From: Christiangramia lutea
Lineage (GTDB): Bacteria > Bacteroidota > Bacteroidia > Flavobacteriales > Flavobacteriaceae
DNA length: 64,000 nt
NCBI RefSeq assembly: GCF_022489035.1
Contig: NZ_JAKVTV010000001.1
Span: forward strand, 1,240,001 to 1,304,000
Direction of reading: 5' to 3'
Below the pieces are notes generated by a model, which was given only the letters and a program-made list of their open reading frames with translations, was not told where the DNA came from and did no database searches. Below are positions 1 to 64,000 of this stretch, one piece after another (within the stretch, counting starts at the first letter, position 1; each line of letters begins with the position of its first letter). The position numbers were made by a program, and so were the translations under genes.

Positions 1-545
1 TATGGGCTTTAGGAGGAGAATATGATTATAAAAATTCAGATTATACTTCAACCCAGGATTTTAATACCAGGGCATCAGAAATGATCGGGAAGACCCTAAA
101 TCCTAAACTCACTTTTCCTGAGGAAGATAAGATCAAGATCAATAACGTAACTGAAGTCCAGGTTTGGGAGCGAATTTCAGAAGAAAAGAATGCGCTTAAC
201 GGAAATTGGGTGATCACCGGCAGAAAACGAGGTGGGGAACTTAAAACCATGAAGCCGGGCGATCGCAGGACCATCAAGATCATTGGTGGAGATAGATTTC
301 AGTGGGTGGCCTTCAATTCGGCAACCAGAGAATTCTATGGCACCGGTGGCGGCACTTATTCAGCTGAAAACGGAAAATATATAGAAAATATAGAATTTTT
401 TTCCAGGGATGATAGTAGAGTAGGAGCTAGCCTTGGTTTTGAATTCGAGGTTAAAGACGGTGAATGGCATCATTCAGGAAAAAGTTCCAAGGGAGAGCCC
501 ATTTACGAGATCTGGTCACCCTATGAGGAAGCATATTCCAAATAG
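1..545 (+). CDS. Secreted/lipocalin-like flavobacterial protein, 5' end cut off by window edge
   Basis: The frame is open from base 3 to the stop at 543-545 with no in-frame stop, so the gene starts outside the window; the ATG at 81 is only the first internal Met. The visible part is about 180 residues. It contains a conserved-looking block around Gly-Asn-Trp-Val-Ile-Thr-Gly, an R-R-T-I-K-I-I strand, an F-Q-W-V-A-F strand, GTGGGTY and ENIEFFSRD. This is a beta-rich pattern of the kind seen in a widespread Bacteroidota family annotated only as membrane or secreted protein. No catalytic motif is visible. The signal peptide, if any, would be in the missing part. It converges on the SDR gene at 602-1405 and no terminator is visible between them. 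Function unknown. Confidence 0.8.
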   Translation, partial: WALGGEYDYKNSDYTSTQDFNTRASEMIGKTLNPKLTFPEEDKIKINNVTEVQVWERISEEKNALNGNWVITGRKRGGELKTMKPGDRRTIKIIGGDRFQWVAFNSATREFYGTGGGTYSAENGKYIENIEFFSRDDSRVGASLGFEFEVKDGEWHHSGKSSKGEPIYEIWSPYEEAYSK

Positions 546-601
546 ATTCTTATAAGGAGTCGATCTTTAATGAAAAAAAGCAATTTCAGCATCTCCTTAA
601 A

Positions 602-1405
602 TTAGATAGGATTGGAAAATTGGAATTTCAACTCATTCCTTATTTTCTCTGAACTTATTTTTTTGCCTTTGCTAGGGTGTGAATTTTCGAATTCTGGAAG
701 TTCAAGATTCCTGTCCTTCGCTATTTTTGTATAATATTCCTCCTTGGTTGGATGCTCTGGATATACTACATTCCATATCGAATTATCATTTTCCTTTTCA
801 ATAAGTTTAAAAACAGCTTTAATACAATCTTCCTGGTGAACCAGGTTTACAGGCGCAGCAGGATTCTTGATCCCGCTCTTTCCAGACAAGAATTTTACCG
901 GATGCCTTTCAGGTCCAATGAGTCCGCCAAATCTTAAGATCGAAGCCTTGAACTTTTCATTGTTCAGAAGAAGCAACTCCACTTTTCTTAGCTGGGTTGA
1001 AATATCATTTTCATTATCGGTTTTAGAATCCTCGGTATAAACAGGGATGCTATCAGAATCTTTATATACTGAAGTTGAGCTCGTGAAAATGACCTTTTGA
1101 ACATAAGATTTTTCAATATATGGAATAAGCTTCTTGATCTTTTTCACAAAGTTCACTTCCGGGTTTTTACGCAGTCCCGGCGGGATGTCAATTACAAGAA
1201 CATTGATCCCTGAAAGAAATGAGCGAATATCACCCTGAATGCCTTTTTCAAATAGTTTTATAGAATACGGAACAACTCCAGCTGCCCTTACTTCCTGCAT
1301 TTTTTCCATTCTGGTCACCGAGCCTCTAACTTCATGGTTATCTTTCCTCAACCTTTTTCCCAGCTCCATGCCAAGCCAACCACATCCTAATATCGCTATT
1401 TTCAT
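602..1405 (-). CDS. YeeZ-like NAD(P)-binding SDR-family protein
   Basis: A 267-residue Rossmann-fold protein. The N-terminus MKIAILGCGWLG carries the GxGxxG dinucleotide-binding loop, followed by a basic stretch (RGSVTR) of the kind that often selects NADP. A central FTSSTSVY strand matches the SDR active-site Ser region, and a later PVNLVHQEDC segment matches the extended-SDR/YeeZ type. The substrate cannot be read from sequence. Its start is directly adjacent to the stop of the M28 peptidase gene upstream (1405/1406), so the two are almost certainly co-transcribed leftward. There is no signal peptide, so the protein is cytoplasmic. The family is clear; the reaction is not. Confidence 0.8.
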   Translation of the reverse strand: MKIAILGCGWLGMELGKRLRKDNHEVRGSVTRMEKMQEVRAAGVVPYSIKLFEKGIQGDIRSFLSGINVLVIDIPPGLRKNPEVNFVKKIKKLIPYIEKSYVQKVIFTSSTSVYKDSDSIPVYTEDSKTDNENDISTQLRKVELLLLNNEKFKASILRFGGLIGPERHPVKFLSGKSGIKNPAAPVNLVHQEDCIKAVFKLIEKENDNSIWNVVYPEHPTKEEYYTKIAKDRNLELPEFENSHPSKGKKISSEKIRNELKFQFSNPI

Positions 1406-3727
1406 CTATTCAGTTATTCTTATCGTTTTCTTTAAAATCGTTGCGTCATTTAAAACAAAAGGCCTGGGGATCATTCCCTCCGGTCGCTCTTTTACGTTTA
1501 ATTCATCATGGCCTATAAGGTCGTAAGAAGACTCGTAAAGAACAAATTCTGGCTTATCTCCTTTTTCGATGCTGAATTCGATTCTTAAAGTATCCTGGTT
1601 TGACGCATAATAAGTTAATAATCTTTCTTTCCATCGGCGTTTGAACATGTGAAAGGCATTTTCACCAAGATAAATTTCGTCAGCTTCAAGCCCGTTTACC
1701 CTGAAATTCTTAAAATCTACATCCTTAAGTTCGAAAAGTTCCATTTTATTGATCTTCCTTTTCGGGGCGATCTTCAGCGAATAATTTTCGAAATTCAGGC
1801 TATCTTTCCCTGTTTTCTGGATGATAACCGCTGGTTCAGGAATTTCTATTTCAGGCGCTTCTGCTGAAAAAGTAAAACCACTTCCATATTTACTGCTGAA
1901 ATTCAGTTCTGTGTGAGAGCTAATTTCCGGCTCCTCACCGAAATATTCTGAAGTCCATTCATCTGGCATTCGATCATAAGAGAACCAGGAGGAGGTTTGC
2001 CTATCCAGGTCCTGAAGATATACAAGGCTATTGGGTTTTGGCCTTTCCGGGCTGAAATCTGAATAATAATGGGCTACAAAGATGAGAACATTAAAAGTAA
2101 GGAAACAAATTACTGCAAAAGATTTCAGTCTTCTGAAATAACCGAACAATGGCAGGAAAAGAAAGAATAAAAGGCTGGTAAGTATTGCGGTGACAAATAA
2201 CATTTTTAATCCTAAAGCGACCGGCAGGCTCCAGATAAAAGGCAATAAAATGAAAATTGCCGGGCAGGAAAGAAGAACCATGAGTATCCGGTTTGGTTTT
2301 TCCTGCCTAACCATGACAAATAGCTGTAGAAGCCCAAAATATACCGGAATTATAAAATAGGAGGCACCTTTTAGGTATACAGATAGCAGTCCGCATATGA
2401 ACAACCATAAGACTAAAGGAGCCACAAATACAGATGCTGTTCTTAAACTTCTCCTGAGTAGATGATAGGTCATAAAACAAACCGAAAGGGCAAGGAAGAT
2501 TGAAATGGTAATATACCAGTAGCCGTTATAGGTAAAGCCGTGCTCCATTTCTGAATATTCCGGATAAATGAAAATACAGAATTTCCAGAATGCCCAGGCC
2601 AGTAGACCAGATATTACCATGCTTAGTACCATAGGAATAAAACCTTTGAATATGGTGGTAACATCCAGGGTTTTCTTTTTTAACCCGTAAATGATGAGTA
2701 CAATAAAAATGATGATGGCCAGGATAAGCATAGGGGAGATCCATGCAAATGGATATTTTACAAACTCACCAAAGGGAAGGTTAAAATAGATGAGGTCCCG
2801 ATCGCTTGAAAGATCTGAAATATCCTCATTACTGAAATAATTAAGTAGTGGCATTAGATAACTTCCCTGATGCGCCAGGGTTTCCATATCCAGGTTTTCA
2901 GGAAGATCGTTTGCTGTATGGTAGTCAAAATGATCGTCTATAAAGGCAAAATTATAGCCATTAACATCTGCTTGCTCTCTTAATACTGTAAGATCGGTAT
3001 CGTTGGGTAACATTTTGTAAATACTGTAGGCAAGTGAATTTGAGACCGGATATTTTACTCCTGCTTCCCCAAAGGCTTCGATAAGTTTCGCGTTCTTGCC
3101 GTTGGTCTCGAGTAGCATAAAGGGATTTCCACCACTGCCCCGTGCCTCAAAGTTCAGGGCAAGTTTCACATCCTGGGCCCAGGGATGATCTTTTACAAAA
3201 AGTTCTGCTCCATTAAGTCCCAACTCCTCTGCATCTGTGAACAGCAGGATGATATCATTCTTAATTTCTGATTCCTTTTCCAGGAAAGTGCGTATTCCTT
3301 CAAGTATGGTGGCAACCCCGCTACCTGCATCACTTGCACCAAATGATGAATGCATGGCAGAATCATAATGAGTCATGAGCACCAGGGCCTGGCCATTTCC
3401 AGAACCTTCGATCCTGGCCAGGATATTTTGAGGATTTACTAAAACTCCATTTTTATTGAGGGCATAACCTTCCTGGGTTTGAACCTCAAGATCCATTTCC
3501 TGAAGCTTATCCACAATATAATTTCTCACCTTACTATGTGCCAGGCTTCCCACATAGTGTGGTTCCTGAGCAATAGCTTTCACATGTTCGAAAGCTCTGG
3601 AAGTAGAGAATTCGGTCGAAGATTTATCCTTATCGGGGCTGAATTCTGGCTGGTCAAAATTGAAATTAAACCAAACCGCAATAAAGATAAGGAGGAAGGC
3701 AATTAAGCCGGTTAGTCGGTTATTCAT
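1406..3727 (-). CDS. Membrane-anchored M28-family zinc aminopeptidase
   Basis: A 773-residue protein. Residues 5-22 form an N-terminal membrane anchor. Residues 90-290 form an M28 peptidase domain with the co-catalytic zinc ligands in order: His120 (MTHYD), Asp133 (SDAGSG), Glu168 next to the catalytic Glu167 (TDAEELG), Glu194 (NFEARG) and His270 (DYHTAND). The C-terminal half holds about eight hydrophobic segments and then a roughly 190-residue beta-rich soluble tail. This layout, an M28 head followed by a polytopic membrane region, resembles the eukaryotic Fxna/Pff1-type ER and vacuolar membrane proteases as well as bacterial homologues. The catalytic head probably faces the periplasm and trims peptides. 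It is first in a two-gene unit with the SDR gene. Confidence 0.9.
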   Translation of the reverse strand: MNNRLTGLIAFLLIFIAVWFNFNFDQPEFSPDKDKSSTEFSTSRAFEHVKAIAQEPHYVGSLAHSKVRNYIVDKLQEMDLEVQTQEGYALNKNGVLVNPQNILARIEGSGNGQALVLMTHYDSAMHSSFGASDAGSGVATILEGIRTFLEKESEIKNDIILLFTDAEELGLNGAELFVKDHPWAQDVKLALNFEARGSGGNPFMLLETNGKNAKLIEAFGEAGVKYPVSNSLAYSIYKMLPNDTDLTVLREQADVNGYNFAFIDDHFDYHTANDLPENLDMETLAHQGSYLMPLLNYFSNEDISDLSSDRDLIYFNLPFGEFVKYPFAWISPMLILAIIIFIVLIIYGLKKKTLDVTTIFKGFIPMVLSMVISGLLAWAFWKFCIFIYPEYSEMEHGFTYNGYWYITISIFLALSVCFMTYHLLRRSLRTASVFVAPLVLWLFICGLLSVYLKGASYFIIPVYFGLLQLFVMVRQEKPNRILMVLLSCPAIFILLPFIWSLPVALGLKMLFVTAILTSLLFFLFLPLFGYFRRLKSFAVICFLTFNVLIFVAHYYSDFSPERPKPNSLVYLQDLDRQTSSWFSYDRMPDEWTSEYFGEEPEISSHTELNFSSKYGSGFTFSAEAPEIEIPEPAVIIQKTGKDSLNFENYSLKIAPKRKINKMELFELKDVDFKNFRVNGLEADEIYLGENAFHMFKRRWKERLLTYYASNQDTLRIEFSIEKGDKPEFVLYESSYDLIGHDELNVKERPEGMIPRPFVLNDATILKKTIRITE

Positions 3728-3849
3728 GATTCGGATTCAAAAGTCTTAAAGTTAAATAAGTTTTTGATTTATAAGCAATGAAATTATAGAAGCAACTTAT
3801 AAACTAAAAATTCTTATATTTAAGTAATTAAGAATCAAAAACTTATCAT

Positions 3850-4317
3850 ATGGGTATCAAAAGTTTTATGGGTAAGCGGGCAGCACCCGAAAAACCTGCA
3901 GAAAGACCAATTTCAGTAAAAGATTATATGGCGACCAACCTGGTGACCTTCAGGGAAAATGAGAATATCATGGATGTTATGGAAAAGCTTATCAAACATG
4001 GGATTTCCGGGGGTTGTATCGTAAATGAAAGAAATGAACTCCTGGGAATGATCTCTGAAGGAGACTGTATGAAACAGATCTCTGAGAGTCGTTATTATAA
4101 CATGCCCATGAGCGATCTTACTGTTGGAAAAAGAATGAATAAAAATGTGGTAACCATTGATGGAAACATGAATGTTCTGGAGGCTGCCAATAAATTTACC
4201 GAGCTTAAATTCAGAAGATTCCCTATTGTTGAAGATGGAAAGCTTATTGGGCAAATAAGTCAGCGAGATGTATTAAATGCTGCCATTAAATTAAAGGCCT
4301 ATACCTGGGGTCGTTAA
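3850..4317 (+). CDS. Two-CBS-domain protein
   Basis: A 155-residue cytoplasmic protein made of a short N-terminal extension and a pair of CBS motifs (about residues 20-85 and 90-150). Each ends in the typical I-G-x-I/V-S-x-x-D pattern (LGMISEGDCM, IGQISQRDVL). CBS pairs bind adenine nucleotides and usually act as energy or ligand sensors. As no effector domain is fused, its partner is unknown. It is transcribed divergently from the M28 gene. Its last four bases overlap the end of the convergent DUF4174 gene (4314). Confidence 0.88.
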   Translation: MGIKSFMGKRAAPEKPAERPISVKDYMATNLVTFRENENIMDVMEKLIKHGISGGCIVNERNELLGMISEGDCMKQISESRYYNMPMSDLTVGKRMNKNVVTIDGNMNVLEAANKFTELKFRRFPIVEDGKLIGQISQRDVLNAAIKLKAYTWGR

Positions 4318-4748
4318 TTTCCATTTCGAATTTCAGCCTGCCGCATAGGCATGGAGTCTATGAGGCTGAAAAGTTTTTTGGTCTTAAGAAGTTCAGGTTG
4401 TCTTAGTTTAACTGTTCCATCCAGCCCTATGAGGATGATCTCAAAACCAGCCTCGCTGATTTCCATTTTTTCATAAAGATTCGAATTCTTCCAGGTTGAT
4501 TTTTCTGGAAAAATTACCTGATATTTTCCCGGGACAGAATGTATCACCTTTAGTTTCCGATCTTCTAATTCATTTTTCTTTTTGTCGAATATCTGCACCT
4601 GCTTCTGGAGCTCTGAAGAATTTTCAGACTCTGTAAAGATCACCAGAAGTCTGTTTTGCCATTTATATTCAGATAAGGACTGGGAAAGCATAGCGATAGG
4701 CGATATTAAGAGGAATGCAAAGATGATGAATGGTTTCATGATCCTCAA
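4314..4748 (-). CDS. DUF4174-type secreted protein
   Basis: A 144-residue protein with a cleavable-looking signal peptide (MRIMKPFIIFAFLLISPIAM...LSQS). The mature part starts with a Tyr-Lys-Trp-Gln-Asn-Arg-Leu-Leu-Val-Ile-Phe strand, then a helix rich in Glu/Lys and a short C-terminal IGLDGTVKLRQPE segment. This matches the thioredoxin-fold-like DUF4174 family but lacks a CxxC redox pair, so a redox role is not supported. The likely location is the periplasm. The initiation codon could also be the Met at residue 4. Confidence 0.7.
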   Translation of the reverse strand: MRIMKPFIIFAFLLISPIAMLSQSLSEYKWQNRLLVIFTESENSSELQKQVQIFDKKKNELEDRKLKVIHSVPGKYQVIFPEKSTWKNSNLYEKMEISEAGFEIILIGLDGTVKLRQPELLKTKKLFSLIDSMPMRQAEIRNGN

Positions 4749-4786
4749 ATTAAGAATAATAGTCGCTAATTCTTCTCAAGGAACTA

Positions 4787-4861
4787 CTAATTTCTTGTTG
4801 CCAAAGCACAAAAATCATTTTCCAGCTTAAGGTATACCTGGTCATCAACAAAGAAATGTCG
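4787..4861 (-). pseudogene. Relic of the 3' end of a zinc-ribbon gene (paralogue of 14384-14731)
   Basis: On the minus strand the last 24 codons before a TAG at 4787-4789 read as FFVDDQVYLKLENDF followed by CALATRN. This matches the C-terminus of the intact zinc-ribbon protein at 14384-14731 (FFVYDQGYLKLENDF, then YALVRRN) at 17 of 24 positions. The DNA identity is about 80% over roughly 69 bp. Upstream of this the similarity fades and an in-frame stop appears within about 20 codons, with no Cys motif or start codon. It is therefore a remnant. It has the same orientation as the intact copy and lies just beyond the far end of the cyanophycinase operon. Confidence 0.75.
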
Positions 4862-4960
4862 TTTCAACAGAATGGTGCCAATTTGCAGTCTCTAATTTCT
4901 TATAGATTTCACGATAAAACCTTGCCTGGTTATAAAAAAGGCTAATTCAAAAAAATAAAC

Positions 4961-6063
4961 TTACTGTTCATATAAGGTTCCTCCCTCTACATACCAAGTT
5001 TCCCAAACCCCACCATTACCAGTTTTCCAGTCGGTTAAATCAAAAGTATTTTCACCATCAGCAGTACCCTTTACTGCATATACTTTTAAGGCTTTTCCCT
5101 CTTTATTCCATTCTAGAGGTGTGTTTTCCTCGCAAGCTTCTGGAGTATTATTTTCTACTTCTGGATTCGGCTGAATGAAATAAGCATTATCATCATGTTC
5201 TGGTGCTCCTCCATATATATTGGCAAGTCCATTTTCATCGATACAAACGGCTGTGTATTCATCGCAGGCAATTCCTTTTCCTACAACCTCCGTTTCTTCA
5301 TTTATACGCGCCAGAAAAGTAACGTGTCTTCCTTTCCTGTCAGGATTGTCATAATGCGTGTCTGTAATTACATCAGCCAATATATCATAATTACATCAGC
5401 CAATATATCATTTTCAATAAATTTTGAATTTCCTATGGTTACGTCTCTGTTATATGGGTTTTGCAAGGCCTCGTCAGATCTCACCGAGCCATTTTCAGCG
5501 GAATAATAAAAGCCTCCCATAATGGCCATTCCTGCACTTGTACCTCCAATAACGATATTTCTTTCTTTTATACCTTTATTTATAAGCTCTGCTACTTTGG
5601 TATCTCTCCAAAAAGAAACGTAATCCCATTGATCGCCACCGGCAAACCAGATGGCTTCAGCATTTTTTATTTTTTCATGTAAATCAGGGTCAGAACTTGC
5701 GTTTGCATTCTTACAAACGATGGTCTCTACAGAATTTAATTCTACGCCTAATCTGGAATACATATAATTATTATAGCCGTCGCTTCCAGAGGTTCTTAAT
5801 ACTAAAACATCTCCACCTTTAGCGCGTTCTAAGAACCATTTCATCGCTTCATCACTTTCTGTTGCTCCACCCATCAAGCAAATACCTCCAATAGGATCTG
5901 TTTCTTTATCGGTTTCACTTCCGGTTTTATATGAAGTATAATCTTTTGAAATGGGAGGTTCTGGTTTAATATCCGGATCGGTGGGAATTTCATCGTTTTC
6001 TCCGGAAGAACAGGAGATTAAGAAAGTACTCATCAGCAAAATCATTAATCTTAAACTATCCAT
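4961..6063 (-). pseudogene. Cyanophycinase-like (peptidase S51) lipoprotein, frameshifted by a 23-bp tandem duplication
   Basis: Two reading frames together make one family protein. The upstream part (5368-6063) starts at MDSLRLMILLMSTFLISC, a lipoprotein signal peptide with lipobox LISC. It then has the class-I amidotransferase-like fold of S51 peptidases, with WFAGGDQWDY and the nucleophile elbow GGTSAGMA, and stops early after FIENDILADV. The second frame (4961-5380) continues with ADVITDTHYDNPDRKGRH and CDEYTAVCID, the positions of the family DQHF...R and D-E-x-T-A motifs. Removing one copy of the 23-bp repeat at 5365-5410 joins them into about 360 residues. An N-terminal extension to 6177 is rejected because it overlaps yfcC and precedes the signal peptide. 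It is the last gene of the operon, 23 bp after yfcC. It may be a true mutation or a sequencing/assembly artefact. Confidence 0.85.
5365..5410. repeat. Perfect 23-bp tandem duplication inside the second cyanophycinase
   Basis: Bases 5365-5387 and 5388-5410 are identical, and the identity extends one base further (5388 = 5411). Because 23 is not a multiple of three, the duplication shifts the frame. A single copy would restore a continuous reading frame through ILADVITDTHYD. Confidence 0.97.
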
Positions 6064-6086
6064 CTTAAATTGTTTTATTTTTTTGA

Positions 6087-7475
6087 TTACCATGTGAATA
6101 ACAATAATGGGGGCAACATTAAGAGCATTGCCGAAATTACAAGCAGGATAAAAATGGGTAATGCCCATTTGAGCCATTTATCATATGGAATATTTGCAAT
6201 GGACAGTACTCCCATGGTTACCCCGCTCGTTGGAACGATCATATTGGTAAGTCCGTCTCCCATTTGAAAAGCCAGCACAGCAATTTCCCTGCTTATCCCA
6301 AGCACATCGCTTAAAGGAGCCATGATAGGCATGGTTAGCGCAGCCTGTCCGGAACCTGAAGGAATAAAGAAATTAAGGCAACACTGAAAAAGAAACATCA
6401 GCTCTGCGGAAATATATTTAGGGGTATCTCCAGCGACTTCGGCAACCGAATTCAAAATGGTGTCAATAATAAGTCCCTCTTCGGCAATGATCAACAAGCC
6501 TTTGGCTAATCCTATTACCAGAGCTGCTTTCATCATTCCCTGTGCTCCTTCTACAAATGCAGCAATAGCTTTGGTAGCAGACATCCTGTAAATAATAGCA
6601 GAAAGAAGTCCAAGACCAATAAAAAGTGCGGCAATCTCATTGATGTACCATCCGAATTCGTTCACACCATAGATCAACAGGATCAATGCAAATAAAAGAG
6701 CATAAAGTATGGTCTTTCTAGGCAAATTCAGTTCAGGCATATCAGCCTTATCAAGTTTTTCTGCAGCTTTAATATTTAAGCCAGACAAAATACTTTTGTT
6801 TGGGTCTTTCCCAATTCTTAAGGCATATCGATATAAGGCAATTCCGGCAATAGTGGTTAGAATGAACCAGACTACTAACCTGTATTCTATGCCTCCAAAT
6901 ACAGGTACCTGGGCTATACTTTGCGCAATACCAATAGTAAATGGGTTGGTAATTGCACCGGCAAAACCTACTCCAGTACCAATAACCGGTATCGCTGCCC
7001 CTATCATGGAGTCATACCCGAGTGCCTGGGCCAGCGGAATTGTGATCAAAACAAATACCAAAATCTCCTCGCTCATTCCAAAAGTAGCTCCTGCCAGGGA
7101 AAACAATGCCGTTAAAACGGGAACGATTAGGTGTTTATATTTCGGATTTTTTTCAGCGAACTTTATGATACTGAATAGCCCGGCATTAATAGCCCCGGTT
7201 GCATTTAGTACTGAAAAAGCTCCGCCAACCAGAAATACAAAACCAATTACAAATGCAGCGGAAATGAAGCCCTTAATGGGGGCGGTTAAAAATGCACCTA
7301 TTCCCTGAGGATTTTGTTCGACTCTTTCATAAGATCCAGGGATGATCATTTCGGTTCCATCAATCGATTCCCGATCGAACTGTCCTGCCGGAATTATCCA
7401 GGTTAGTGCAATGAATATCACCGAAATGCCCAGAATAATGGCAATAGTATCGGGAAATTTTCTTGGCAGCCTCAT
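6087..7475 (-). CDS. YfcC-family (C4-dicarboxylate/basic amino acid antiporter-like) membrane transporter
   Basis: A 462-residue polytopic protein with about 11-12 hydrophobic segments and no cleavable signal. It shows the hallmarks of the YfcC/DcuC-like ion-transporter group: the N-terminal PDTIAIILGISVIF helix, a Gly-rich re-entrant-like loop GTGVGFAGAITNPFTIGIAQ near residue 165, and the second-half counterpart FFIPSGSGQAALTMP near residue 370, followed by QMGDGLTNMIVPTSG. Members move dicarboxylates or basic amino acids across the inner membrane; the substrate is not readable here. It sits between the two cyanophycinase genes (21 and 23 bp gaps). The simplest role is uptake of beta-Asp dipeptides, Arg or Asp released in the periplasm, or exchange of Arg with ornithine. 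Confidence 0.85.
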   Translation of the reverse strand: MRLPRKFPDTIAIILGISVIFIALTWIIPAGQFDRESIDGTEMIIPGSYERVEQNPQGIGAFLTAPIKGFISAAFVIGFVFLVGGAFSVLNATGAINAGLFSIIKFAEKNPKYKHLIVPVLTALFSLAGATFGMSEEILVFVLITIPLAQALGYDSMIGAAIPVIGTGVGFAGAITNPFTIGIAQSIAQVPVFGGIEYRLVVWFILTTIAGIALYRYALRIGKDPNKSILSGLNIKAAEKLDKADMPELNLPRKTILYALLFALILLIYGVNEFGWYINEIAALFIGLGLLSAIIYRMSATKAIAAFVEGAQGMMKAALVIGLAKGLLIIAEEGLIIDTILNSVAEVAGDTPKYISAELMFLFQCCLNFFIPSGSGQAALTMPIMAPLSDVLGISREIAVLAFQMGDGLTNMIVPTSGVTMGVLSIANIPYDKWLKWALPIFILLVISAMLLMLPPLLLFTW

Positions 7476-7496
7476 TGATTATTTTCCTTTAAAAAA

Positions 7497-8390
7497 TTAT
7501 AGGGCAAACTTTTCTCCAGGTAAGATGACACTTAGCTGAAGATCTCTGCCTCCAATTAAGCCATCTTTTGAAATTTTGCTTTTATTGATGTTTTTAAGCA
7601 CAATAACTTGTGCGGCACCCAGCACTTTAGCGCTATCATTTTGAACCAGGATCGCGGTAGATTCATCAATACCAATACAAATTTCATCCGGATTCTCAAT
7701 GGCAGTGCTTATTAAACGGTTCATCCTCATACGCTGAATAAAATGCTGATCTATGATAGCATTATCAATTAAACCAAGTCCTTCTTTCAATTCGATATTT
7801 TCAGCCTCGATGGTTTTGAAATCTCCAGTATATTCAGGATGTTTGAATTCATCCCCCGTGATCATTTTTTTGCTCATAACCGCTGCTCCTGCACTAGTCC
7901 CGGCAATTGTGGCACCATTTTGATAAGCTCTTTTTATAGCATCGGAAATTGGAGAATTCAAGACGATATCCATAAAGCGATTCTGGTCTCCACCTGAAAT
8001 ATATATGAGGCCGGCATTTGCCAGTGAATCCAGTTGTTCCACATTCTGCCTGTTTTTTTGAAAATTAAATCCTTTGATCTTTTCAGATTCAATTCCCAGT
8101 TCGGTAAACTGCTTTGATGCATAAAATACAGCTGAATCTGGTTCCACGCTAGCCATGGGAAGTATTACCGCGTAAGTATCATTTTTAAGGTTACTTACTT
8201 CGATCAACTCCTGAACAAGTTCTGGCGGGCGCTTACCTCCACCTATTATAAATAACTTTCCTTTAGGTAGATTAGAAACTTTTGCCATTTGCTGTTCATC
8301 TTCGAGTATTTTTTCAGACTTATCTCCAGAATTACAGGAGATCCAGCACAAAGCCAACAAGAAAAGCCCCGTAATTTTAACTAATTTCAT
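7497..8390 (-). CDS. Lipoprotein cyanophycinase (peptidase S51)
   Basis: A 297-residue protein. Residues 1-18 are a lipoprotein signal peptide with Cys19 as the acylation site (CWISC). The rest has the peptidase S51 layout: KGKLFIIGGG at 43-52, YISGGDQNRF near 130, the nucleophile elbow AGTSAGAA with Ser166, then IDQHFIQRMRMNRL and GIDESTAILV. These match the DQHF-x-x-R-x-R-x-x-RL and D-E-x-T-A motifs characteristic of true cyanophycinases. Known members use the Ser to cut cyanophycin into beta-Asp-Arg dipeptides. Lipidation places this enzyme in the periplasm or on the cell surface. It lies 32 bp downstream of the isoaspartyl peptidase gene and 21 bp upstream of yfcC. Family assignment is firm; the actual polymer is inferred. 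Confidence 0.9.
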   Translation of the reverse strand: MKLVKITGLFLLALCWISCNSGDKSEKILEDEQQMAKVSNLPKGKLFIIGGGKRPPELVQELIEVSNLKNDTYAVILPMASVEPDSAVFYASKQFTELGIESEKIKGFNFQKNRQNVEQLDSLANAGLIYISGGDQNRFMDIVLNSPISDAIKRAYQNGATIAGTSAGAAVMSKKMITGDEFKHPEYTGDFKTIEAENIELKEGLGLIDNAIIDQHFIQRMRMNRLISTAIENPDEICIGIDESTAILVQNDSAKVLGAAQVIVLKNINKSKISKDGLIGGRDLQLSVILPGEKFAL

Positions 8391-8422
8391 ATTCTTAATT
8401 TTCAGGGGAAGGAAGAGGAAAA

Positions 8423-9370
8423 TTAAAGCTTTTCCTCTTCATCCCATACATATATTTTTCTTTCATTGGAGTTTACATATCCGCGGTACATCCCGGCAGA
8501 ATTATAGGTCATGTTTACATTTCCTTCAGAATCCACGGCAACGAGGCCGCCATCACCACCAAGATTACCATGATGCTCATGGATGGCTTTTTCCGCAGCA
8601 TCCTTTAGCGACATTCCGGCAAATTCCATGAGGTTGGAAACATAAGAGGCTACAGTAGCCCTCATAAAAAACTCTCCAATTCCCGTACACGAAACTGCGC
8701 AGGTCTTATTTTGCGCATAAGTACCGCTACCAATAATTGCAGAATCGCCTATTCTTCCTTCTATTTTATTGGTCATTCCTCCGGTAGAAGTAGCCGCAGC
8801 CAGGTTTCCTTCAGAATCCATGGCCACAGCGCCAACCGTTCCTTTCTTAAAATTAGAATGATCCAAAAAGGTTTCATCGGTATTCAGAGCTTTGGCCTGT
8901 TTCCACTGCTCTTCCCGGAAAGGAGTATCGAACCATGAATTCTCTACCAGATCGTGACCAAGTTCTGCTGCGAGCTCATCTGAATGTTTCCCGGAGATCA
9001 TCACGATATCATCTCTTTCCATTAATGATTTTGCGAAATTTACAGGGTTTTTTACCCGGCTGCAATTAGCCAAGGCCCCGGCCTTAAGATTAGAACCGTC
9101 CATGATAGAAGCTTCCAGTAGATGTTTTCCATTTCTGGAATATACCGCTCCTTTACCGGCGTTAAAATGCATGCTGTTCTCCAGAACAACCACGGCAGCA
9201 CAGACGGCATCTATCGCTGTCCCTCCTGCCTTTAGGACCTCTTCCCCAGCAGCAAGGCTGCCATCCAGATCTTTTAAGATAAGAGCTTTATCACTCGCTG
9301 ATAAATTCTCTTTTTCTATTACCCCAGCTCCTCCATGGATACAAAGGGAATATTTATATTTTTTAGCCAT
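8423..9370 (-). CDS. iaaA: Isoaspartyl peptidase / plant-type L-asparaginase (Ntn hydrolase)
   Basis: A 315-residue Ntn-hydrolase precursor. It begins directly with KYSLCIHGGAG and has no signal peptide, so it works in the cytoplasm. The autoprocessing site is KKGTVGAVAMD, with Thr178 becoming the N-terminal nucleophile of the beta subunit. The substrate-binding GRIGDSAIIGSGTYA and the CTGIGEFFMRA block follow, as in IaaA enzymes. The family hydrolyses beta-aspartyl dipeptides, including the beta-Asp-Arg that cyanophycinase releases, as well as Asn. It lies third in the operon, after a 143-bp gap containing a hairpin and 32 bp ahead of the lipoprotein cyanophycinase. This context points to the final intracellular step giving Asp plus Arg. 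Confidence 0.92.
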   Translation of the reverse strand: MAKKYKYSLCIHGGAGVIEKENLSASDKALILKDLDGSLAAGEEVLKAGGTAIDAVCAAVVVLENSMHFNAGKGAVYSRNGKHLLEASIMDGSNLKAGALANCSRVKNPVNFAKSLMERDDIVMISGKHSDELAAELGHDLVENSWFDTPFREEQWKQAKALNTDETFLDHSNFKKGTVGAVAMDSEGNLAAATSTGGMTNKIEGRIGDSAIIGSGTYAQNKTCAVSCTGIGEFFMRATVASYVSNLMEFAGMSLKDAAEKAIHEHHGNLGGDGGLVAVDSEGNVNMTYNSAGMYRGYVNSNERKIYVWDEEEKL

Positions 9371-9393
9371 TAATTTTATCTATTGATTGTCTG

Positions 9394-9417
9394 CCTGCAG
9401 CAAATTAGATCTGCAGG
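9394..9417 (-). promoter_or_regulatory. Hairpin in the susD-iaaA spacer
   Basis: The only sizeable spacer in the operon (9371-9513) contains a perfect 7-bp inverted repeat CCTGCAG/CTGCAGG (9394-9400 and 9411-9417). A smaller AGCC/GGCT hairpin lies near 9440. There is no U-tract, so it does not look like an ordinary terminator. An RNA-processing or stability element that sets susCD levels apart from the enzymes is possible. Confidence 0.4.
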
Positions 9418-9513
9418 ATCAAATTGTTAAAGTAGTTGTAGCCTCAGGCTGGAAGTATGGCATTAATTCAAACACTTACTCCCAGCTAAGACCACAAATC
9501 AAACACTTATTTT

Positions 9514-10854
9514 TTAATACCCAGGATTTTGAACCAGGGTTCCATTGGATATTACAATTTCCCTTTGAGGAACTGGATACACGGTTCGGAAAGTTTCAAT
9601 TCCTAAAATAGATTCAGCTCTGCCCAATCTTACAATATCGAACCAGCGATGACCTTCAAAAGCCATTTCTCTGGCCCTTTCTTCGATTAACACATCTGTA
9701 AACGACTCAAAGTCTGAAACTTCTTCCAGGGTGATAGCCATATCTGGGAGTGATCTCGTTCTAACCATATTCAGGTCTTCGAGGGCAAGTTCAAATTCTC
9801 CCATTCTTGCTCTTGCTTCAGCTCTATTCAAATAAACCTCTGAAAGCTTCATAATAATGGCATTCCCATCAACCGTAGCATCGTTAATCCCATATTTATC
9901 TACGAAAACCACTCGGCCATCGTCGAAATATAGATCTCCCCTGGGATCATCATCGTCGCTCATTGCGGCATAAAAATCTTCAAAACTTGCTGATACTTCC
10001 GGTGGTGAAACTGAAAGATATTCGGTCAAAGTATTCCCATCGGTTTCGGTAAATTGAAGTTCAAAAATTGCTTCGGCTGAACCCTCTGTTTCATAGATAT
10101 CATTGTAATTTCCGTTCAAAGCGTAATCATGGTTTTCAATGGCTAGGGTAGCATATTGTTCAGCTTCCTCATAATTCCCTGCATATAGATGAACCCTGCT
10201 TAAAAAGGCTTCCGCAGTACCTTTAGAAACAGTAAATTTCTCACTGTCATATTCCATCAGGGAAATGGCCATTTCCAGGTCTGAAATAATCTGATCATAA
10301 GAAGCAGCTACGGTAGATCTTGGAATTGTTTTCGCTGTTTCGCTGTCTATATATTGAGTAAAAACCGGAATTCCAAATTCCGAATTCATATCTCTAAACT
10401 GCCCGAATTGACGCAAAGCATCAAAAAGCCCAAGTGCTCTGAAAAAATGAGCTGCACCTTGAGATTCTGGATCGTCCAATTGCAATTCATCTACTTTTTC
10501 AAGGATTAGGTTACTTGAATTTACCAGGGCATAGGCATCTACCCAACTGCTTTCTACATAGATGCTGGATGCAGGGATTATGGCATTGTCAAGTTGGGTA
10601 AAGCGCTCCCGGAAACCTGTGGCATCTGCAATACCGCCTGTTAAAGCCTGCGCCATTATGAATTCACCTCCATAATAAGTTCCGCTTTGTGCAAGACTGT
10701 AAAGTCCGGTTACGGCAGATCTTAGTGAGATTCCATCTGTGATCGCTTCTGTAGAACGAATTTCGTCATCCAGCTCTACTTCCAAAATATCGCTACATCC
10801 GGCTAATGAACCAAGAAGTAGGGTTATGATTAAAAATTTATGTATGTTTTTCAT
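9514..10854 (-). CDS. SusD/RagB-family outer-membrane nutrient-binding lipoprotein
   Basis: A 446-residue protein with a lipoprotein signal peptide ending in LAGC. It has the N-terminal SusD segment (VTGLYSLAQSGTYYGGE), TPR-like helices (GTAEAFLSRVHLYAGNYEEAEQYA near residue 215), and the C-terminal RagB/SusD signature with LSEVYLNRAEARAR, LIEERAREMAFEGHRWFDIVRLG and a final VQNPGY. SusD proteins form the lid over the SusC barrel at the cell surface and bind the ligand. It starts 9 bp after the susC stop. At 446 residues it is shorter than many glycan-binding SusDs, in line with a peptide-type or small-oligomer ligand (inference). Confidence 0.93.
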   Translation of the reverse strand: MKNIHKFLIITLLLGSLAGCSDILEVELDDEIRSTEAITDGISLRSAVTGLYSLAQSGTYYGGEFIMAQALTGGIADATGFRERFTQLDNAIIPASSIYVESSWVDAYALVNSSNLILEKVDELQLDDPESQGAAHFFRALGLFDALRQFGQFRDMNSEFGIPVFTQYIDSETAKTIPRSTVAASYDQIISDLEMAISLMEYDSEKFTVSKGTAEAFLSRVHLYAGNYEEAEQYATLAIENHDYALNGNYNDIYETEGSAEAIFELQFTETDGNTLTEYLSVSPPEVSASFEDFYAAMSDDDDPRGDLYFDDGRVVFVDKYGINDATVDGNAIIMKLSEVYLNRAEARARMGEFELALEDLNMVRTRSLPDMAITLEEVSDFESFTDVLIEERAREMAFEGHRWFDIVRLGRAESILGIETFRTVYPVPQREIVISNGTLVQNPGY

Positions 10855-10863
10855 AATTGTTGT

Positions 10864-13863
10864 TTAAAATGAAGCATTTAATCCTATCGTGATTGTACGT
10901 GCCTGCCCGAGAGTTCCGAAGTCTTCACCCTGCAGAACATTAAGATCGGTTTGATTGGAAGTGTTCGTAGAAACCTCTGGATCGAATCCTAGGTAATCTG
11001 TGATCGTCACGAGATTTTGTCCCTGTACATATAGATTTAGGCCATTTAGACCGATTGAATCCACCAGGTCTGACGGAAGATCATAACCCAATCTAAGTGT
11101 TTTAAGTCTTATAAAATCTCCATCCTCCAGGAATTGAGTGCTGAATCTTTGTAACTGGCCAGCTTCTGTAGAAGGCCTCGGAACATCTGTTTGCTGTCCT
11201 GGCTCTCTCCAGTAATTGTCAAAAACTCTCTGACTTATATTCGCGTAAGGAATTCCGCTACGGGTAAATCCGAAGTTTTCGTAGGCATGCCTACTCTGGT
11301 TAAAGATCTTGTTTCCACCAGAAAACTGAATATTTGCTGTCAAGCTGAAACCTTTATACCTGAAATTATTCTGCCATCCACCAAAATAATCGGGAAGGGC
11401 GCTACCTGCAATCTGTCGGTCGTCGAAATCTATTACCCCGTCGTTGTTTATATCTTCGAACATGGCATCCCCTGTTTGTGGATCTACACCTTCATATTTT
11501 ATTAAATAAAGCGTGCTTACCGCCTCACCTTCTTTTAGAATGTGGTTTCTGCCTATAAGTTCACCATCATTCAGCAAGTTTATGATCTCATTATCCAGGA
11601 AGGAAAAATTCACCCCGGTGGTCCAGTTAAAACCTTCACCCTGGAAAATATCTGCATTCAGACTAAATTCGAATCCTGTATTTTCGATCTCGCCAATATT
11701 CTGAAAAACAGAACTGAAGCCCGTTAACCCCGAAACACCGGCACTAAGTAATAGATCTTCGGTTTGTTTATTGAAATAATCTGCGGTCATATTAATTCTC
11801 TGGTCAAATAATCCCAGGTCCAAACCAATATTGAGCTGCTTGGTTTTTTCCCAACCCAGATCAGGATTTTCAAGTCGGTTAGGGGCAATTCCCGGCCTGT
11901 TGTTATAATCAGCATTCAGGGAATATGTTCCCACCCAGTTGGAAGAAATTTCCTGATTTCCGGTAAGTCCGTAACTTCCTCTAAATTTGAGATTAGAGAT
12001 AGATTCAATATCGAAGAAGTCTTCTTCGTTAACTCTCCACGCTATAGATCCTGATGGGAAATAACCATACTGGTTGTCTTCACCAAAACGAGAAGATCCA
12101 TCTGCTCTTAGTGTAAATGCGAAAACATATCTGTTATCGAAGGAATAGTTTGCACGCCCAAAAAATGACTGTAGGCCAAACTGGTTTTTACCGGTAGTGC
12201 TATTAATGATCGTACTGGCTGCAGAAATACTGGTAGTATTATTCGTTGCAAATCCAACTCCCGCCTGATCTGAGAATTGAGCCTTGGTCTCCTGCAGGGT
12301 CCAACCCGCTAAAAGATCAAGATCATGTTTCTCTGCAAAAGTCTTGTTATAGTTAAGCGTATTCTCCAGCTGCCAGGTAGTTTCTTCGTAGGTGGCGAAA
12401 ATTGCTTCCCCGTCGTCTGATTTATTGGTTCCTGCCGGCACGAAAGATTCTTCCACGAAATTGGAATATTCAGTTGAAAAGGCAGATCTAAAGGTAAGGT
12501 CTGGAATGATCTTCCATTCAGCAAACGCTGAAGCCTGGAAACGAGTACTCTGAGAGTCATTGATATACTCTTCGGCGATCAACACCGGGTTTTCTAAAGG
12601 CCACCATGTATTATAACTGAATGGATTAGTAAATTCTCCATTTTCATCCCGAATAGGCGCTGTTGGATCCCAACCCTGAGCGTTGATGATTACTCCATAT
12701 TCATCGTTCTCATTGATGGTACGATCATGATTACTTCGGTTTAGAAAGATCGTTGTTCCTATTTTAACCTTGTCGTTGATAGTATGATCCAAATTTAAAC
12801 GAGTGCTCAATCGGTCAAATTCCTGACCTATCTGAATACCTTCCTGTTTAAAATAATTTCCACTTAAATAGAATCTTGTTTTTTCAGATCCTCCACGGGC
12901 GCTGATATCCAGGTTTTGAGTAATCCCCGTTCTGAATATTTCATCATAAATATTTGTGTTGACACCGTTGGAAGTATCAATAAAGTCGAAATAATCTTCT
13001 CCTAATCCATCAAATTCTGCGGCGGTATTAAAAAATTCTTTGAATTGATTTGGACCTACAAGGTCTGGTGTATTTGTAATTTCAGAAAAGCCCGTATAAT
13101 ATCCTACGTTTACAAGAGTTTTACCAGTTTTACCTCTTTTAGTAGTAATGAGAACTACCCCGTTGGCACCTCGCGAACCATAAATTGAGGCCGCGGCTGC
13201 ATCTTTTAAAATCGTAATAGATTTAATGTCATTCGGGTTGATATCTGCTAAAGGGTTTGTTGGCTGAATGTTGCTATTCAAAGCAGAGTTATTCCTAGAA
13301 ACCAGAGGAACTCCATCCACAATAAACAAAGGCTGGCTACTTGCCGAAATAGAAGATACACCCCTAATATTCACATTTATCGCTGCACCAGGCGTAGCCG
13401 ATGAAGTAGAGATATTTACCCCGGGAGTTTGACCCTGTAAGGCCGATTCAAAACTTGCAGCCGGTGTTTTTCCTAATTCTTCTGTTTCTATAGTCTGAAT
13501 ACTACTACTAATATCCTCACGTTCCTGAGTGCCGTATCCAACAATAACAACTTCATCCAGAGTTTGATCTGAAGAAAGGCTTACGTTATAAGAATTAGAA
13601 TCTGTTAATGGGATTATTTTAGACTGGTAACCAACAAAAGAAACTTCGATAGCCTGAGTTCCATCGGGCACTTCAATGGAGAAATTACCATCGAAATCGC
13701 CAACTACCCCAATATTCGAATCGGGCACCAGAACGTTGGCGCCTAATAATGGTTCTCCGGTGTCTTCAGCAGTAACTGTACCGGTAATTGTTCTTTGTGC
13801 GAATGCGTATGTACCGCACGTAAACATGATTAGATATACTAATAGTTGTTTAGAGAAATTCAT
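10864..13863 (-). CDS. SusC/RagA-family TonB-linked outer-membrane receptor
   Basis: A 999-residue receptor. It has a signal peptide (MNFSKQLLVYLIMFTCGTYAFAQ) and a carboxypeptidase-regulatory-like domain (about 24-100, TGTVTAEDTGEPLLGANV). The TonB box/SusC signature LDEVVIVGYGTQ follows near residue 103, then the plug (about 110-230, ending with AAAASIYGSRGANGVVLITTKRG). The 22-strand beta-barrel runs to a terminal Phe (TITIGLNASF). It is the first gene of the leftward operon. Its 520-bp upstream region holds paired structured elements and no adjacent ECF sigma/anti-sigma or hybrid two-component gene. With SusD it would import the oligomer or its fragments across the outer membrane. Confidence 0.95.
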   Translation of the reverse strand: MNFSKQLLVYLIMFTCGTYAFAQRTITGTVTAEDTGEPLLGANVLVPDSNIGVVGDFDGNFSIEVPDGTQAIEVSFVGYQSKIIPLTDSNSYNVSLSSDQTLDEVVIVGYGTQEREDISSSIQTIETEELGKTPAASFESALQGQTPGVNISTSSATPGAAINVNIRGVSSISASSQPLFIVDGVPLVSRNNSALNSNIQPTNPLADINPNDIKSITILKDAAAASIYGSRGANGVVLITTKRGKTGKTLVNVGYYTGFSEITNTPDLVGPNQFKEFFNTAAEFDGLGEDYFDFIDTSNGVNTNIYDEIFRTGITQNLDISARGGSEKTRFYLSGNYFKQEGIQIGQEFDRLSTRLNLDHTINDKVKIGTTIFLNRSNHDRTINENDEYGVIINAQGWDPTAPIRDENGEFTNPFSYNTWWPLENPVLIAEEYINDSQSTRFQASAFAEWKIIPDLTFRSAFSTEYSNFVEESFVPAGTNKSDDGEAIFATYEETTWQLENTLNYNKTFAEKHDLDLLAGWTLQETKAQFSDQAGVGFATNNTTSISAASTIINSTTGKNQFGLQSFFGRANYSFDNRYVFAFTLRADGSSRFGEDNQYGYFPSGSIAWRVNEEDFFDIESISNLKFRGSYGLTGNQEISSNWVGTYSLNADYNNRPGIAPNRLENPDLGWEKTKQLNIGLDLGLFDQRINMTADYFNKQTEDLLLSAGVSGLTGFSSVFQNIGEIENTGFEFSLNADIFQGEGFNWTTGVNFSFLDNEIINLLNDGELIGRNHILKEGEAVSTLYLIKYEGVDPQTGDAMFEDINNDGVIDFDDRQIAGSALPDYFGGWQNNFRYKGFSLTANIQFSGGNKIFNQSRHAYENFGFTRSGIPYANISQRVFDNYWREPGQQTDVPRPSTEAGQLQRFSTQFLEDGDFIRLKTLRLGYDLPSDLVDSIGLNGLNLYVQGQNLVTITDYLGFDPEVSTNTSNQTDLNVLQGEDFGTLGQARTITIGLNASF

Positions 13864-13910
13864 TTTAATAATTATTGATTAATACTCGAAATAGTCAATA
13901 TTTCCAGGTA

Positions 13911-13937
13911 TTTCCCTGGGGTAAACCCATTGGGAAA
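13911..13937. promoter_or_regulatory. Compound inverted repeat just upstream of susC
   Basis: Outer arms TTTCCC (13911-13916) and GGGAAA (13932-13937) enclose a second inverted repeat, GGGT-AA-ACCC. No U-tract follows on either strand. It could be an operator or an RNA hairpin in the susC 5' UTR, close to the start codon at 13863. Confidence 0.45.
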
Positions 13938-13967
13938 CTGCTGAAAAAGGATTATTAAAAAATGTTC

Positions 13968-14030
13968 TCTAGCAATCGAAGATAGGCTGAAGTCCTTGTA
14001 AGGTAAGGGACTTACAACAGATGATTAAAT
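13968..14030 (-). ncRNA. Putative structured leader element, copy A (susC-proximal)
   Basis: The first 49 bp (plus-strand order) match copy B at 38 positions with no gap. An internal stem pairs AAGTCC with GGACTT. In copy B the same stem has a compensating T-A to C-G change at one pair. A second, mutually exclusive pairing TTGTAAG/CTTACAA is possible, as in a switch. The outer stem is weaker than in copy B. I do not recognise a known riboswitch class. The strand is assumed from the susC gene. Confidence 0.45.
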
Positions 14031-14141
14031 TTTTTAACTGAATTAAATACATAATTAAGCAATTAAAGAATAGAATGATTATTGAAAATTCCGCGAAAAG
14101 ATCATTCACGGTAAAAAGATTCGGAATATAAAAATGGGAAG

Positions 14142-14217
14142 TCTAGCAATCAAATATCGGCTGAAGCCCCATCAAGGTTAGAGGCTTACAGTAAGTGTGC
14201 GATATTTTTGAATTGCT
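14142..14217 (-). ncRNA. Putative structured leader element, copy B (susC-distal)
   Basis: It begins, on the plus strand, with the same ten bases as copy A (TCTAGCAATC). It folds into a long outer stem of about 15 bp (AGCAAT..CAA..TATCG with CGATATTTGATTGCT, two small bulges) and an inner stem AAGCC/GGCTT extended by CTG/CAG. Spacing to copy A is about 110 bp. Tandem arrangement upstream of a transport/catabolic operon is the usual setting of a ligand-sensing RNA, but no known class was recognised. Confidence 0.45.
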
Positions 14218-14383
14218 AATCACGAATTGAATTTTGTTAAAAGTATTAAAAATTCTGAAAAAATGAAATTTTTAATGAGAAATAAGATTTTTCATAATGG
14301 AACTAATCCGTTTTCTATAGAGATGATTTCTAGTAATTCGACCAAATAAGTGGGTTTAGGCGCATGTAGGATATTTGAGAATA

Positions 14384-14731
14384 TCAGTTTCTTCTTACCA
14401 AAGCATAAAAATCATTTTCCAGTTTCAGGTAACCCTGGTCATATACAAAAAAGTACTGATTTCCTGTTTTGGTAGTATAAATGCTGGTGAAATATTCGAA
14501 GTCAAAACCTTTAGATAATAATTTCGTCCTGGGAACAGAAGTTTTATCATTCGGATTCAGTTCTTCCAGGATCCTGTGGTTTCGTCTTAGGAGATTATTC
14601 GTATTTCGTATAAGATTTGTTGTGTTTTTATTGGCTTTATTATGATGGGCATTCCTGCAGTAATCGCTACAGAACTTCTTATCGGTACGGCCACGTAACT
14701 TTTCCCCGCATTCCGGGCATGTCTTTTCCAT
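14384..14731 (-). CDS. Small N-terminal zinc-ribbon protein (DUF2116-like)
   Basis: A 115-residue cytoplasmic protein. Its N-terminus has a zinc-ribbon/treble-clef-like Cys set (Cys5, Cys8, Cys21, Cys25; CPECG then KKFCSDYCRNAHH), followed by a basic Asn/Arg-rich helix. The C-terminal domain ends YFFVYDQGYLKLENDF. The Cys arrangement suggests zinc binding; nucleic-acid binding is plausible but unproven. A relic of its last 24 codons lies at 4787-4861, beyond the far end of the cyanophycinase operon, in the same orientation. Confidence 0.75.
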   Translation of the reverse strand: MEKTCPECGEKLRGRTDKKFCSDYCRNAHHNKANKNTTNLIRNTNNLLRRNHRILEELNPNDKTSVPRTKLLSKGFDFEYFTSIYTTKTGNQYFFVYDQGYLKLENDFYALVRRN

Positions 14732-14781
14732 ATTGAAATATAATTAAAAAGCTGAATACGAGGAAATGATACTAAAAAGCC

Positions 14782-15729
14782 CTAGTTGAAAACATGGGTT
14801 CTGTAAATTGGCATCCAAACATCTTCATAGGTACTTCTATTAAAAACTTTTTTAGATTCTTCAACCTTAATAAAAAAGCTATCGCCTTCTTCACCTACCG
14901 AAGCTTTAATTTCTACCTGCCATTCTTCATTAGAAATCTTTGTACCAGAAATTTCTCCGTTCTCGATTGGTTTTATAAAGCTGGTACTGGCTGATAGACC
15001 TATGACTGCATTGGCCTCTTCAAAATTATCCGGATCTAAAGTAAATTCTGTAGCTTCCGGGTCTATTTCAAAATATACAATTTTAGTGATTTCGTCATCT
15101 GCTATGGTTTCTTCAGGGTCATCATAGGTCAATAATTTGAAGACCAGTTTTTCACCTGCCACTACATCTATTTCAAGGGACTCTGTATTCACATGCCCTT
15201 CTTCTTCAGCTTCCATCTGCAACATTGAATTTTCAAAAAAGGCCTGATAATTTTCTAAACTTTCCCCGGTAATGAAATGAGACCTGATTTCTTTTTTGAT
15301 CAGATAAATTCCTTTATCGTCATTTCTTTCAAATTTGGCTCCAACAATTTTAAGATCAGTGACGGTGGTACTGGCGCAGCAGCCTCCAGTATTCCTTTCG
15401 GCATCAGCAGTAAATGAAAAAACTTCCTCATCTCCATACATAACAGTATAATCTACATCGTTGGAAATATAAATTCTTAAGATATCCTCCTCGACTATAA
15501 AGTCATAATTAGGTTCAGCATCTGAGGTGTTATTAATAACTTCCAGGGCATATCCTGAGATTATAGACTCGGTGATATTCTCTCCAGTTTCACTATCCAC
15601 GATCTGGAAATCGAGAATCGCAAAAGAAGAGTCACATGAAACAGCTGAACAATCTGGATCGTCATTGCTACTACAGGACTGTACAACGATTACGGCTAAA
15701 AAAAGAAGGTGTTTAAAGAAGGTTTTCAT
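14782..15729 (-). CDS. Hypothetical lipoprotein
   Basis: A 315-residue protein with signal peptide and lipobox (VVQSC), then a Cys-containing segment (DPDCSAVSCDSS) and a further GGCCAST motif near residue 118. The rest is acidic and predicted beta-rich (ILDFQIVDSETGENI; WQVEIKASVGEEGDSFFIKV). I do not recognise a family. Its stop is 50 bp from the start of the zinc-ribbon gene downstream, so they could share a transcript. Probably a surface or periplasmic lipoprotein of unknown role. Confidence 0.75.
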   Translation of the reverse strand: MKTFFKHLLFLAVIVVQSCSSNDDPDCSAVSCDSSFAILDFQIVDSETGENITESIISGYALEVINNTSDAEPNYDFIVEEDILRIYISNDVDYTVMYGDEEVFSFTADAERNTGGCCASTTVTDLKIVGAKFERNDDKGIYLIKKEIRSHFITGESLENYQAFFENSMLQMEAEEEGHVNTESLEIDVVAGEKLVFKLLTYDDPEETIADDEITKIVYFEIDPEATEFTLDPDNFEEANAVIGLSASTSFIKPIENGEISGTKISNEEWQVEIKASVGEEGDSFFIKVEESKKVFNRSTYEDVWMPIYRTHVFN

Positions 15730-15774
15730 AAAAAGGGTTCTGGTTATTAATTTAAGTTGATGATTTATTCCGGT

Positions 15775-15900
15775 TTAAATGTTCCTGAATTCTGAATAGC
15801 CGTATGCTTTATTCACCATATTTTTTTCAGCTTCATTTTTAGATTTACGGCAGGATATAGGGCACGGGTCCATTCCAAAGATAAGGATCACTTTATTCAT
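15775..15900 (-). CDS. 41-residue small protein with C-P-x-x-C motif
   Basis: An uninterrupted ATG-to-TAA frame of 42 codons starts 27 bp after the stop of the monooxygenase gene on the same strand. The peptide begins MNKVILIFGMDPCPISC, then is Lys/Glu/Asn-rich and ends EFRNI. The hydrophobic strand followed by CPISC resembles the start of a thioredoxin- or metal-binding fold, but it is too short to assign. Operon position and sensible composition support it as a gene. There is no homology information. Confidence 0.45.
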   Translation of the reverse strand: MNKVILIFGMDPCPISCRKSKNEAEKNMVNKAYGYSEFRNI

Positions 15901-15927
15901 AAAAATGGTTTGTTAATAGGTAGATGG

Positions 15928-16263
15928 CTAAAACCGGTTTTGGTTGCGTGAGAAAAACGAATAATCTCTTTCAACTTTGCTAATTCTTATGGAATACGAA
16001 TCGTACCATTTACTTTTTCCCAAATCCTGAGCAATTAAATGTTCCGAATTTTCTTTCCATATCCTGATGCTATCCAGGTCTTTCCAGTAGGATATACTAA
16101 TCCCAAGTTCAGACCGGGCAGATTCAAACCCAAGGTATCCCGGCTGTTCTTCCGCTAATTCTTCCATCTTTTCAGCCATTTCTGAATATCCTTTATGATC
16201 CTCGGTCAAAATTGAAGTAAAAATTACTGCGTAGTAGGGAGGTTCTGGAAGCTTTGCAATCAT
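15928..16263 (-). CDS. Antibiotic-biosynthesis-monooxygenase (ABM) domain protein
   Basis: A 111-residue dimeric ferredoxin-like (ABM) fold. The strand YYAVIFTSIL, helix YSEMAEKMEELAEEQPGYLGFES, a SISYWKDLDSIRIWKENSEH block and a C-terminal YSIRISKVERDYSF strand follow the typical order. Members include small quinol/heme-type monooxygenases and many proteins of unknown reaction. Its start overlaps the methyltransferase stop by 4 bp (16260-16263), implying translational coupling. Confidence 0.85.
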   Translation of the reverse strand: MIAKLPEPPYYAVIFTSILTEDHKGYSEMAEKMEELAEEQPGYLGFESARSELGISISYWKDLDSIRIWKENSEHLIAQDLGKSKWYDSYSIRISKVERDYSFFSRNQNRF

Positions 16264-16883
16264 GGTTTTTTAAATAACAGGCTGATTATTCTTGGTGGAT
16301 CTGTGCTATCTTCATCAAACCACTCTTTAAGTTCAAATAACTGGAAACCTGCCTTTTTACCCGCATTCAGAAAATCTGAAATATGATGAGTGAAGGTTTC
16401 AAGTTCAATTAATTTATCTCCGGAATTAAACCTTGCCTTAGTGCCTTTGTACTGTTTAAAAGGATGCAATTCTGAAATAAAAAAATGTCCGCCTGTTTTC
16501 AATTTTGAGAAAGCCTGTTCAAAAATAAATTCCAGGTCTTCAATATGTTCCAGGATCAGGTTACAGGTGACGAGGTCAAAATTTTCCGTAGTCCAGTGCC
16601 AATTTTCTGTAACATCGGCTTTTTGAAAATGGACATTTTTTTTACTGATCTTTTTTTTCGCGATAGCCAGCATCTCTTCAGAAAAGTCTACTGCGAAGAT
16701 CTGAGTAGCTTTTGTTTGTAACCATTCAGAATTCTTACCTGTCCCACAGCCAATTTCTAAAACGGAATTAAATTTGAGGTCTTCCAACGACTTTATCGTT
16801 ACCTTTTTGTCGAGGTCCCGTGTCCTGTTCTTGTTGGAGTCATATTGAGAAGACCATTCGTTATATGCTTTTTCGATACTCAT
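16260..16883 (-). CDS. Class I SAM-dependent methyltransferase
   Basis: A 207-residue protein with motif I at 41-50 (VLEIGCGTGK), the acidic motif II region (IFAVDFSEEML), motif III-like VHFQKADV and NLILEHIEDLEFIF typical of Methyltransf_11-type enzymes. The substrate is unknown; a small molecule is more likely than protein or nucleic acid given the fold. Two base pairs separate it from the PepSY gene upstream, and it overlaps the ABM gene by 4 bp. Confidence 0.85.
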   Translation of the reverse strand: MSIEKAYNEWSSQYDSNKNRTRDLDKKVTIKSLEDLKFNSVLEIGCGTGKNSEWLQTKATQIFAVDFSEEMLAIAKKKISKKNVHFQKADVTENWHWTTENFDLVTCNLILEHIEDLEFIFEQAFSKLKTGGHFFISELHPFKQYKGTKARFNSGDKLIELETFTHHISDFLNAGKKAGFQLFELKEWFDEDSTDPPRIISLLFKKP

Positions 16884-16885
16884 GT

Positions 16886-17398
16886 CTATACAAATAGTAA
16901 TAAAAGGGTTAGAATTATACCTCCCACTGTAAACAGAATTCCTTTTCTAAAGATCCTGGTGGAAGGCATGAACATCCAGAAAGCTGATACCACGAAAAAT
17001 AAAAGGCAAAGGCCAAAAATAATGTTCAGAAAGAAAAGTGGCCGGTTGGTATTGGCCTTATGTAGCTTTGTAAAGCTATCCAGAATAAAGGGTAATTCCT
17101 TTACCTTATAAGTAGCGATCCCGGTAGTTCTATTTAATACACCCTGTTCAAAATATACTTTATCACCTTCAGTGCGATCTATTTTAAAATCCCTGATTCG
17201 AAGTGTTTTTCCTATTTGTTCCTCGCTTGATCCTTTTGCAACTTCCTTTTCAACAGTTTTTTCAATTTTAAAAGCATCGGTGCTTCGAAATATCAAAACA
17301 ATCCCGCTAATTGCATACATTGCCATGATCCCTGCCAGGAAGAAACCTAAATAGCGGTGATAAATCCTGAATTTATTACTGATCTTACGATTGTTCAT
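16886..17398 (-). CDS. PepSY-associated-type membrane protein
   Basis: A 170-residue protein with three predicted membrane segments (about 15-35, 120-145, 150-170). A periplasmic loop lies between the first two. The start FRIYHRYLGFFLAGIMAMYAISGIVLIF matches the PepSY-associated TM helix of iron-uptake-related reductases and regulators; only this reduced form is present. It is the first gene of a four-gene unit (PepSY, methyltransferase, ABM, 41-aa protein), transcribed divergently from ssb. Confidence 0.75.
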   Translation of the reverse strand: MNNRKISNKFRIYHRYLGFFLAGIMAMYAISGIVLIFRSTDAFKIEKTVEKEVAKGSSEEQIGKTLRIRDFKIDRTEGDKVYFEQGVLNRTTGIATYKVKELPFILDSFTKLHKANTNRPLFFLNIIFGLCLLFFVVSAFWMFMPSTRIFRKGILFTVGGIILTLLLLFV

Positions 17399-17484
17399 TT
17401 CGAATAATTTGAAAGGCTAAAAATAAAATAACACTGCGAATTCTATTAGCTGATTTTTAGATTTATTTATTACCCGTTTTCAAA

Positions 17485-17496
17485 CGTTTGCAAACG
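17485..17496. promoter_or_regulatory. 12-bp perfect palindrome between the PepSY operon and ssb
   Basis: CGTTTGCAAACG is a perfect palindrome and overlaps another, CAAACGTTTG (17481-17490). It contains a TTTG that could serve as the -33 box of ssb (a near -7 match ATACTTTG lies at 17514-17521). The sequence resembles LacI-family half-sites, but no such regulator is in the window. Confidence 0.4.
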
Positions 17497-17605
17497 AAAG
17501 TAAACAGATACAAATACTTTGCAGACGAATAAAGGGTTCAAGCTATGTCATCTTTGTCCTGTTGAAATGAACGAATGATTTTCAGCTGCAAAAAATTCTA
17601 TAGTT

Positions 17606-17938
17606 ATGAGCACTTTAAGAAACACAGTACAGTTAATTGGGCATGTAGGTAACGATCCTGAAATCGTAAATCTTGAATCGGGTAAAAAGCTGGCAAAATT
17701 TTCAGTTGCCACAAATGAGAGTTATAAGAATGCAAAAGGTGAAAAGATCACTGATACACAATGGCACAATATAGTTGCCTGGGGTAAGACTGCAGAGCTT
17801 ATTGAAAACTACGTGCCTAAAGGCAAGGAAGTAGGGATCGAAGGAAAGCTAACCAGCAGGAGTTATGAGGACAAAGACGGTATTAAAAGATATATTACCG
17901 AAGTTGTGTGTCATGAATTACTTCTTCTAGGCAAATAG
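17606..17938 (+). CDS. ssb: Single-stranded DNA-binding protein, short form
   Basis: A 110-residue OB-fold protein. It has the N-terminal NTVQLIGHVGNDPEI, the central KLAKFSVATNES and WHNIVAWGKTAELIENYVPKGKEVGIEGKLTSRSYEDKDG, typical of bacterial SSB. It lacks the disordered linker and the acidic DDDIPF-like tail that recruits repair proteins; it ends in HELLLLGK. Such short forms are common in Bacteroidota alongside a full-length SSB, so this may be an accessory SSB. It is followed directly by a strong terminator. Confidence 0.92.
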   Translation: MSTLRNTVQLIGHVGNDPEIVNLESGKKLAKFSVATNESYKNAKGEKITDTQWHNIVAWGKTAELIENYVPKGKEVGIEGKLTSRSYEDKDGIKRYITEVVCHELLLLGK

Positions 17939-17950
17939 ATTATTTTTAAT

Positions 17951-17985
17951 AAAGAAAAACCTGCCTGAAGCAGGTTTTTCTTTTT
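17951..17985 (+). terminator. Rho-independent terminator after ssb
   Basis: AAAAACCTGC-CTGAA-GCAGGTTTTT hairpin with flanking A and T tracts. Confidence 0.88.
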
Positions 17986-18004
17986 AAGATAATTCGGTTT
18001 CGGT

Positions 18005-18907
18005 TTAGAAATATATCTTCTGGGCAAGCCTGTAGGTATTTGCATGAGCCTCAATGATTAATTTTATCTCCTTAGAATAGCCTCCGCCCATACTGCATTC
18101 TAAAGGAATTCCAAGATCGTGGCAGGTTTGTAGCACATAGCGATCCCTTTCCTTGCAACCTGAAATAGTGCAGGAAAGTCTTCCCAGTTTATCTGTTTCC
18201 AGGATATCCACTCCGCAGAGGTAAAAAATAAAGTCTGGCTGGGTTCTATCAATAAGATTGGGTAGGGTAGACTTCAACTTTTTGAGATACTCCGCATCAC
18301 CGGTACCGTCTGCCAATTCAATGTCCAAATCTGATTTTTCCTTTCTAAATGGATAATTGCCTTTTCCATGCATCGAAAATGTAAAAACCGAATCATCATT
18401 TTTAAAGATCTCGGCCGTACCATTTCCCTGGTGAACGTCTAGATCTACAATAAGGATCTTTTTAGCTTTACCGGAATTCTGGAGATAACGGGCTCCAATA
18501 GCCTGATCGTTTAATAAACAGAAAGCCTCTGCCCGGTCACTGTATGCATGATGAGTTCCACCCGCGATATTCATGGATACTCCATGTTCTAAAGCAAAGT
18601 CACAGGCTTTAATGGTGCCATCGGCGATGATCTGTTCGCGATCTACCAGTTCCTGAGAAAGCGGAAAGCCGGAAACCCTGATCTCTTTTTTGGTTAATTC
18701 AAGGTTCTTTAAACGTTGAAAATATTCATTTTCATGTACAGCGAGGAGAGGCTCACTATCCGGAAATCCTGGTTCAAAGAAATTAGCCTCATCGCAGGTA
18801 CCTTCATGTAATAATTGCTTCGGTAACAAATCATACTTTTCCATAGGAAAACGATGACCCTCCGGTAATGGATGTTTGTAGATGGGATGGAAAGCGATCT
18901 TCAACAT
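18005..18907 (-). CDS. Histone-deacetylase-superfamily (class II/AcuC-type) hydrolase
   Basis: A 300-residue arginase/deacetylase-fold enzyme. The signature histidine pair is in GGTHHA (116-121). The zinc ligands are Asp157 and His159 in DLDVHQGNGT, with a third Asp in CGVDILETDKLGRL. A MGGGYS segment near residue 275 is the glycine-rich loop. Bacterial members deacetylate small acetylated amines or lysine side chains; the substrate cannot be inferred here. A -7-like box (TAAATTTG on the minus strand, 18963-18970) lies about 55 bp upstream. Confidence 0.9.
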   Translation of the reverse strand: MLKIAFHPIYKHPLPEGHRFPMEKYDLLPKQLLHEGTCDEANFFEPGFPDSEPLLAVHENEYFQRLKNLELTKKEIRVSGFPLSQELVDREQIIADGTIKACDFALEHGVSMNIAGGTHHAYSDRAEAFCLLNDQAIGARYLQNSGKAKKILIVDLDVHQGNGTAEIFKNDDSVFTFSMHGKGNYPFRKEKSDLDIELADGTGDAEYLKKLKSTLPNLIDRTQPDFIFYLCGVDILETDKLGRLSCTISGCKERDRYVLQTCHDLGIPLECSMGGGYSKEIKLIIEAHANTYRLAQKIYF

Positions 18908-19039
18908 ACTTTGGAGTGATTATATTTCTGTTCCTGGGGGCCTTTAGGCATCCAATATGGATCAAATTTACATTTTCCAGCAATGATTGGCCGATTGAAG
19001 GCTCTAGTTAACGTATGTTTAATCGATTCGCCAAAAATT

Positions 19040-19651
19040 TTAATTTCCGGCTACGAAAGATTTTGTATACCGGCTAAATGCCAGATCTTTTATTTGACCA
19101 TCACCTTTTCTAAGTTTTACGTTACAAATCTCGTTGTTCGTACTATTCCTGAAGAAAAAGAAATATCCGTTATTCTCTAAGGGTTCAACAGATTTCTCTG
19201 CACAATTCCAATCCAGTTCAATTTCGGAATAATCTTTAAAAGGTACCTGACCTACAAAAACCGTGAAACAATAATCTTCTTCCTCAGGTAGACCAGCCTT
19301 CTTTTCCTTATTAATTAAAACAAAACAATGGTTCTTGTGAAACATAGGTTTGGAATCATTTCCATTTAATTTCGCATAACTTATAAGATTTTTGTTTCCA
19401 TCCAGAAATCCATAATAATGGTCTTGATTTAATCTGTATATAAGGCCGGTATAGCTAGAATCAATATTTTTACTTAAAACTAGGTCAATATCCTTTATTT
19501 CTTTTGGACTTGCTTTCTGCGAATGATATTTATAGAGTATGGCTTCATATTTTTCATCGGTGTATTGACTTTTTTCATTGCAACCCATGAAAGCCATAAA
19601 AATTGAAATTATAATTACCTGGAAAAGGCTGTTTCTGTTTATGAAATTCAT
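19040..19651 (-). CDS. Hypothetical lipoprotein
   Basis: A 203-residue protein with a signal peptide and lipobox (AFMGC). The mature part is mixed alpha/beta with four further Cys. There is no recognised family. It lies 39 bp downstream of the 816-residue MG2/plug-like protein on the same strand, so it is probably in the same transcript and may be its partner. Confidence 0.7.
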   Translation of the reverse strand: MNFINRNSLFQVIIISIFMAFMGCNEKSQYTDEKYEAILYKYHSQKASPKEIKDIDLVLSKNIDSSYTGLIYRLNQDHYYGFLDGNKNLISYAKLNGNDSKPMFHKNHCFVLINKEKKAGLPEEEDYCFTVFVGQVPFKDYSEIELDWNCAEKSVEPLENNGYFFFFRNSTNNEICNVKLRKGDGQIKDLAFSRYTKSFVAGN

Positions 19652-19690
19652 ATAATAATTTTTAGTTGGTTTTTATGGAATATTCAGATG

Positions 19691-22141
19691 TTAATTTATT
19701 GAAATAGATTTCACGTCATAAATAAGATCTCCACCAGCAGTAAAACCTTCAATGATCATTTTAAAGTCTACCTTAGGTTTTTTGAAGCTAATGCTAACAT
19801 TTTCATTCTCTCCTGCAACCAGCCCACTTTTCCAGTCGATCACGCCATATTGCTGAAAGAATTCATCCCTTGTATTGGAGTATTTCGGAATATAAAATTT
19901 TTTGTTCACCGCATAAGAAACCGGAAATTCAAATTTTTGAAGCCTGTTTTTGGAAGGCCCTTTAGTTGGGCTTACCTCGAAATCTGAATATATTTTTATA
20001 TAGCCACCACTTCCCATAAAGCCTGCACCCATTCCGGTTTTACTATATTCTATATAATCGACTTTGTATAAAGGGTATAGGTAGAACATCGCAGTGTCGA
20101 ACATGGGTATTCCATCCAGGTAGATAGTTACATTAGAACCGATTCTAGTTTGATCAGGCAACTCACTGAAATCAAAGCGATCAACTTCATCCGTTTCACT
20201 AAATATTCCAGAGCCGGTACCACGAGCCAGGGGACTTTTTACAGTTAATCCAACTGGAGTTTCCTTTACTAAAAACCCTTTAGCAATCAGGTACTGGCTA
20301 AGAAATTGATACATATAGATGTCATCCTCATTTAGAACATCAACTTTCCCGTAACTGAATGCTCCTAGTTTTCTCTCCCTTTTAATTTCTTTATCTACTA
20401 CAGCATCTATCTCTACCACCTCCAATTGTTCTACGCCTTTTCCAAAATCATTGAATTGGGAGAATACCGGGTCTGGTTTTATAGAATAAAAATGTGACCG
20501 TGGACTAAGGCTTTTTCCTGAATGATTGAAATCTTCAATTTGGTTTGGGAAGAATTGTAATGAAAGTCCAGCCGGGACCAGTTGATCGTTCTTTTTGATT
20601 CTGGAAATAAATAAACTTTCACCTTCTACCGGCATGATCGCTTCAAAAGTAAATGAATCATCACCTTCGGGAACTTCTACCACGGTTGGAGGATTGGTAG
20701 GGGATGCATGGATCAGGAATCTTTGGTAGCCATCTTCTTTATTATTTGAAACGCCTTTAAAATCTACATATTTTTCGAAATCGTGGTTATACCCCTGTGT
20801 TCTATTGAATACTTTTTGCCAATCATAACTGCTCCAACCCTGGGTGAGGAGTAATAGATCGAGAGCATTCCTTTTTGTACTATCGATATCCATAAAATAC
20901 CAGCTGGCATCTTCAATAGTTCCATTCACAAATGGTTGTAACATCATGTAAGAAATGATATTATGGTTTCTTTGATCTGAAATGGTGTTTTCCGGTAAAA
21001 TAGATACACTCAAGAAAGTACTGTCGGCGAGTTTTTTAGTAGGTATTGTCAATCGAAGGGAATCGGTTTGATCGGCAACTACTGGTTTCTCAAGATGCTC
21101 AACTTTTAAATCATTGTAATTGAAAAACAATCGTTCTGCCACCGGTCTTTTGTTCTGGTCAAACAAGGTGATAATATTTATTCCGGGATTCAGATCAGTA
21201 TAAGGGACTTCCAGGCTCATGGAGGTTTCATCGTTAAAAGTTACCTGGTAGGTGGTAGCTTTTCCCGGATTATGTATGGATAATACAAACGGGTCTGTTC
21301 CAAAATTCTCTATGGTTTCTGAATTGGTATTCAGGACAATCTCCACCGCATTTTCTTTATTCTCTGTAGCTATCAGAATGCCCTGGTTTTCGACCTCAGT
21401 TTCAATATTTTCAGTGAAATCCCGGCCTTTGTAATTTATGAGGGCAACATATTCTTGCCCTATTTTTGGGGTATAGGAAATACTGCCAATACCAAACCGA
21501 TTCAATTTTGTTTCTGCTATGATCTTATTTCCTTTATCCTTTATTTTTACACTGGCATCAGCTAATCCATAGCCTAAACTATCTTTTATGGCAATTCCCA
21601 GGTTATTTACCGTATTCTTCAATAAATGACCACTTTCAGGTAAGAATTGTGCATCGATTTTCTGAAGATTATCTATCTTTTTCTCTTCAAAACCTAAATT
21701 GCTTTCAACAATTTGGATTTTTTCCGTGAAAAAATATTGCTGCTTGAAATTACGCATCCAATTAGTAAAAGCGACGATGGAGTAAGTTCCATTGGTTAAG
21801 GTAGAGTCGATATCGATGGTTCCTGCACCCGTCCCACGATCTATCAAAAGCATTTTTTCCTTTATTACAACATCGTTGGAGTCTTTAACCTGTATATACA
21901 AATTGGTAGTTTCCAGCGAAGGCTCAAAATCTTTTTGAAGCATCACATAAGCGGAAACCCCCAGCTGTTCACCTTGTAAAAGAATGGATTTGTTAAGGTG
22001 CAGATAAGCAATTTCTTTAGGGGTGGAATGAAAATCCAGTAATTCATTTAATACCTCCCGTTGATAATTCTGCCCTACAGCATTTTGAAAATTGAAAATT
22101 AAAAAGAACAGGAGAAAAGCGGGGGAGTATTTACGAATCAT
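19691..22141 (-). CDS. Large secreted protein with MG2-like domains and a TonB-plug-like C-terminus
   Basis: An 816-residue protein with a cleavable signal peptide (...FNFQNAVGQ). The N-terminal part (about 35-145) reads as an alpha-2-macroglobulin MG2-type beta domain: EIAYLHLNKSILLQGEQLGVSAYV, then GTYSIVAFTNWMRNF. Further beta-sandwich repeats follow. Residues about 660-730 resemble the plug of a TonB-dependent receptor (TIYLDGIPMFDTAMFYLYPLYKVDYIEYSK, GSGGYIKIYSD), but no barrel follows. This combination is a recurrent orphan in Bacteroidota, of unknown function at the cell envelope. Confidence 0.75.
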   Translation of the reverse strand: MIRKYSPAFLLFFLIFNFQNAVGQNYQREVLNELLDFHSTPKEIAYLHLNKSILLQGEQLGVSAYVMLQKDFEPSLETTNLYIQVKDSNDVVIKEKMLLIDRGTGAGTIDIDSTLTNGTYSIVAFTNWMRNFKQQYFFTEKIQIVESNLGFEEKKIDNLQKIDAQFLPESGHLLKNTVNNLGIAIKDSLGYGLADASVKIKDKGNKIIAETKLNRFGIGSISYTPKIGQEYVALINYKGRDFTENIETEVENQGILIATENKENAVEIVLNTNSETIENFGTDPFVLSIHNPGKATTYQVTFNDETSMSLEVPYTDLNPGINIITLFDQNKRPVAERLFFNYNDLKVEHLEKPVVADQTDSLRLTIPTKKLADSTFLSVSILPENTISDQRNHNIISYMMLQPFVNGTIEDASWYFMDIDSTKRNALDLLLLTQGWSSYDWQKVFNRTQGYNHDFEKYVDFKGVSNNKEDGYQRFLIHASPTNPPTVVEVPEGDDSFTFEAIMPVEGESLFISRIKKNDQLVPAGLSLQFFPNQIEDFNHSGKSLSPRSHFYSIKPDPVFSQFNDFGKGVEQLEVVEIDAVVDKEIKRERKLGAFSYGKVDVLNEDDIYMYQFLSQYLIAKGFLVKETPVGLTVKSPLARGTGSGIFSETDEVDRFDFSELPDQTRIGSNVTIYLDGIPMFDTAMFYLYPLYKVDYIEYSKTGMGAGFMGSGGYIKIYSDFEVSPTKGPSKNRLQKFEFPVSYAVNKKFYIPKYSNTRDEFFQQYGVIDWKSGLVAGENENVSISFKKPKVDFKMIIEGFTAGGDLIYDVKSISIN

Positions 22142-22202
22142 GAAGTTGGTTTTTAATATTCACAAAATATGAAAATATCATGTATAATTAACGGTTACTT
22201 AT

Positions 22203-22250
22203 AAAAAAACCTCCAAAACTTCAGTTTTAGTGAAGCTTTGGAGGTTTTTT
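22203..22250 (-). terminator. Terminator of metG
   Basis: Long stem CCTCCAAA-CTTCA / TGAAG-TTTGGAGG with A and T tracts on both sides. It works in the metG direction and lies upstream of the next leftward gene. Confidence 0.85.
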
Positions 22251-22266
22251 AATATAGTTATAGAAA

Positions 22267-24342
22267 TTAATTTATCGTGGTTCCGCTTTTCACCCCGTCT
22301 TCATCCGGATTTACAAAAACCAGTTTTCCATCCGCATTTTCGGTCATCAGGATCATACCTTCGCTCTCCACTCCGCGTAATTTTCTTGGAGCCAGGTTTA
22401 CCAGAACGGTTACCTTTTTTCCGATGATCTCTTCGGCCTTGAAATGTTCGGCGATTCCTGAAACCACTGTTCGTTTATCCAAACCAGTATCCACTTTTAA
22501 GACCATCAGTTTTTTGGTTTTAGGCATTTTATCAGCCTCTATAATGGTTCCTACGCGAAGATCCATTTTGGTGAAATCTTCAAAAGTAGCGATCTCCTTC
22601 TGCGGTTCTGCCCGCTGATCTTCCATTGCGTTTGCGGTTTTGGTCGCTTCCAATTTATCAAGTTGTTTTTGAATTTGCTCGTCTTCGATCTTGCTGAATA
22701 ATAATTCAGCTTTCCCGATCTGTTGACCGGGTGGAATTAAAGCTTCCCTGGTTCCGATAATATCCCAGTCTGGAGTATTATCTGAATTCTCATCTGACTG
22801 ATTCAGCATTTTCTTCAATTTCGCAGAAGTAAATGGCAAAAACGGCTCACTGATGATGGAAAGGGCAGAAGCGATCTGAAGCGCCACATACATGATGGTC
22901 TTCGTTCTTTCTTCATCTGTCTTGATCAGTTTCCATGGCTCCTCATCTGCCAGGTATTTATTTCCAAGCCTGGCCAGGTTCATCAATTCTCCCTGAGCTT
23001 CTCTGAACCTGTATCGCTCAATAGAACTGGCGATGACAGATGGATAAGCTTTTAATTCGGCGATGGTTTTCTCGTCAACTTCAGAATATTCTCCCGGCTC
23101 AGGAACTACTCCGTTATAATATTTATTGGTAAGAACGATGACGCGGTTGATGAAATTTCCAAAAATCGCAACCAGTTCGTTATTATTTCTAGCCTGGAAA
23201 TCCTTCCAGGTAAAGTCGTTGTCTTTTGTTTCTGGCGCATTAGCCGTAAGTACATATCTTAGCACGTCCTGCTGATCTGGAAAATCTTCCAGGTATTCAT
23301 GCAACCAAACCGCCCAGTTCTTTGAAGTAGAAAGCTTTTTTCCCTCCAGGTTAAGGAATTCATTGGCCGGAACATTTTCTGGCAGAATAAAATCACCGTG
23401 AGCTTTCAGCATTACCGGGAAAATGATACAGTGAAAAACGATATTGTCTTTCCCGATAAAGTGAACCAGTTTAGTGTTCTCATCTTTCCAGTAAGGCTCC
23501 CAGTTTTTGCCTTCTCTTTCAGCCCATTCTTTTGTGGAAGAAATATAGCCTATCGGTGCATCAAACCAAACGTATAGAACTTTTCCATCGCCACCTTCAA
23601 CAGGAACCGGGATTCCCCATTCCAGGTCGCGGGTCACCGCACGAGCACGAAGCCCATCATCTATCCATGATTTTACCTGTCCATAAACGTTCGATTTCCA
23701 GTCGGCCTTGTGACCTTTCAGGATCCATTCCTTTAGCCAGTCTTCATATTGATCTAATGGAAGAAACCAGTGTTTGGTGTTCTTTAGCGTGGGAACAGCG
23801 CCGGTAATAGCAGATTTTGGATTGATTAGATCTGTAGCATTCAAAGAAGTTCCGCAACTTTCACACTGATCTCCATATGCTTCTTCATTTCCACATTTCG
23901 GGCAGGTACCCGTCACAAACCTATCTGCCAGGAATTGCTGAGCTTTTTCGTCATAAAGTTGCTTGGTAGTTTCCTCGATGAACTTTCCGTCCTCATACAT
24001 CTTTTTGAAAAATGCTGAAGCAGTATCATGATGTGTTTTTCCGGAAGTTCTGGAATAATTATCAAAGCTAACTCCAAAATCTTCAAAGGACTTTTTAATG
24101 ATTCCGTTGTATTTATCAACTACATCCTGCGGAGTTACTCCCTCTTTTTTGGCTTTAATGGTGATTGGCACACCATGCTCATCACTACCACAAACAAAGG
24201 CCACATCGTGCCCCTGCATTCGAAGAAAACGGGAATAAATGTCTGCCGGCACATAAACTCCGGCTAAATGTCCAATATGGATAGGCCCATTAGTATATGG
24301 CAGGGCCGCTGTAATCGTAAATCTCTGAGGATTTTTGCTCAT
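22267..24342 (-). CDS. metG: Methionyl-tRNA synthetase with C-terminal tRNA-binding domain
   Basis: A 691-residue class I synthetase charging tRNA-Met. The HIGH motif is at 22-25 ([10 protein letters not shown]), and a zinc knuckle of two CxxC pairs (CPKCG, CESCG) lies near residues 145-162. The KMSKS equivalent is KLSTSKNW near 340. The C-terminal 105 residues form the Trbp111-like EMAP/OB tRNA-binding domain ([18 protein letters not shown]). The length is typical for the dimeric long form. A -7 box TAACTTTG (24369-24376, minus strand) lies about 27 bp upstream. Confidence 0.97.
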
Positions 24343-24368
24343 TATTCTAATTCCTTTTTTAAGAGCAG

Positions 24369-24376
24369 CAAAGTTA
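24369..24376 (-). promoter_or_regulatory. Candidate -7 promoter box of metG
   Basis: Minus-strand TAACTTTG fits the Bacteroidota TAnnTTTG consensus and is about 27 bp before the ATG. A matching -33 box is not clear. Confidence 0.4.
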
Positions 24377-24465
24377 CGTAAAGGTGTTCGATTACGCGTT
24401 AAATTCTTGTAAAAGGCAAAAGCTGTGAAGAATAACTTTCTACTTTTACCTGAAATTGAAACATA

Positions 24466-25047
24466 ATGCGTAAAATCTTAATCATCCTTGCCGTGGTACT
24501 TATGGCTGCCTGTAATAGTACAAAAAAAGGAACTTCCGGAAGTAGTTCAAAGTTTAATATTGAAAATCTTGGAAAGATGGATTCTGAGGACCTTTCAAGG
24601 AATTACCCTGATGCGAATATCGAGGAAGGGACAGATATGTTTGAAGAAGGGACTGAAGAAAGACCTTTCACTATCCTTTATCCGGGAACTGAAAATGAAC
24701 TACATATTACCTGGCAGGATAAGGACAGAAAGGATATTCACGATCTAAGATATTCCAGCAATGGAAAATGGAGGTCTGAAACCGGAGTAAATATTGGTAC
24801 TACCTATGCTGAATTAAACAAAATGAATGGAAAGAAAGTATCTTTTTATGGATTTGGCTGGGATTATAGCGGAGCGGTAGACTGGAATGGTGGGAAACTG
24901 GAAAAAAGCGGATTGAGAGTATTCTTAAAACCTGAAAATAAGCCAGACAATAAATTCTATGGGGATAAGATCATAGAGGCAACTCCGGAAGAAATAGAAA
25001 CATTGGATCTTAAGGTTGGATCAATAATGATCAATTACGCGATATAA
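24466..25047 (+). CDS. Hypothetical lipoprotein
   Basis: A 193-residue protein with lipoprotein signal peptide (VVLMAAC), a short Ser/Gly linker and a soluble domain containing [18 protein letters not shown] and [21 protein letters not shown] do not recognise a named domain. It lies 13 bp upstream of the YraN-family gene and is likely co-transcribed with it. Confidence 0.75.
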
Positions 25048-25060
25048 AAAACGACAGATC

Positions 25061-25420
25061 ATGGCGCAGCATAATGAACTTGGTAGAAAAGGTGAGGAGC
25101 TGGCCATGGAGTATCTCAGACTGAAGGAATACGAGATCCTTGAGAAAAATTACCGTTTTCATAAAGCTGAGGTCGATATTATTGCAAAAAGAGGAAATCT
25201 CTTAATTGCTGCTGAGGTGAAAACGAGGAGTACTCCAGAATTTGGAAATCCGCAGGATTTCGTAAAGCCAAAACAAATAAAACAACTGGTCAAGGCTATA
25301 AATCACTACGTGGAAGAGTCGGGATTGGATGTGGAAGTAAGATTCGATATTATAGCCATTATCAAGAACAAGGCCGGAACCAGAGTAGAGCATATCCAAG
25401 ACGCATTTCTCTATTTCTGA
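25061..25420 (+). CDS. YraN/UPF0102-family nuclease-fold protein
   Basis: A 119-residue protein with the family pattern: GRKGEELAMEYLRLKEYEILEKNYRFHKAEVDIIAKRGNLLIAAEVKTR. The E-x(n)-D...E-x-K residues (Glu in GEELA, Asp in VDII, EVK) form a restriction-endonuclease-like active site. The biochemical role is undefined in most bacteria. The 3' end overlaps the convergent DUF6265-like gene by 10 bp. Confidence 0.9.
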   Translation: MAQHNELGRKGEELAMEYLRLKEYEILEKNYRFHKAEVDIIAKRGNLLIAAEVKTRSTPEFGNPQDFVKPKQIKQLVKAINHYVEESGLDVEVRFDIIAIIKNKAGTRVEHIQDAFLYF

Positions 25421-25884
25421 TCAGACCTCTTGAATTCAAATATTATTCTTTTCCCGTCATCTGAGATCTCAGCGATCAAATTTCCATTTTCAGCTCGGTA
25501 ATTTATCTCCTTTGGAAAAGGATTTTCGGGATTCACTGCGGTAAAAGAATCCTCGGAAATTGAAGTCAGCATAAAATTTGTAGTATCTGCATTTACGCCG
25601 GTAACTTCGTACACCCAATCATTTTTCTTTTTCAGAATTCTCAAATTTTCTCTGAATACCTTTTCACCATTTTTCATGGATAAACCAGTACCTTCATAAA
25701 TATTAACTGAAGTTTTCTTCCAGGTTTCTGTGGTAATTAGTTCTTTCTTTCCATTCGTTCTTATCCACTCTCCAAGAATCCAGTCAAAATTTTCAGTTTC
25801 CTGGAACTGTCTTAAATCTGCTTCTTTTTTATTATTTGCGATTGAAAAAATCAGGCATAGAAATATGATTGTATATATTTTCAT
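25411..25884 (-). CDS. DUF6265-like secreted protein
   Basis: About 157 residues from the Met at 25884, chosen because it directly begins a signal peptide (MKIYTIIFLCLIFSIAN); an earlier Met lies at 25902. The mature part starts FDWILGEWIRTNGKKELITTETW, the lipocalin-like opening of DUF6265 proteins, and ends in antiparallel strands (LIAEISDDGKRIIFEFKRS). Probably a periplasmic beta-barrel or lipocalin-like protein. Ligand unknown. Confidence 0.7.
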   Translation of the reverse strand: MKIYTIIFLCLIFSIANNKKEADLRQFQETENFDWILGEWIRTNGKKELITTETWKKTSVNIYEGTGLSMKNGEKVFRENLRILKKKNDWVYEVTGVNADTTNFMLTSISEDSFTAVNPENPFPKEINYRAENGNLIAEISDDGKRIIFEFKRSDQK

Positions 25885-25919
25885 TATTAAACAATTAAGC
25901 AATCTATTACTGGTAATAT

Positions 25920-25974
25920 CACCCTGAACTCGTTTCAGGGTTTACAGGAGATACTGAAACAAGTTCAGCATAAT
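25920..25974. repeat. Interspersed palindromic repeat (copy 1)
   Basis: An imperfect inverted repeat made of CACCCTGAACTCGTTTCAGG and CTGAAACAAGTTCAGCAT. The same unit appears, in the other order, at 54216-54276 and partly at 54486-54544. Confidence 0.75.
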
Positions 25975-26011
25975 GCTGCTTTGAAAATTAGTCAATAAAC
26001 TAATATGAAAT

Positions 26012-26042
26012 AAAAAAGGCTGGTTTTTAACCAGCCTTTTTA
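26012..26042 (-). terminator. Terminator of the M13 peptidase gene
   Basis: AAAAGGCTGG-TTTTTAA-CCAGCCTTTTT hairpin with A and T tracts, just downstream of the stop at 26060. Confidence 0.85.
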
Positions 26043-26059
26043 AATATTATATTGGTGAA

Positions 26060-28126
26060 TTACCAGATTCTAACTCTTTCCTCTGGTTTTACATACATCG
26101 CGTCACCTTCCTCAATGGCGAAGGCATCATACCAGGCATCGATATTCTGAAGCGGCACATAAGCTCTGTACATTCCAGGAGAATGAGAATCGGTTTTGAT
26201 CCTGTTTCTCAATGCTTCATCGCGCATTTTGGTTCTCCAAACGGTCGCCCATGAAAGGAAGAAACGCTGCTCTGGAGTGAATCCATCGATCTCTCCCGGG
26301 TTTCCGTTTTCTTTCAGGTGTATCTGAAGTCCGTCGTAGGCAGCATTTACACCACCAAGATCACCAATGTTTTCACCTAGAGTGAACTTACCATTAATAT
26401 AAACGCTATCCATTACCTCGATGGCAGAGTATTGCTCAGCCAGATCGTTTCCTAGCTCTTCGAATTGCTCAAGATCCTTATCTGTCCACCAGTTGTTAAG
26501 GTTTCCTTCAGCATCAAAACGAGCACCGCTGTCATCGAATCCGTGTGAGATCTCATGACCAATTACAGCTCCAATTCCACCGTAATTTACAGCAGCATCA
26601 GCTTTGTAATCGTAGAAAGGTGGCTGAAGAATAGCCGCCGGGAAAACGATCTCGTTGTATCGAGAATTATAATATGCGTTCACGGTTTGTGGAGGCATGA
26701 ACCACTCTGTTTTGTCAACAGGTTGTCCAAGTTCAGCCATATTTTCTGCTACTCTCCACTTTTGTGCATTCAGCATATTTTGGAAATAAGAACCGCCTTC
26801 TTCAGGAGAAACTATTTCAAGATCACTGTAATCTTTCCATTCATCTGGATAACCGATCTTCACATTGAAGGTGCTTAGTTTTTCAAGTGCTTTTTTCTTG
26901 GTGTCCTCGCTCATCCAGCTAAGGTTATTAATACGGGATTCATAGGCCTTAAGGATGTTATCTACCATTTCTTTTGCAGTCTCCTTGGCCTGTGGTGGGA
27001 AATGCTCGGCAACATATAATTTACCCAGAGCCTCTCCAAGAATTCCATTAATACTACCTAGAGCTCTTTCGTTTCTAGGCCTTTGTTCCTTTGCTCCTCT
27101 TAGTGTTTTGCTATAGAATTCCCAGGATTCTTTTTCAAGCTCTGTAGTTAATGCTGATGCAGCATTATTGAAAAGATCCCATTTTAAATAGGTCTTCCAA
27201 TCTTCAACTGAATTTTCAGCTAATAGCTCTTGTAAAGCTTTCATGTATTTTGGCTGAGAAACTATAACGGTATCCAGGTCCTTTGCTCCAATCCCTTCGA
27301 AGTATGAATTCCACTGAAATGCCGGGGTCATCTTTTGGATTTCAGCAACGGTCATAGGATTATAGGTATTCCTGGCATCACGGCGCTCCACTTTATCAAG
27401 ACGTGGTTCTGCTAGTCTGGTTTCAAAAGTAAGGATGGTCTCAGCAGCATTGGCAGCTTTTTCTTCAGAGTAATCTATATACTGAAGCATATCTGTTATA
27501 TATGTCTTGTATTTTTCTCTGGTGTCTTTTGAATCTGAATCATCAAGCAGGTAATAATCTCTTTCTGGGAGACCTAAACCTGAAGGGCTTAAGTAAGCCG
27601 CATTCATATCTGAATTCTTACTGTCTGCAAATACATTAAATGAGAAAAATCCGGCGCTCCCGTATTCGCTCATTTCAACTAAGAAGTTCTGAAGGTCTTC
27701 TTTAGACTGAATTTTATCGATCTTTGCCAGGTATGGTTTTACAGGTTCTACACCCTGCTTATTTCTGGAAACGGTGTCCATAATACTTTTGTAAAGGTAT
27801 ACCGCCTTACCTTGATCTGAATTGCCATCAAGGCTATCGCTATTGGCAGTTTTTTCCAGAAGGGCCAGGGCGTCCTCGTCTGTTCTCTGGCGAAGTTCAT
27901 CGAAACTTCCCCATCTTGTACGGTCATCAGGGATCTCGGTGCTGTCCAGCCAGGCACCATTAACGTAACGGAAAAAATCTTCTTTTGCGGTTGTGGTGGT
28001 GTCCATGTAAGCAAGATTGATCCCATGGATTTCTTCTTTTTCTTCTACTTTCTTGTCGTCGTTACACGCGGTGAATAAACCGGCACCAACTGCAGACATT
28101 AGAAGAACTTTGTTTAATTTCTTCAT
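26060..28126 (-). CDS. M13-family (neprilysin/PepO-like) zinc endopeptidase, lipoprotein
   Basis: A 688-residue protein with a lipoprotein signal peptide (AGLFTAC). M13_N domain to about residue 460, then the catalytic domain with VIGHEISHGFDD (HExxH, about 520) and the third zinc ligand Glu in ENIGDLGG (about 587). NAYYNSRYNEIVFPAAILQPPFYD is the substrate-binding NAY/FY block. It ends RVRIW. The length is normal. It would degrade oligopeptides at the periplasmic or outer face. It has its own terminator and no operon partner. Confidence 0.95.
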   Translation of the reverse strand: MKKLNKVLLMSAVGAGLFTACNDDKKVEEKEEIHGINLAYMDTTTTAKEDFFRYVNGAWLDSTEIPDDRTRWGSFDELRQRTDEDALALLEKTANSDSLDGNSDQGKAVYLYKSIMDTVSRNKQGVEPVKPYLAKIDKIQSKEDLQNFLVEMSEYGSAGFFSFNVFADSKNSDMNAAYLSPSGLGLPERDYYLLDDSDSKDTREKYKTYITDMLQYIDYSEEKAANAAETILTFETRLAEPRLDKVERRDARNTYNPMTVAEIQKMTPAFQWNSYFEGIGAKDLDTVIVSQPKYMKALQELLAENSVEDWKTYLKWDLFNNAASALTTELEKESWEFYSKTLRGAKEQRPRNERALGSINGILGEALGKLYVAEHFPPQAKETAKEMVDNILKAYESRINNLSWMSEDTKKKALEKLSTFNVKIGYPDEWKDYSDLEIVSPEEGGSYFQNMLNAQKWRVAENMAELGQPVDKTEWFMPPQTVNAYYNSRYNEIVFPAAILQPPFYDYKADAAVNYGGIGAVIGHEISHGFDDSGARFDAEGNLNNWWTDKDLEQFEELGNDLAEQYSAIEVMDSVYINGKFTLGENIGDLGGVNAAYDGLQIHLKENGNPGEIDGFTPEQRFFLSWATVWRTKMRDEALRNRIKTDSHSPGMYRAYVPLQNIDAWYDAFAIEEGDAMYVKPEERVRIW

Positions 28127-28292
28127 TCTTTAATTAGGGTTAATAATATAGGAACGCTAAAGTAAAAAAACAGTCTTTATTTCAAAGGAATTTTTAAAGT
28201 TTTAGGTCGTAAAAAACTGTGGTTCAAATTCTGAGAAAACGGAATCAAAATCTGGAGGTTGAGAATTTAGAAAAAAAAAGAGGGCTTAAAAG

Positions 28293-28823
28293 TTAGTTCT
28301 TTTTGATTTCCTGGATAAGGTCTTCGTCGAACTGTTTCTTTATTTCGGTGATCTCATCCACATTGTCATTAGGAATGGTAATGGAAAGTACATAATGATC
28401 AATTTTCCATTTACCATCCTCTTTCATCAAAACACCCGAACCACGACAAATACCCATATGTGTATCCAGCAATTCATCAAACCAGGCTACTCCCAGATTT
28501 TCATGTATATACGTATTCCTCTCTAAGGTTGAGAAGCTCCATGCTTTTCCTGAATCGAAGTATGGTTTGGAGAATTTTTTGAATTCTGGCAGGCTCCAGT
28601 TTTCGGTAGCATCGGTACCAATAAAGACTGCATCCTTGGTCATCAACTGAAAATAATCATCAAAATCGGCTCTCGCGGCAGCTTTGTGCCATTTTCCAAT
28701 GGTTTTATTAACCTGTTTTTTTACCGCCTTTATATTTTTCTCTGAATTCTTTACCTGAGCTTGCAAATTATAAATGGAGCATGAACCAATTAAGATAGCT
28801 GTTAATAGTATTAATTTCTTCAT
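28293..28823 (-). CDS. SnoaL/NTF2-like secreted protein
   Basis: A 176-residue protein with a signal peptide (LLTAILIGSCSIYNLQAQ). The NTF2-like cone fold is indicated by WHKAAARADFDDYFQLMTKDAVFIGTD, WSFSTLERNTYI and GRWKID-like GVLMKEDGKWKIDHYVLSI. A Cys in GSCS could also be a lipobox. Bacteroidota carry many such DUF4440/SnoaL-like proteins; catalytic residues are not obvious. It lies 45 bp downstream of the 185-residue lipoprotein gene. Confidence 0.8.
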   Translation of the reverse strand: MKKLILLTAILIGSCSIYNLQAQVKNSEKNIKAVKKQVNKTIGKWHKAAARADFDDYFQLMTKDAVFIGTDATENWSLPEFKKFSKPYFDSGKAWSFSTLERNTYIHENLGVAWFDELLDTHMGICRGSGVLMKEDGKWKIDHYVLSITIPNDNVDEITEIKKQFDEDLIQEIKKN

Positions 28824-28868
28824 CGGAATAATTTGTATTAAGTTAAGGTTTTTAGATGTTGATTTAAA

Positions 28869-29426
28869 TCAATCAGAAATGCTATCCTGCTTTTGTTCAT
28901 TTTCCAGCTCCTCGAACTGTTCCAGTTCTTCCTCAAAATCTTCCAGAGATTTAAGGAAAATCTCATTCATTTGTAGTTTCAGATTATTGAATTCAAGGTG
29001 AAGTTCCTGGCTGGTTTTAGCGATATCCTCAGCGTCCGGATCCTGTCTCCCGGAATATTGCTTTAGTAACTGAGCTTTGGTGTTTACTACGTTTAACCGG
29101 GCTTCCACAGCAGTAGATTTCAGACTGTCTGGAACAGAATTCTTTAAGGATTCCATGATCTGGGCAATGGAACCTGCATTGTTCTTTATTTCATTAACGG
29201 TTGCGTTCTCCAGGTTCTTAATTTCGTTTTGAGCGGTAATATATTCGATCCATTTCAGGGCATATTCCCTGGCCTCAGGCTCAAGGATATAATCTGGGTT
29301 TTCAAAATCAAGTTGTTTTTGAAAAGCGGTAGTGTCGATTTTGTTTTCGGCCATATTATCTGCATCCTTGTCGGTTTTACAGGAAATGAGGATAAAAACA
29401 GCGATTAAGAAGATAAATTTATTCAT
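28869..29426 (-). CDS. Coiled-coil lipoprotein, hypothetical
   Basis: A 185-residue protein with lipoprotein signal (FILISC) and an almost fully helical, acidic mature part ending in a Glu-rich coiled coil (SLEDFEEELEQFEELENEQ). No family recognised. Upstream of, and probably co-transcribed with, the SnoaL-like gene. Confidence 0.7.
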   Translation of the reverse strand: MNKFIFLIAVFILISCKTDKDADNMAENKIDTTAFQKQLDFENPDYILEPEAREYALKWIEYITAQNEIKNLENATVNEIKNNAGSIAQIMESLKNSVPDSLKSTAVEARLNVVNTKAQLLKQYSGRQDPDAEDIAKTSQELHLEFNNLKLQMNEIFLKSLEDFEEELEQFEELENEQKQDSISD

Positions 29427-29528
29427 GTGGATATCCGGTCTTCTACAAAGTTATTCATTATTTACAGATCTTAAGAAAATAAAATTCATTGAAGATTTTA
29501 TAACAGAATGACCTAAGAAAATCTCAAG

Positions 29529-29562
29529 ATTGCGATTTCCTCTCTATAATTAAATATATTTG
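29529..29562 (+). promoter_or_regulatory. Candidate promoter of the SDR threonine dehydrogenase gene
   Basis: ATTG (29529-29532), 22 bp, then TATATTTG (29555-29562), a full match to the TAnnTTTG -7 box. The ATG follows 15 bp later, so the 5' UTR is very short. Confidence 0.5.
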
Positions 29563-29577
29563 CAAAAAATTTAATCT

Positions 29578-30537
29578 ATGGCCGGTAGAATATTGATAAT
29601 AGGTGCCTGTGGACAAATTGGTACTGAACTTACGCTGAAGTTAAGAGAGATTCATGGAGACCAGAACGTGGTAGCCAGTGACATCAGGGAAGGAGCAAAG
29701 GAATTAATGCAATCGGGTCCTTTTGAAATTTTGAATGCAACAGATGAGTCTCACCTTAAGGAGATCATTGAGAGATATGAGGTGAAAGAGGTTTATCTTA
29801 TGGCGGCTATGCTTAGTGCGACTGCAGAAAAGGCTCCTATGAAAGCCTGGGAACTGAATATGGATTCTTTATTTCATGTTCTGAACCTTGCCAAAGATGG
29901 TAAAATAGACAAGGTCTTCTGGCCATCTAGTATTGCTGTTTTCGGGCCTACCACACCAAAAGACAAGACTCCGCAAACAACCATCATGGAGCCAACAACG
30001 GTTTATGGTATTAGTAAACAAACCGGTGAGCGCTGGTGCGAATATTTCTATAATAAGTTCGGGGTGGATGTGCGTAGCATCAGGTATCCAGGAATTATAA
30101 GTTATAAAACGCTTCCTGGAGGAGGAACTACAGATTATGCCATAGAGATCTTTCATGAAGCTTTAAAAAATTCTGAATATACCAGTTTCTTAGATCATGA
30201 TGCGGCCCTGCCAATGATGTATATGGACGATGCCATTAAGGCCACCGTAGATATTATGGAAGCACCGGCTGAAAAGGTTAAAATAAGGTCTTCTTACAAC
30301 CTGGCGGCGATTAGTTTTACTCCTGAAATCCTTGCCGAAGAGATCAAAAAACATATCGATAATTTCAAGATAAATTATGAGCCAGATTTCAGACAGCAGA
30401 TTGCTGAATCATGGCCATCAAGTATAGATGATAGTTCGGCCCGTGAGGATTGGGGCTGGGACCCTGAATTCGACCTTGAAAAAATGGTGGAAACCATGCT
30501 TGAAGGAGTGGGGAATACATTAAAGGAAAATGCATAA
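29578..30537 (+). CDS. SDR-type L-threonine 3-dehydrogenase / NAD-dependent epimerase
   Basis: A 319-residue extended SDR. The NAD loop is GACGQIGTE, the SSIAVFGP strand supplies the active-site Ser, and YGISK has the catalytic Tyr-x-x-x-Lys. SIRYPGIISYKTLPGGGTTDYAIEIFHEA is the substrate-domain signature shared with the epimerase-like threonine dehydrogenases of psychrophilic flavobacteria, which oxidise L-Thr to 2-amino-3-ketobutyrate. The usual partner lyase (kbl) is not next to it. A strong terminator follows. Confidence 0.88.
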   Translation: MAGRILIIGACGQIGTELTLKLREIHGDQNVVASDIREGAKELMQSGPFEILNATDESHLKEIIERYEVKEVYLMAAMLSATAEKAPMKAWELNMDSLFHVLNLAKDGKIDKVFWPSSIAVFGPTTPKDKTPQTTIMEPTTVYGISKQTGERWCEYFYNKFGVDVRSIRYPGIISYKTLPGGGTTDYAIEIFHEALKNSEYTSFLDHDAALPMMYMDDAIKATVDIMEAPAEKVKIRSSYNLAAISFTPEILAEEIKKHIDNFKINYEPDFRQQIAESWPSSIDDSSAREDWGWDPEFDLEKMVETMLEGVGNTLKENA

Positions 30538-30563
30538 AAAAAGCCGCTTTAAAGCGGCTTTTT
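30536..30563 (+). terminator. Terminator between the dehydrogenase and cold-shock genes
   Basis: AAAAAAGCCGCTTT-AAAGCGGCTTTTT; symmetrical, so it can serve both convergent genes. Confidence 0.88.
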
Positions 30564-30585
30564 AATTTCTCTCAGAAAAAATATA

Positions 30586-30780
30586 TTATTCGATCACGCG
30601 TACTTCTGTAGCGTTCACTCCTTTTCTTCCTTCTGTCTCTTCGTACTCAACTCTATCACCTTCCTGGATAGTTTCACCGTTTAAACCAGTGATGTGTACG
30701 AAAATGTCTCTTTTGGTGTCGTCGTTGGTAATGAATCCATAACCTTTAGATTCATTGAAAAATTTTACTGTGCCTTGCAT
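30586..30780 (-). CDS. Cold-shock-domain RNA/DNA-binding protein
   Basis: A 64-residue single CSD: MQGTVKFFNESKGYGFITND contains RNP1 (KGYGFI), and DIFVHITGL contains RNP2. It binds single-stranded nucleic acids and acts as an RNA chaperone. A minus-strand -7 box TATGTTTG (30804-30811) lies 24 bp upstream. Confidence 0.95.
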   Translation of the reverse strand: MQGTVKFFNESKGYGFITNDDTKRDIFVHITGLNGETIQEGDRVEYEETEGRKGVNATEVRVIE

Positions 30781-30803
30781 AAAAAATAATAATTAATAAA
30801 GCA

Positions 30804-30811
30804 CAAACATA
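30804..30811 (-). promoter_or_regulatory. Candidate -7 box of the cold-shock gene
   Basis: Minus-strand TATGTTTG fits TAnnTTTG. A weak TTTC lies about 25 bp further upstream in the -33 position. Confidence 0.45.
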
Positions 30812-30874
30812 CTAGATAATATTTTAGAATCCTCTGAAAATCAGATTTTTTTGTGTTTTTTTTATGTTAACGCC

Positions 30875-31114
30875 CTAATCAATACCCTTCTCCCTCATCT
30901 TCTTTAGATTATCTTCAGAAAGGGTATAATCCTTTAATTTTTTACCTCTCCAACGTACGTAAAGAAAGATGGGCATTAGGATAAACGCACTTGCCAGAAC
31001 TGCGAGACCAATTATCCTGTCTCCGGTAAGGATCTGGTCATTAAGTCTGAAATAGAAACCAACACCAATTGCGATAAGGATGGCAATTCCTAATATTTTC
31101 ATAAAAAGCTTCAT
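30875..31114 (-). CDS. Small two-helix membrane protein
   Basis: A 79-residue protein with two predicted membrane helices (about 5-22 and 33-52) and a charged C-terminal tail (KDYTLSEDNLKKMREKGID). It starts 33 bp downstream of the ClC gene's stop on the same strand and is likely in the same transcript. No function assigned. Confidence 0.75.
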   Translation of the reverse strand: MKLFMKILGIAILIAIGVGFYFRLNDQILTGDRIIGLAVLASAFILMPIFLYVRWRGKKLKDYTLSEDNLKKMREKGID

Positions 31115-31147
31115 TTCTGTATTATTTTTTGAATTTCCGGTTTTCGA

Positions 31148-32938
31148 TCAAACCGTTACTTCTATTAATTTCTTGCGGTAGGCCGTAAGCATTTTCGATT
31201 TAGATATAAAACCTACATATTTTCCCTCCTTTACAACAGGTAGATTCCAGGCATTGCTTTCCTGGAATTTTTGCATGATGGCCTTCATTCGGTCTGTTTC
31301 AAGATCTATGATCTCTGGGGCCTGTTGCATGATATCCTGCACCTTAACTTCGTCATAGAGCTTCTCGTTGAACATGATTGGCCTGATGTCGTCCAGAAGT
31401 ATGATCCCCATGAAATTACGATTTTCGTCGATCACCGGAAAAATATTACGGGACGATTTTACCACTCCCTGATGGATCACATCTCCAAGATTCATATCGA
31501 TCTCGAGCGGAATAAAGTTCTTTTCGATCACTTGTGAGATATTCATAAGAGTGAGAACTGTTTGATCCTTATCATGCGTTAGTAAATCGCCTCTTTGTGC
31601 CAGTTCCATGGTATATACCGAATGTGGCTGAAATTTACTGGTGATCATGTAGGAGATCGCGGCAGTGATCATAAGCGGGATAAAAAGTTCGTATCCATGG
31701 GTGAGCTCTGCGATTAGGAAGATCGCAGTGAGTGGTGCATGAAGAACTCCCGCCATCAATCCTGCCATACCTACCAGGGTGAAATTACTTACTGAGATCT
31801 GGTTATCGAATAACCCCAGATTGTTTAAAAGCAACGCGAACCCGTGCCCCATGGCACTTCCCATAAACATCACAGGGGCAAAAATACCACCTATACCACC
31901 GGCGCTAAGAGTAAGGGAGGTTGCTATGATCTTAAATAATACCAGGCCGGTTAATAATATGATCACTACCCAGATGTTTTCCAGGTATGCGTTAAAAAGG
32001 TTTGTTCCGAGCGCTTCCAGATAATTTTCCTGGAGTAAATTATTCACTACACTGTAACCTTCCCCGTACAGTGGTGGGATGAAATAAATGATCAAACCCA
32101 AAAGAAGTCCTGAGGTTAGCAGCCTTAGAATTTTAGACTTGATCTGGAACATTAGTTTCATAAGCCTGAAATGAACTCTTGTAAAATAGATAGAGCAGCC
32201 GGCAGCTAGTGTTCCAAGTAATATATAATAGGGCACTTCAGAAATGGTAAACGCATCCTCAAGAGAAAAAGGCAGGATCATTTCACTTCCGTAAAAAAAA
32301 TAAGAAGTAAGTACTGCCGATACTGAAGCAATAAGAAGAGGAAGCAGAGAGGTTAATGTCAGGTCCAGGCTGAAGACTTCTATGGCAAAAATTATGGCTG
32401 CGATTGGTGCATTAAAGATCGAAGACATGGCTCCGGCAGCAGCACAACCTATTAAAAGTGTACGGGTGGTTTGATTTAGCAAAAATAGTCTGGATAAATT
32501 GGAGCCTATAGATGCACCTGTAGCCACGGTTGGTGCCTCTAAACCAACCGAGCCTCCGAAACCCACCGTTATAGGTGCCGTGATTAAGGAGGAATACATC
32601 TGGAATCGCTTCATGATACCCTTTTGTCTTGAAATAGCATAAAGCGTAGAAGGGATTCCCTGGCCTATTTTCCTCCGAATGATGAACTTAATTATAAGAT
32701 ATACAATTAGAAGGCCTATCACAGGAAATATAAAATAAAAGGCATTATGATAATTAATAAACGGATCGCCCTTTAAAAGTACCTGAATAAAATGTGTTGA
32801 GTTCTTAATGGTGACTGCGCATATCCCGGCAATGAAACCTATGATCGCACTTATGATCATAAGGAATTGACGATGCGAAAGATTCCTGGATTTCCAGTTC
32901 AGGAATTTATGCAACAAAGATTTACCAAATTTTGCCAC
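31148..32938 (-). CDS. ClC-family chloride channel/transporter with C-terminal CBS pair
   Basis: A 596-residue protein with the ClC membrane domain (about 20-440) and two CBS domains (about 455-590). The selectivity sequences are GQGIP (92-96; Gln replaces the usual Ser), GLEAP with the gating Glu134, and GGIGGIFAP near 345. The helix-I tyrosine motif THGYELFIP is present. At the internal proton-glutamate position, where H+-coupled exchangers have Glu, this protein has Val188 (FAIEVF), the residue found in true channels. Passive chloride conduction is therefore possible (inference). CBS domains suggest nucleotide control. Confidence 0.92.
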   Translation of the reverse strand: MAKFGKSLLHKFLNWKSRNLSHRQFLMIISAIIGFIAGICAVTIKNSTHFIQVLLKGDPFINYHNAFYFIFPVIGLLIVYLIIKFIIRRKIGQGIPSTLYAISRQKGIMKRFQMYSSLITAPITVGFGGSVGLEAPTVATGASIGSNLSRLFLLNQTTRTLLIGCAAAGAMSSIFNAPIAAIIFAIEVFSLDLTLTSLLPLLIASVSAVLTSYFFYGSEMILPFSLEDAFTISEVPYYILLGTLAAGCSIYFTRVHFRLMKLMFQIKSKILRLLTSGLLLGLIIYFIPPLYGEGYSVVNNLLQENYLEALGTNLFNAYLENIWVVIILLTGLVLFKIIATSLTLSAGGIGGIFAPVMFMGSAMGHGFALLLNNLGLFDNQISVSNFTLVGMAGLMAGVLHAPLTAIFLIAELTHGYELFIPLMITAAISYMITSKFQPHSVYTMELAQRGDLLTHDKDQTVLTLMNISQVIEKNFIPLEIDMNLGDVIHQGVVKSSRNIFPVIDENRNFMGIILLDDIRPIMFNEKLYDEVKVQDIMQQAPEIIDLETDRMKAIMQKFQESNAWNLPVVKEGKYVGFISKSKMLTAYRKKLIEVTV

Positions 32939-32963
32939 CTTTAGGGAATTAGCTTATGAATAT

Positions 32964-32988
32964 AAAAAATCCCGCAATACGCGGGATT
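32964..32988 (-). terminator. Terminator of aspS
   Basis: Minus strand AATCCCGC-GTATT-GCGGGATT followed by TTTTTA, 6 bp past the aspS stop. Confidence 0.85.
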
Positions 32989-32994
32989 AAATAT

Positions 32995-34743
32995 TTATAA
33001 TTTCAATTGAAGATGTAATTCGGCTAATTGCTTATTATCAAGTTTTGCCGGTGCATCGATCATTACATCACGCCCCGCATTATTTTTCGGGAAAGCGATA
33101 AAGTCTCTAATACTTTCCTGCCCACCTAAGATGGCTACCAATCTGTCAAATCCAAATGCAATTCCACCGTGTGGCGGAGCTCCATACTGGAAGGCATCCA
33201 TTAGGAATCCAAATTGCTCTTTAGCTTCTTCTGGAGAGAACCCAAGATATTTGAACATTTGAGATTGCGTCTCCTTGTCATGTATCCGGATAGAACCACC
33301 ACCAATTTCATTTCCGTTTAAAACAAGGTCATATGCATTCGCTCTAACTTTACCCGGTTCTGTTTCTAGTAAAGCAAAATCTTCTTTTTTAGGAGAGGTG
33401 AATGGATGATGCATCGCGTGGAACCTTTCGGTTTCTTCATCCCATTCCAGAAGAGGAAAGTCTACTACCCAAAGCGGAGCAAATTCATCAGCTTTTCTAA
33501 GACCAAGTTCGTTTCCTAAATGCATTCTCAAGGCGCTAAGCTGGGTCCTGGTTTTATCTGCATTACCCGCCATAACTAGGATTAGGTCACCTGGTTTTGC
33601 ACCAGAAGCTTCAGCCCAAGCTTTCAGATCTTCCTGTGAAAAGAATTTATCTACGGAAGATTTTAAACTGCCGTCTTCGTTATATTTTGCCCAAACCAGT
33701 CCGTTTGCACCAACTTGAGGCCTTTTCACCCATGAGATCAATTTGTCGATCTCTTTTCTGGTAAATGAAGCTGCTTCTGGAACCGCGATCCCAACAACTA
33801 GTTCCTGCTGATCGAATACTTTGAAACCTTTATTTTTAGCGAGCTCATCCATTTCAGCGAACTCCATTCCAAAACGGATATCTGGTTTGTCATTTCCGTA
33901 TTTTCTCATGGCGTCCTCATAGGTCATTCTAGGGAACTCCGCTACGTCAACACCTTTAATTTCCTTTAATAAATGCCTGGTTAAACCTTCAAAAATATTC
34001 AGGATATCTTCCTGCTCTACAAATGCCATCTCGCAGTCTATCTGGGTGAATTCCGGCTGGCGATCTGCCCTAAGGTCTTCATCTCTAAAACACTTAACGA
34101 TTTGGAAATACTTGTCCATTCCGCCTACCATCAATAGTTGTTTGAAGGTTTGGGGAGATTGAGGAAGGGCGTAAAACTGACCTTCGTTCATTCTACTTGG
34201 TACCACGAAGTCACGGGCACCTTCCGGAGTGGATTTAATCAGGTAAGGAGTTTCAACCTCGATGAAGCCTTCATTTGAAAGGTAATTTCTCACTTTCATG
34301 CCAACCTGGTGGCGGAACATTAATTTATTCTTCACCGGATTTCTTCTAATATCCAGGTAGCGATATTTCATTCTAAGATCTTCCCCACCATCTGTTTCAT
34401 CTTCAATAGTAAAAGGAGGAGTTTTAGAAGAATTCAGAATTTTGAAGTCTTCTACAAGAACTTCAATTTCTCCTGTGGCGATATTTAGATTTTTAGACTC
34501 TCTTTCTATAACAGAACCTTCAACCTGGATCACGAATTCCCGGGCCAGGCTACCTGCCTTATCCATAAGCTCTTTGGAAGATCTTTCTTCATCAAATATC
34601 AGCTGGGTAATTCCGTATCGATCTCGCAGATCTACCCAGATCATGAATCCTTTATTTCTAACTTTTTGAACCCATCCAGAGAGGGTTACTTTGTTTCCAA
34701 TTTGCTGAGCATTAAGTTCACCGCAGGTATGACTTCTGTACAT
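32995..34743 (-). CDS. aspS: Aspartyl-tRNA synthetase (bacterial type)
   Basis: A 582-residue class II synthetase. The N-terminal OB anticodon-binding domain ([26 protein letters not shown]) is followed by motif 2 ([18 protein letters not shown]), a GAD insertion domain (about 280-420) typical of bacterial AspRS, and motif 3 ([13 protein letters not shown]). Full length. A -7 box TACTTTTG (minus strand, 34770-34777) lies 27 bp upstream. Confidence 0.97.
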
Positions 34744-34769
34744 TTTATCCTTTTAATTTAGAATGGGCA

Positions 34770-34777
34770 CAAAAGTA
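34770..34777 (-). promoter_or_regulatory. Candidate -7 box of aspS
   Basis: Minus-strand TACTTTTG fits TAnnTTTG; the -33 region is weak. Confidence 0.35.
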
Positions 34778-34913
34778 AGAAGTTAAACAGTTTTACTGAA
34801 CCTTTCCCACCTAAAAATTATTCGAGTAAACCTCTATGTTAACTCAGGTGAAGTTTGTAAGGTTCTGAAAGCAAGGATTTAAACCTTTCAATGTTAACTT
34901 AATGTTACGTAAA

Positions 34914-34945
34914 TATTGATTATCTGTAAACTTTGTGTATATTTG
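34914..34945 (+). promoter_or_regulatory. Candidate promoter of the MORN-like gene
   Basis: ATTG (34914-34917), 20 bp, TATATTTG (34938-34945); good Bacteroidota-type spacing. Confidence 0.5.
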
Positions 34946-34972
34946 TAATGTAAACGTTAATAAAAAGCACCT

Positions 34973-35338
34973 ATGAAGACTATAAAGAATATATTGATGG
35001 CGGCGATATTCGTGACTGGAAGCGTTGCTATGGCCCAAGATAAAGACCCTAAACCTGTTTTTGAAAAGCAGGGAGATTTAATCAAAGGAACGTTTTATTA
35101 TGAAGATGGAAGTGTTAAACAGGAAGGTACGTACAAGGACGGCAGACTCCACGGGGAGTGGGTTTCTTACGACCAAAATGGTGAAAAGACAGCCATCGCA
35201 AATTACGAGAATGGTAAGAAAAGCGGAAAATGGTTTTTCTGGTCTGAAGATAAACTTACTGAAGTGGACTATCAAAATAGCGTAATTGCTAGTGTAAATA
35301 GTTGGAAAAGCGAGAGTTCATTGGTTAGCAATCAATAG
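34973..35338 (+). CDS. Secreted MORN/YwqK-repeat protein
   Basis: A 121-residue protein with a signal peptide (IKNILMAAIFVTGSVAMAQ). It has about three MORN-like repeats of the form G-x-Y-K/E-D/N-G-x-x-x-G-x-W (EGTYKDGRLHGEWVSYDQNG; NYENGKKSGKWFFW). Such proteins are often labelled YwqK-family antitoxin, but no toxin is adjacent and the protein is secreted, so that label is not supported. Role unknown. Confidence 0.85.
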   Translation: MKTIKNILMAAIFVTGSVAMAQDKDPKPVFEKQGDLIKGTFYYEDGSVKQEGTYKDGRLHGEWVSYDQNGEKTAIANYENGKKSGKWFFWSEDKLTEVDYQNSVIASVNSWKSESSLVSNQ

Positions 35339-35361
35339 AAAAAAATAAATTTTATATTAAG

Positions 35362-35390
35362 AACCCCGGAGCATCGCTCCGGGGTTTTTT
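35362..35390 (+). terminator. Terminator after the MORN-like gene
   Basis: AACCCCGGAGC-ATC-GCTCCGGGGTT followed by TTTTT. Confidence 0.9.
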
Positions 35391-35437
35391 ATTTAGTTTA
35401 GTGAAAATTCCAAAATTATCCGAAAAATAAACCTTTT

Positions 35438-38248
35438 ATGTCTCTCCGTTTCTTGTTACTTAGCCTATTCCTAGCCTTTTTCAATCTTTCTTCAGGGCAG
35501 GAAAATGAAGATAATAGTTTTCTAGCCAAGAGCTTTTTTTCCCATGATATTAGAAATCGTGGTTTACCTGGTTTTGTGCAGGGGCAGGAAGATAAAGCAA
35601 TCCTAGATTTTAGTGAACATAATTCGAAGTTTTATGAAAAATCTAAAGTGGATAGTTTAAAGATCAAAAATGTCTTCATTTCTTTTCAATCTAATGACAC
35701 TTTAAAAAATCAGATAAGAGAATTAAAAAAGTTTCCTGAATTGGAATTCTTGGAAATTAAAACAGGCCTAAGCATTGGGAGAAATAAGGAGATTGAAGAA
35801 TTAGTAATTCCTTCTGAAATTGGCCAGCTTAAAAATTTAAAATATCTCCAAATATCAGGTTCTTTCGAAATCGATCTTCAATCGCTATTCGAAGAATTAA
35901 AGAACTTATCAAGACTAAAATATTTGGGACTGTCGCATGTTAACGATGAACTAAAAATCCCAGAAAATATTACAGGTTTAAAAAACTTAGAGGGTTTGAA
36001 GTTATTAGGCTATACGAATATTTCTTTTCCAGATGGAATACAGGAAATGAACCAGCTAAATACGTTATTCCTGGAGCCTCAAAATATTAAAAAAGATATT
36101 GGATTATTAGCCAAATCTACTTTTCCCCGTATAAATTATCTTAAACTTTATTATACAAATCTCAACCGGGAGAATTTAACCGCTATAGATAAACTTGATA
36201 AATTGGAGAGTCTAGAATTGGTTAATTGTAATATTGATAGGATTGCAGATCTAATGGATGTGCTGCCATCTAGTTTAAAAAAAATTAAATGGACCAGCCT
36301 GAAAACCGATACCACGGAAATAAGCTTTGAGAAATTTAATAATCTTGAAGTATTAGAATTGGATGGAATTATATCATATGAGATCACTCCCTTTGCTTAT
36401 GAACTTAATAATTTAAAGTCTCTTACCATACATTCCGAAAAGTTAGAGAGCATCAATTTAAGCTCGGCTCAAAATTTGCAAATTTTAGACTTAGGATATT
36501 CAAATCTTTCAGAAATGCCAGGAGGTCTAGAGGAACTACAAGATCTTAGAATTCTGAAACTAAATGAAAATCACATTTCAGAGATTCCAAGAGATATAAG
36601 TAGTTTAAAGAACCTGGAAGAACTGGACCTGGCAAAAAATAGAGTTGCAAAAATTGCGGTTGGAATAGGTGAACTTCGTAAGCTTGAGAAATTTAATTTA
36701 GCCTTTAATCAGTTAGAGAAATTACCAAATGATTTTACCCAACTTAAAAATCTGAGGGATCTCAATTTAAATGCAAATAAATTAAAAGGCTTACCGTCGG
36801 ATTTTGGAGAGTTAAAAAACCTTGTAAATTTAAATCTCGGAGATAATTATTTGCAATCCCTTCCGGGGTCCATAACTCAGTTAAGAGAACTTAAAATTTT
36901 TAATATTTCTTATAATGATATTGAAGCACTTCCTGAAGATATTGGGAATATGATAGCCCTTGAAGATTTTATTCTTGGAGGAAATAAAGGTCAGGAAATT
37001 AGCTATGTATCAATTACAGAAAACAGTGATTTCAATAAAAACAGAAAAAGAGAATTTAACCGAATAAGAAAAATTCCGGAAAGTTTTTCAAAACTTGCAA
37101 ATATTAAAAGGCTTTACTTTAAAGATCTAAGCACTTTAGATTCTGAAAATTTATTTCAGATTTTATTAAAACTGCCATCAAAAAAATACAGAACGGAATT
37201 GAGAGGTGTGGGAGTTCACAATTTACCGGATGTGGGCTGGGAAAATTTTCTAGGTGAAACTCTTGAGCTGGGCGGTAGCGTTATAGACTCTATTCCAGAA
37301 CAAATTTTAAAAGCGCCATACCTGGAAAAAATTTCTTTTAGCTTAAGTGAAGCTGACAGACTTTCTTATTCCTTCAACAATAGTGAAGATTTTTTAGTGT
37401 TCGCTGAAGATTTCGGATATGTTGAATTTGAAGATATCAAAAGGTCAGAAAGTATGGCTAGTGCTTATTTGGATTACGCATACGCCAAGAAGTATAAAAG
37501 TGATAAGAAAAATATCATCGAGATCTTTAATAAGGCATTTATACTTGACAGTGCATATACCGCTGAGAATATACGGCCGGCAGATTATGCCCGTGCTTTA
37601 AGGGAAAATAAAGAATATGAAAAGGCGATCACCTACTACGATAAGGCTATTTATCAGGATACAATTAGGGGGCCTTATATTCTTAATTATATAATTCCTC
37701 ATTTTAAAGAAAGAGCAGAATTACAATTAAAAGTTGGTGATAGCCTCGATGCTTTAGAAGGATTGGAATATTTTTCTGGAAGGTTTGATAAAAGTAGTTG
37801 GACATCTACTGGCCTTCTTGCTAAAAAGCTGGGTAAAGATGATCTGGCTCGTCGATATTTTACGAATGCAAAAGAGTATTATAGAAAAAAGATTGAACAA
37901 AGCAGAGAGAGTGATAGGATAAATTATCTGGAGCAGTTAAGCCTTTTAGAAGTATTTTATATAAGTGAAGATTTTGAAGAGGCTTCTAATTACATGGATG
38001 AATTAATGAAGTTTGAATTCATTGCTAATGACGAATTGGTTATAAGAAGGTTATTTAAAATCGTAGATTCTATTCTTCAAGATACCGTTGATAATGATTA
38101 TTTAGTTTCCTTTAAAGAATATTTAGACTCGAACAGAACAGACCTTCAGAGGTGGAGTTTTGATCTGTTCGAAGATTGGCTCGCGATGACCAATAGCTTA
38201 TCTAGTGAGAAGAAAACAATGATCTTTACTGCATTAAAGGAACTTTAA
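35438..38248 (+). CDS. Secreted leucine-rich-repeat protein with C-terminal TPR-like region
   Basis: A 936-residue protein. A signal peptide (FLLLSLFLAFFNLSSGQ) precedes a long LRR solenoid from about residue 80 to 530. Its best repeats have the form LxxLxxLxLxxNxLxxLPxxIxxL (EELDLAKNRVAKIA, RDLNLNANKLKGLP, VNLNLGDNYLQSLP). From about 650 a TPR-like helical region begins (AYTAENIRPADYARALRENKEYEKAITYYDKAIYQD; YFTNAKEYYRKKIEQ). Codon use is more AT-rich than in its neighbours. It is monocistronic, between two terminators. Probably a binding scaffold at the cell envelope; partner unknown. Confidence 0.88.
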   Translation: MSLRFLLLSLFLAFFNLSSGQENEDNSFLAKSFFSHDIRNRGLPGFVQGQEDKAILDFSEHNSKFYEKSKVDSLKIKNVFISFQSNDTLKNQIRELKKFPELEFLEIKTGLSIGRNKEIEELVIPSEIGQLKNLKYLQISGSFEIDLQSLFEELKNLSRLKYLGLSHVNDELKIPENITGLKNLEGLKLLGYTNISFPDGIQEMNQLNTLFLEPQNIKKDIGLLAKSTFPRINYLKLYYTNLNRENLTAIDKLDKLESLELVNCNIDRIADLMDVLPSSLKKIKWTSLKTDTTEISFEKFNNLEVLELDGIISYEITPFAYELNNLKSLTIHSEKLESINLSSAQNLQILDLGYSNLSEMPGGLEELQDLRILKLNENHISEIPRDISSLKNLEELDLAKNRVAKIAVGIGELRKLEKFNLAFNQLEKLPNDFTQLKNLRDLNLNANKLKGLPSDFGELKNLVNLNLGDNYLQSLPGSITQLRELKIFNISYNDIEALPEDIGNMIALEDFILGGNKGQEISYVSITENSDFNKNRKREFNRIRKIPESFSKLANIKRLYFKDLSTLDSENLFQILLKLPSKKYRTELRGVGVHNLPDVGWENFLGETLELGGSVIDSIPEQILKAPYLEKISFSLSEADRLSYSFNNSEDFLVFAEDFGYVEFEDIKRSESMASAYLDYAYAKKYKSDKKNIIEIFNKAFILDSAYTAENIRPADYARALRENKEYEKAITYYDKAIYQDTIRGPYILNYIIPHFKERAELQLKVGDSLDALEGLEYFSGRFDKSSWTSTGLLAKKLGKDDLARRYFTNAKEYYRKKIEQSRESDRINYLEQLSLLEVFYISEDFEEASNYMDELMKFEFIANDELVIRRLFKIVDSILQDTVDNDYLVSFKEYLDSNRTDLQRWSFDLFEDWLAMTNSLSSEKKTMIFTALKEL

Positions 38249-38284
38249 AAAAAAAGCCCGAAGCATCGCTTCGGGCTTTTTTTA
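38247..38284. terminator. Bidirectional terminator between LRR gene and RND operon
   Basis: AAAAAGCCCGAAGC-ATC-GCTTCGGGCTTTTT, A and T tracts on both sides, between two convergent stops. Confidence 0.92.
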
Positions 38285-38305
38285 TTCTCCACATTTGATG
38301 AATTA

Positions 38306-41300
38306 TCATTCAGCGAACTCTACTTCTGAAGGTTCTCTGGTTTCAGTGGTTTCTGAACTGGATCTTTTACTATGCACCCACATCTTGATCCTCATTGCGA
38401 TATAGAACAATAATGGAACAATGATAAGGGTAAGGAAAGTGGCAACCATCAATCCATAAATTACTGTCCAGGCAAGAGGTCCCCAGAAAATAACATTATC
38501 CCCACCAAAATAGATGTTCGCATTGAACTGATCGAAAAGTGAGAAAAAGTCAAGGTTAAGGCCAATTGCCAGGGGAATCAATCCTAAAATCGTGGTTATG
38601 GCCGTTAATAATACAGGTCTTAAACGAGCCTTTCCAGCTTTAATGATCGTGAGCAGCAATTCATTCTTTGGCAAATATTCATCTTCTGGAATACCCATTC
38701 TCAACTTTTTTCGATCTATAAGGAGCTGAGCATAATCAAGAAGGACTACCCCATTATTAACCACGATTCCGGCGAGGGAAATAATTCCCATCATGGTCAT
38801 CATAATTACAAAAGGAGCACCTGATATCACAATTCCGCCGAATACACCAATCAAACTCAGGAATATCGCGATCATGATAATTAGTGGTTTTGAAATAGAA
38901 TTGAACTGGAATATCAAAATAAGGAATATAAGTCCAAGACCACTAAAGAAAGCACCCATCAGGAATGCCTGTTGTTTATTCTGTTCTTCCAGCTGTCCTG
39001 TATAATCAATACTAATATTATCAGGAATCCCGTGGAAATTCCTCATTTCGTTCTGAATTTGACTTACTGCGGCACCAGCATCGGTATAACCTGGAGTTAA
39101 TGCCGAATATACCGTCACCACCCTTCGGGTATCCCTGTGCTTAATTGCACTAAATCCAGATTTGTTACTCTTGGAAGTGACCGCAGATAATGGAATCTCT
39201 CTTAACTGCCCTTTATTATTTCTAAAAGTTAAGGTTTGATTGAATAAGGCGCTATTGTTATAACGACTGTCTTCATCAAATCTCACATATATATCATAAT
39301 CTTCGCCACCCTCTTTATAAACACCGGCTTTGGTACCAAAAATGGAGTTTCGTAGTTGTTGACCAACCTGGCCTGCGCTAACACCTAACTCTCCTGCTTT
39401 TTCCCGGTCTACTTCAACCAGCATGGAAGGCTTATCTTTGTTGACATCGATCTTTAATTCATCGATCGCAGGTATATTCTTGCTATTAATGTATTTTCGC
39501 ATCTGCTCTGCAGTCGCGATCAGTTCATTATAATTTTCTCCTTCAAGTTCAATGTTAATTGGAGCTCCAGCGGGCGGACCATTTTGATCTTTTTCAACCG
39601 AAATGAGAACACCGGGATAGATTCCGTCTAAAGCTTCCTGAACTTTCTGACGAAGTACCTCACTATCCTTCCCTCTACGGTATTTATACTCTCTCATAGA
39701 AGCAGTGATCTTCCCCTTATGAGGCATTTCAGCTGCTGAACCTCCGTCGGTTTGAGGGTTTCCGGCACCTTCACCAACCTGAGAAACTGCACTTTCTACG
39801 AGGAAATTGTAACCATTGTCCATATATTCCGGACTATTCAGGATATTATATACACGGTTCTCTATCTCTTTGGTGATCGCATTTGTTTTCTCAATGGCGG
39901 TACCTTCCGGATATTCGATATATACAATGATCTGGTTAGGCTTATTATCCGGGAAAAATTCCACCTTGGTTCGCTGGGACGCAAGGGAAGCTCCAAAGGC
40001 CATAAAGGCGACGATAAGTAATAAAAATGTCGCACCAACGATCCAGTATGGACGTTTTTTTCTGAAAGATGAGGTTAGTCTTCTTTCGTACCAGTTCTCT
40101 AATTTAACCAAAGAACTTTTCTGGAAATTATTAGCCATTTTTCGAAGTACCAGCCTGTAAACCCAAACCATGATAGCCGTAAAGATCATTAGGGAGCCAA
40201 GGGCTCTGTATTCTCCTCCGAAGAAGAAGATCGCAAACCCGATTGTTACAATTATCAGGGAAACCCTAATGATGGTTTTTAATGGCATGTTCCTGTCTTC
40301 GGTTTTCATGAATTGTGAAACCAGAACCGAATTGAAAAATATGGCTACAAATAGAGATGAACCCAGAACCACCGACAGTGTAATTGGGAAATAGATCATG
40401 AACTGCCCCATTAGTCCCGGCCATAATCCTAGCGGAATAAAGGCTGCAACGGTAGTGGCTGTGGAGATTATAATAGGGAAGGCGATCTCTCCAATTCCTT
40501 CCTTGGCCGCTTCGATCCTGCTGTAACCTTCCTCATCCATGAGTCGGTAAACATTTTCAACAACCACAATACCATTATCCACAAGCATCCCGAGACCCAT
40601 GATCAAACCAAATAAGATCATCGTGTTCATAGTATACCCTAATTGATTCAGGATCATCAGGGACATGAACATAGACATTGGGATAGCGAATCCTACGAAA
40701 AGTGCGTTTTTGAAACCCAGGAAGAACATCAAAACCGTTACCACTAGTATAATACCGAAAATGATATTATTAACCAGGTCATCTACCTGTCCTATGGTTT
40801 TCGAAGACTGGTCATTGGTAATCGAAATCTTAAGATTTGATGGGAAAACATTGGCCTTGGCATCTTCTACGATCTCCTCGATCTTTTCAGCAGCTTCCAC
40901 CATGTTCTTTCCAGATCTTTTCTTTACGTCCAGCATCACCACGCTTTCACCAAATTCCCTGGCATAAGTGGTTCGGTCTTTTGCTTTGAAACTGATGTCT
41001 GCGATATCTTTCAAATAAACATTATCGCCATCTTCAGATTTTACAACAAAATTTTCAAGCTCTTCGGGATTTTCGATCTCTCCAAGCACCCTAATGGTAC
41101 GCCTTTGTCCACTGGCGATATAGTTGCCGGCAGACATGGTCATGTTCCCATTGCTAATGGCACTTGTGATATCGTTAAAACTCACCGAGGACGCCATCAT
41201 CTTGTAAATGTCAACCGCTACCTCAATTTCTTTTTCCTGGGCACCTCGAATATCAACCTTTTTGATTTCGGGAAGGTTTTCTATTTCATCTTCAAGGTAT

Positions 41301-41821
41301 TCACCGAATTCTTTCAGCTTCATTACCGGATAATCTCCAGAAATGTTAATGTTCAGAATTGGCATTTCTTCAGATAGACTTAGCTCAAAGACGTTAGGTT
41401 CTACCTTTGCGCCGTTGAATGTAGGCCAGTCTTCACTTGAAGTTTCAGAATCTATTTCGTCCTTCACTTTTTGTTTGGCAAGTTCTACCGAAATATCCTC
41501 GTCAAACTCAACGGTGATCATCGAGTAGTCTTCCTGAGAGGTAGAGATGATCTCCACCACATTACTTACCGTCTTTAATTTATCCTCTAACGGGTTGGTG
41601 ATGAGCTTTTCGATATCCTCTGCCGTGTTCCCGGGATACAGTGAACTCACATAGATCTTCGTTTCCTTAATCTCTGGAAAACTCTCACGGGGCATGCTGA
41701 AATAGGCTGAAATTCCGAAGAACAGAATAAGGATCATCCCAATATAAATGGTAGTCTTATTCTTGATAGCCCATGAAGAAAGGGGGAATTCTTTCTCTAA
41801 ATGCGTTTTTTTCTTAGCCAT
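38306..41821 (-). CDS. RND-family efflux transporter permease
   Basis: A 1171-residue AcrB/HAE1-type inner-membrane pump: N-terminal TM (TIYIGMILILFFGI), the porter domains with FPEIKETKIYVSSLYPGNTAEDIE, and the RND motif GLIMGLGMLVDNGIVVVENVYR near residue 400 containing the proton-relay acidic residue. A mirrored second half follows (GIISLAGIVVNNGVVLLDYAQ). It is about 120 residues longer than AcrB because of an extra hydrophobic pair and linker in the middle (about 515-600), seen in many Bacteroidota pumps. Last gene of the tetR-tolC-adaptor-permease unit, 10 bp after the adaptor. Confidence 0.95.
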   Translation of the reverse strand: MAKKKTHLEKEFPLSSWAIKNKTTIYIGMILILFFGISAYFSMPRESFPEIKETKIYVSSLYPGNTAEDIEKLITNPLEDKLKTVSNVVEIISTSQEDYSMITVEFDEDISVELAKQKVKDEIDSETSSEDWPTFNGAKVEPNVFELSLSEEMPILNINISGDYPVMKLKEFGEYLEDEIENLPEIKKVDIRGAQEKEIEVAVDIYKMMASSVSFNDITSAISNGNMTMSAGNYIASGQRRTIRVLGEIENPEELENFVVKSEDGDNVYLKDIADISFKAKDRTTYAREFGESVVMLDVKKRSGKNMVEAAEKIEEIVEDAKANVFPSNLKISITNDQSSKTIGQVDDLVNNIIFGIILVVTVLMFFLGFKNALFVGFAIPMSMFMSLMILNQLGYTMNTMILFGLIMGLGMLVDNGIVVVENVYRLMDEEGYSRIEAAKEGIGEIAFPIIISTATTVAAFIPLGLWPGLMGQFMIYFPITLSVVLGSSLFVAIFFNSVLVSQFMKTEDRNMPLKTIIRVSLIIVTIGFAIFFFGGEYRALGSLMIFTAIMVWVYRLVLRKMANNFQKSSLVKLENWYERRLTSSFRKKRPYWIVGATFLLLIVAFMAFGASLASQRTKVEFFPDNKPNQIIVYIEYPEGTAIEKTNAITKEIENRVYNILNSPEYMDNGYNFLVESAVSQVGEGAGNPQTDGGSAAEMPHKGKITASMREYKYRRGKDSEVLRQKVQEALDGIYPGVLISVEKDQNGPPAGAPINIELEGENYNELIATAEQMRKYINSKNIPAIDELKIDVNKDKPSMLVEVDREKAGELGVSAGQVGQQLRNSIFGTKAGVYKEGGEDYDIYVRFDEDSRYNNSALFNQTLTFRNNKGQLREIPLSAVTSKSNKSGFSAIKHRDTRRVVTVYSALTPGYTDAGAAVSQIQNEMRNFHGIPDNISIDYTGQLEEQNKQQAFLMGAFFSGLGLIFLILIFQFNSISKPLIIMIAIFLSLIGVFGGIVISGAPFVIMMTMMGIISLAGIVVNNGVVLLDYAQLLIDRKKLRMGIPEDEYLPKNELLLTIIKAGKARLRPVLLTAITTILGLIPLAIGLNLDFFSLFDQFNANIYFGGDNVIFWGPLAWTVIYGLMVATFLTLIIVPLLFYIAMRIKMWVHSKRSSSETTETREPSEVEFAE

Positions 41822-41831
41822 AAATGCCTTG

Positions 41832-43004
41832 TTAGTAGTTGATTAATTTCACGGTTTGCCCTTCTTTTACACTTCGGGCACCTTCCTGGATCACCATGTC
41901 TCCATCTTCCAGTCCTTTCAGGATCTCGATCTTATCACCCTGGGTTTTACCGGTCTCGATAATTACCTGTTTTGCTGTCCCTTTTCCTTCATTTATATTC
42001 TCAACCACGAACAGGTATTGCTCTCCTTCTGCATTTTCTGATACGATATTTTGGGGTACCAGGATAGCATTTTCATTGGTGTAATCGTTAATTTTCAGTC
42101 TTGCCGTTAGATTTGGCTTGATATCCTTTTTCTGATTTGGAACCTCAATTTCTGCCTTAAAGGTCCTGTTGTTAGGGTTGATGTAATTTCCGGTTTGCTT
42201 CACCTTTGTTTCTACCGTTTCTCCAAGAACCGGGAAGGTTACCTGTACGTTCTTGCCTTCGGTTACATCAGATATATAACTTTCAGGTACATCGGTCTTA
42301 ATATACATGTCGTTAAGATTCACCAATCTTAAAATTGGTGTTTGCCCGGGAGATACCACGTTTCCTTCTTCGGTAATTATATCGTCCACCTCTCCGGAAA
42401 ATGGGGCAGTAATTACTGATTTTGCTAACTGGCTTTTCATCTGGTTCACCGCATTTACCTGGCCCTCATAATTAGACTTAGCCTGTAGGTATTGCATCTC
42501 GCTACCAATTTGCTGGTCCCATAAACGCTTTTGACGTTCAAAAGTAGTTTTAGCCAGGTCTAGCTGGGTTTCCATCTGTGCTAATTGCTGACTTAAACCT
42601 CCGTCATCAATTTTAGCAAGGGTTTGTCCTTTAGAAACGTTTTGTCCCTCAGATACATAAACCCTTTCCAGGACTCCAGCCATTTCAGCATTTAAAACCA
42701 CATTCTTTTTGGTTTCCACGCTTCCCTGGAGTTCCAGGTAATGATTGAATTCTTCAGATTTCACCTCATAAGAAGTGATTAATGGGATGTTTTTTTCAGG
42801 ATTTATTTCCTTGATCTTTTCATCCAGTTGCCTGATGTCTGATTCAATGGCAACCATTTCATTAGTTAATTCGTCACGTTTCTGCTGGATCTTTTCAAGG
42901 TCATTGCTTTCCAGAATCGCTTCGGTGGAATTCTTCTTAGGTTCTCCACAGGAAACGCTTAAGAAAAGAAGCGAAAGTGACAGGATGTAGAATATATTTT
43001 TCAT
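41832..43004 (-). CDS. RND efflux periplasmic adaptor (membrane fusion protein)
   Basis: A 390-residue lipoprotein (LSVSC) of the HlyD/AcrA group. An N-terminal coiled segment (LEKIQQKRDELTNEMVAIESDIRQL) is followed by a biotinyl-lipoyl-like half (VLERVYVSEGQNVSKGQTLAKIDD), the alpha-hairpin (about 145-200), the second lipoyl half (ITAPFSGEVDDIITEEGNVVSPGQ) and beta-barrel plus membrane-proximal domains. It links the permease and the TolC-type channel. It starts 16 bp after the tolC stop. Confidence 0.94.
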   Translation of the reverse strand: MKNIFYILSLSLLFLSVSCGEPKKNSTEAILESNDLEKIQQKRDELTNEMVAIESDIRQLDEKIKEINPEKNIPLITSYEVKSEEFNHYLELQGSVETKKNVVLNAEMAGVLERVYVSEGQNVSKGQTLAKIDDGGLSQQLAQMETQLDLAKTTFERQKRLWDQQIGSEMQYLQAKSNYEGQVNAVNQMKSQLAKSVITAPFSGEVDDIITEEGNVVSPGQTPILRLVNLNDMYIKTDVPESYISDVTEGKNVQVTFPVLGETVETKVKQTGNYINPNNRTFKAEIEVPNQKKDIKPNLTARLKINDYTNENAILVPQNIVSENAEGEQYLFVVENINEGKGTAKQVIIETGKTQGDKIEILKGLEDGDMVIQEGARSVKEGQTVKLINY

Positions 43005-43020
43005 TTCGATGAGGTTATTT

Positions 43021-44460
43021 TTAGTTTTCTGGTGAATAGGTTCTCGTGTCTAGTAAATTTTCAAGTTCTGCCTTGGCAGTGATCACATCCAACATAGATT
43101 GTAAATACTCCTGCTGGGCATTATATAATTGTCTTTGTGCTTCGGTCAATTCAAAACTGCTGGCGATACCTTCAAAGAATTTCGTTTGATTCTTATTTTC
43201 TATTCTTTCAGCAAGTTCAAGATTTCTCACCGAGGTCTGGTAATTTTCAATAGAGAATTCATATTCGCTCTTGGCCATATTTATCTGGCGTTTCACGTCG
43301 TTCTCGGTTTGTTCCAGGTCAAGCAGAGCCTGCTCATATTCTAGTTCTCTTTGCTGGGTTCTGGAATGTCTCATTCCACTACTAAAAATTGGAATGTTAA
43401 GACTTACTCCCAGGATGGACTGCCCAAAGTATTCCTGGTCGTCATTTAGGAAAGTGAACCTATCAGCAAATCCCTGGTAACCGTAATTCACAAAACCACT
43501 AAGTGTAGGCAGGGCTTTTGCTTTTTGAAGTTTAACCTGAATTTCAGCAGATTCGGCCGAATTCTTTGCAATCCTGTAATCAATGTTTTCCTCAATAGGG
43601 ATCTCTCTGTTTAGTATAGACGGGTCGTAATATTTCATGGCCAGTCCGTCCAGGTCATCGGTAAGAATCACCCTGTTTTCAACCGGAATACCCAGGCTTA
43701 GATTAAGCAGTTCATAAGCGATATCCCTCATTCGTTCGCTGCGGCTTAAATTGTTCTTCAGCCTTAGCAGCGTGATTTCAAGTTGTTCAACATCTTCTTG
43801 TTCAGCAAGGCCGTTTTCATAAATTTTCTGGGTGTCGTTAAAGTTCTTCTGAACCGTTTCGACATTATTCTCCAGGATATCTACGCTTTCTTCAGCAAGC
43901 AGAACATTTCCATATGCACTTATAACCGCTTTTTTGATTTCCAGATCGGTCTTGGTTTTTGCATTTTTTGAAATCTGTAAAAGTGTTTTCACAGACTGAA
44001 TTCCTACAATATAAGATCCGTCAAAGATTAGCTGACTCCAGGTTGCTGTAGCATTAACGCTTTGCTTGGTACCAAATCTTACGGGAATAAAACCTTCCGG
44101 TGTGTCTACCGGTGTGTCGTTCCTTTCGGCATTATCAAAATATTCTTCTACTATATCTATGGTGCTTTGGGTATTATCGAATGCAGCAGCCGGTAATAAG
44201 GTAACCGGTTGTTTTAAAAAATTCTGATAATCTACGGCGGCATTTATTTGGGGAAGTCCTTGCGCAATGATCTCCCATTTTTGTTTCAAGGCAATCTCCA
44301 CATCTTTTTCGGCGATTAAGGACTGGTAGTTATTTTCTATCGCGAATTCTATCGCTTCTTCAATAGATAGCTGATAGATTTTCGGGGCTTCCTCCTGGGC
44401 CTTTAATGCCGCAGAAATAATCAGGAAAAGGCTAAATATTAAACTTGTTTTATTTCTCAT
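43021..44460 (-). CDS. TolC-family outer-membrane efflux channel
   Basis: A 479-residue protein with a signal peptide (...SAALKAQ) and two tandem OEP repeats. The N-terminal repeat begins LSIEEAIEFAIENNYQSLIAEKDVE; the second has LQKAKALPTLSGFVNYGYQG and a long helix LEYEQALLDLEQTENDVKRQINMAKSEY. Its start overlaps the end of the TetR gene by 11 bp (44450-44460), which couples their translation. Confidence 0.94.
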   Translation of the reverse strand: MRNKTSLIFSLFLIISAALKAQEEAPKIYQLSIEEAIEFAIENNYQSLIAEKDVEIALKQKWEIIAQGLPQINAAVDYQNFLKQPVTLLPAAAFDNTQSTIDIVEEYFDNAERNDTPVDTPEGFIPVRFGTKQSVNATATWSQLIFDGSYIVGIQSVKTLLQISKNAKTKTDLEIKKAVISAYGNVLLAEESVDILENNVETVQKNFNDTQKIYENGLAEQEDVEQLEITLLRLKNNLSRSERMRDIAYELLNLSLGIPVENRVILTDDLDGLAMKYYDPSILNREIPIEENIDYRIAKNSAESAEIQVKLQKAKALPTLSGFVNYGYQGFADRFTFLNDDQEYFGQSILGVSLNIPIFSSGMRHSRTQQRELEYEQALLDLEQTENDVKRQINMAKSEYEFSIENYQTSVRNLELAERIENKNQTKFFEGIASSFELTEAQRQLYNAQQEYLQSMLDVITAKAELENLLDTRTYSPEN

Positions 44461-45049
44461 TTAAAATTTCTTCTAGAATTTTTATTCCTTTTGGGGTGCA
44501 GATAGCTCTGAGGTGATATTCCAGAAAATACTGCATTAGCTCAGAATGGCTGTATTCTTCCACAGGGAAAAGATCTTTGTCCTTAACACCCATCATACCA
44601 ACAAAATGAATTCGGCTTATAAAGTCGATAGGAAGATCCTCTCGGTAATAACCACTTTCGATCCCTCTCCGGATATTTTCACTAATACAACTTTCCAGTA
44701 GGTCAAATTGCCTCGTTCTGAGGCTCTCAAAAGCTTTCGGATAATATTTTTGTAATTGAAAATGAGGAGAGGCTTTCTCGTCCTTCAAGTGACGTATCAC
44801 AAATTTTTTGATCTCAAAATTCTCCTGTATTGGATTTTGTTTTTTATTTCTGATCTCTTCAATTCCAGAATTAATATTTTCAAAAACATGATGGCTCGTT
44901 GCCAAAACCAATTTACTTTTAGTAGAATAATGAGTGTATATAGTCTTTTTAGATATGCCGAGTTTTTCGGCGATATCATCCATGGTTACACTTTTAAAGC
45001 CATAATTGAGGAACATCTCAGCGGCGGTATTTAAAATTGCTTCTCTCAC
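44450..45049 (-). CDS. TetR/AcrR-family repressor of the efflux operon
   Basis: A 199-residue regulator: N-terminal TetR HTH (NTAAEMFLNYGFKSVTMDDIAEKLGISKKTIYTHYSTKSKLV), then a helical ligand-binding domain. It is the first gene of the efflux operon. Its promoter (TAAATTTG at 45067-45074 minus strand, ATTG at 45095-45098) is covered by a 9-bp-arm inverted repeat at 45081-45108, so autorepression of the whole operon is the likely circuit. Confidence 0.93.
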   Translation of the reverse strand: MREAILNTAAEMFLNYGFKSVTMDDIAEKLGISKKTIYTHYSTKSKLVLATSHHVFENINSGIEEIRNKKQNPIQENFEIKKFVIRHLKDEKASPHFQLQKYYPKAFESLRTRQFDLLESCISENIRRGIESGYYREDLPIDFISRIHFVGMMGVKDKDLFPVEEYSHSELMQYFLEYHLRAICTPKGIKILEEILNEK

Positions 45050-45066
45050 TTGCAGAAAATTTTCGG

Positions 45067-45098
45067 CAAATTTAAGTCACGGAAACTTTAAAAACAAT
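45067..45098 (-). promoter_or_regulatory. Promoter of the TetR-RND operon
   Basis: Minus strand ATTG (45095-45098), 20-bp spacer, TAAATTTG (45067-45074), 18 bp before the TetR start codon. Confidence 0.55.
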
Positions 45099-45108
45099 AA
45101 AAGTTTCC
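45081..45108. promoter_or_regulatory. TetR operator: 9-bp inverted repeat
   Basis: GGAAACTTT (45081-45089), 10-bp spacer, AAAGTTTCC (45100-45108): a perfect inverted repeat lying across the -7/-33 spacer and -33 box of the TetR promoter. Confidence 0.7.
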
Positions 45109-45142
45109 AAAGTTTTACGATTATTTAACATCTGCTTAAAAT

Positions 45143-45172
45143 TTGAAATACTAGCAATTATGGTATTTTAGC
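45143..45172 (+). promoter_or_regulatory. Candidate promoter of the polyprenyl synthase gene
   Basis: TTTG (45143-45146), 18 bp, TATTTTAG (45165-45172; one mismatch to TAnnTTTG), 17 bp before the ATG. Confidence 0.45.
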
Positions 45173-45189
45173 GAAAAAATTTTTCCTTC

Positions 45190-46164
45190 ATGCTTTCCAT
45201 TTCCCAGTACAGAGAAGCAATTATAGACTACCTGCACGAAAAAATCAAGGTAAAAGAACCTGCAAATTTGTATGAACCAATGGTTTATATACTTGAACAA
45301 GGTGGAAAAAGACTTAGGCCTGTCCTGGTTCTTATGGCTACAGAAATTTTTGACTGCAATTATAAAAAAGCTTTGGATGCCGCTCTGGCCATCGAGATCT
45401 TCCATAATTTTTCTCTGGTGCATGATGATATTATGGATGACGCCCCAATTAGAAGGGGTAAGGAAACAGTGCATGAAAAATGGGATATAAATACCGGGAT
45501 ATTATCCGGGGATGCGATGCTGATTAATGCTTACCAGCTTTTTGAAAATTACGAGGGAGATACTTTTAAAGAGCTTTCCAAGCTTTTCACCAAAACGGCG
45601 ATACAGGTTTGCGAGGGGCAGCAATACGATATAGATTTTGAGACCAGGGATAACGTTAGTATAGAGGATTATCTATTGATGATCGAATATAAAACTGCAG
45701 TATTGGTTGGTGCCTCACTTCAAATGGGGGCCATCGTTGCCGGTACTTCCCAGGAATGCAGAGATGCGATCTATCAATATGGAAGGTTGCTTGGAATTGC
45801 TTTTCAGCTTCAGGATGATTACCTGGATGCTTTTGGGGATCCTGAGACGTTTGGGAAGCAACCTGGTGGTGATATCATTGAAAATAAAAAGACCTTTCTT
45901 TATTTGAAAACCTTAGAGCTTGCTGATAGGAGTGAGGCTTTACAGCTTGAACATTTATATACCATTTCTCCAGCCGCTAATTCAGGAAAGATAGAAGCGG
46001 TAAAAGCCCTTTTCGAATCTAGCGGTGCGGCCGAACTTACAAGAAAGGAAATAGAAAGTTATACCGATAAAGCTTTTAAAATTCTAGACAGGATAGAATT
46101 GACCGAAGAGAAGAAGGAACCGCTTCGTAGTTTTGGAAAAATACTGATGGACCGACAGGTTTAA
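45190..46164 (+). CDS. Trans-polyprenyl diphosphate synthase
   Basis: A 324-residue all-helical prenyltransferase. GGKRLRPVLV is the substrate-binding block. The first Asp-rich motif is VHDDIMDDAPIRRG and the second QLQDDYLDAFGDPETFGK; both are complete. It condenses IPP with allylic diphosphates. Whether the product is C20 or the longer chain for menaquinone cannot be told by eye; a GGPP-type role would feed the GGGP synthase at 63161-63877. Single gene, divergent from the TetR operon. Confidence 0.92.
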   Translation: MLSISQYREAIIDYLHEKIKVKEPANLYEPMVYILEQGGKRLRPVLVLMATEIFDCNYKKALDAALAIEIFHNFSLVHDDIMDDAPIRRGKETVHEKWDINTGILSGDAMLINAYQLFENYEGDTFKELSKLFTKTAIQVCEGQQYDIDFETRDNVSIEDYLLMIEYKTAVLVGASLQMGAIVAGTSQECRDAIYQYGRLLGIAFQLQDDYLDAFGDPETFGKQPGGDIIENKKTFLYLKTLELADRSEALQLEHLYTISPAANSGKIEAVKALFESSGAAELTRKEIESYTDKAFKILDRIELTEEKKEPLRSFGKILMDRQV

Positions 46165-46290
46165 AAAAATTTTTCTAAAAAATTTATCCCATCTAACTTG
46201 CAGAAATGCGAGTTTCAGGCGATTGTTAAAATTCCTATAATCCAATAGAGAATTATCATAATGCCTGCAAGCTGTTTTTTTTAAAAATTG

Positions 46291-46298
46291 TATTTTTG
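46291..46298 (+). promoter_or_regulatory. Candidate -7 box of sucA
   Basis: TATTTTTG fits TAnnTTTG and lies 40 bp before the chosen sucA ATG (46339). This supports the shorter start over the ATG-like codon at 46288. The -33 box is unclear. Confidence 0.4.
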
Positions 46299-46338
46299 CT
46301 ATGTTTTTTATAACAAAAGAAACATTTGTTTCAATTCT

Positions 46339-49119
46339 ATGGATAGATTTTCATTTCTAAATGCTGCTCATACTGCATATTTCGCAGAACTTTACGATCA
46401 ATATCTAAAATATCCCGATAGCGTGGAGCCCAGTTGGAGGGCTTTTTTCCAGGGATTCGACTTTGGGATGCAACAAGATGGCATTTCAGAGGAAGTATTA
46501 AGTGAAGCTCCTGTAAATTTTGCTGAAGGAGAGATACCAACCCATGTGGTAAAAGAATTCCAGGTGATCAGGTTGATCGACGGTTATCGCACCAGAGGGC
46601 ATTTATTCACAAAGACCAACCCGGTAAGGGAACGAAGAAAATATTCACCCACCCTCGATATTAGCAATTTCGGTTTAGAGGAGAGCGATCTTCAAACTAC
46701 TTTCAATGCTGGTGATATTATAGGGATTGGTCCTACCACTCTAAAAGAGATCATTAGGCATCTTGAAAATATCTATTGCGAATCGATTGGGATCGAGTAT
46801 ATGTATATTCGAAAGCCTGAAGAGATCGAATGGATCCAGGAAAAGCTTAATGTGAATGAAAATCATCCAAAATTCGATGAGACACAGAAAAAGCAAATTT
46901 TAAAGAAACTGAATGAAGCGGTTTCTTTCGAAAGCTTTCTACACACAAAATATGTAGGTCAGAAACGTTTTTCACTTGAAGGAGGAGAAAGTTTAATCCC
47001 CGCCCTGGATGCGCTTATAGAAAAAGCAGCGGAACTTGGAGTGAAGGATTTTGTAATGGGAATGGCCCACCGTGGTAGATTGAATACACTTACCAATATC
47101 TTCGGGAAGAATGCTAAAGATATCTTTAGTGAATTCGACGGGAAGGATTATGAACAGGATATTTTTGATGGAGATGTTAAATATCACCTTGGCTGGACTT
47201 CCTGCCGAACTACCGATAATGGTAATGAAATAAATATAAATATCGCTCCCAACCCTTCTCACCTGGAAACAGTAGGAGCAGTGGTTGAAGGGATCACCCG
47301 GGCGAAGCAGGATCGTCATTTTGATCGAGACAATTCCAAAGTGCTGCCTATACTTGTTCATGGTGATGCGGCGATCGCAGGTCAGGGACTGGTATATGAA
47401 ATAGTTCAGATGGCCCAGCTGGAAGGATATCAAACCGGCGGGACTATTCATATTGTAGTAAATAACCAGATTGGTTTTACTACAAATTATCTGGATGCAA
47501 GAAGTTCAACTTACTGTACAGATGTAGGGAAGGTCACTCTTTCTCCCGTACTACATGTGAATGCCGATGATGCCGAAGCGGTGGTTCATGCTATTCTTTT
47601 TGCATTAGACTTCAGGATGAAATTCAAAAGGGATGTGTTTATAGATCTTCTTGGTTATAGAAAGTACGGACATAACGAAGGGGATGAGCCAAGATTTACT
47701 CAGCCTAAATTATACAAGGCGATCGCCAAGCATGAAAATGCACGTGATATCTATTTTGAAAAGCTGAAAAAAGAAGGGGTGGCAGATGATGCTTACCTTA
47801 AAAAGTTAGAAGATACCTATAAAGCGGCATTAGAAGAAAAGCTGGAAGATTCTAGAAAAGAAGAGACTACCAGAATCACTCCTTTTATGCAGGATGAGTG
47901 GGAAGGATTCGAGAATGTCCAGGAAGATGAAATGATGAAAGAGATCGATACTACTTTCGATCTTGAGAAATTGGATGAGGTTGCCGAGGCAGTCTCTAAG
48001 CTTCCTGAAGACAAAAAGTTTATGAGAAAGATCAAAAAGCTCGTAGACAACAGGAAGAAAATGTACTTTGAAGACAATAAGCTGGACTGGGCCATGGCCG
48101 AGCATCTTGCTTATGGATCCTTGATGCGCGAAGGTTACAATGTTAGGCTTACCGGGCAGGATAGTGAGCGTGGTACTTTCTCACACCGCCATGCCGTTGT
48201 AAAAGTAGAAGATAGTGAAGAAGAAATTATTCTTCATAATAATATAAATGGCAGGGAAGGAGATTTCTTTATTTATAATTCCCTGCTATCAGAATATGGG
48301 GTTGTAGGTTTCGATTATGGTTATTCCATGGCTAGCCCTACTACTCTGGCCATCTGGGAAGCCCAGTTCGGGGACTTCGTAAATGGAGCCCAGATCATGA
48401 TAGATCAGTATATTTCTGCCGCAGAAGATAAATGGAAATTGCAAAATGGTTTGGTGATGTTATTGCCGCATGGTTATGAAGGCCAGGGTGCAGAGCACTC
48501 ATCGGCTAGAATGGAGCGTTTCCTTCAGCTTTGCGCTAAGGATAATATGTACGTAGCAGATGTTACGACGCCTGCTAATATGTTTCATATCCTTAGAAGG
48601 CAGATGAAAGCTAAATTTAGAAAACCTTTGATCATCTTTACACCAAAGAGTCTTCTTCGTCATCCTAAAGTGATCTCAACGAAAGAAGAATTCGCTAAGG
48701 GAAGTTTCCAGACGATTATAGATGATGCTGAGGCGAAAGTAGAAAAAGTGAAAACCCTGGTATTCTGCACGGGTAAATTCTACTACGATCTTCTGAAGCA
48801 TAAAGAAGAGAATGAAAGAGATGATGTGGCCCTGGTTAGAATTGAACAATTATTTCCATTACCTACTTCAAAAATGAAGGAATTAATGGAGAAATATAAA
48901 AATGCAGACGATATAGTTTGGGCACAGGAAGAGCCTCGTAATATGGGAGCGTACGCTCATTTATTACTGCACTTTGAAGAAGCGCGCAAATTCAGGGTTT
49001 GCAGCCGTAAATTCTACGGTTCTCCTGCTGCCGGTAGTGCTGTTCGATTCAAAAAACGCCACGAACGCGTGATCAACAGTGTTTTTGATAAGAATTTAAA
49101 CGAAGAAGAAAATAATTAA
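46339..49119 (+). CDS. sucA: 2-oxoglutarate dehydrogenase E1 component
   Basis: 926 residues from the ATG at 46339, chosen because MDRFSFLNAAHTAYFAELYDQYL is the usual E1o N-terminus (SucB-binding segment plus W-R-A-F-F). An upstream ATG at 46288 would overlap the promoter. ThDP-binding features include GMAHRGRLN, VHGDAAIAGQG and VVNNQIGFTTN. The C-terminal half has HGYEGQGAEHSSARMERFLQL and PKSLLRHP. It catalyses the decarboxylation step of the TCA-cycle complex and precedes sucB by 44 bp. Confidence 0.96.
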   Translation: MDRFSFLNAAHTAYFAELYDQYLKYPDSVEPSWRAFFQGFDFGMQQDGISEEVLSEAPVNFAEGEIPTHVVKEFQVIRLIDGYRTRGHLFTKTNPVRERRKYSPTLDISNFGLEESDLQTTFNAGDIIGIGPTTLKEIIRHLENIYCESIGIEYMYIRKPEEIEWIQEKLNVNENHPKFDETQKKQILKKLNEAVSFESFLHTKYVGQKRFSLEGGESLIPALDALIEKAAELGVKDFVMGMAHRGRLNTLTNIFGKNAKDIFSEFDGKDYEQDIFDGDVKYHLGWTSCRTTDNGNEININIAPNPSHLETVGAVVEGITRAKQDRHFDRDNSKVLPILVHGDAAIAGQGLVYEIVQMAQLEGYQTGGTIHIVVNNQIGFTTNYLDARSSTYCTDVGKVTLSPVLHVNADDAEAVVHAILFALDFRMKFKRDVFIDLLGYRKYGHNEGDEPRFTQPKLYKAIAKHENARDIYFEKLKKEGVADDAYLKKLEDTYKAALEEKLEDSRKEETTRITPFMQDEWEGFENVQEDEMMKEIDTTFDLEKLDEVAEAVSKLPEDKKFMRKIKKLVDNRKKMYFEDNKLDWAMAEHLAYGSLMREGYNVRLTGQDSERGTFSHRHAVVKVEDSEEEIILHNNINGREGDFFIYNSLLSEYGVVGFDYGYSMASPTTLAIWEAQFGDFVNGAQIMIDQYISAAEDKWKLQNGLVMLLPHGYEGQGAEHSSARMERFLQLCAKDNMYVADVTTPANMFHILRRQMKAKFRKPLIIFTPKSLLRHPKVISTKEEFAKGSFQTIIDDAEAKVEKVKTLVFCTGKFYYDLLKHKEENERDDVALVRIEQLFPLPTSKMKELMEKYKNADDIVWAQEEPRNMGAYAHLLLHFEEARKFRVCSRKFYGSPAAGSAVRFKKRHERVINSVFDKNLNEEENN

Positions 49120-49163
49120 GAATCAATTTCCTGAAATTTCGGGAACCAAAATAGATAACAATC

Positions 49164-50435
49164 ATGGCCTTAGAAATGAAAGTTCCTTCACCCGGGGAAT
49201 CCATCACTGAAGTTGAAATAGCCCAGTGGCTGGTAGAAGACGGGGATTACGTTGAAAAAGATCAGGCAGTTGCCGAAGTAGATAGCGATAAAGCTACGCT
49301 TGAACTTCCGGCTGAAGCCAGTGGTATCATCACTCTAAAGGCTGAAGAAGGTGATGTGGTTGAAGTAGGAGAAGTGGTTTGCTTAATCGACACCGAAGCT
49401 GAAAAGCCAGGTGGAGATTCAGACGACAAATCTGCCGAGCAGGAAGAAAAGGAACGTCAGGAAGCAAAAGAAGACAAGAAAGACAGCGATAAAGCTGAAG
49501 CGAAAACTGAAGAACCTTCAAAATCAAGTACTCCTTCTCAAAAACAGGATGATACTTATGCCACCGGGAGTCCTTCCCCTGCAGCGAAGAAGATACTTGA
49601 TGAAAAAGGTATCGATTCTAAAGACGTAAAAGGTTCTGGAAAGGATGGTCGCATTACTAAAGAAGATGCGGTAGAGGCTAAAGCTTCTATGGGATCTCCG
49701 GGAACCGGTTCGAGGGGAGAAGAGAAGAAGAAAATGTCTATGTTCCGTCGTAAGCTGGCAGAACGTTTGGTTAGTGCCAAGAATGACACTGCGATGTTAA
49801 CTACTTTTAACGAGGTAGATATGTCTCCTATCTTTGAATTAAGAAAGAAATACAAAGAGGAATTTAAAGACAAGCATGGGGTAAGCCTTGGTTTCATGTC
49901 TTTCTTCACTTTAGCTGTAATTCGTGCTTTAGACGAATATCCTGCAGTAAACTCCATGATCGATGGAGACTACCAGGTGAGCTATGATTATAAAGATATT
50001 AGTATTGCCGTTTCCGGACCTAAAGGTCTTACTGTTCCTGTAATAAGGAATGCTGAAAATTTAAGTTTCCGCGGGGTAGAGGCAGAAGTTAAGCGTCTTG
50101 CCCTGAGAGCTCGTGACGGAAAGATCACAGTAGATGAAATGACCGGTGGAACCTTTACGATCACCAATGGAGGTGTATTTGGTTCAATGTTATCAACTCC
50201 AATTATCAATCCTCCTCAAAGTGCGATCCTGGGTATGCACAATATCGTGGAAAGACCGGTCGCTATTGATGGTCATGTAGAGATTAGGCCCATCATGTAT
50301 GTGGCCCTGTCTTATGATCACAGGATTATTGATGGTAAAGAGTCTGTTGGATTCCTTGTGGCTGTAAAAGAAGCTCTGGAAAATCCTGAAGAACTATTAA
50401 TGGATAATGATGTGAAAAGAGCTCTGGAACTATAG
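49164..50435 (+). CDS. sucB: Dihydrolipoyllysine succinyltransferase (E2 of 2-oxoglutarate dehydrogenase)
   Basis: A 423-residue protein with one lipoyl domain (lipoyl Lys in [11 protein letters not shown] near residue 43) and a charged flexible linker (about 85-135). The peripheral-subunit-binding domain ([20 protein letters not shown]) and catalytic acyltransferase core follow, ending [15 protein letters not shown] with the active-site His. It is the second gene of the sucAB operon; E3 (lpd) is not here. A terminator follows. Confidence 0.96.
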
Positions 50436-50456
50436 AGCGATCATAGATAAGCAAAT

Positions 50457-50489
50457 AAAAAAGGGTCTGCAGAAGCGGACCCTTTTTTT
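50457..50489 (+). terminator. Terminator of sucAB
   Basis: AAAAAAGGGTCTGC-AGAA-GCGGACCCTTTTTT, with one T-G wobble in the stem. Confidence 0.87.
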
Positions 50490-50502
50490 ATTCTAACAAA
50501 AA

Positions 50503-50616
50503 TTAAAACAAAACTAACAAACGAGTAACGTTCAAAGCTAATGTTGCCACAACCAGAATGGCTAGGATTACAAAGAAAAATTGTGATATGACTTTAGCTT
50601 TGATGATATCTTTCAT
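50503..50616 (-). CDS. 37-residue single-span membrane peptide
   Basis: An ATG-to-TAA frame of 38 codons. The peptide starts MKDIIKAKVISQ (amphipathic, basic), has a hydrophobic helix FFFVILAILVVATLALNV and ends TRLLVLF. The positive-inside charge pattern and compact size are typical of small bacterial membrane proteins. It lies between the sucAB terminator and the retropepsin-like gene's stop. No family recognised. Confidence 0.5.
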   Translation of the reverse strand: MKDIIKAKVISQFFFVILAILVVATLALNVTRLLVLF

Positions 50617-50675
50617 TATTAAAACCTTCTCAAAACTAGATTTTAATATCATATCAGTCAAAGGGGATTTTTCCC

Positions 50676-51110
50676 TTATTTAAGATATAAGGCTTTATTT
50701 TTATAGTCTATGATGGCTTTTCCTTTTTTCAGAATATCTGCGCCAATGATCCCATGTACTTTTTCAGCTTTGTGATTTACAAGGGCTTCATTCACATGTT
50801 TGAGATCGAAAAGCACCAGGTCTACCTTTTTCTTTTTCCAGCCTTTTATCTCAATACGATTCTTCTGGGAGATCTGGGTAAGCATGTTGGTGGCTCCCGC
50901 GCCTGCTGCTTTTATATCGCTGTCTTCTGGAAGCAGGTCAAAATGTTCAATAGCTTCCTTTCCCACACATGTACTGGAGGCACCGGTATCCAGGATAAAA
51001 TTCCCTTCAATATTATTGATTTTTGCGACCACCTCGAGATGGTTGGTCTTGGTGTATTTCATCTTGATACGATGGTATCCTTTTCCTTCTAATAGCTTCC
51101 TTAAAGACAT
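50676..51110 (-). CDS. Retropepsin-like aspartic protease
   Basis: A 144-residue protein with the aspartyl-protease signature FILDTGASSTCVGKEA (Asp41) and a flap/second hydrophobic-hydrophobic-Gly segment VHGIIGADIL near residue 120. It is a single-domain protein that would act as a homodimer like retropepsins. No signal peptide is clear. Physiological substrate unknown. 37 bp downstream of the dnaE2-like gene on the same strand. Confidence 0.87.
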   Translation of the reverse strand: MSLRKLLEGKGYHRIKMKYTKTNHLEVVAKINNIEGNFILDTGASSTCVGKEAIEHFDLLPEDSDIKAAGAGATNMLTQISQKNRIEIKGWKKKKVDLVLFDLKHVNEALVNHKAEKVHGIIGADILKKGKAIIDYKNKALYLK

Positions 51111-51147
51111 TCTTTTTTTTACAAATATATGATTTCAATATTTTGAA

Positions 51148-54132
51148 CTAGGAGTTCAGGTTTACTTTAAAACCGGTTTCCACCAATCTAGGATCAGTTT
51201 GCGTGGTTTGCCTTGAAATCCATTTTATTTCTATTGAAATATAGCCAAGGTCATGCATCACTTTTCCATAGCATTTATAAATACCTCTACTTCTCAGTGG
51301 GTATTTTTCTGCCACCTGCGGAAAAATGACCACGTCGAAAATATCTCCGTCAATGTCATAGAAAGTACCAAAATACATGTATTTCCCGTTAGAAGTCCCC
51401 GTTTTTCTTGAGTTTATCAGGTTACCGTAGATCTCGATCTCTTTACCAATATGGTCTTTCAGCTCTTTTGCCGTAACCGAATTCTCCAGAGGTTCTTTTA
51501 GAAGATCGAAGTGACTGCATAGTGGAAATCCCAGTAATTCCATCTGGTCATAAGCCTCTATAAGATTGGAGAATTCAAATTCCGGAAGTTCAAAATCACG
51601 GTGCTGAGGTTTGAACAATAAGGCCTGATTACTCTTCGGTTTTGATTTATTCAGCTTGAAATATGCTTTCCAGAGAAGCTCATGTTTATCGATACCTGTA
51701 AACCTGAAAGCATTTATTTTGAGTAAAAGACTTATCTGTTCTATGGAAATATAGATGCGATCTATAAAATCATCCAGGGATTTAAAGGGACCAAAGAATT
51801 GACGGTTTTCCAGGATCTGCTGAATAGTTTTAGCTTCCAGCTCTTTAATATAGCCGAAGCCAAGGTAAATATCCTTTCCGAGGATGGTGTTGGGATGATC
51901 GCTTTTATTGATACATGGGGCATGTATTCTACCACCGCACCTTCTTATTTCCTGGATATAGGTTTGCAGATCATAAAAACCGCCTCCATTGTTGATCGCT
52001 GCCACCATGAATTCTAGTGGAAAATACTTTTTAAGATATAAACTCTGATAGCTTTCCACAGCATAGGAAGCCGAATGACCTTTTGGAAAGGCATATCCCG
52101 CGAAGGAGGAGATCTGCTCCCAGACTTCGTTGGTGATCTCATTGCTGTATCCCCGTTCCCTGCAATTTTGCCTGAAAGTTTCTTCGATCTTTTCCATCTG
52201 GCCTCTGGAAGTCTTTTTACCACTCATTCCCCGGCGAAGCACATCGGCGTCATCCAGATCCAGGCCGGCGAACATATGGGCTACTTTCATCACATCCTCC
52301 TGGTATACCATTACCCCATATGTCTCCGGCATGATCTCAAGCAGTACGGGGTGTGCATTTTTCCTGAGAGACGGATCCCGATGCCGCCGAATGAACTCTT
52401 CTTTCATTCCCGCGCTGGAAACCCCCGGTCTTATTACCGAACTTGCCGCGACCAGGTTCATATAATTATCGGTTTGCAGTCTGGTAAGCAGGCCTCGCAT
52501 GGCCGGGGACTCCACATAAAAAACACCCATACAGTCTCCTACTTTTAAAAGATCATTGATGGCTGCGTCTTCTTTAAAGATCTTTACGTTTTCGAGGTTT
52601 TTAATTTCAGCTTCCGGCTGGTTCTGTTTTATAATTTCAATCGCATCTGTGATCTTTGAAAGACCTCGCTGAGCCAGGATGTCAAATTTATGAATACCGG
52701 CATCTTCAGCGATATTCATATCTATTTGTATGGTTCTAAAACCTTTTGGCGGTAGAAAAGTTCCGGCATAATTGTAAACAGAATTATTCAGGATCAGAAT
52801 TCCGCCGGAATGAACGCTTAAATAATTAGGGAAACCGTCGATGAGCCTGCTGTACCTTAAGACCAGTTTTTCCAGGTGATCCAGTTCCCTATAGTTATAA
52901 AATCCTGCTGAGAGCTTATCGATATTCTCTTTGGGAAGACCGAAAACCTTTCCAAGTTCACGTACTACAGCCCTGCTTTTAAAGGTTACATAAGTTCCCA
53001 TCAAAGCAGTGTGTTTGTAGGTCCTGAAAATATAATCGGTGACATCATTACGGTCTTTCCAGGAAAAGTCGATATCGAAATCTGGTGGTGAGCTACGGTT
53101 GGGATTTATAAAGCGTTCGAAGTAGAGATCAAGCTCAATAGGATCTACATTGGTGATGCCCAGAATATATGCAACGATCGAGTTTGCCCCGCTACCACGA
53201 CCGATAAATGGATAATTTTTTGACCGGGCATAATTCACAATATCCAGGTTTATAAGAAAATAAGAGACGAAACCTAGATTTATGATAGTGTCCAGCTCCT
53301 TTTTCATCCTTTGAAGGATTTTTTCATTTTGCTCCGGATACCTTTCCGGCAACTTCTTATAGCAAAGATCAATAAGCTTTTCTTTGTCTTTCTGCTCACT
53401 ATTTCCAGCTATCTGGAGATTCTGGTTCTGTCCTTTCCCGAATTCAAAATCAATATTGCAACTATCTGCAATTTTTTTAGTGTTTTCAATTATGTGTGGA
53501 AAATCTTCGAATTCCTTCAGAAGCTTTTCCATTGGAAGCATCTGGTGAGAAAAAGAGCCCTGTTCGCTTTCCGGAAGTTTACTGAGTAATGTATTATTGT
53601 CTATGGCCCGCAACAGCCGGTGAGCATTATAGTCTTTTTTGTTTCGGAAGCTGACTGTTTGCAGCACGATCAGTTTATCTTCCAGCTTTCGGTATGCTGA
53701 AAACTTTAATTTCCGGAGGCTTTCTATAGAAACTCCTATAAATTCATTTTCCCTGAAACGGGTCTTTTTTAGAGCTGCTATTTTTTCAAAGGGATAGATT
53801 ATAAAACAGTCGGGGAGAAGAGGGGCTTCAAATTCAAATTCTTTTTTAGCATGTAAATGTTCCGAAAGATGTTCGTTTAACTGACGGAACCCTTCATTAC
53901 TTCTGGCGATACCTACATATTGCTGATCTGCTCCATTTCTGAAATCGATCCCTACCAGTGGTTTCAGTTCTGTTTTTTTATTTGTCTTAATGAATTCAAG
54001 GCAGGCAGAAGTATTGTTAATATCGGTAACCGCGAGTTGTCGTACACCATTTTCTTTTGCGAGTTTACATAATTCTTCCACCGACATCGCGCCGTATCGT
54101 AAAGAGTAATATGTGTGACAGTTTAAAAACAA
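51148..54132 (-). CDS. Error-prone DNA polymerase III alpha subunit (DnaE2-like)
   Basis: A 994-residue C-family polymerase. N-terminal PHP domain (FLNCHTYYSLRYGAMSVEEL) followed by the palm with FIGRGSGANSIVAYILGI and the catalytic pair in PPDFDIDFSW. The third Asp is in HKFDILAQRGLSKI. The fingers contain GVMVYQEDVMKVAHMFAG and an OB fold lies near the end (GTSNGKYMYFGTFYDIDGDIFDVVIF). It is shorter than replicative DnaE (about 1,150), fitting the DnaE2 type used in translesion synthesis. Same strand as dinB, separated from it by a 515-bp repeat block. Confidence 0.88.
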   Translation of the reverse strand: MFLNCHTYYSLRYGAMSVEELCKLAKENGVRQLAVTDINNTSACLEFIKTNKKTELKPLVGIDFRNGADQQYVGIARSNEGFRQLNEHLSEHLHAKKEFEFEAPLLPDCFIIYPFEKIAALKKTRFRENEFIGVSIESLRKLKFSAYRKLEDKLIVLQTVSFRNKKDYNAHRLLRAIDNNTLLSKLPESEQGSFSHQMLPMEKLLKEFEDFPHIIENTKKIADSCNIDFEFGKGQNQNLQIAGNSEQKDKEKLIDLCYKKLPERYPEQNEKILQRMKKELDTIINLGFVSYFLINLDIVNYARSKNYPFIGRGSGANSIVAYILGITNVDPIELDLYFERFINPNRSSPPDFDIDFSWKDRNDVTDYIFRTYKHTALMGTYVTFKSRAVVRELGKVFGLPKENIDKLSAGFYNYRELDHLEKLVLRYSRLIDGFPNYLSVHSGGILILNNSVYNYAGTFLPPKGFRTIQIDMNIAEDAGIHKFDILAQRGLSKITDAIEIIKQNQPEAEIKNLENVKIFKEDAAINDLLKVGDCMGVFYVESPAMRGLLTRLQTDNYMNLVAASSVIRPGVSSAGMKEEFIRRHRDPSLRKNAHPVLLEIMPETYGVMVYQEDVMKVAHMFAGLDLDDADVLRRGMSGKKTSRGQMEKIEETFRQNCRERGYSNEITNEVWEQISSFAGYAFPKGHSASYAVESYQSLYLKKYFPLEFMVAAINNGGGFYDLQTYIQEIRRCGGRIHAPCINKSDHPNTILGKDIYLGFGYIKELEAKTIQQILENRQFFGPFKSLDDFIDRIYISIEQISLLLKINAFRFTGIDKHELLWKAYFKLNKSKPKSNQALLFKPQHRDFELPEFEFSNLIEAYDQMELLGFPLCSHFDLLKEPLENSVTAKELKDHIGKEIEIYGNLINSRKTGTSNGKYMYFGTFYDIDGDIFDVVIFPQVAEKYPLRSRGIYKCYGKVMHDLGYISIEIKWISRQTTQTDPRLVETGFKVNLNS

Positions 54133-54215
54133 TTCGGTTCTCAGTTTCCAGTTTTCAGTCTCAGTGGACAGTTATTCAGTTGTGGTGAGCTCGCAGTAAC
54201 ATTCATGTGTTACCT

Positions 54216-54276
54216 CGTCATGCTGAACTTGTTTCAGCATCTTTTTTATAGACCCTGAAACGAGTTCAGGGTGACG
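54216..54276. repeat. Interspersed palindromic repeat (copy 2)
   Basis: Begins CGTCATGCTGAACTTGTTTC and ends with the near-reverse-complement CTGAAACGAGTTCAGGGTGA. An imperfect inverted repeat with a short A/T loop. Confidence 0.8.
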
Positions 54277-54326
54277 AACTCTGTTGTGAGCAGAGTTGAA
54301 GCCTCTACCGGAGATCTTTCTTGAAT

Positions 54327-54390
54327 CATTTCGACCGAAGGGAGAAATCTGAAAGAGATTTCTCAGTCGCTTTGCTTCTTCGAAATGACT
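54327..54390. repeat. Second-family hairpin repeat
   Basis: CATTTCGACCGAAGGGAGAA at one end and TTCGAAATGA at the other, with GAGAAATCT/AGATTTCTC arms in the middle. Looks like a common flavobacterial interspersed repeat. Confidence 0.65.
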
Positions 54391-54485
54391 TGGTGTTTAA
54401 CATTCATCTTTAATAGAGTGAAGCGATATTACATTTTCGTTTTGAGGTTCTTCGTTTCATTCACAGTAACTTTATTGTTTATTAC

Positions 54486-54544
54486 CGTCATGCTGAGCGC
54501 AGTCGAAGCATCTGTTGAGACCCTGAAACAAGTTCAGGGTGACG
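54486..54544. repeat. Interspersed palindromic repeat (copy 3)
   Basis: Starts CGTCATGCTGAGCGCAGTCG and ends CTGAAACAAGTTCAGGGTGA. The right arm matches copies 1 and 2, the left arm is a variant. Confidence 0.75.
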
Positions 54545-54647
54545 TTGCTTTTTTTAAGTCTGATCATTGTCTCGTCATGGCAAGGCTGAATTTTCGGAGA
54601 ATCAATTTTAAAGTCTAACATCTCATATTCTCAATTCTAACATCTAT

Positions 54648-55868
54648 TCACTGTTTTCTATGCGCTAGCACTACTGGCGGTTCTCCATTAAACGGATTCC
54701 CCATCCGGCCAATGGTTTTCGCATCCATCGAAGCGGCACGCATTACGCTATGCTCACCAAAACGTTTTTTGATCTTGTCCAGCGAATTATACAGATTCAG
54801 CATCTCTTCAGAATCATCGAACAGGTTGATCTGGTAATGTCCGCCTACAAGTCCGCTGAAGCGAACCCCGATAAGCCTGATAAGCAGCCTGCGTGTATAC
54901 AACTGCCGGAACAATTCCTCCACTTTGGGAATGAGGATATGATCTGCACTGGTATAGGGAATCTTCGCCTGCTTACTCTGCGTTTGAAAATCGGAATACC
55001 TGATCTTTACACTTACGTTGGAAGTAAGCTTGTTCCCACGTCTTAACTGGTAGGCGAGACTTTCAGCCATGGCTACCAGCGTACCGTGCAGGCGAACCAT
55101 ATCTATAGTGTCGCGATTAAAAGTTCGCTCGGTAGAAATGGATTTTCGCTCATGGAAGGGAATAATGGGCGGGTTGTCTATTCCATGGGCTCTTTTCCAG
55201 ATAACCCGTCCGTTCTTGCCCAGCACACTTTCCAGTACTTCTACCGGCATCTTTTGTATGGTCTCAATTCTGCGTACGCCCAGATTCAGCAGTTTCTGAA
55301 AAGTTTTGTTTCCTATCATGGGAATTTTATTCACCGTTAACGGAGCGAGAAAGCTTTTTTCGGTGCCTGCTTCGATAATCTTTTGAGCATAAGGTTTTCC
55401 CTCGCCGGTAGCGATCTTGGAAACCACCTTGTTCTGTGAGAGTCCGAAAGAGATGGGGAGGTGAGTCTCTTTTTTAATGGTTTCCTGTAATTCCCTGGCA
55501 AACTGGGTAATGCCAAAAAAGCGATCCATCCCGGTAAGATCGGCATAGAATTCATCTACGCTGGCCTTTTCGAAGGAAGGTACTTTGCTGCGAATGATCT
55601 CGGTCACTTCGTGGGAAAATTTAGTATAGGTAGAAGCATTTCCTTTAATGACCACAGACTGCGGGCAAAGTTGCCTGGCCACTTTCATGCTCATACCAGA
55701 GTGCACGCCGAATTTCCGGGTTTCATAACTACAGGCAGCCACCACTCCACGGTCTCCAAGTCCGCCAACAATAAGCGGTTTGTCATTTAATTTTGAATCT
55801 AGGCGCCTTTCTGCCGAAACAAAAAAGGTATCCAGATCCAGGTGAATTATAGATTTTGTATTCTTCAT
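54648..55868 (-). CDS. dinB: Y-family DNA polymerase IV
   Basis: A 406-residue translesion polymerase. N-terminal catalytic motif HLDLDTFFVSAERR, the second acidic motif ASVDEFYADLTG, and the HhH region (VNKIPMIGNKTFQKLLNLGVRRIETIQ). The little-finger domain runs to about residue 360, with a short tail. It copies damaged DNA. On the same strand as the DnaE2-like gene downstream. No imuA or S24-type regulator is visible in the window. Two palindromes and a -7 box lie just upstream. Confidence 0.95.
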   Translation of the reverse strand: MKNTKSIIHLDLDTFFVSAERRLDSKLNDKPLIVGGLGDRGVVAACSYETRKFGVHSGMSMKVARQLCPQSVVIKGNASTYTKFSHEVTEIIRSKVPSFEKASVDEFYADLTGMDRFFGITQFARELQETIKKETHLPISFGLSQNKVVSKIATGEGKPYAQKIIEAGTEKSFLAPLTVNKIPMIGNKTFQKLLNLGVRRIETIQKMPVEVLESVLGKNGRVIWKRAHGIDNPPIIPFHERKSISTERTFNRDTIDMVRLHGTLVAMAESLAYQLRRGNKLTSNVSVKIRYSDFQTQSKQAKIPYTSADHILIPKVEELFRQLYTRRLLIRLIGVRFSGLVGGHYQINLFDDSEEMLNLYNSLDKIKKRFGEHSVMRAASMDAKTIGRMGNPFNGEPPVVLAHRKQ

Positions 55869-55873
55869 AAATA

Positions 55874-55910
55874 GGAATAATTCCTTTTAATTGGAAATAT
55901 TCCAAAATTA
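55874..55910 (-). promoter_or_regulatory. dinB promoter with overlapping palindromic operator
   Basis: GGAATAATTCC (55874-55884) and TTGGAAATATTCCAA (55891-55905) are perfect palindromes sharing GGAA/TTCC cores. Minus-strand TAATTTTG (55903-55910) fits the TAnnTTTG -7 box and overlaps the second palindrome. A damage-responsive repressor binding here is plausible (inference). Confidence 0.5.
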
Positions 55911-56031
55911 GGAAATTATTCTGGTTCGGGATGTTGAGAGAGCGTTAAAAAATGTAGAGGATAATAATTGAAATATCACCAAAAGATTTTTTTCGTACCT
56001 TAAATGCTTCCTAACCAAAAAACCAGAAATT

Positions 56032-56265
56032 ATGAAAGGCTCTTCAGGTAAACGCAGGTTGGTAAAAAAATATGTGGCAGATTTTATCTTCTCTGAAAAG
56101 ACACGTTTTGTGTTAGAGGGAACGAATTATCAATTTCCGGGCAACGATAGTGGTGGTAAATTTATCAAGTTCAGGTTTGAGGATGCCCCGCGACGGAAGA
56201 AACGGAAGTATGTTTTTAAATGTATATACAAGATGATGAAGAATTTTCAGTCATCACTCAACTAA
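56032..56265 (+). CDS. Small basic hypothetical protein
   Basis: A 77-residue, strongly basic protein (GKRRLVKKYV; APRRKKRKYVFKCIYKMMK) with a central beta-like segment (TRFVLEGTNYQFPG). No signal peptide and no recognised family. Nucleic-acid binding is possible from charge only. Own terminator downstream. Confidence 0.6.
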   Translation: MKGSSGKRRLVKKYVADFIFSEKTRFVLEGTNYQFPGNDSGGKFIKFRFEDAPRRKKRKYVFKCIYKMMKNFQSSLN

Positions 56266-56267
56266 AC

Positions 56268-56300
56268 AAAAAGCTCTTTCAAAACGAAAGAGCTTTTTAA
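56268..56300. terminator. Bidirectional terminator
   Basis: AAAAAGCTCTTTC-AAAA-CGAAAGAGCTTTTT between convergent genes ending at 56265 and 56323. Confidence 0.9.
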
Positions 56301-56322
56301 GTTTCAGAATGTCCATATAACC

Positions 56323-56811
56323 TTATTCTTCTTCGATAGCGGTAGTATCCGGTTCCTTATCGGTAATATTCAGCACCTGTAATTTCCAGTCGCTGTCCAT
56401 TTTTTTCCATATAAAAGTATAAGTGCCTTCATAAGTGGTATTCAAACTGTCGTTTTTTATACCATGGCGGTAAGTTCCCGCCTCATAGGCGATATCGCCG
56501 GCGGCGTACTCAACTTCCGGATTTGTTTTAAGGTCTTTCATCATAGGTGCGGCATTATTATACCAGGACCTGATACTGTCGGCATTCATTTGCTGTCCCT
56601 GCATATAAAGCACTGCATCATCAGAGGTAAGTGTATCCAGCTCTCCCGGGTTGTTCCTATTCCATGCATCTATCCACTGGGCATTAGCTTCTGAAGGTTC
56701 ACGAACCTGAGCCTGGGTCCCCATTTCCTCCTCTGTTTCCGTCTTTTGGTTTTCAGCACAGCCAAAGATAAGGAGCAGGCTGAAAAGTGGTAAAAACTTG
56801 ATTAGTTTCAT
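56323..56811 (-). CDS. SnoaL/DUF4440-like lipoprotein
   Basis: About 162 residues from Met at 56811, chosen because it starts the lipoprotein signal MKLIKFLPLFSLLLIFGC; the earlier Met at 56853 would put 14 polar residues in front of it. The mature domain has the NTF2-like pattern WIDAWNRNNPGELDTLTSDDAVLYMQG and ends YTFIWKKMDSDWKLQVLNI. Similar in kind to the protein at 28293-28823. Function unknown. Confidence 0.8.
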   Translation of the reverse strand: MKLIKFLPLFSLLLIFGCAENQKTETEEEMGTQAQVREPSEANAQWIDAWNRNNPGELDTLTSDDAVLYMQGQQMNADSIRSWYNNAAPMMKDLKTNPEVEYAAGDIAYEAGTYRHGIKNDSLNTTYEGTYTFIWKKMDSDWKLQVLNITDKEPDTTAIEEE

Positions 56812-56965
56812 AATTATAGATTGTTGGTTATATCCTAATTTACTTAAAAACAAGAAACAGGCTTAAAATTCATCCTGAAATTGGATTAATTGCAGGTTTT
56901 TGCGGTTTAGAAGGTCAATTGTGTATTAGCGATCTTTTATCTAACTTTAAAAGAATCAGATTTTT

Positions 56966-57586
56966 ATGAATATCAGGCTCATTATTTTCGTCGTGTCCGT
57001 GTTACTTTCTTCCTTCGCCCGGTCCCAGGAAGAGAAAGAATATGAATTGCTTGGAGGACCCTGCGAAGGTTGTGAAGCTGTACTGGAATTTAAAGGTGAT
57101 CTGACTTCTGTAGATACTCTTCCGGAATTTGATTCCGCAGAAAGTAAGCTAAAAATCACCGGTACTATCTTTGAGAACGATGGAAAAACTCCCGCAGAGA
57201 ATGTGGTTCTTTATATTCATCATACCAATGCTAAAGGGATCTATCCTACTAAGGGTGATGAAAAAGGCTGGGCAGACCGGCATGGTTATCTAAGAGGCTG
57301 GATCAAAACAGCCAATGATGGCCGCTACACTTTTTATACCCAGGTGCCGGCAAGCTATCCTAACCGCCGTACGCCAGCACATATACATCTACTAGTCCTG
57401 GAACCCGATGGGAGATATTATTATCTATCTGATTATTTCTTTAAAGGTGATCCGTTATTGACAGATGAGCACCAGCAGGATCCTCCACGTGGGGGAGATG
57501 GGGTGCTGGAATTGCAAAATTACAACGGGATGAAGCTTATTGAAAGAGATTTGATCCTGGGAAAGGCTGTTCCCGGATATGAATAA
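56966..57586 (+). CDS. Secreted intradiol-dioxygenase-like protein
   Basis: A 206-residue protein with a signal peptide (VVSVLLSSFARSQ). The beta-sandwich carries the intradiol Fe(III) ligand set in the right order: Tyr93 (AKGIYP), Tyr131 (PASYPNRRTPAHIHL), His139 and His141. Typical catechol or protocatechuate dioxygenases are cytoplasmic, so a secreted single-domain form may act on external phenolics or have another role. A Cys pair near 33-36 (GPCEGC) is extra. Confidence 0.85.
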   Translation: MNIRLIIFVVSVLLSSFARSQEEKEYELLGGPCEGCEAVLEFKGDLTSVDTLPEFDSAESKLKITGTIFENDGKTPAENVVLYIHHTNAKGIYPTKGDEKGWADRHGYLRGWIKTANDGRYTFYTQVPASYPNRRTPAHIHLLVLEPDGRYYYLSDYFFKGDPLLTDEHQQDPPRGGDGVLELQNYNGMKLIERDLILGKAVPGYE

Positions 57587-57620
57587 AAAAAGCCCTTTTC
57601 TTAAGAATGAAAAAGGCTTT
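57585..57620. terminator. Bidirectional terminator
   Basis: AAAAAAAGCCCTTTTC...GAAAAAGGCTTT hairpin with one bulge, between convergent genes ending at 57586 and 57638. Confidence 0.75.
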
Positions 57621-57637
57621 AATCTTCTATTAACTAA

Positions 57638-59434
57638 TTAAGCTTTTGAATCTGCGATCCAGTTATCGATCTTCTTTTCTAATAGATTGAGTGGAATACA
57701 TCCGGTTTCCAGTACTTCTTTATGAAATTCTCTGATATCGAATTCTTCACCTAATTCATTACTCGCTTTTTCCCTCAAATCCATAATCTTTAGCTGTCCT
57801 ATCTTGTAAGATAGTGCTTGTCCCGGGTTGGCCATATATCTTTCAATCTCACTTATCACACTGGCCTTTGGCTCTGCCTCATTATCCAGAGAATATTGAA
57901 TGGCTTCCTCACGGGTCCAGCCTTTGCTATGCAAACCGGTATCCACTACCAGTCGAATGGCACGATGCATCTCGGCACCAAGCATTCCGAAATACTGATA
58001 GGGGTCTGTGTAAAGCCCAAGTTCCTCACCCAGGGATTCTGAATATAAAGCCCATCCTTCACCATAGCCGCTATACCACAAGGTTTTTCTAAAGTCTGGA
58101 AGATCCTCGTTTTCCTGGGTTAGGGAGATCTGATAATGATGCCCCGGGATTGCCTCATGCAGGAATAAAGATTCATCACTGTATGTATTATAGGCCGAAG
58201 CATCGGGAATAGGAACATAGAAGATCCCTGGTCTGGTTCCATCCAGGGAGCCAGGGTTATACTCTGCGCTGGCAGATTTCTCCCGAAATTCTTCAGTTCT
58301 TCTTACCTCAAATGGAGTTTTAGGTTTCAGGCTGAAGAGTTTATCGATGTTAGGTTTCATAGTCTCGTGGATCTTTTCGAAGTTCGCTACTACGTCCTCA
58401 GGCTTGTTGAAAGGCATTAATTCTTTATTCTCTCTTACATAATTGAAGAAAGATTTCAGGTCTCCTTCAAAACCAACCTCTTCTTTAACTTTTTCCATTT
58501 CTTTTGAAATACGCGCAACTTCATCCAATCCAAGCTGATGTATTTCTTCTGCGGTCATATTGGTTGTAGTGTAGAGCTTGATCTGGTGTTTATAGTATTC
58601 CTCTCCATTGGGAATATCAGCAATTCCGCTTGATTCACGGCCTTCGGGTAAATAGTCATTTTTCAGAAAAGAGTGCATTTTCTCATATTGCGGCACCACT
58701 TTTTCACGAATCATGGTTTTGTATTCCTCGGTGAGTCTTTGCTTTTCTTCTTCTGAAAAACTCTCCGGGAAGTTATTTATAGGTCCGTAGAATAAATGAT
58801 TTTCAACACTGGTCTTCGTCATCATTTCCATTTGAGGAATCACTTTCTGAATAAGGGAAGCAGGAAGCACATAACCCTGGGTAATCCCATCTCGCATATT
58901 GTTTTCGGCTGAATCCATCCAGGTAAGAAATCCGTCAACCCGTTTCATCCAGTTCTCATAATCCTCAACCGTGTTAAAAGGTTGTGCACCCATACCGCTA
59001 GCCAGCTGACCCATAAAAAGGTTGACAGACCACATCTGGTCTATTGGCATATATTTGGCTTTTTTGAAGTCCATTCCGGCAAGGTTCATATTGCATTCCC
59101 ATAGCAGAATTTCCTTGCTCATCTTCTCAGTATCGCTAAGATCTTCGTCATTTAAAGAATTCGCCTTGTTTCTGTATTTGGAATAATAACTTCTCAGGCT
59201 ATCCTCGTATTCCGCAGAAAGGAAGTTCGGGAATTGATCGTTATAACGCATATCCCCTGAAGTGGTTGCCGAAATTGGGTTCAGTTTTAATCCATCTTCA
59301 TAATAGTTATTGAGGATACTGTCAAATTCAGCACTCACCTTGGCTTTTTCGTTCCCGGCTATATTACTATCAGATTCATTCTTACAGCTGGAAAGACTTG
59401 CAATGACCATTAGAATAAATATTGTTTTTTTCAT
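57638..59434 (-). CDS. DUF885-family zinc hydrolase, lipoprotein
   Basis: A 598-residue protein with lipoprotein signal (VIASLSSC). It is a largely helical DUF885 protein with the metallopeptidase motif HEAIPGHH near residue 425 and a downstream Glu-rich YGEGWALYSESLGEELG that supplies the other ligand. The family is distantly related to M3/M32-type carboxypeptidases and is presumed to degrade peptides in the periplasm. Monocistronic. Confidence 0.9.
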   Translation of the reverse strand: MKKTIFILMVIASLSSCKNESDSNIAGNEKAKVSAEFDSILNNYYEDGLKLNPISATTSGDMRYNDQFPNFLSAEYEDSLRSYYSKYRNKANSLNDEDLSDTEKMSKEILLWECNMNLAGMDFKKAKYMPIDQMWSVNLFMGQLASGMGAQPFNTVEDYENWMKRVDGFLTWMDSAENNMRDGITQGYVLPASLIQKVIPQMEMMTKTSVENHLFYGPINNFPESFSEEEKQRLTEEYKTMIREKVVPQYEKMHSFLKNDYLPEGRESSGIADIPNGEEYYKHQIKLYTTTNMTAEEIHQLGLDEVARISKEMEKVKEEVGFEGDLKSFFNYVRENKELMPFNKPEDVVANFEKIHETMKPNIDKLFSLKPKTPFEVRRTEEFREKSASAEYNPGSLDGTRPGIFYVPIPDASAYNTYSDESLFLHEAIPGHHYQISLTQENEDLPDFRKTLWYSGYGEGWALYSESLGEELGLYTDPYQYFGMLGAEMHRAIRLVVDTGLHSKGWTREEAIQYSLDNEAEPKASVISEIERYMANPGQALSYKIGQLKIMDLREKASNELGEEFDIREFHKEVLETGCIPLNLLEKKIDNWIADSKA

Positions 59435-59647
59435 TTTGTCTGTTTATTTAATTCTGAAAATTGAAGTTAATACTTTTGATTATAGTTCAATTTAATGCTA
59501 ATTAATTAAACCAAATTCAACGAAAAATTTCTATTAATAATAAATTTTAAAAATCTGATAAGAATATTAATACAAAAATCACCCTTGGATCTAAAAATAA
59601 TCTAAATTCACGCCGAATTTTTCAAATCAAATTTTTACCAATTTAAA

Positions 59648-59959
59648 ATGAAAAGGCTACTGGTTTTAGTATTAATGGGGCTTGCTGGTTATAGCCCGAA
59701 GATCAAATCCAATTATATAAACCCTCAAACTGAATTGACCATAGAAGATGAAATTGCTCTATTGGATATTGATCATGAGCTTCCGGAGGATCTTATTAAA
59801 GTGGGAGAACTGAAATTCCAGGATTCGGGATTTTCTACAGATTGCAGTTTTAACAGTATCATGAACAGGGCACGACAGGAGGCAAGAAAAAACGGTGCTA
59901 ATATCGTGAAAGTGGTAGACAAAAAAGCCCCGGATATCTGGTACTTGTTATCGACTTGA
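59648..59959 (+). CDS. Small secreted protein, hypothetical
   Basis: A 103-residue protein with an N-terminal hydrophobic segment (MKRLLVLVLMGLAGYSPK; no clear lipobox Cys). The mature domain resembles small heavy-metal-binding-like/YbjQ-type folds (EDLIKVGELKFQDSGFSTDCSFNSIMNRARQEARKNGANIVKVVD), in which a helix-Asn-Gly-Ala-Asn turn is common. Family not firmly identified. It lies 85 bp upstream of the PEGA protein. Confidence 0.65.
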   Translation: MKRLLVLVLMGLAGYSPKIKSNYINPQTELTIEDEIALLDIDHELPEDLIKVGELKFQDSGFSTDCSFNSIMNRARQEARKNGANIVKVVDKKAPDIWYLLST

Positions 59960-60044
59960 TATTGAATTATACAAATTTGAAGGCAGTGTGTCGAGTCTGC
60001 CTCAATGCAAACTAACCCTCGACTAATCTAATCTAAATTTTTAC

Positions 60045-60521
60045 ATGAGAACTTTTTTTAAAATTCTTCCAATAGCGGTTCTTTTGGCTTTGCAAAGCTG
60101 TGCCACTATTGTGTCTGGTTCCAGACAAACCATTAAGTTTAATTCCATGCCGGCTTCGGCAACTGTTCTGATCAATGAAGTTGAAATTGGTAAAACACCA
60201 GTCGAAAAAGATCTGAAGAGAAATCAGGAATACCAGGTTTTGATCAAACTGGATGGATATAAAACTTATAAAACCACTTTATCTAAAAAATTCAATGAAT
60301 GGTATATTGGAAATATTGTTTTTGGAGGTATTATAGGCCTTGTGGTAGACCCAATTACTGGCGCGATGTATAAATTAACCCCAAATGAACTCACTTCAAG
60401 ACTTGAAAAGGATAATTCCGATATTGTTTTTAAGGATAACGGCGACGATATTCATATTAGCGTAAGCCTGAATATTGATCCTGATTGGGAAAAAGTAGGC
60501 CAACTTGAAAAAGCAGAATAA
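60045..60521 (+). CDS. PEGA-domain lipoprotein
   Basis: A 158-residue protein with lipobox ALQSC. The PEGA domain is at about 30-75 (IKFNSMPASATVLINEVEIGKTPVEKDLKRNQEYQVLIKLDGYKTYKTTL). A hydrophobic GGIIGLVVDPITGAMYKLTP segment of the type found in Bacteroidota PEGA lipoproteins follows. It is probably surface- or cell-wall-associated. The gene has its own terminator. Confidence 0.85.
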   Translation: MRTFFKILPIAVLLALQSCATIVSGSRQTIKFNSMPASATVLINEVEIGKTPVEKDLKRNQEYQVLIKLDGYKTYKTTLSKKFNEWYIGNIVFGGIIGLVVDPITGAMYKLTPNELTSRLEKDNSDIVFKDNGDDIHISVSLNIDPDWEKVGQLEKAE

Positions 60522-60551
60522 CATTTGTTTCTCTTATTAGTTTGAAGATAT

Positions 60552-60577
60552 AAACCTTGCCAGCAGCGAGGTTTTTT
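60552..60577 (+). terminator. Terminator after PEGA gene
   Basis: AACCTTGC-CAGCA-GCGAGGTT followed by TTTT; one internal mismatch/wobble. Confidence 0.7.
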
Positions 60578-60663
60578 AATTTTTGAAAACTTTCAAATAT
60601 CTCACAAAATTTCCCATCACAAAATAATGCTGATTATATTTATAGAAGTTTAAGTTAAAAATT

Positions 60664-61068
60664 ATGAAGTATAGATTATTGGTTCTGGCTGGAATAATTC
60701 TTTTGAGTTGCCAGAGTTTTTACGCTCAGGAAGAAAAGAGTTACCTGGATCACAGTTTTACACACGTGGTATATTTCTGGTTGAACAATCCGGAAAGTGC
60801 AGAAGATCGTAAAGCCTTTGAGCAATCTTTAAGTAAATTTCTTTCAGTAAGTAAATATCCCAAAACCAAATTTATTGGCGTGCCCGCAGGTACTCCAAGG
60901 GAAGTAGTAGATGGGAGTTTTACCTATTCCCTAATTTTGAGTTTTTCATCTAAAGAAGAGCAGGATCTTTATCAAGAGGAAAAGGCACATCTTATATTTA
61001 TTGAAGAATCAGAACATCTTTGGAATAAAGTTGTGGTATATGATTCGGTAGGCATCTTGAAGACATAA
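60664..61068 (+). CDS. Secreted stress-responsive Dabb-domain protein
   Basis: A 134-residue protein with a signal peptide (SCQSFYAQ). The Dabb fold is indicated by FTHVVYFWLNNPES, a helix DRKAFEQSLSKFLS and YSLILSFSSKEEQDLYQEEKAHLIFI. Dabb proteins are dimeric alpha+beta barrels; the secreted Bacteroidota members have no known reaction. Own terminator follows. Confidence 0.87.
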   Translation: MKYRLLVLAGIILLSCQSFYAQEEKSYLDHSFTHVVYFWLNNPESAEDRKAFEQSLSKFLSVSKYPKTKFIGVPAGTPREVVDGSFTYSLILSFSSKEEQDLYQEEKAHLIFIEESEHLWNKVVVYDSVGILKT

Positions 61069-61099
61069 AAAAAGCCTCACAATTTGCGAGGCTTTTTTT
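61067..61099. terminator. Terminator between Dabb gene and ahcY
   Basis: AAAAAAAGCCTC...GAGGCTTTTTTT hairpin, symmetrical A/T tracts. Confidence 0.85.
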
Positions 61100-61134
61100 G
61101 TCTAATATCTAGAGTCTAAAATCTTAATTCTATT

Positions 61135-62451
61135 TTAGTACCTGTAATATTCTGGTTTGAATGGTCCTTCAACTTCAACACCAATGTATTCAGCCTGGTC
61201 TGGTTTAAGCTCTGTAAGCTCCACACCAATTCTTTCAAGGTGAAGTTTAGCCACTTTCTCATCAAGATGTTTAGGTAGCATATAAACTTCATTCTTGTAT
61301 TGATCTGTATTATTCCAAAGTTCCATTTGTGCCAAAGTCTGGTTGGTGAATGAGTTACTCATCACAAAACTTGGGTGCCCGGTAGCGCAACCAAGGTTTA
61401 CCAAACGACCTTCAGCAAGTAGGATAATATCTTTACCATCGATGGTGTATTTATCAACCTGAGGCTTGATCTCAACTTTAGTATTTCCATGTTTTTCATT
61501 TAACCAGGCAACAGCGATCTCATTATCAAAATGTCCAATATTGGCAACGATGGTCTTGTCTTTCATCGCTTCAAAATGCTCACCGCGAACGATATCTTTA
61601 TTTCCAGTAGTAGTGATAACGATATCTGCCTTTGGTAGTACGGTTTCCAGTTTCTTCACTTCAAATCCGTCCATCGCCGCCTGAAGTGCACAAATAGGAT
61701 CGATCTCAGTAACAGTTACGATTGAACCAGCCCCTCTAAAAGACTGCGCGGTTCCTTTACCTACGTCACCGTATCCACAAACAACTACTCTTTTACCGGC
61801 TAGCATTACATCGGTAGCACGTCGAATCGCATCCACAGCGCTTTCGCGGCAACCATATTTATTATCAAACTTTGACTTGGTCACAGAATCGTTCACGTTG
61901 ATCGCAGGCATAGGAAGCGTTCCTTTTTTCATGCGCTCGTAAAGTCTGTGAACTCCTGTTGTAGTCTCTTCAGAAAGTCCTTTGATACCTTCAGAAAGCT
62001 CAGGATACTCATCAAGAACCATATTGGTAAGATCTCCACCATCATCAAGGATCATGTTTAGTGGCGTGCGCTCTTCTCCGAAGAAAAGGGTCTGTTCGAT
62101 ACACCAGTTAAATTCCTCTTCGGTCATTCCTTTCCATGCATACACAGGAATTCCGGCAGCAGCGATTGCCGCGGCAGCGTGATCCTGGGTGGAAAAAATA
62201 TTACATGAACTCCAGGTTACATCTGCTCCAAGCTCCACAAGGGTCTCGATAAGCACAGCCGTCTGGATGGTCATGTGTAAACATCCCGCAATTCTCGCTC
62301 CTTTTAAAGGTTTAGATTCTCCATACTCTGCACGAAGTGCCATCAATCCTGGCATTTCAGCTTCGGCAAGTTCAATTTCACGGCGTCCATACTCGGCCAG
62401 CTCAATATCTTTAACTTTATAAGCGGTATACGGTACTGTTTTAGTAGACAT
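61135..62451 (-). CDS. ahcY: S-adenosyl-L-homocysteine hydrolase
   Basis: 438 residues from Met at 62451, chosen because [23 protein letters not shown] is the standard start; the Met at 62475 adds 8 atypical residues. It has the substrate domain ([36 protein letters not shown]), the catalytic [13 protein letters not shown] and the NAD-binding loop [11 protein letters not shown]. The C-terminal [23 protein letters not shown] contains the conserved Lys/Tyr pair. It removes the methyltransfer inhibitor SAH. Confidence 0.97.
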
Positions 62452-62456
62452 ATTAT

Positions 62457-62464
62457 TATATTTG
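62457..62464 (+). promoter_or_regulatory. Candidate -7 box for the PPTase-GGGPS operon
   Basis: TATATTTG fits TAnnTTTG, 49 bp before the ATG at 62514. A back-to-back minus-strand box TATTTTTG (62486-62493) could drive ahcY. Confidence 0.4.
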
Positions 62465-62513
62465 AATATTAGCAATTTGTGCCTGCAAAAATAAGGAAAA
62501 GCTTAGAAATTAT

Positions 62514-63161
62514 ATGCCTCTTTTTAAAACAATAACAGTTGATGAACGAACTAAAGTCTTCATTTGGAAGGTGGAAGAATCATTTGAGTGGCTTTCTGAA
62601 GGTATCGATCTAACGGAACATTGCCGGAAAAGAGTAGACGGGATGAAATCTGAAATTCATCGCCGTGGATTTATGAGCATCAGGCATTTGATGGCTGAAG
62701 CCGGGTATACAGATCATGATCTTTATTATGATGATCATGGAAAGCCGCATCTCAGGGATGATAAGTATATTTCTATCACTCATTCTTTCAATTTTACTGC
62801 AATCATCATTAGTGATAAGGACGTTGGTATTGATATCGAGAAGCAAAGGAATAAGATCCTTGCTATCGCCAATAAATTTACACCTTTGGATGAGTATCAT
62901 ACCCTGGCCAATGAAGAAGCCTTAATTCGAAAACTTACCATTGTTTGGGGGGCAAAGGAGTCTGTTTACAAGATAATCGCTCAGCCAGGAGTAGGTTTTC
63001 TACAACATATTAATGTGATAGATTTCGATTTTGATGATTCTAAAACTACCACTCATGTACGGTTTAACGGGCTTGATAACTGGTTTGATGTGAGTTTCCT
63101 GGAATTTGAAAATTTCACTTGTGTGTATGCGATGCCTTCAAATTCCAAAGCAAAAGCCTGA
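62514..63161 (+). CDS. 4'-phosphopantetheinyl transferase (Sfp/AcpS superfamily)
   Basis: A 215-residue protein with the Mg-binding motif VGIDIEKQ (Asp107, Glu109) and the second motif WGAKESVYK (145-153), both intact. It transfers phosphopantetheine from CoA to carrier proteins. The length and two-lobed sequence fit the Sfp/EntD type rather than the short AcpS. The stop overlaps the start of the GGGPS gene by one base. Confidence 0.92.
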   Translation: MPLFKTITVDERTKVFIWKVEESFEWLSEGIDLTEHCRKRVDGMKSEIHRRGFMSIRHLMAEAGYTDHDLYYDDHGKPHLRDDKYISITHSFNFTAIIISDKDVGIDIEKQRNKILAIANKFTPLDEYHTLANEEALIRKLTIVWGAKESVYKIIAQPGVGFLQHINVIDFDFDDSKTTTHVRFNGLDNWFDVSFLEFENFTCVYAMPSNSKAKA

Positions 63162-63877
63162 TGATCGAAGTGCAATCCTACCTGGAGGAGATCCAGCAGG
63201 CATCCCGGGAGCAGCGGAAATTACTTTCGGTATTAATAGACCCGGATAAATTTGAAGAAAACCGCGCTTTAGATTTCTTTCAGAAATTACCAGAAAAGAC
63301 TACTCACGTTTTTGTTGGTGGGAGTACGGTAGAAGAGGGCAGGACCTGTGAAGTGGTAAAGGCGATCAAAAATTTAATAAATCTGCCGGTATTACTTTTT
63401 CCGGGAGATCATTCTCAGATCTCTGCTTATGCCGATGTTTTACTTTTTTTGAGCCTTATTTCAGGAAGAAATCCAGAGTTTTTGATAGAACAACAAGTTA
63501 GATCTGTAGAGAAAATAAGGAACACTGATCTCGAGATCATTCCAACGGGTTATATTTTGATAGATGGCGGGAAAGAAACTTCGGTTGAGAAAGTGAGTAA
63601 TACGAAACCACTTGATAAGGATAACATTATACAAATCGTTAATACAGCTCTGGCCGGGCAGTATTCGGGGAAAAAACTAATTTATCTGGAATCAGGAAGC
63701 GGGGCAAAATTCCCGGTTTCAGCTGATATAATTCGTTCCGTGAGATCTGTTCTGGATATTCCGTTAATTGTTGGTGGTGGAATTCGCAGCAAATCACAAC
63801 TTCAGGAGGCCTACGATGCCGGCGCCGACCTGGTGGTAATAGGAACTGCCTTTGAAAATGGTTCTTTTCAATCTTAA
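63161..63877 (+). CDS. Geranylgeranylglyceryl-phosphate synthase-like (PcrB/GGGPS)
   Basis: 238 residues from Met at 63161, coupled to the PPTase stop; an earlier Met at 63119 lies inside that gene. TIM-barrel features: SVLIDPDKF near residue 20, VFVGGSTVEEG, LPVLLFPGDHSQIS near 80, LIYLESGSGAKFPV near 175 and the phosphate-binding IVGGGIRSKSQ with ADLVVIGTAFE. These are the GGGPS/PcrB motifs. It joins a polyprenyl diphosphate to sn-glycerol-1-phosphate, the first step of archaeal-type ether lipids; members exist in Bacteroidota. Confidence 0.92.
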   Translation: MIEVQSYLEEIQQASREQRKLLSVLIDPDKFEENRALDFFQKLPEKTTHVFVGGSTVEEGRTCEVVKAIKNLINLPVLLFPGDHSQISAYADVLLFLSLISGRNPEFLIEQQVRSVEKIRNTDLEIIPTGYILIDGGKETSVEKVSNTKPLDKDNIIQIVNTALAGQYSGKKLIYLESGSGAKFPVSADIIRSVRSVLDIPLIVGGGIRSKSQLQEAYDAGADLVVIGTAFENGSFQS

Positions 63878-64000
63878 GGGTTTTCAGGCAATTCATAGTG
63901 ACCGGTCTTAGCCCAGATTTTTTTCATTTTTTGAAAAGCATAAATGACAAGAAATGAGAAAAAACTCCCCTTTACCGTCTATACCAAAATAGCTTAAATT
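63874..64000 (-). other. Right edge: possible 3' end of a leftward gene
   Basis: On the minus strand, one frame is open from the window edge to a TAA at 63908-63910. Another ends at 63874-63876 after a hydrophobic segment followed by KMKKIWAKTGHYELPENP. Both are too short to choose between and neither shows a start. A membrane protein ending here is possible. Confidence 0.2.

Follow-up and report, generated by a model that had tools for sequence, protein, structure and literature searches.

The window (the whole 64,000-nucleotide stretch of Christiangramia lutea DNA analysed here) contains five intact genes, all on the minus strand between 6087 and 13863, with a broken gene beyond them. The gaps, from the susC side onward, are 9, 143, 32, 21 and 23 bp, in agreement with an earlier sequence-only reading of this DNA, which had given 9-32 bp save for one 143-bp spacer. 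The features are as follows.

10864-13863, minus strand: SusC-type TonB-dependent outer-membrane transporter, 999 aa (TIGR04056, 911 bits; cut-off 368)
9514-10854, minus strand: SusD-type lipoprotein, 446 aa (PF07980, PF14322; solved SusD homologues)
9371-9513, minus strand: SusD-IaaA spacer, 143 nt, with a strong predicted RNA stem-loop (window z -4.77)
8423-9370, minus strand: isoaspartyl peptidase/beta-aspartyl-peptidase, IaaA-like (Asparaginase_2; PF01112, 333 bits; solved relatives)
7497-8390, minus strand: Cph1, predicted exported lipoprotein-type S51 cyanophycinase (TIGR02069, 165.3 bits; cut-off 126.6)
6087-7475, minus strand: YfcC/DcuC-family inner-membrane transporter (PF03606, 348 bits)
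5368-6063, minus strand: N-terminal part of Cph2, a disrupted S51 lipoprotein gene (GGDQ, GTSAG; ATG at 6063 picked by eye)
4961-5380, minus strand: Cph2 C-terminal piece in a different frame (DTHYDNPDRKGR; DTH..R..R motif)
5365-5411, no strand: exact tandem duplication of 23 bp (two copies) that shifts the Cph2 frame

The first two genes form the SusC/SusD pair that had been claimed, since the TIGR04056 score exceeds its cut-off and the adjoining gene encodes a SusD-family lipoprotein. The best solved relatives of the transporter are the SusC homologue 8aa4 and RagA (6sli); the SusD model (pLDDT 56.2) was too poor for a ligand class and was left unused. The isoaspartyl peptidase does have the intact Thr nucleophile ascribed to it and is of the IaaA type, with Thr178 aligning with the first residue of solved beta subunits. 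It scores 291.6 bits against the PRK10226 equivalog (cut-off 567), and is therefore a relative rather than that equivalog; a signal peptide was looked for in it and none was seen. The assignment of the transporter to the YfcC family holds at the level of DcuC/YfcC (PF03606) but not at that of the YfcC equivalog NF008611, where it reaches 383.7 bits against a cut-off of 500. This shortfall of both IaaA and the transporter below the NCBI equivalog cut-offs counts against the reading of the operon developed below. Pfam and NCBIfam found no carbohydrate-active enzyme families among the operon proteins, and the locus does not classify as a polysaccharide utilization locus. All seven SusD-IaaA spacers that were folded have a predicted stem-loop (z from -2.36 to -5.89) and show little sequence conservation across genera; a conserved sequence motif in this spacer was rejected, the stem-loop alone being common to the spacers. 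Within the window there are no Rfam elements at the gathering threshold and no tRNAs, and a sigma-70 promoter scan was uninformative, with 20 sites versus 26.7 expected.

Cyanobacteria and other bacteria store nitrogen in cyanophycin, a polymer rich in that element. The lipoprotein cyanophycinase with GTSAGA and DQHF...R motifs that had been described here is corroborated by its profile score, and Cph1 carries GGDQ, GTSAGA and DQHF..R.R..R. Law et al. in 2009 reportedly listed nine catalytic and pocket residues in CphB numbering, and of that list Q101, S132, D172, Q173, H174, R178, R180, R183 and E201 are kept in 53 of 53 Cph1 rows (the window and 52 relatives), S132, H174 and E201 being the S51 catalytic residues and the other six the beta-Asp-Arg pocket. 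Four of the nine differ in the genome's own PepE, and against the PepE model Cph1 scores 43.8 bits (cut-off 156). A Foldseek search with the Cph1 model (pLDDT 67.8) ranked solved cyanophycinases first. An affinity with PepE, which the sequence-only reading had named as speaking against itself, is not borne out: family scores, pocket residues and fold search reject a PepE-type reading and place Cph1 with the cyanophycinases. In a quick tree with long-branch warnings (L164, an incomplete sequence, left out), the Cph1 clade (SH-aLRT 84) lies beside, not inside, the clade with the two solved enzymes, which counts against the cyanophycin reading; since its single PepE row served as outgroup, the tree is no test of Cph1 versus PepE. 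Synechocystis CphB (3en0, 7uqw) and Pseudobacteroides pseudo-CphB (7uqv) share the S51 fold and the catalytic and pocket residues of Cph1, but are only 26-30% identical to it and fall in a separate clade; neither is known to be an exported lipoprotein. Cph1, judged by the signal in its sequence, is predicted to be exported, and probably sits at the surface or in the periplasm.

A second lipoprotein cyanophycinase had also been proposed, yet Cph2 is split by the 23-bp repeat into two ORFs, with the Ser and His motifs in separate frames; its homologues in other genomes are single ORFs. In these pieces position 173 is T and position 178 is P (CphB numbering, read by eye from the motif). The N-terminal piece scores 46 bits against TIGR02069 and four intact Cph2-type relatives 55.6-69 bits, all under the cut-off of 126.6. 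The earlier proposal of a path for external cyanophycin stands as a SusCD-type locus, but without Cph2.

Conserved synteny, which had been expected of such a locus, was found. Nine further distinct loci share the order of the five genes (L006, L007, L049, L050, L130, L131 and L174-L176; L004 and L005 were dropped because they lie on the same contigs as L174 and L176), and a tenth, L048, has the last three operon genes without SusCD. Across Bacteroidota, 44 of the 53 Cph1 genes have a TonB-dependent receptor, detected with the SusC profile, no further than 9 kb away, in 42 cases on the same strand, as have 3 of 21 other S51 genes; the nine Cph1 loci with no TonB receptor in that range, some of them at contig ends, speak against the reading. 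Two loci in which the ORF filter masked Cph1 by an overlapping ORF (L156, L167), both near a TonB receptor and YfcC, were dropped. These counts bear on whether the cyanophycinase is a leftover of the organism's own cyanophycin storage, having once recycled internal polymer. Congeners do have CphA1-CphB-IaaA clusters (L178-L181), but those use another CphB clade with less hydrophobic N-termini, none of 18 CphB genes beside CphA1 has a TonB receptor within 9 kb, and Cph1 has an export signal; one genome, G157, holds both kinds of locus (L047 and L084). With no cyanophycin synthetase above cut-off in the genome (best match 123 bits, cut-off 850) and this difference in receptor association, we reject the storage explanation as extremely improbable. 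A cyanobacterial origin of the polymer, as had been suggested, is not established, since at least 4 of 24 congeneric genomes carry cyanophycin synthetase.

The best reading of the locus is use of external cyanophycin. The gene set, the export signal on Cph1 with none on IaaA, the conserved residues, the synteny and the lack of a synthetase above cut-off are all read from sequence; cyanophycin as the substrate is the likely interpretation of them. SusD and SusC would capture cyanophycin or short fragments at the surface, outside the inner membrane the Cph1 lipoprotein would cut cyanophycin down to beta-Asp-Arg, a dipeptide that the YfcC-type transporter would carry into the cytoplasm, and cytoplasmic IaaA would split it into aspartate and arginine. 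A porin should suffice for a molecule as small as this dipeptide, which leaves the need for SusCD unexplained if all trimming occurs outside. General scavenging of beta-aspartyl (isoaspartyl) peptides from damaged proteins, with cyanophycin at most one substrate, would accord with the promiscuity of the IaaA and IadA enzymes of cyanophycin clusters noted in passages of PMC10206079, and with RagA, a near solved relative of this SusC, belonging to an oligopeptide importer according to excerpts of PMC9723704. We nevertheless think it improbable, because Cph1 retains the full beta-Asp-Arg pocket and exceeds the cyanophycinase cut-off, and because two further Asparaginase_2 genes lie elsewhere in the genome.

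The predicted role of the transporter in external cyanophycin use comes from the location of the dipeptidase. All 10 relatives counted that have a signal-less IaaA also have YfcC, whereas none of the six loci with an exported dipeptidase does; in two of these six DctA takes its place. Because YfcC is missing where the dipeptidase is exported, we infer that it imports beta-Asp-Arg, both direction and substrate. The association gives a Fisher p of 0.0006 with relatedness ignored, and as one evolutionary contrast only it cannot reach significance in a phylogeny-aware test. Three loci were kept out of the count: L147 (signal-less IaaA 6.5 kb off, YfcC absent), L132 (YfcC present, IaaA-like gene on the other strand) and L157 (exported IaaA 2.7 kb off, YfcC absent). 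Export was called by eye and with a hydrophobicity window rather than a signal-peptide program, and start codons are doubtful for several M20 and some IaaA genes. Against the link, 6 of 18 loci with a cytoplasmic-looking M20 peptidase are without YfcC, as is L147.

Upstream of susC lies a pair of small ORFs that the sequence-only reading had overlooked.

14143-14223, minus strand: uORF1, GTG start, 26 aa, VISNSKISHTYCKPLTLMGLQPIFDC
13969-14052, minus strand: uORF2, ATG start, 27 aa, MYLIQLKNLIICCKSLTLQGLQPIFDC
14091-14111, minus strand: terminator-like hairpin, 31 nt past the uORF1 stop
13901-13947, minus strand: hairpin 21 nt past the uORF2 stop, just 5' of susC (-20.5 kcal/mol versus a mean of -8.9 for 12 shuffles)
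14238-14245, minus strand: TACTTTTA, candidate -7 element of a putative Bacteroidota promoter

The last of these we take to follow the Bacteroidota -7 consensus TAnnTTTG; by eye, a similar TA-rich element precedes uORF1 in relatives. We compared 23 uORF copies, 22 of them distinct. The two in the window end in CK(S/P)LTLxGLQPIFDC-stop, and the motif of the family is CK(S/P)LTLxGLQPIF(D/N)C-stop. Third positions vary in 16 of 16 codons and second positions in 5 of 16, and pairwise codon differences are 1605 synonymous to 594 nonsynonymous in frame, against 251 to 1903 and 163 to 1951 in the other frames. The start lies exactly 26 codons ahead of the stop in 11 of 11 first copies and 27 codons ahead in 9 of 11 second copies. 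Sequence comparison thus indicates coding selection on short ORFs 5' of the operon, with conservation toward the stop, as in leader peptides. An operator or RNA aptamer repeat that looks coding by accident could draw on a small stem which the two window copies might form, with a T-A to C-G change (by eye), but the third-position variation, the in-frame synonymous excess and the fixed start distance make this very improbable.

The uORFs are probably translated. As small functional proteins, for instance membrane or signalling peptides rather than operon regulators, they would be expected to show the coding selection, near-fixed length and two cysteines retained in most copies that we observe. 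Against this, which we consider rather unlikely, the N-terminal halves show little conservation from genus to genus whereas conservation reaches the stop codon; two overlapping surveys found copies in 5 of 397 genomes and in 3 of 395, only at this operon type or, in L131, also upstream of a cyanophycinase-like gene; and a predicted hairpin follows 21 of 21 stops, always below the mean of 12 shuffles although by less than 1 sd in five, and with a U-rich tail only in some. No tandem leader ORFs were found in other Cph1 classes; only the GLQPIF family repeats within loci, the other three pairs being X runs (L148). We infer instead that the uORFs encode leader peptides that regulate the operon, possibly through ribosome arrest. 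Conserved C-termini at the stop codons with hairpins after them, these being weak evidence, suggest a ribosome pause that responds to a pathway metabolite; because the stop codons differ (TAG, TAA, TGA), such an arrest is unlikely to depend on a single release factor. The peptides of 26 and 27 aa would be made from the 5' end of the susC transcript, and the metabolite-responsive pause at their ends would control read-through into susC. More tentatively, and with somewhat less than even confidence, we propose that these are arrest peptides of a new, metabolite-sensing class, which would stall the ribosome in response to beta-Asp-Arg, arginine or another cyanophycin breakdown product as a two-step gate on transcription of the SusCD operon. 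According to PMC8429421, small metabolites bring about termination arrest at SpeFL and at TnaC, the latter leading a catabolic operon, and the likeness lies in a short leader ORF acting at its stop codon. We noticed no sequence relation; in contrast, the copies here are two in tandem and their arrest is putative. The reading as a whole, external cyanophycin use through SusCD, Cph1, YfcC and IaaA under leader peptide control, we regard as probable on these sequence data.

Citromicrobium is an alphaproteobacterium. Tang et al. 2012 (PMC3400609) named cyanophycin as a putative TonB-receptor substrate in it, with a TonB-dependent transporter adjoining a cyanophycinase as here; the passages concerned mention no SusD. 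Sharon and Schmeing, in their 2023 paper (PMC10206079), report clusters for scavenging in which the same enzyme pair, cyanophycinase and IaaA or IadA, occurs without cphA1 and often with amino acid transporters; in their survey the pair was clustered in 45 of 52 genomes lacking cphA1. 'TonB' has no occurrence in the main text, unlike the receptor-bearing operon here. For a 'cyanophycin utilization locus' they cite Ben Hania et al. 2017, where it comes from a Bacteroidetes strain that scavenges cyanobacteria, with cyanophycinase, isoaspartyl dipeptidase (iadA) and transporter acting on external cyanophycin, whereas here we find SusCD, iaaA, YfcC and tandem uORFs. Cyanophycinase, isoaspartyl dipeptidase and transporter without cphA1, the combination defining such a locus in those parts of PMC10206079, are all present in our operon. 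With these loci already in print, the SusCD operon is a variant. The earlier belief that no SusCD cyanophycin locus had been described stands in that the literature matches listed, as far as their available text goes, describe neither one nor these uORFs, but the idea is partly in print in both papers. RagAB and other SusCD importers share the SusC/SusD architecture and make peptide cargo conceivable; the substrate here would differ in being a beta-linked isopeptide polymer.

In this reading cyanophycin from other organisms would provide part of the cell's nutrition. Outer-membrane import of cyanophycin, in the literature covered, is a proposal rather than demonstrated. Two pathways become distinct by their anatomy, own storage having CphA1-CphB-IaaA and scavenging having TonB receptor-Cph1-dipeptidase. 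YfcC, named by NCBI merely 'putative basic amino acid antiporter', acquires a concrete substrate prediction in beta-Asp-Arg, and a cytoplasmic-looking M20 peptidase is a candidate for the Bacteroidota dipeptidase termed undiscovered in the passages of PMC10206079 on genomes with cphA1. Among the literature matches listed (best 15 of 2,782) we found no description of a peptide-based switch on a SusCD operon. The two tiny conserved genes heading this operon may act as its switch, and the tandem leader peptides, if regulators, would offer such a peptide-based switch in testable form.

The window (C1:1240001-1304000 of a 3.47-Mb genome) carries five intact leftward genes in the order SusC, SusD, an IaaA-like isoaspartyl peptidase, Cph1 (an S51 lipoprotein) and a transporter of the DcuC/YfcC family, separated by 9, 143, 32 and 21 bp. 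The sequence-only reading had described a six-gene cyanophycin operon with two lipoprotein cyanophycinases; these five genes stand as read, but the sixth, Cph2, 23 bp past YfcC, is broken into two pieces in different frames. A pair of tandem leader ORFs upstream of susC was absent from that account.

14143-14223, minus strand: leader ORF copy 1, reads VISNSKISHTYCKPLTLMGLQPIFDC-stop
13969-14052, minus strand: leader ORF copy 2, reads MYLIQLKNLIICCKSLTLQGLQPIFDC-stop
5368-6063: Cph2 N-terminal piece, in a frame different from that of the C-terminal piece
4961-5380: Cph2 C-terminal piece, in a frame different from that of the N-terminal piece
5365-5411: 23-bp stretch of Cph2 exactly duplicated in tandem, parting the two frames

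Since Cph2 homologues are unbroken in Galbibacter and other genomes, the break in the window is possibly a local loss, a reversible slippage state (and so a possible on/off site) or an assembly error. Cph2 was not seen at the corresponding place in the same-genus loci L174, L175 and L176, so the cyanophycin path can seemingly dispense with it. A strong stem-loop is predicted between susD and iaaA (9371-9513, minus strand); of the ten loci with this gene order (kind 1a, below), seven spacers were folded and all seven gave one, although the spacer sequences diverge between genera. It may control how much SusCD is made relative to the enzymes.

Cph1 scores 165.3 bits against an NCBI cyanophycinase equivalog cut-off of 126.6 (TIGR02069), does not reach the PepE cut-off, and has cyanophycinases as its closest solved relatives. 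Nine positions, three catalytic and six in the pocket, a choice that we take to be that of Law et al. 2009, were compared in an S51 alignment with Synechocystis CphB numbering. All nine are identical in 53/53 Cph1 rows. The 18 CphB-type enzymes adjoining cyanophycin synthetase match at eight, position 173 being S or T in every one; in the organism's own PepE five positions match and four do not. Fold comparison of a Cph1 model of moderate quality (pLDDT 67.8) placed cyanophycinases on top (E 1e-18 to 1e-14), with dipeptidase E further down. A rapid tree of 96 S51 rows put Cph1 in a separate group (SH-aLRT 84), the CphB rows in another (99) together with the two solved enzymes and a single additional row, and Cph2 in a third (98); the tree tells little about PepE, because a single PepE row served as outgroup and long-branch warnings were raised. 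By scores, residues and predicted fold, Cph1 thus appears cyanophycinase-like, and it is not nested among the solved enzymes. A further S51 clade of 11 rows (L053-L057, L059-L063 and L066), in which Asp replaces pocket Arg183, probably does not consist of cyanophycinases.

Cph1-type genes (at least 57% identity) occur in 5 of 24 congeneric genomes and full-length matches (at least 126 bits) in 46 of 395 Bacteroidota genomes, the organism's own counted in both. Comparisons used 53 distinct loci other than the window, comprising 43 of the 45 other Bacteroidota matches (L156 and L167 were lost to an ORF filter) together with L006, L007, L008, L048-L050 and L174-L177. The sequence-only reading had suggested looking for co-occurring SusC/SusD, S51 and IaaA genes in Bacteroidota genomes; the five-gene order recurs in nine loci besides the window. 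This arrangement, kind 1a, has zero to two copies of Cph2 and comprises the window, L006 (whose contig stops shortly past YfcC), L007, L049, L050, L130, L131, L174, L175 and L176; L048 has its last three genes alone. Kind 1b joins SusCD to an exported IaaA (L140, L143, L145, L146, and likewise L144, with SusC not within 9 kb). L047 pairs SusCD with a secreted M20 peptidase, and five loci of one genus, g128 (L134-L137 and L139), have SusCD nearby and a penicillin-amidase-family protein 2-3 bp from Cph1, assigned by Pfam in L135 and by similarity in the others. In the last kind the receptor is about 820 aa long, SusD was not detected, and an RpiR regulator is present along with a cytoplasmic-looking M20 peptidase that adjoins Cph1; some loci fall outside all these kinds. 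Across 18 loci without nearby IaaA, a cytoplasmic-looking M20/PepT-like peptidase of 362-431 aa lies 0-106 bp from Cph1 (for example L148:8493-9584, L161, L162, L166, L169 and L170), and it is a candidate for a β-Asp-Arg dipeptidase of Bacteroidota.

YfcC adjoins Cph1 in the 10 counted relatives with signal-less IaaA, as in the window, and is found in 12 of the 18 loci with a cytoplasmic-looking M20 peptidase; it is absent from all five loci with adjacent exported IaaA, of which L140 and L144 carry a DctA-type dicarboxylate transporter, and from the single exported-M20 locus. L132 and L147 (no YfcC; signal-less IaaA at 6.5 kb) and L157 stand outside this count. The pattern fits import of intact β-Asp-Arg by YfcC, required only where the dipeptidase lies inside the cell, and is a lead rather than statistical proof because it represents one evolutionary contrast on the tree.

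The leader repeat occurs twice upstream of susC and nowhere else in the genome (nucleotide pattern, three mismatches allowed), the reversed control giving one match. The pair is present in 10/10 SusC-bearing kind-1a loci, window counted; L048 has one copy upstream of IaaA, and L131 an additional pair in front of a gene (16487-18535, minus strand) for a 682-aa protein that resembles cyanophycinases and bears a T9SS sorting tail. Among the 23 copies, 22 of them distinct, GLQPIF is constant, and the third codon position varies in 16/16 codons, the first in 10 and the second in 5. In frame, pairwise codon differences number 1605 synonymous versus 594 nonsynonymous; the two alternative frames give 251 versus 1903 and 163 versus 1951. 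All 11 examples of copy 1 carry GTG or TTG exactly 26 codons ahead of the stop, and one start codon is found in the 181 other open positions that lie beyond 15 codons from it. For copy 2 the start is ATG, 27 codons out in 9/11 and 30 in the remaining two; 284 other such positions hold 10 starts, those two included. These codon patterns indicate that the repeat codes for a peptide. With one mismatch allowed, the leader-tail pattern was found in 5 of 397 Flavobacteriaceae and 3 of 395 Bacteroidota genomes, overlapping sets that share G000 and G344, and every match lies at a kind-1a locus or L048, a striking specificity in counts that ignore relatedness; the reversed pattern gave one match in the 397 genomes and none was seen in the 395.

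The leader peptides are conserved up to the stop codon, with a weakly conserved N-terminal half and nearly fixed length, and a hairpin is predicted 3′ of each stop. Against 12 shuffles, its energy falls under the mean at 21/21 sites but by less than 1 s.d. at five, and U-rich tails follow only at some. In conservation pattern, length and the predicted hairpins, the leaders recall nascent-chain regulators such as TnaC, which arrests the ribosome at its own stop codon (PMC8429421). Leader stop codons are not uniform across species, which argues against blockage of one release factor. Classical arginine-starvation attenuation is unsupported, because the leader copies contain no conserved arginine codons. 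Our preferred reading is metabolite-triggered arrest, in which a pathway metabolite would arrest the ribosome on the leader ORFs.

Parts of this system have published counterparts. Earlier papers describe a TonB receptor adjoining cyanophycinase in Citromicrobium, with cyanophycin among putative substrates (Tang et al. 2012, PMC3400609), and cyanophycinases of cyanobacteria-associated bacteria in a Balneolaeota paper (PMC6243061). Sharon and Schmeing 2023 (PMC10206079) report cyanophycinase and dipeptidase clustered in 45 of 52 genomes having both without cphA1, and term the dipeptidase of cphA1-bearing Bacteroidota undiscovered. They also cite Ben Hania et al. 2017 for a 'cyanophycin utilization locus'. 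Since such scavenging loci are published, and no description of a SusCD cyanophycin operon or of these leader peptides was found among the matches listed, the operon is a variant of known loci and the leader pair is the novel part.

The polymer used is probably external rather than the cell's own. No cyanophycin synthetase scores above the cut-off in this genome (best match 123 bits, cut-off 850), and CphA1 lies within 9 kb of none of the 53 Cph1 loci. Cph1 carries an export signal; when N-termini are compared roughly, by their most hydrophobic stretch of 10 residues, Cph1 rows reach at least 1.9 (except L160, 0.8) and the 18 CphB rows beside CphA1 0.8-2.0. A TonB-dependent receptor (SusC profile) lies within 9 kb of Cph1 in 44/53 loci, on the same strand in 42, with full-length SusC (at least 950 aa) in 24 and SusD in 24; receptors were found near 0/18 CphB loci with CphA1 and 3/21 other S51 loci, none of these on the same strand. 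For comparison, SusC genes above the cut-off number 12 in the whole 3.47-Mb genome. CphA1-CphB-IaaA clusters are present in congeneric genomes (L178-L181), and cyanophycin made by some members of the genus may be eaten by others.
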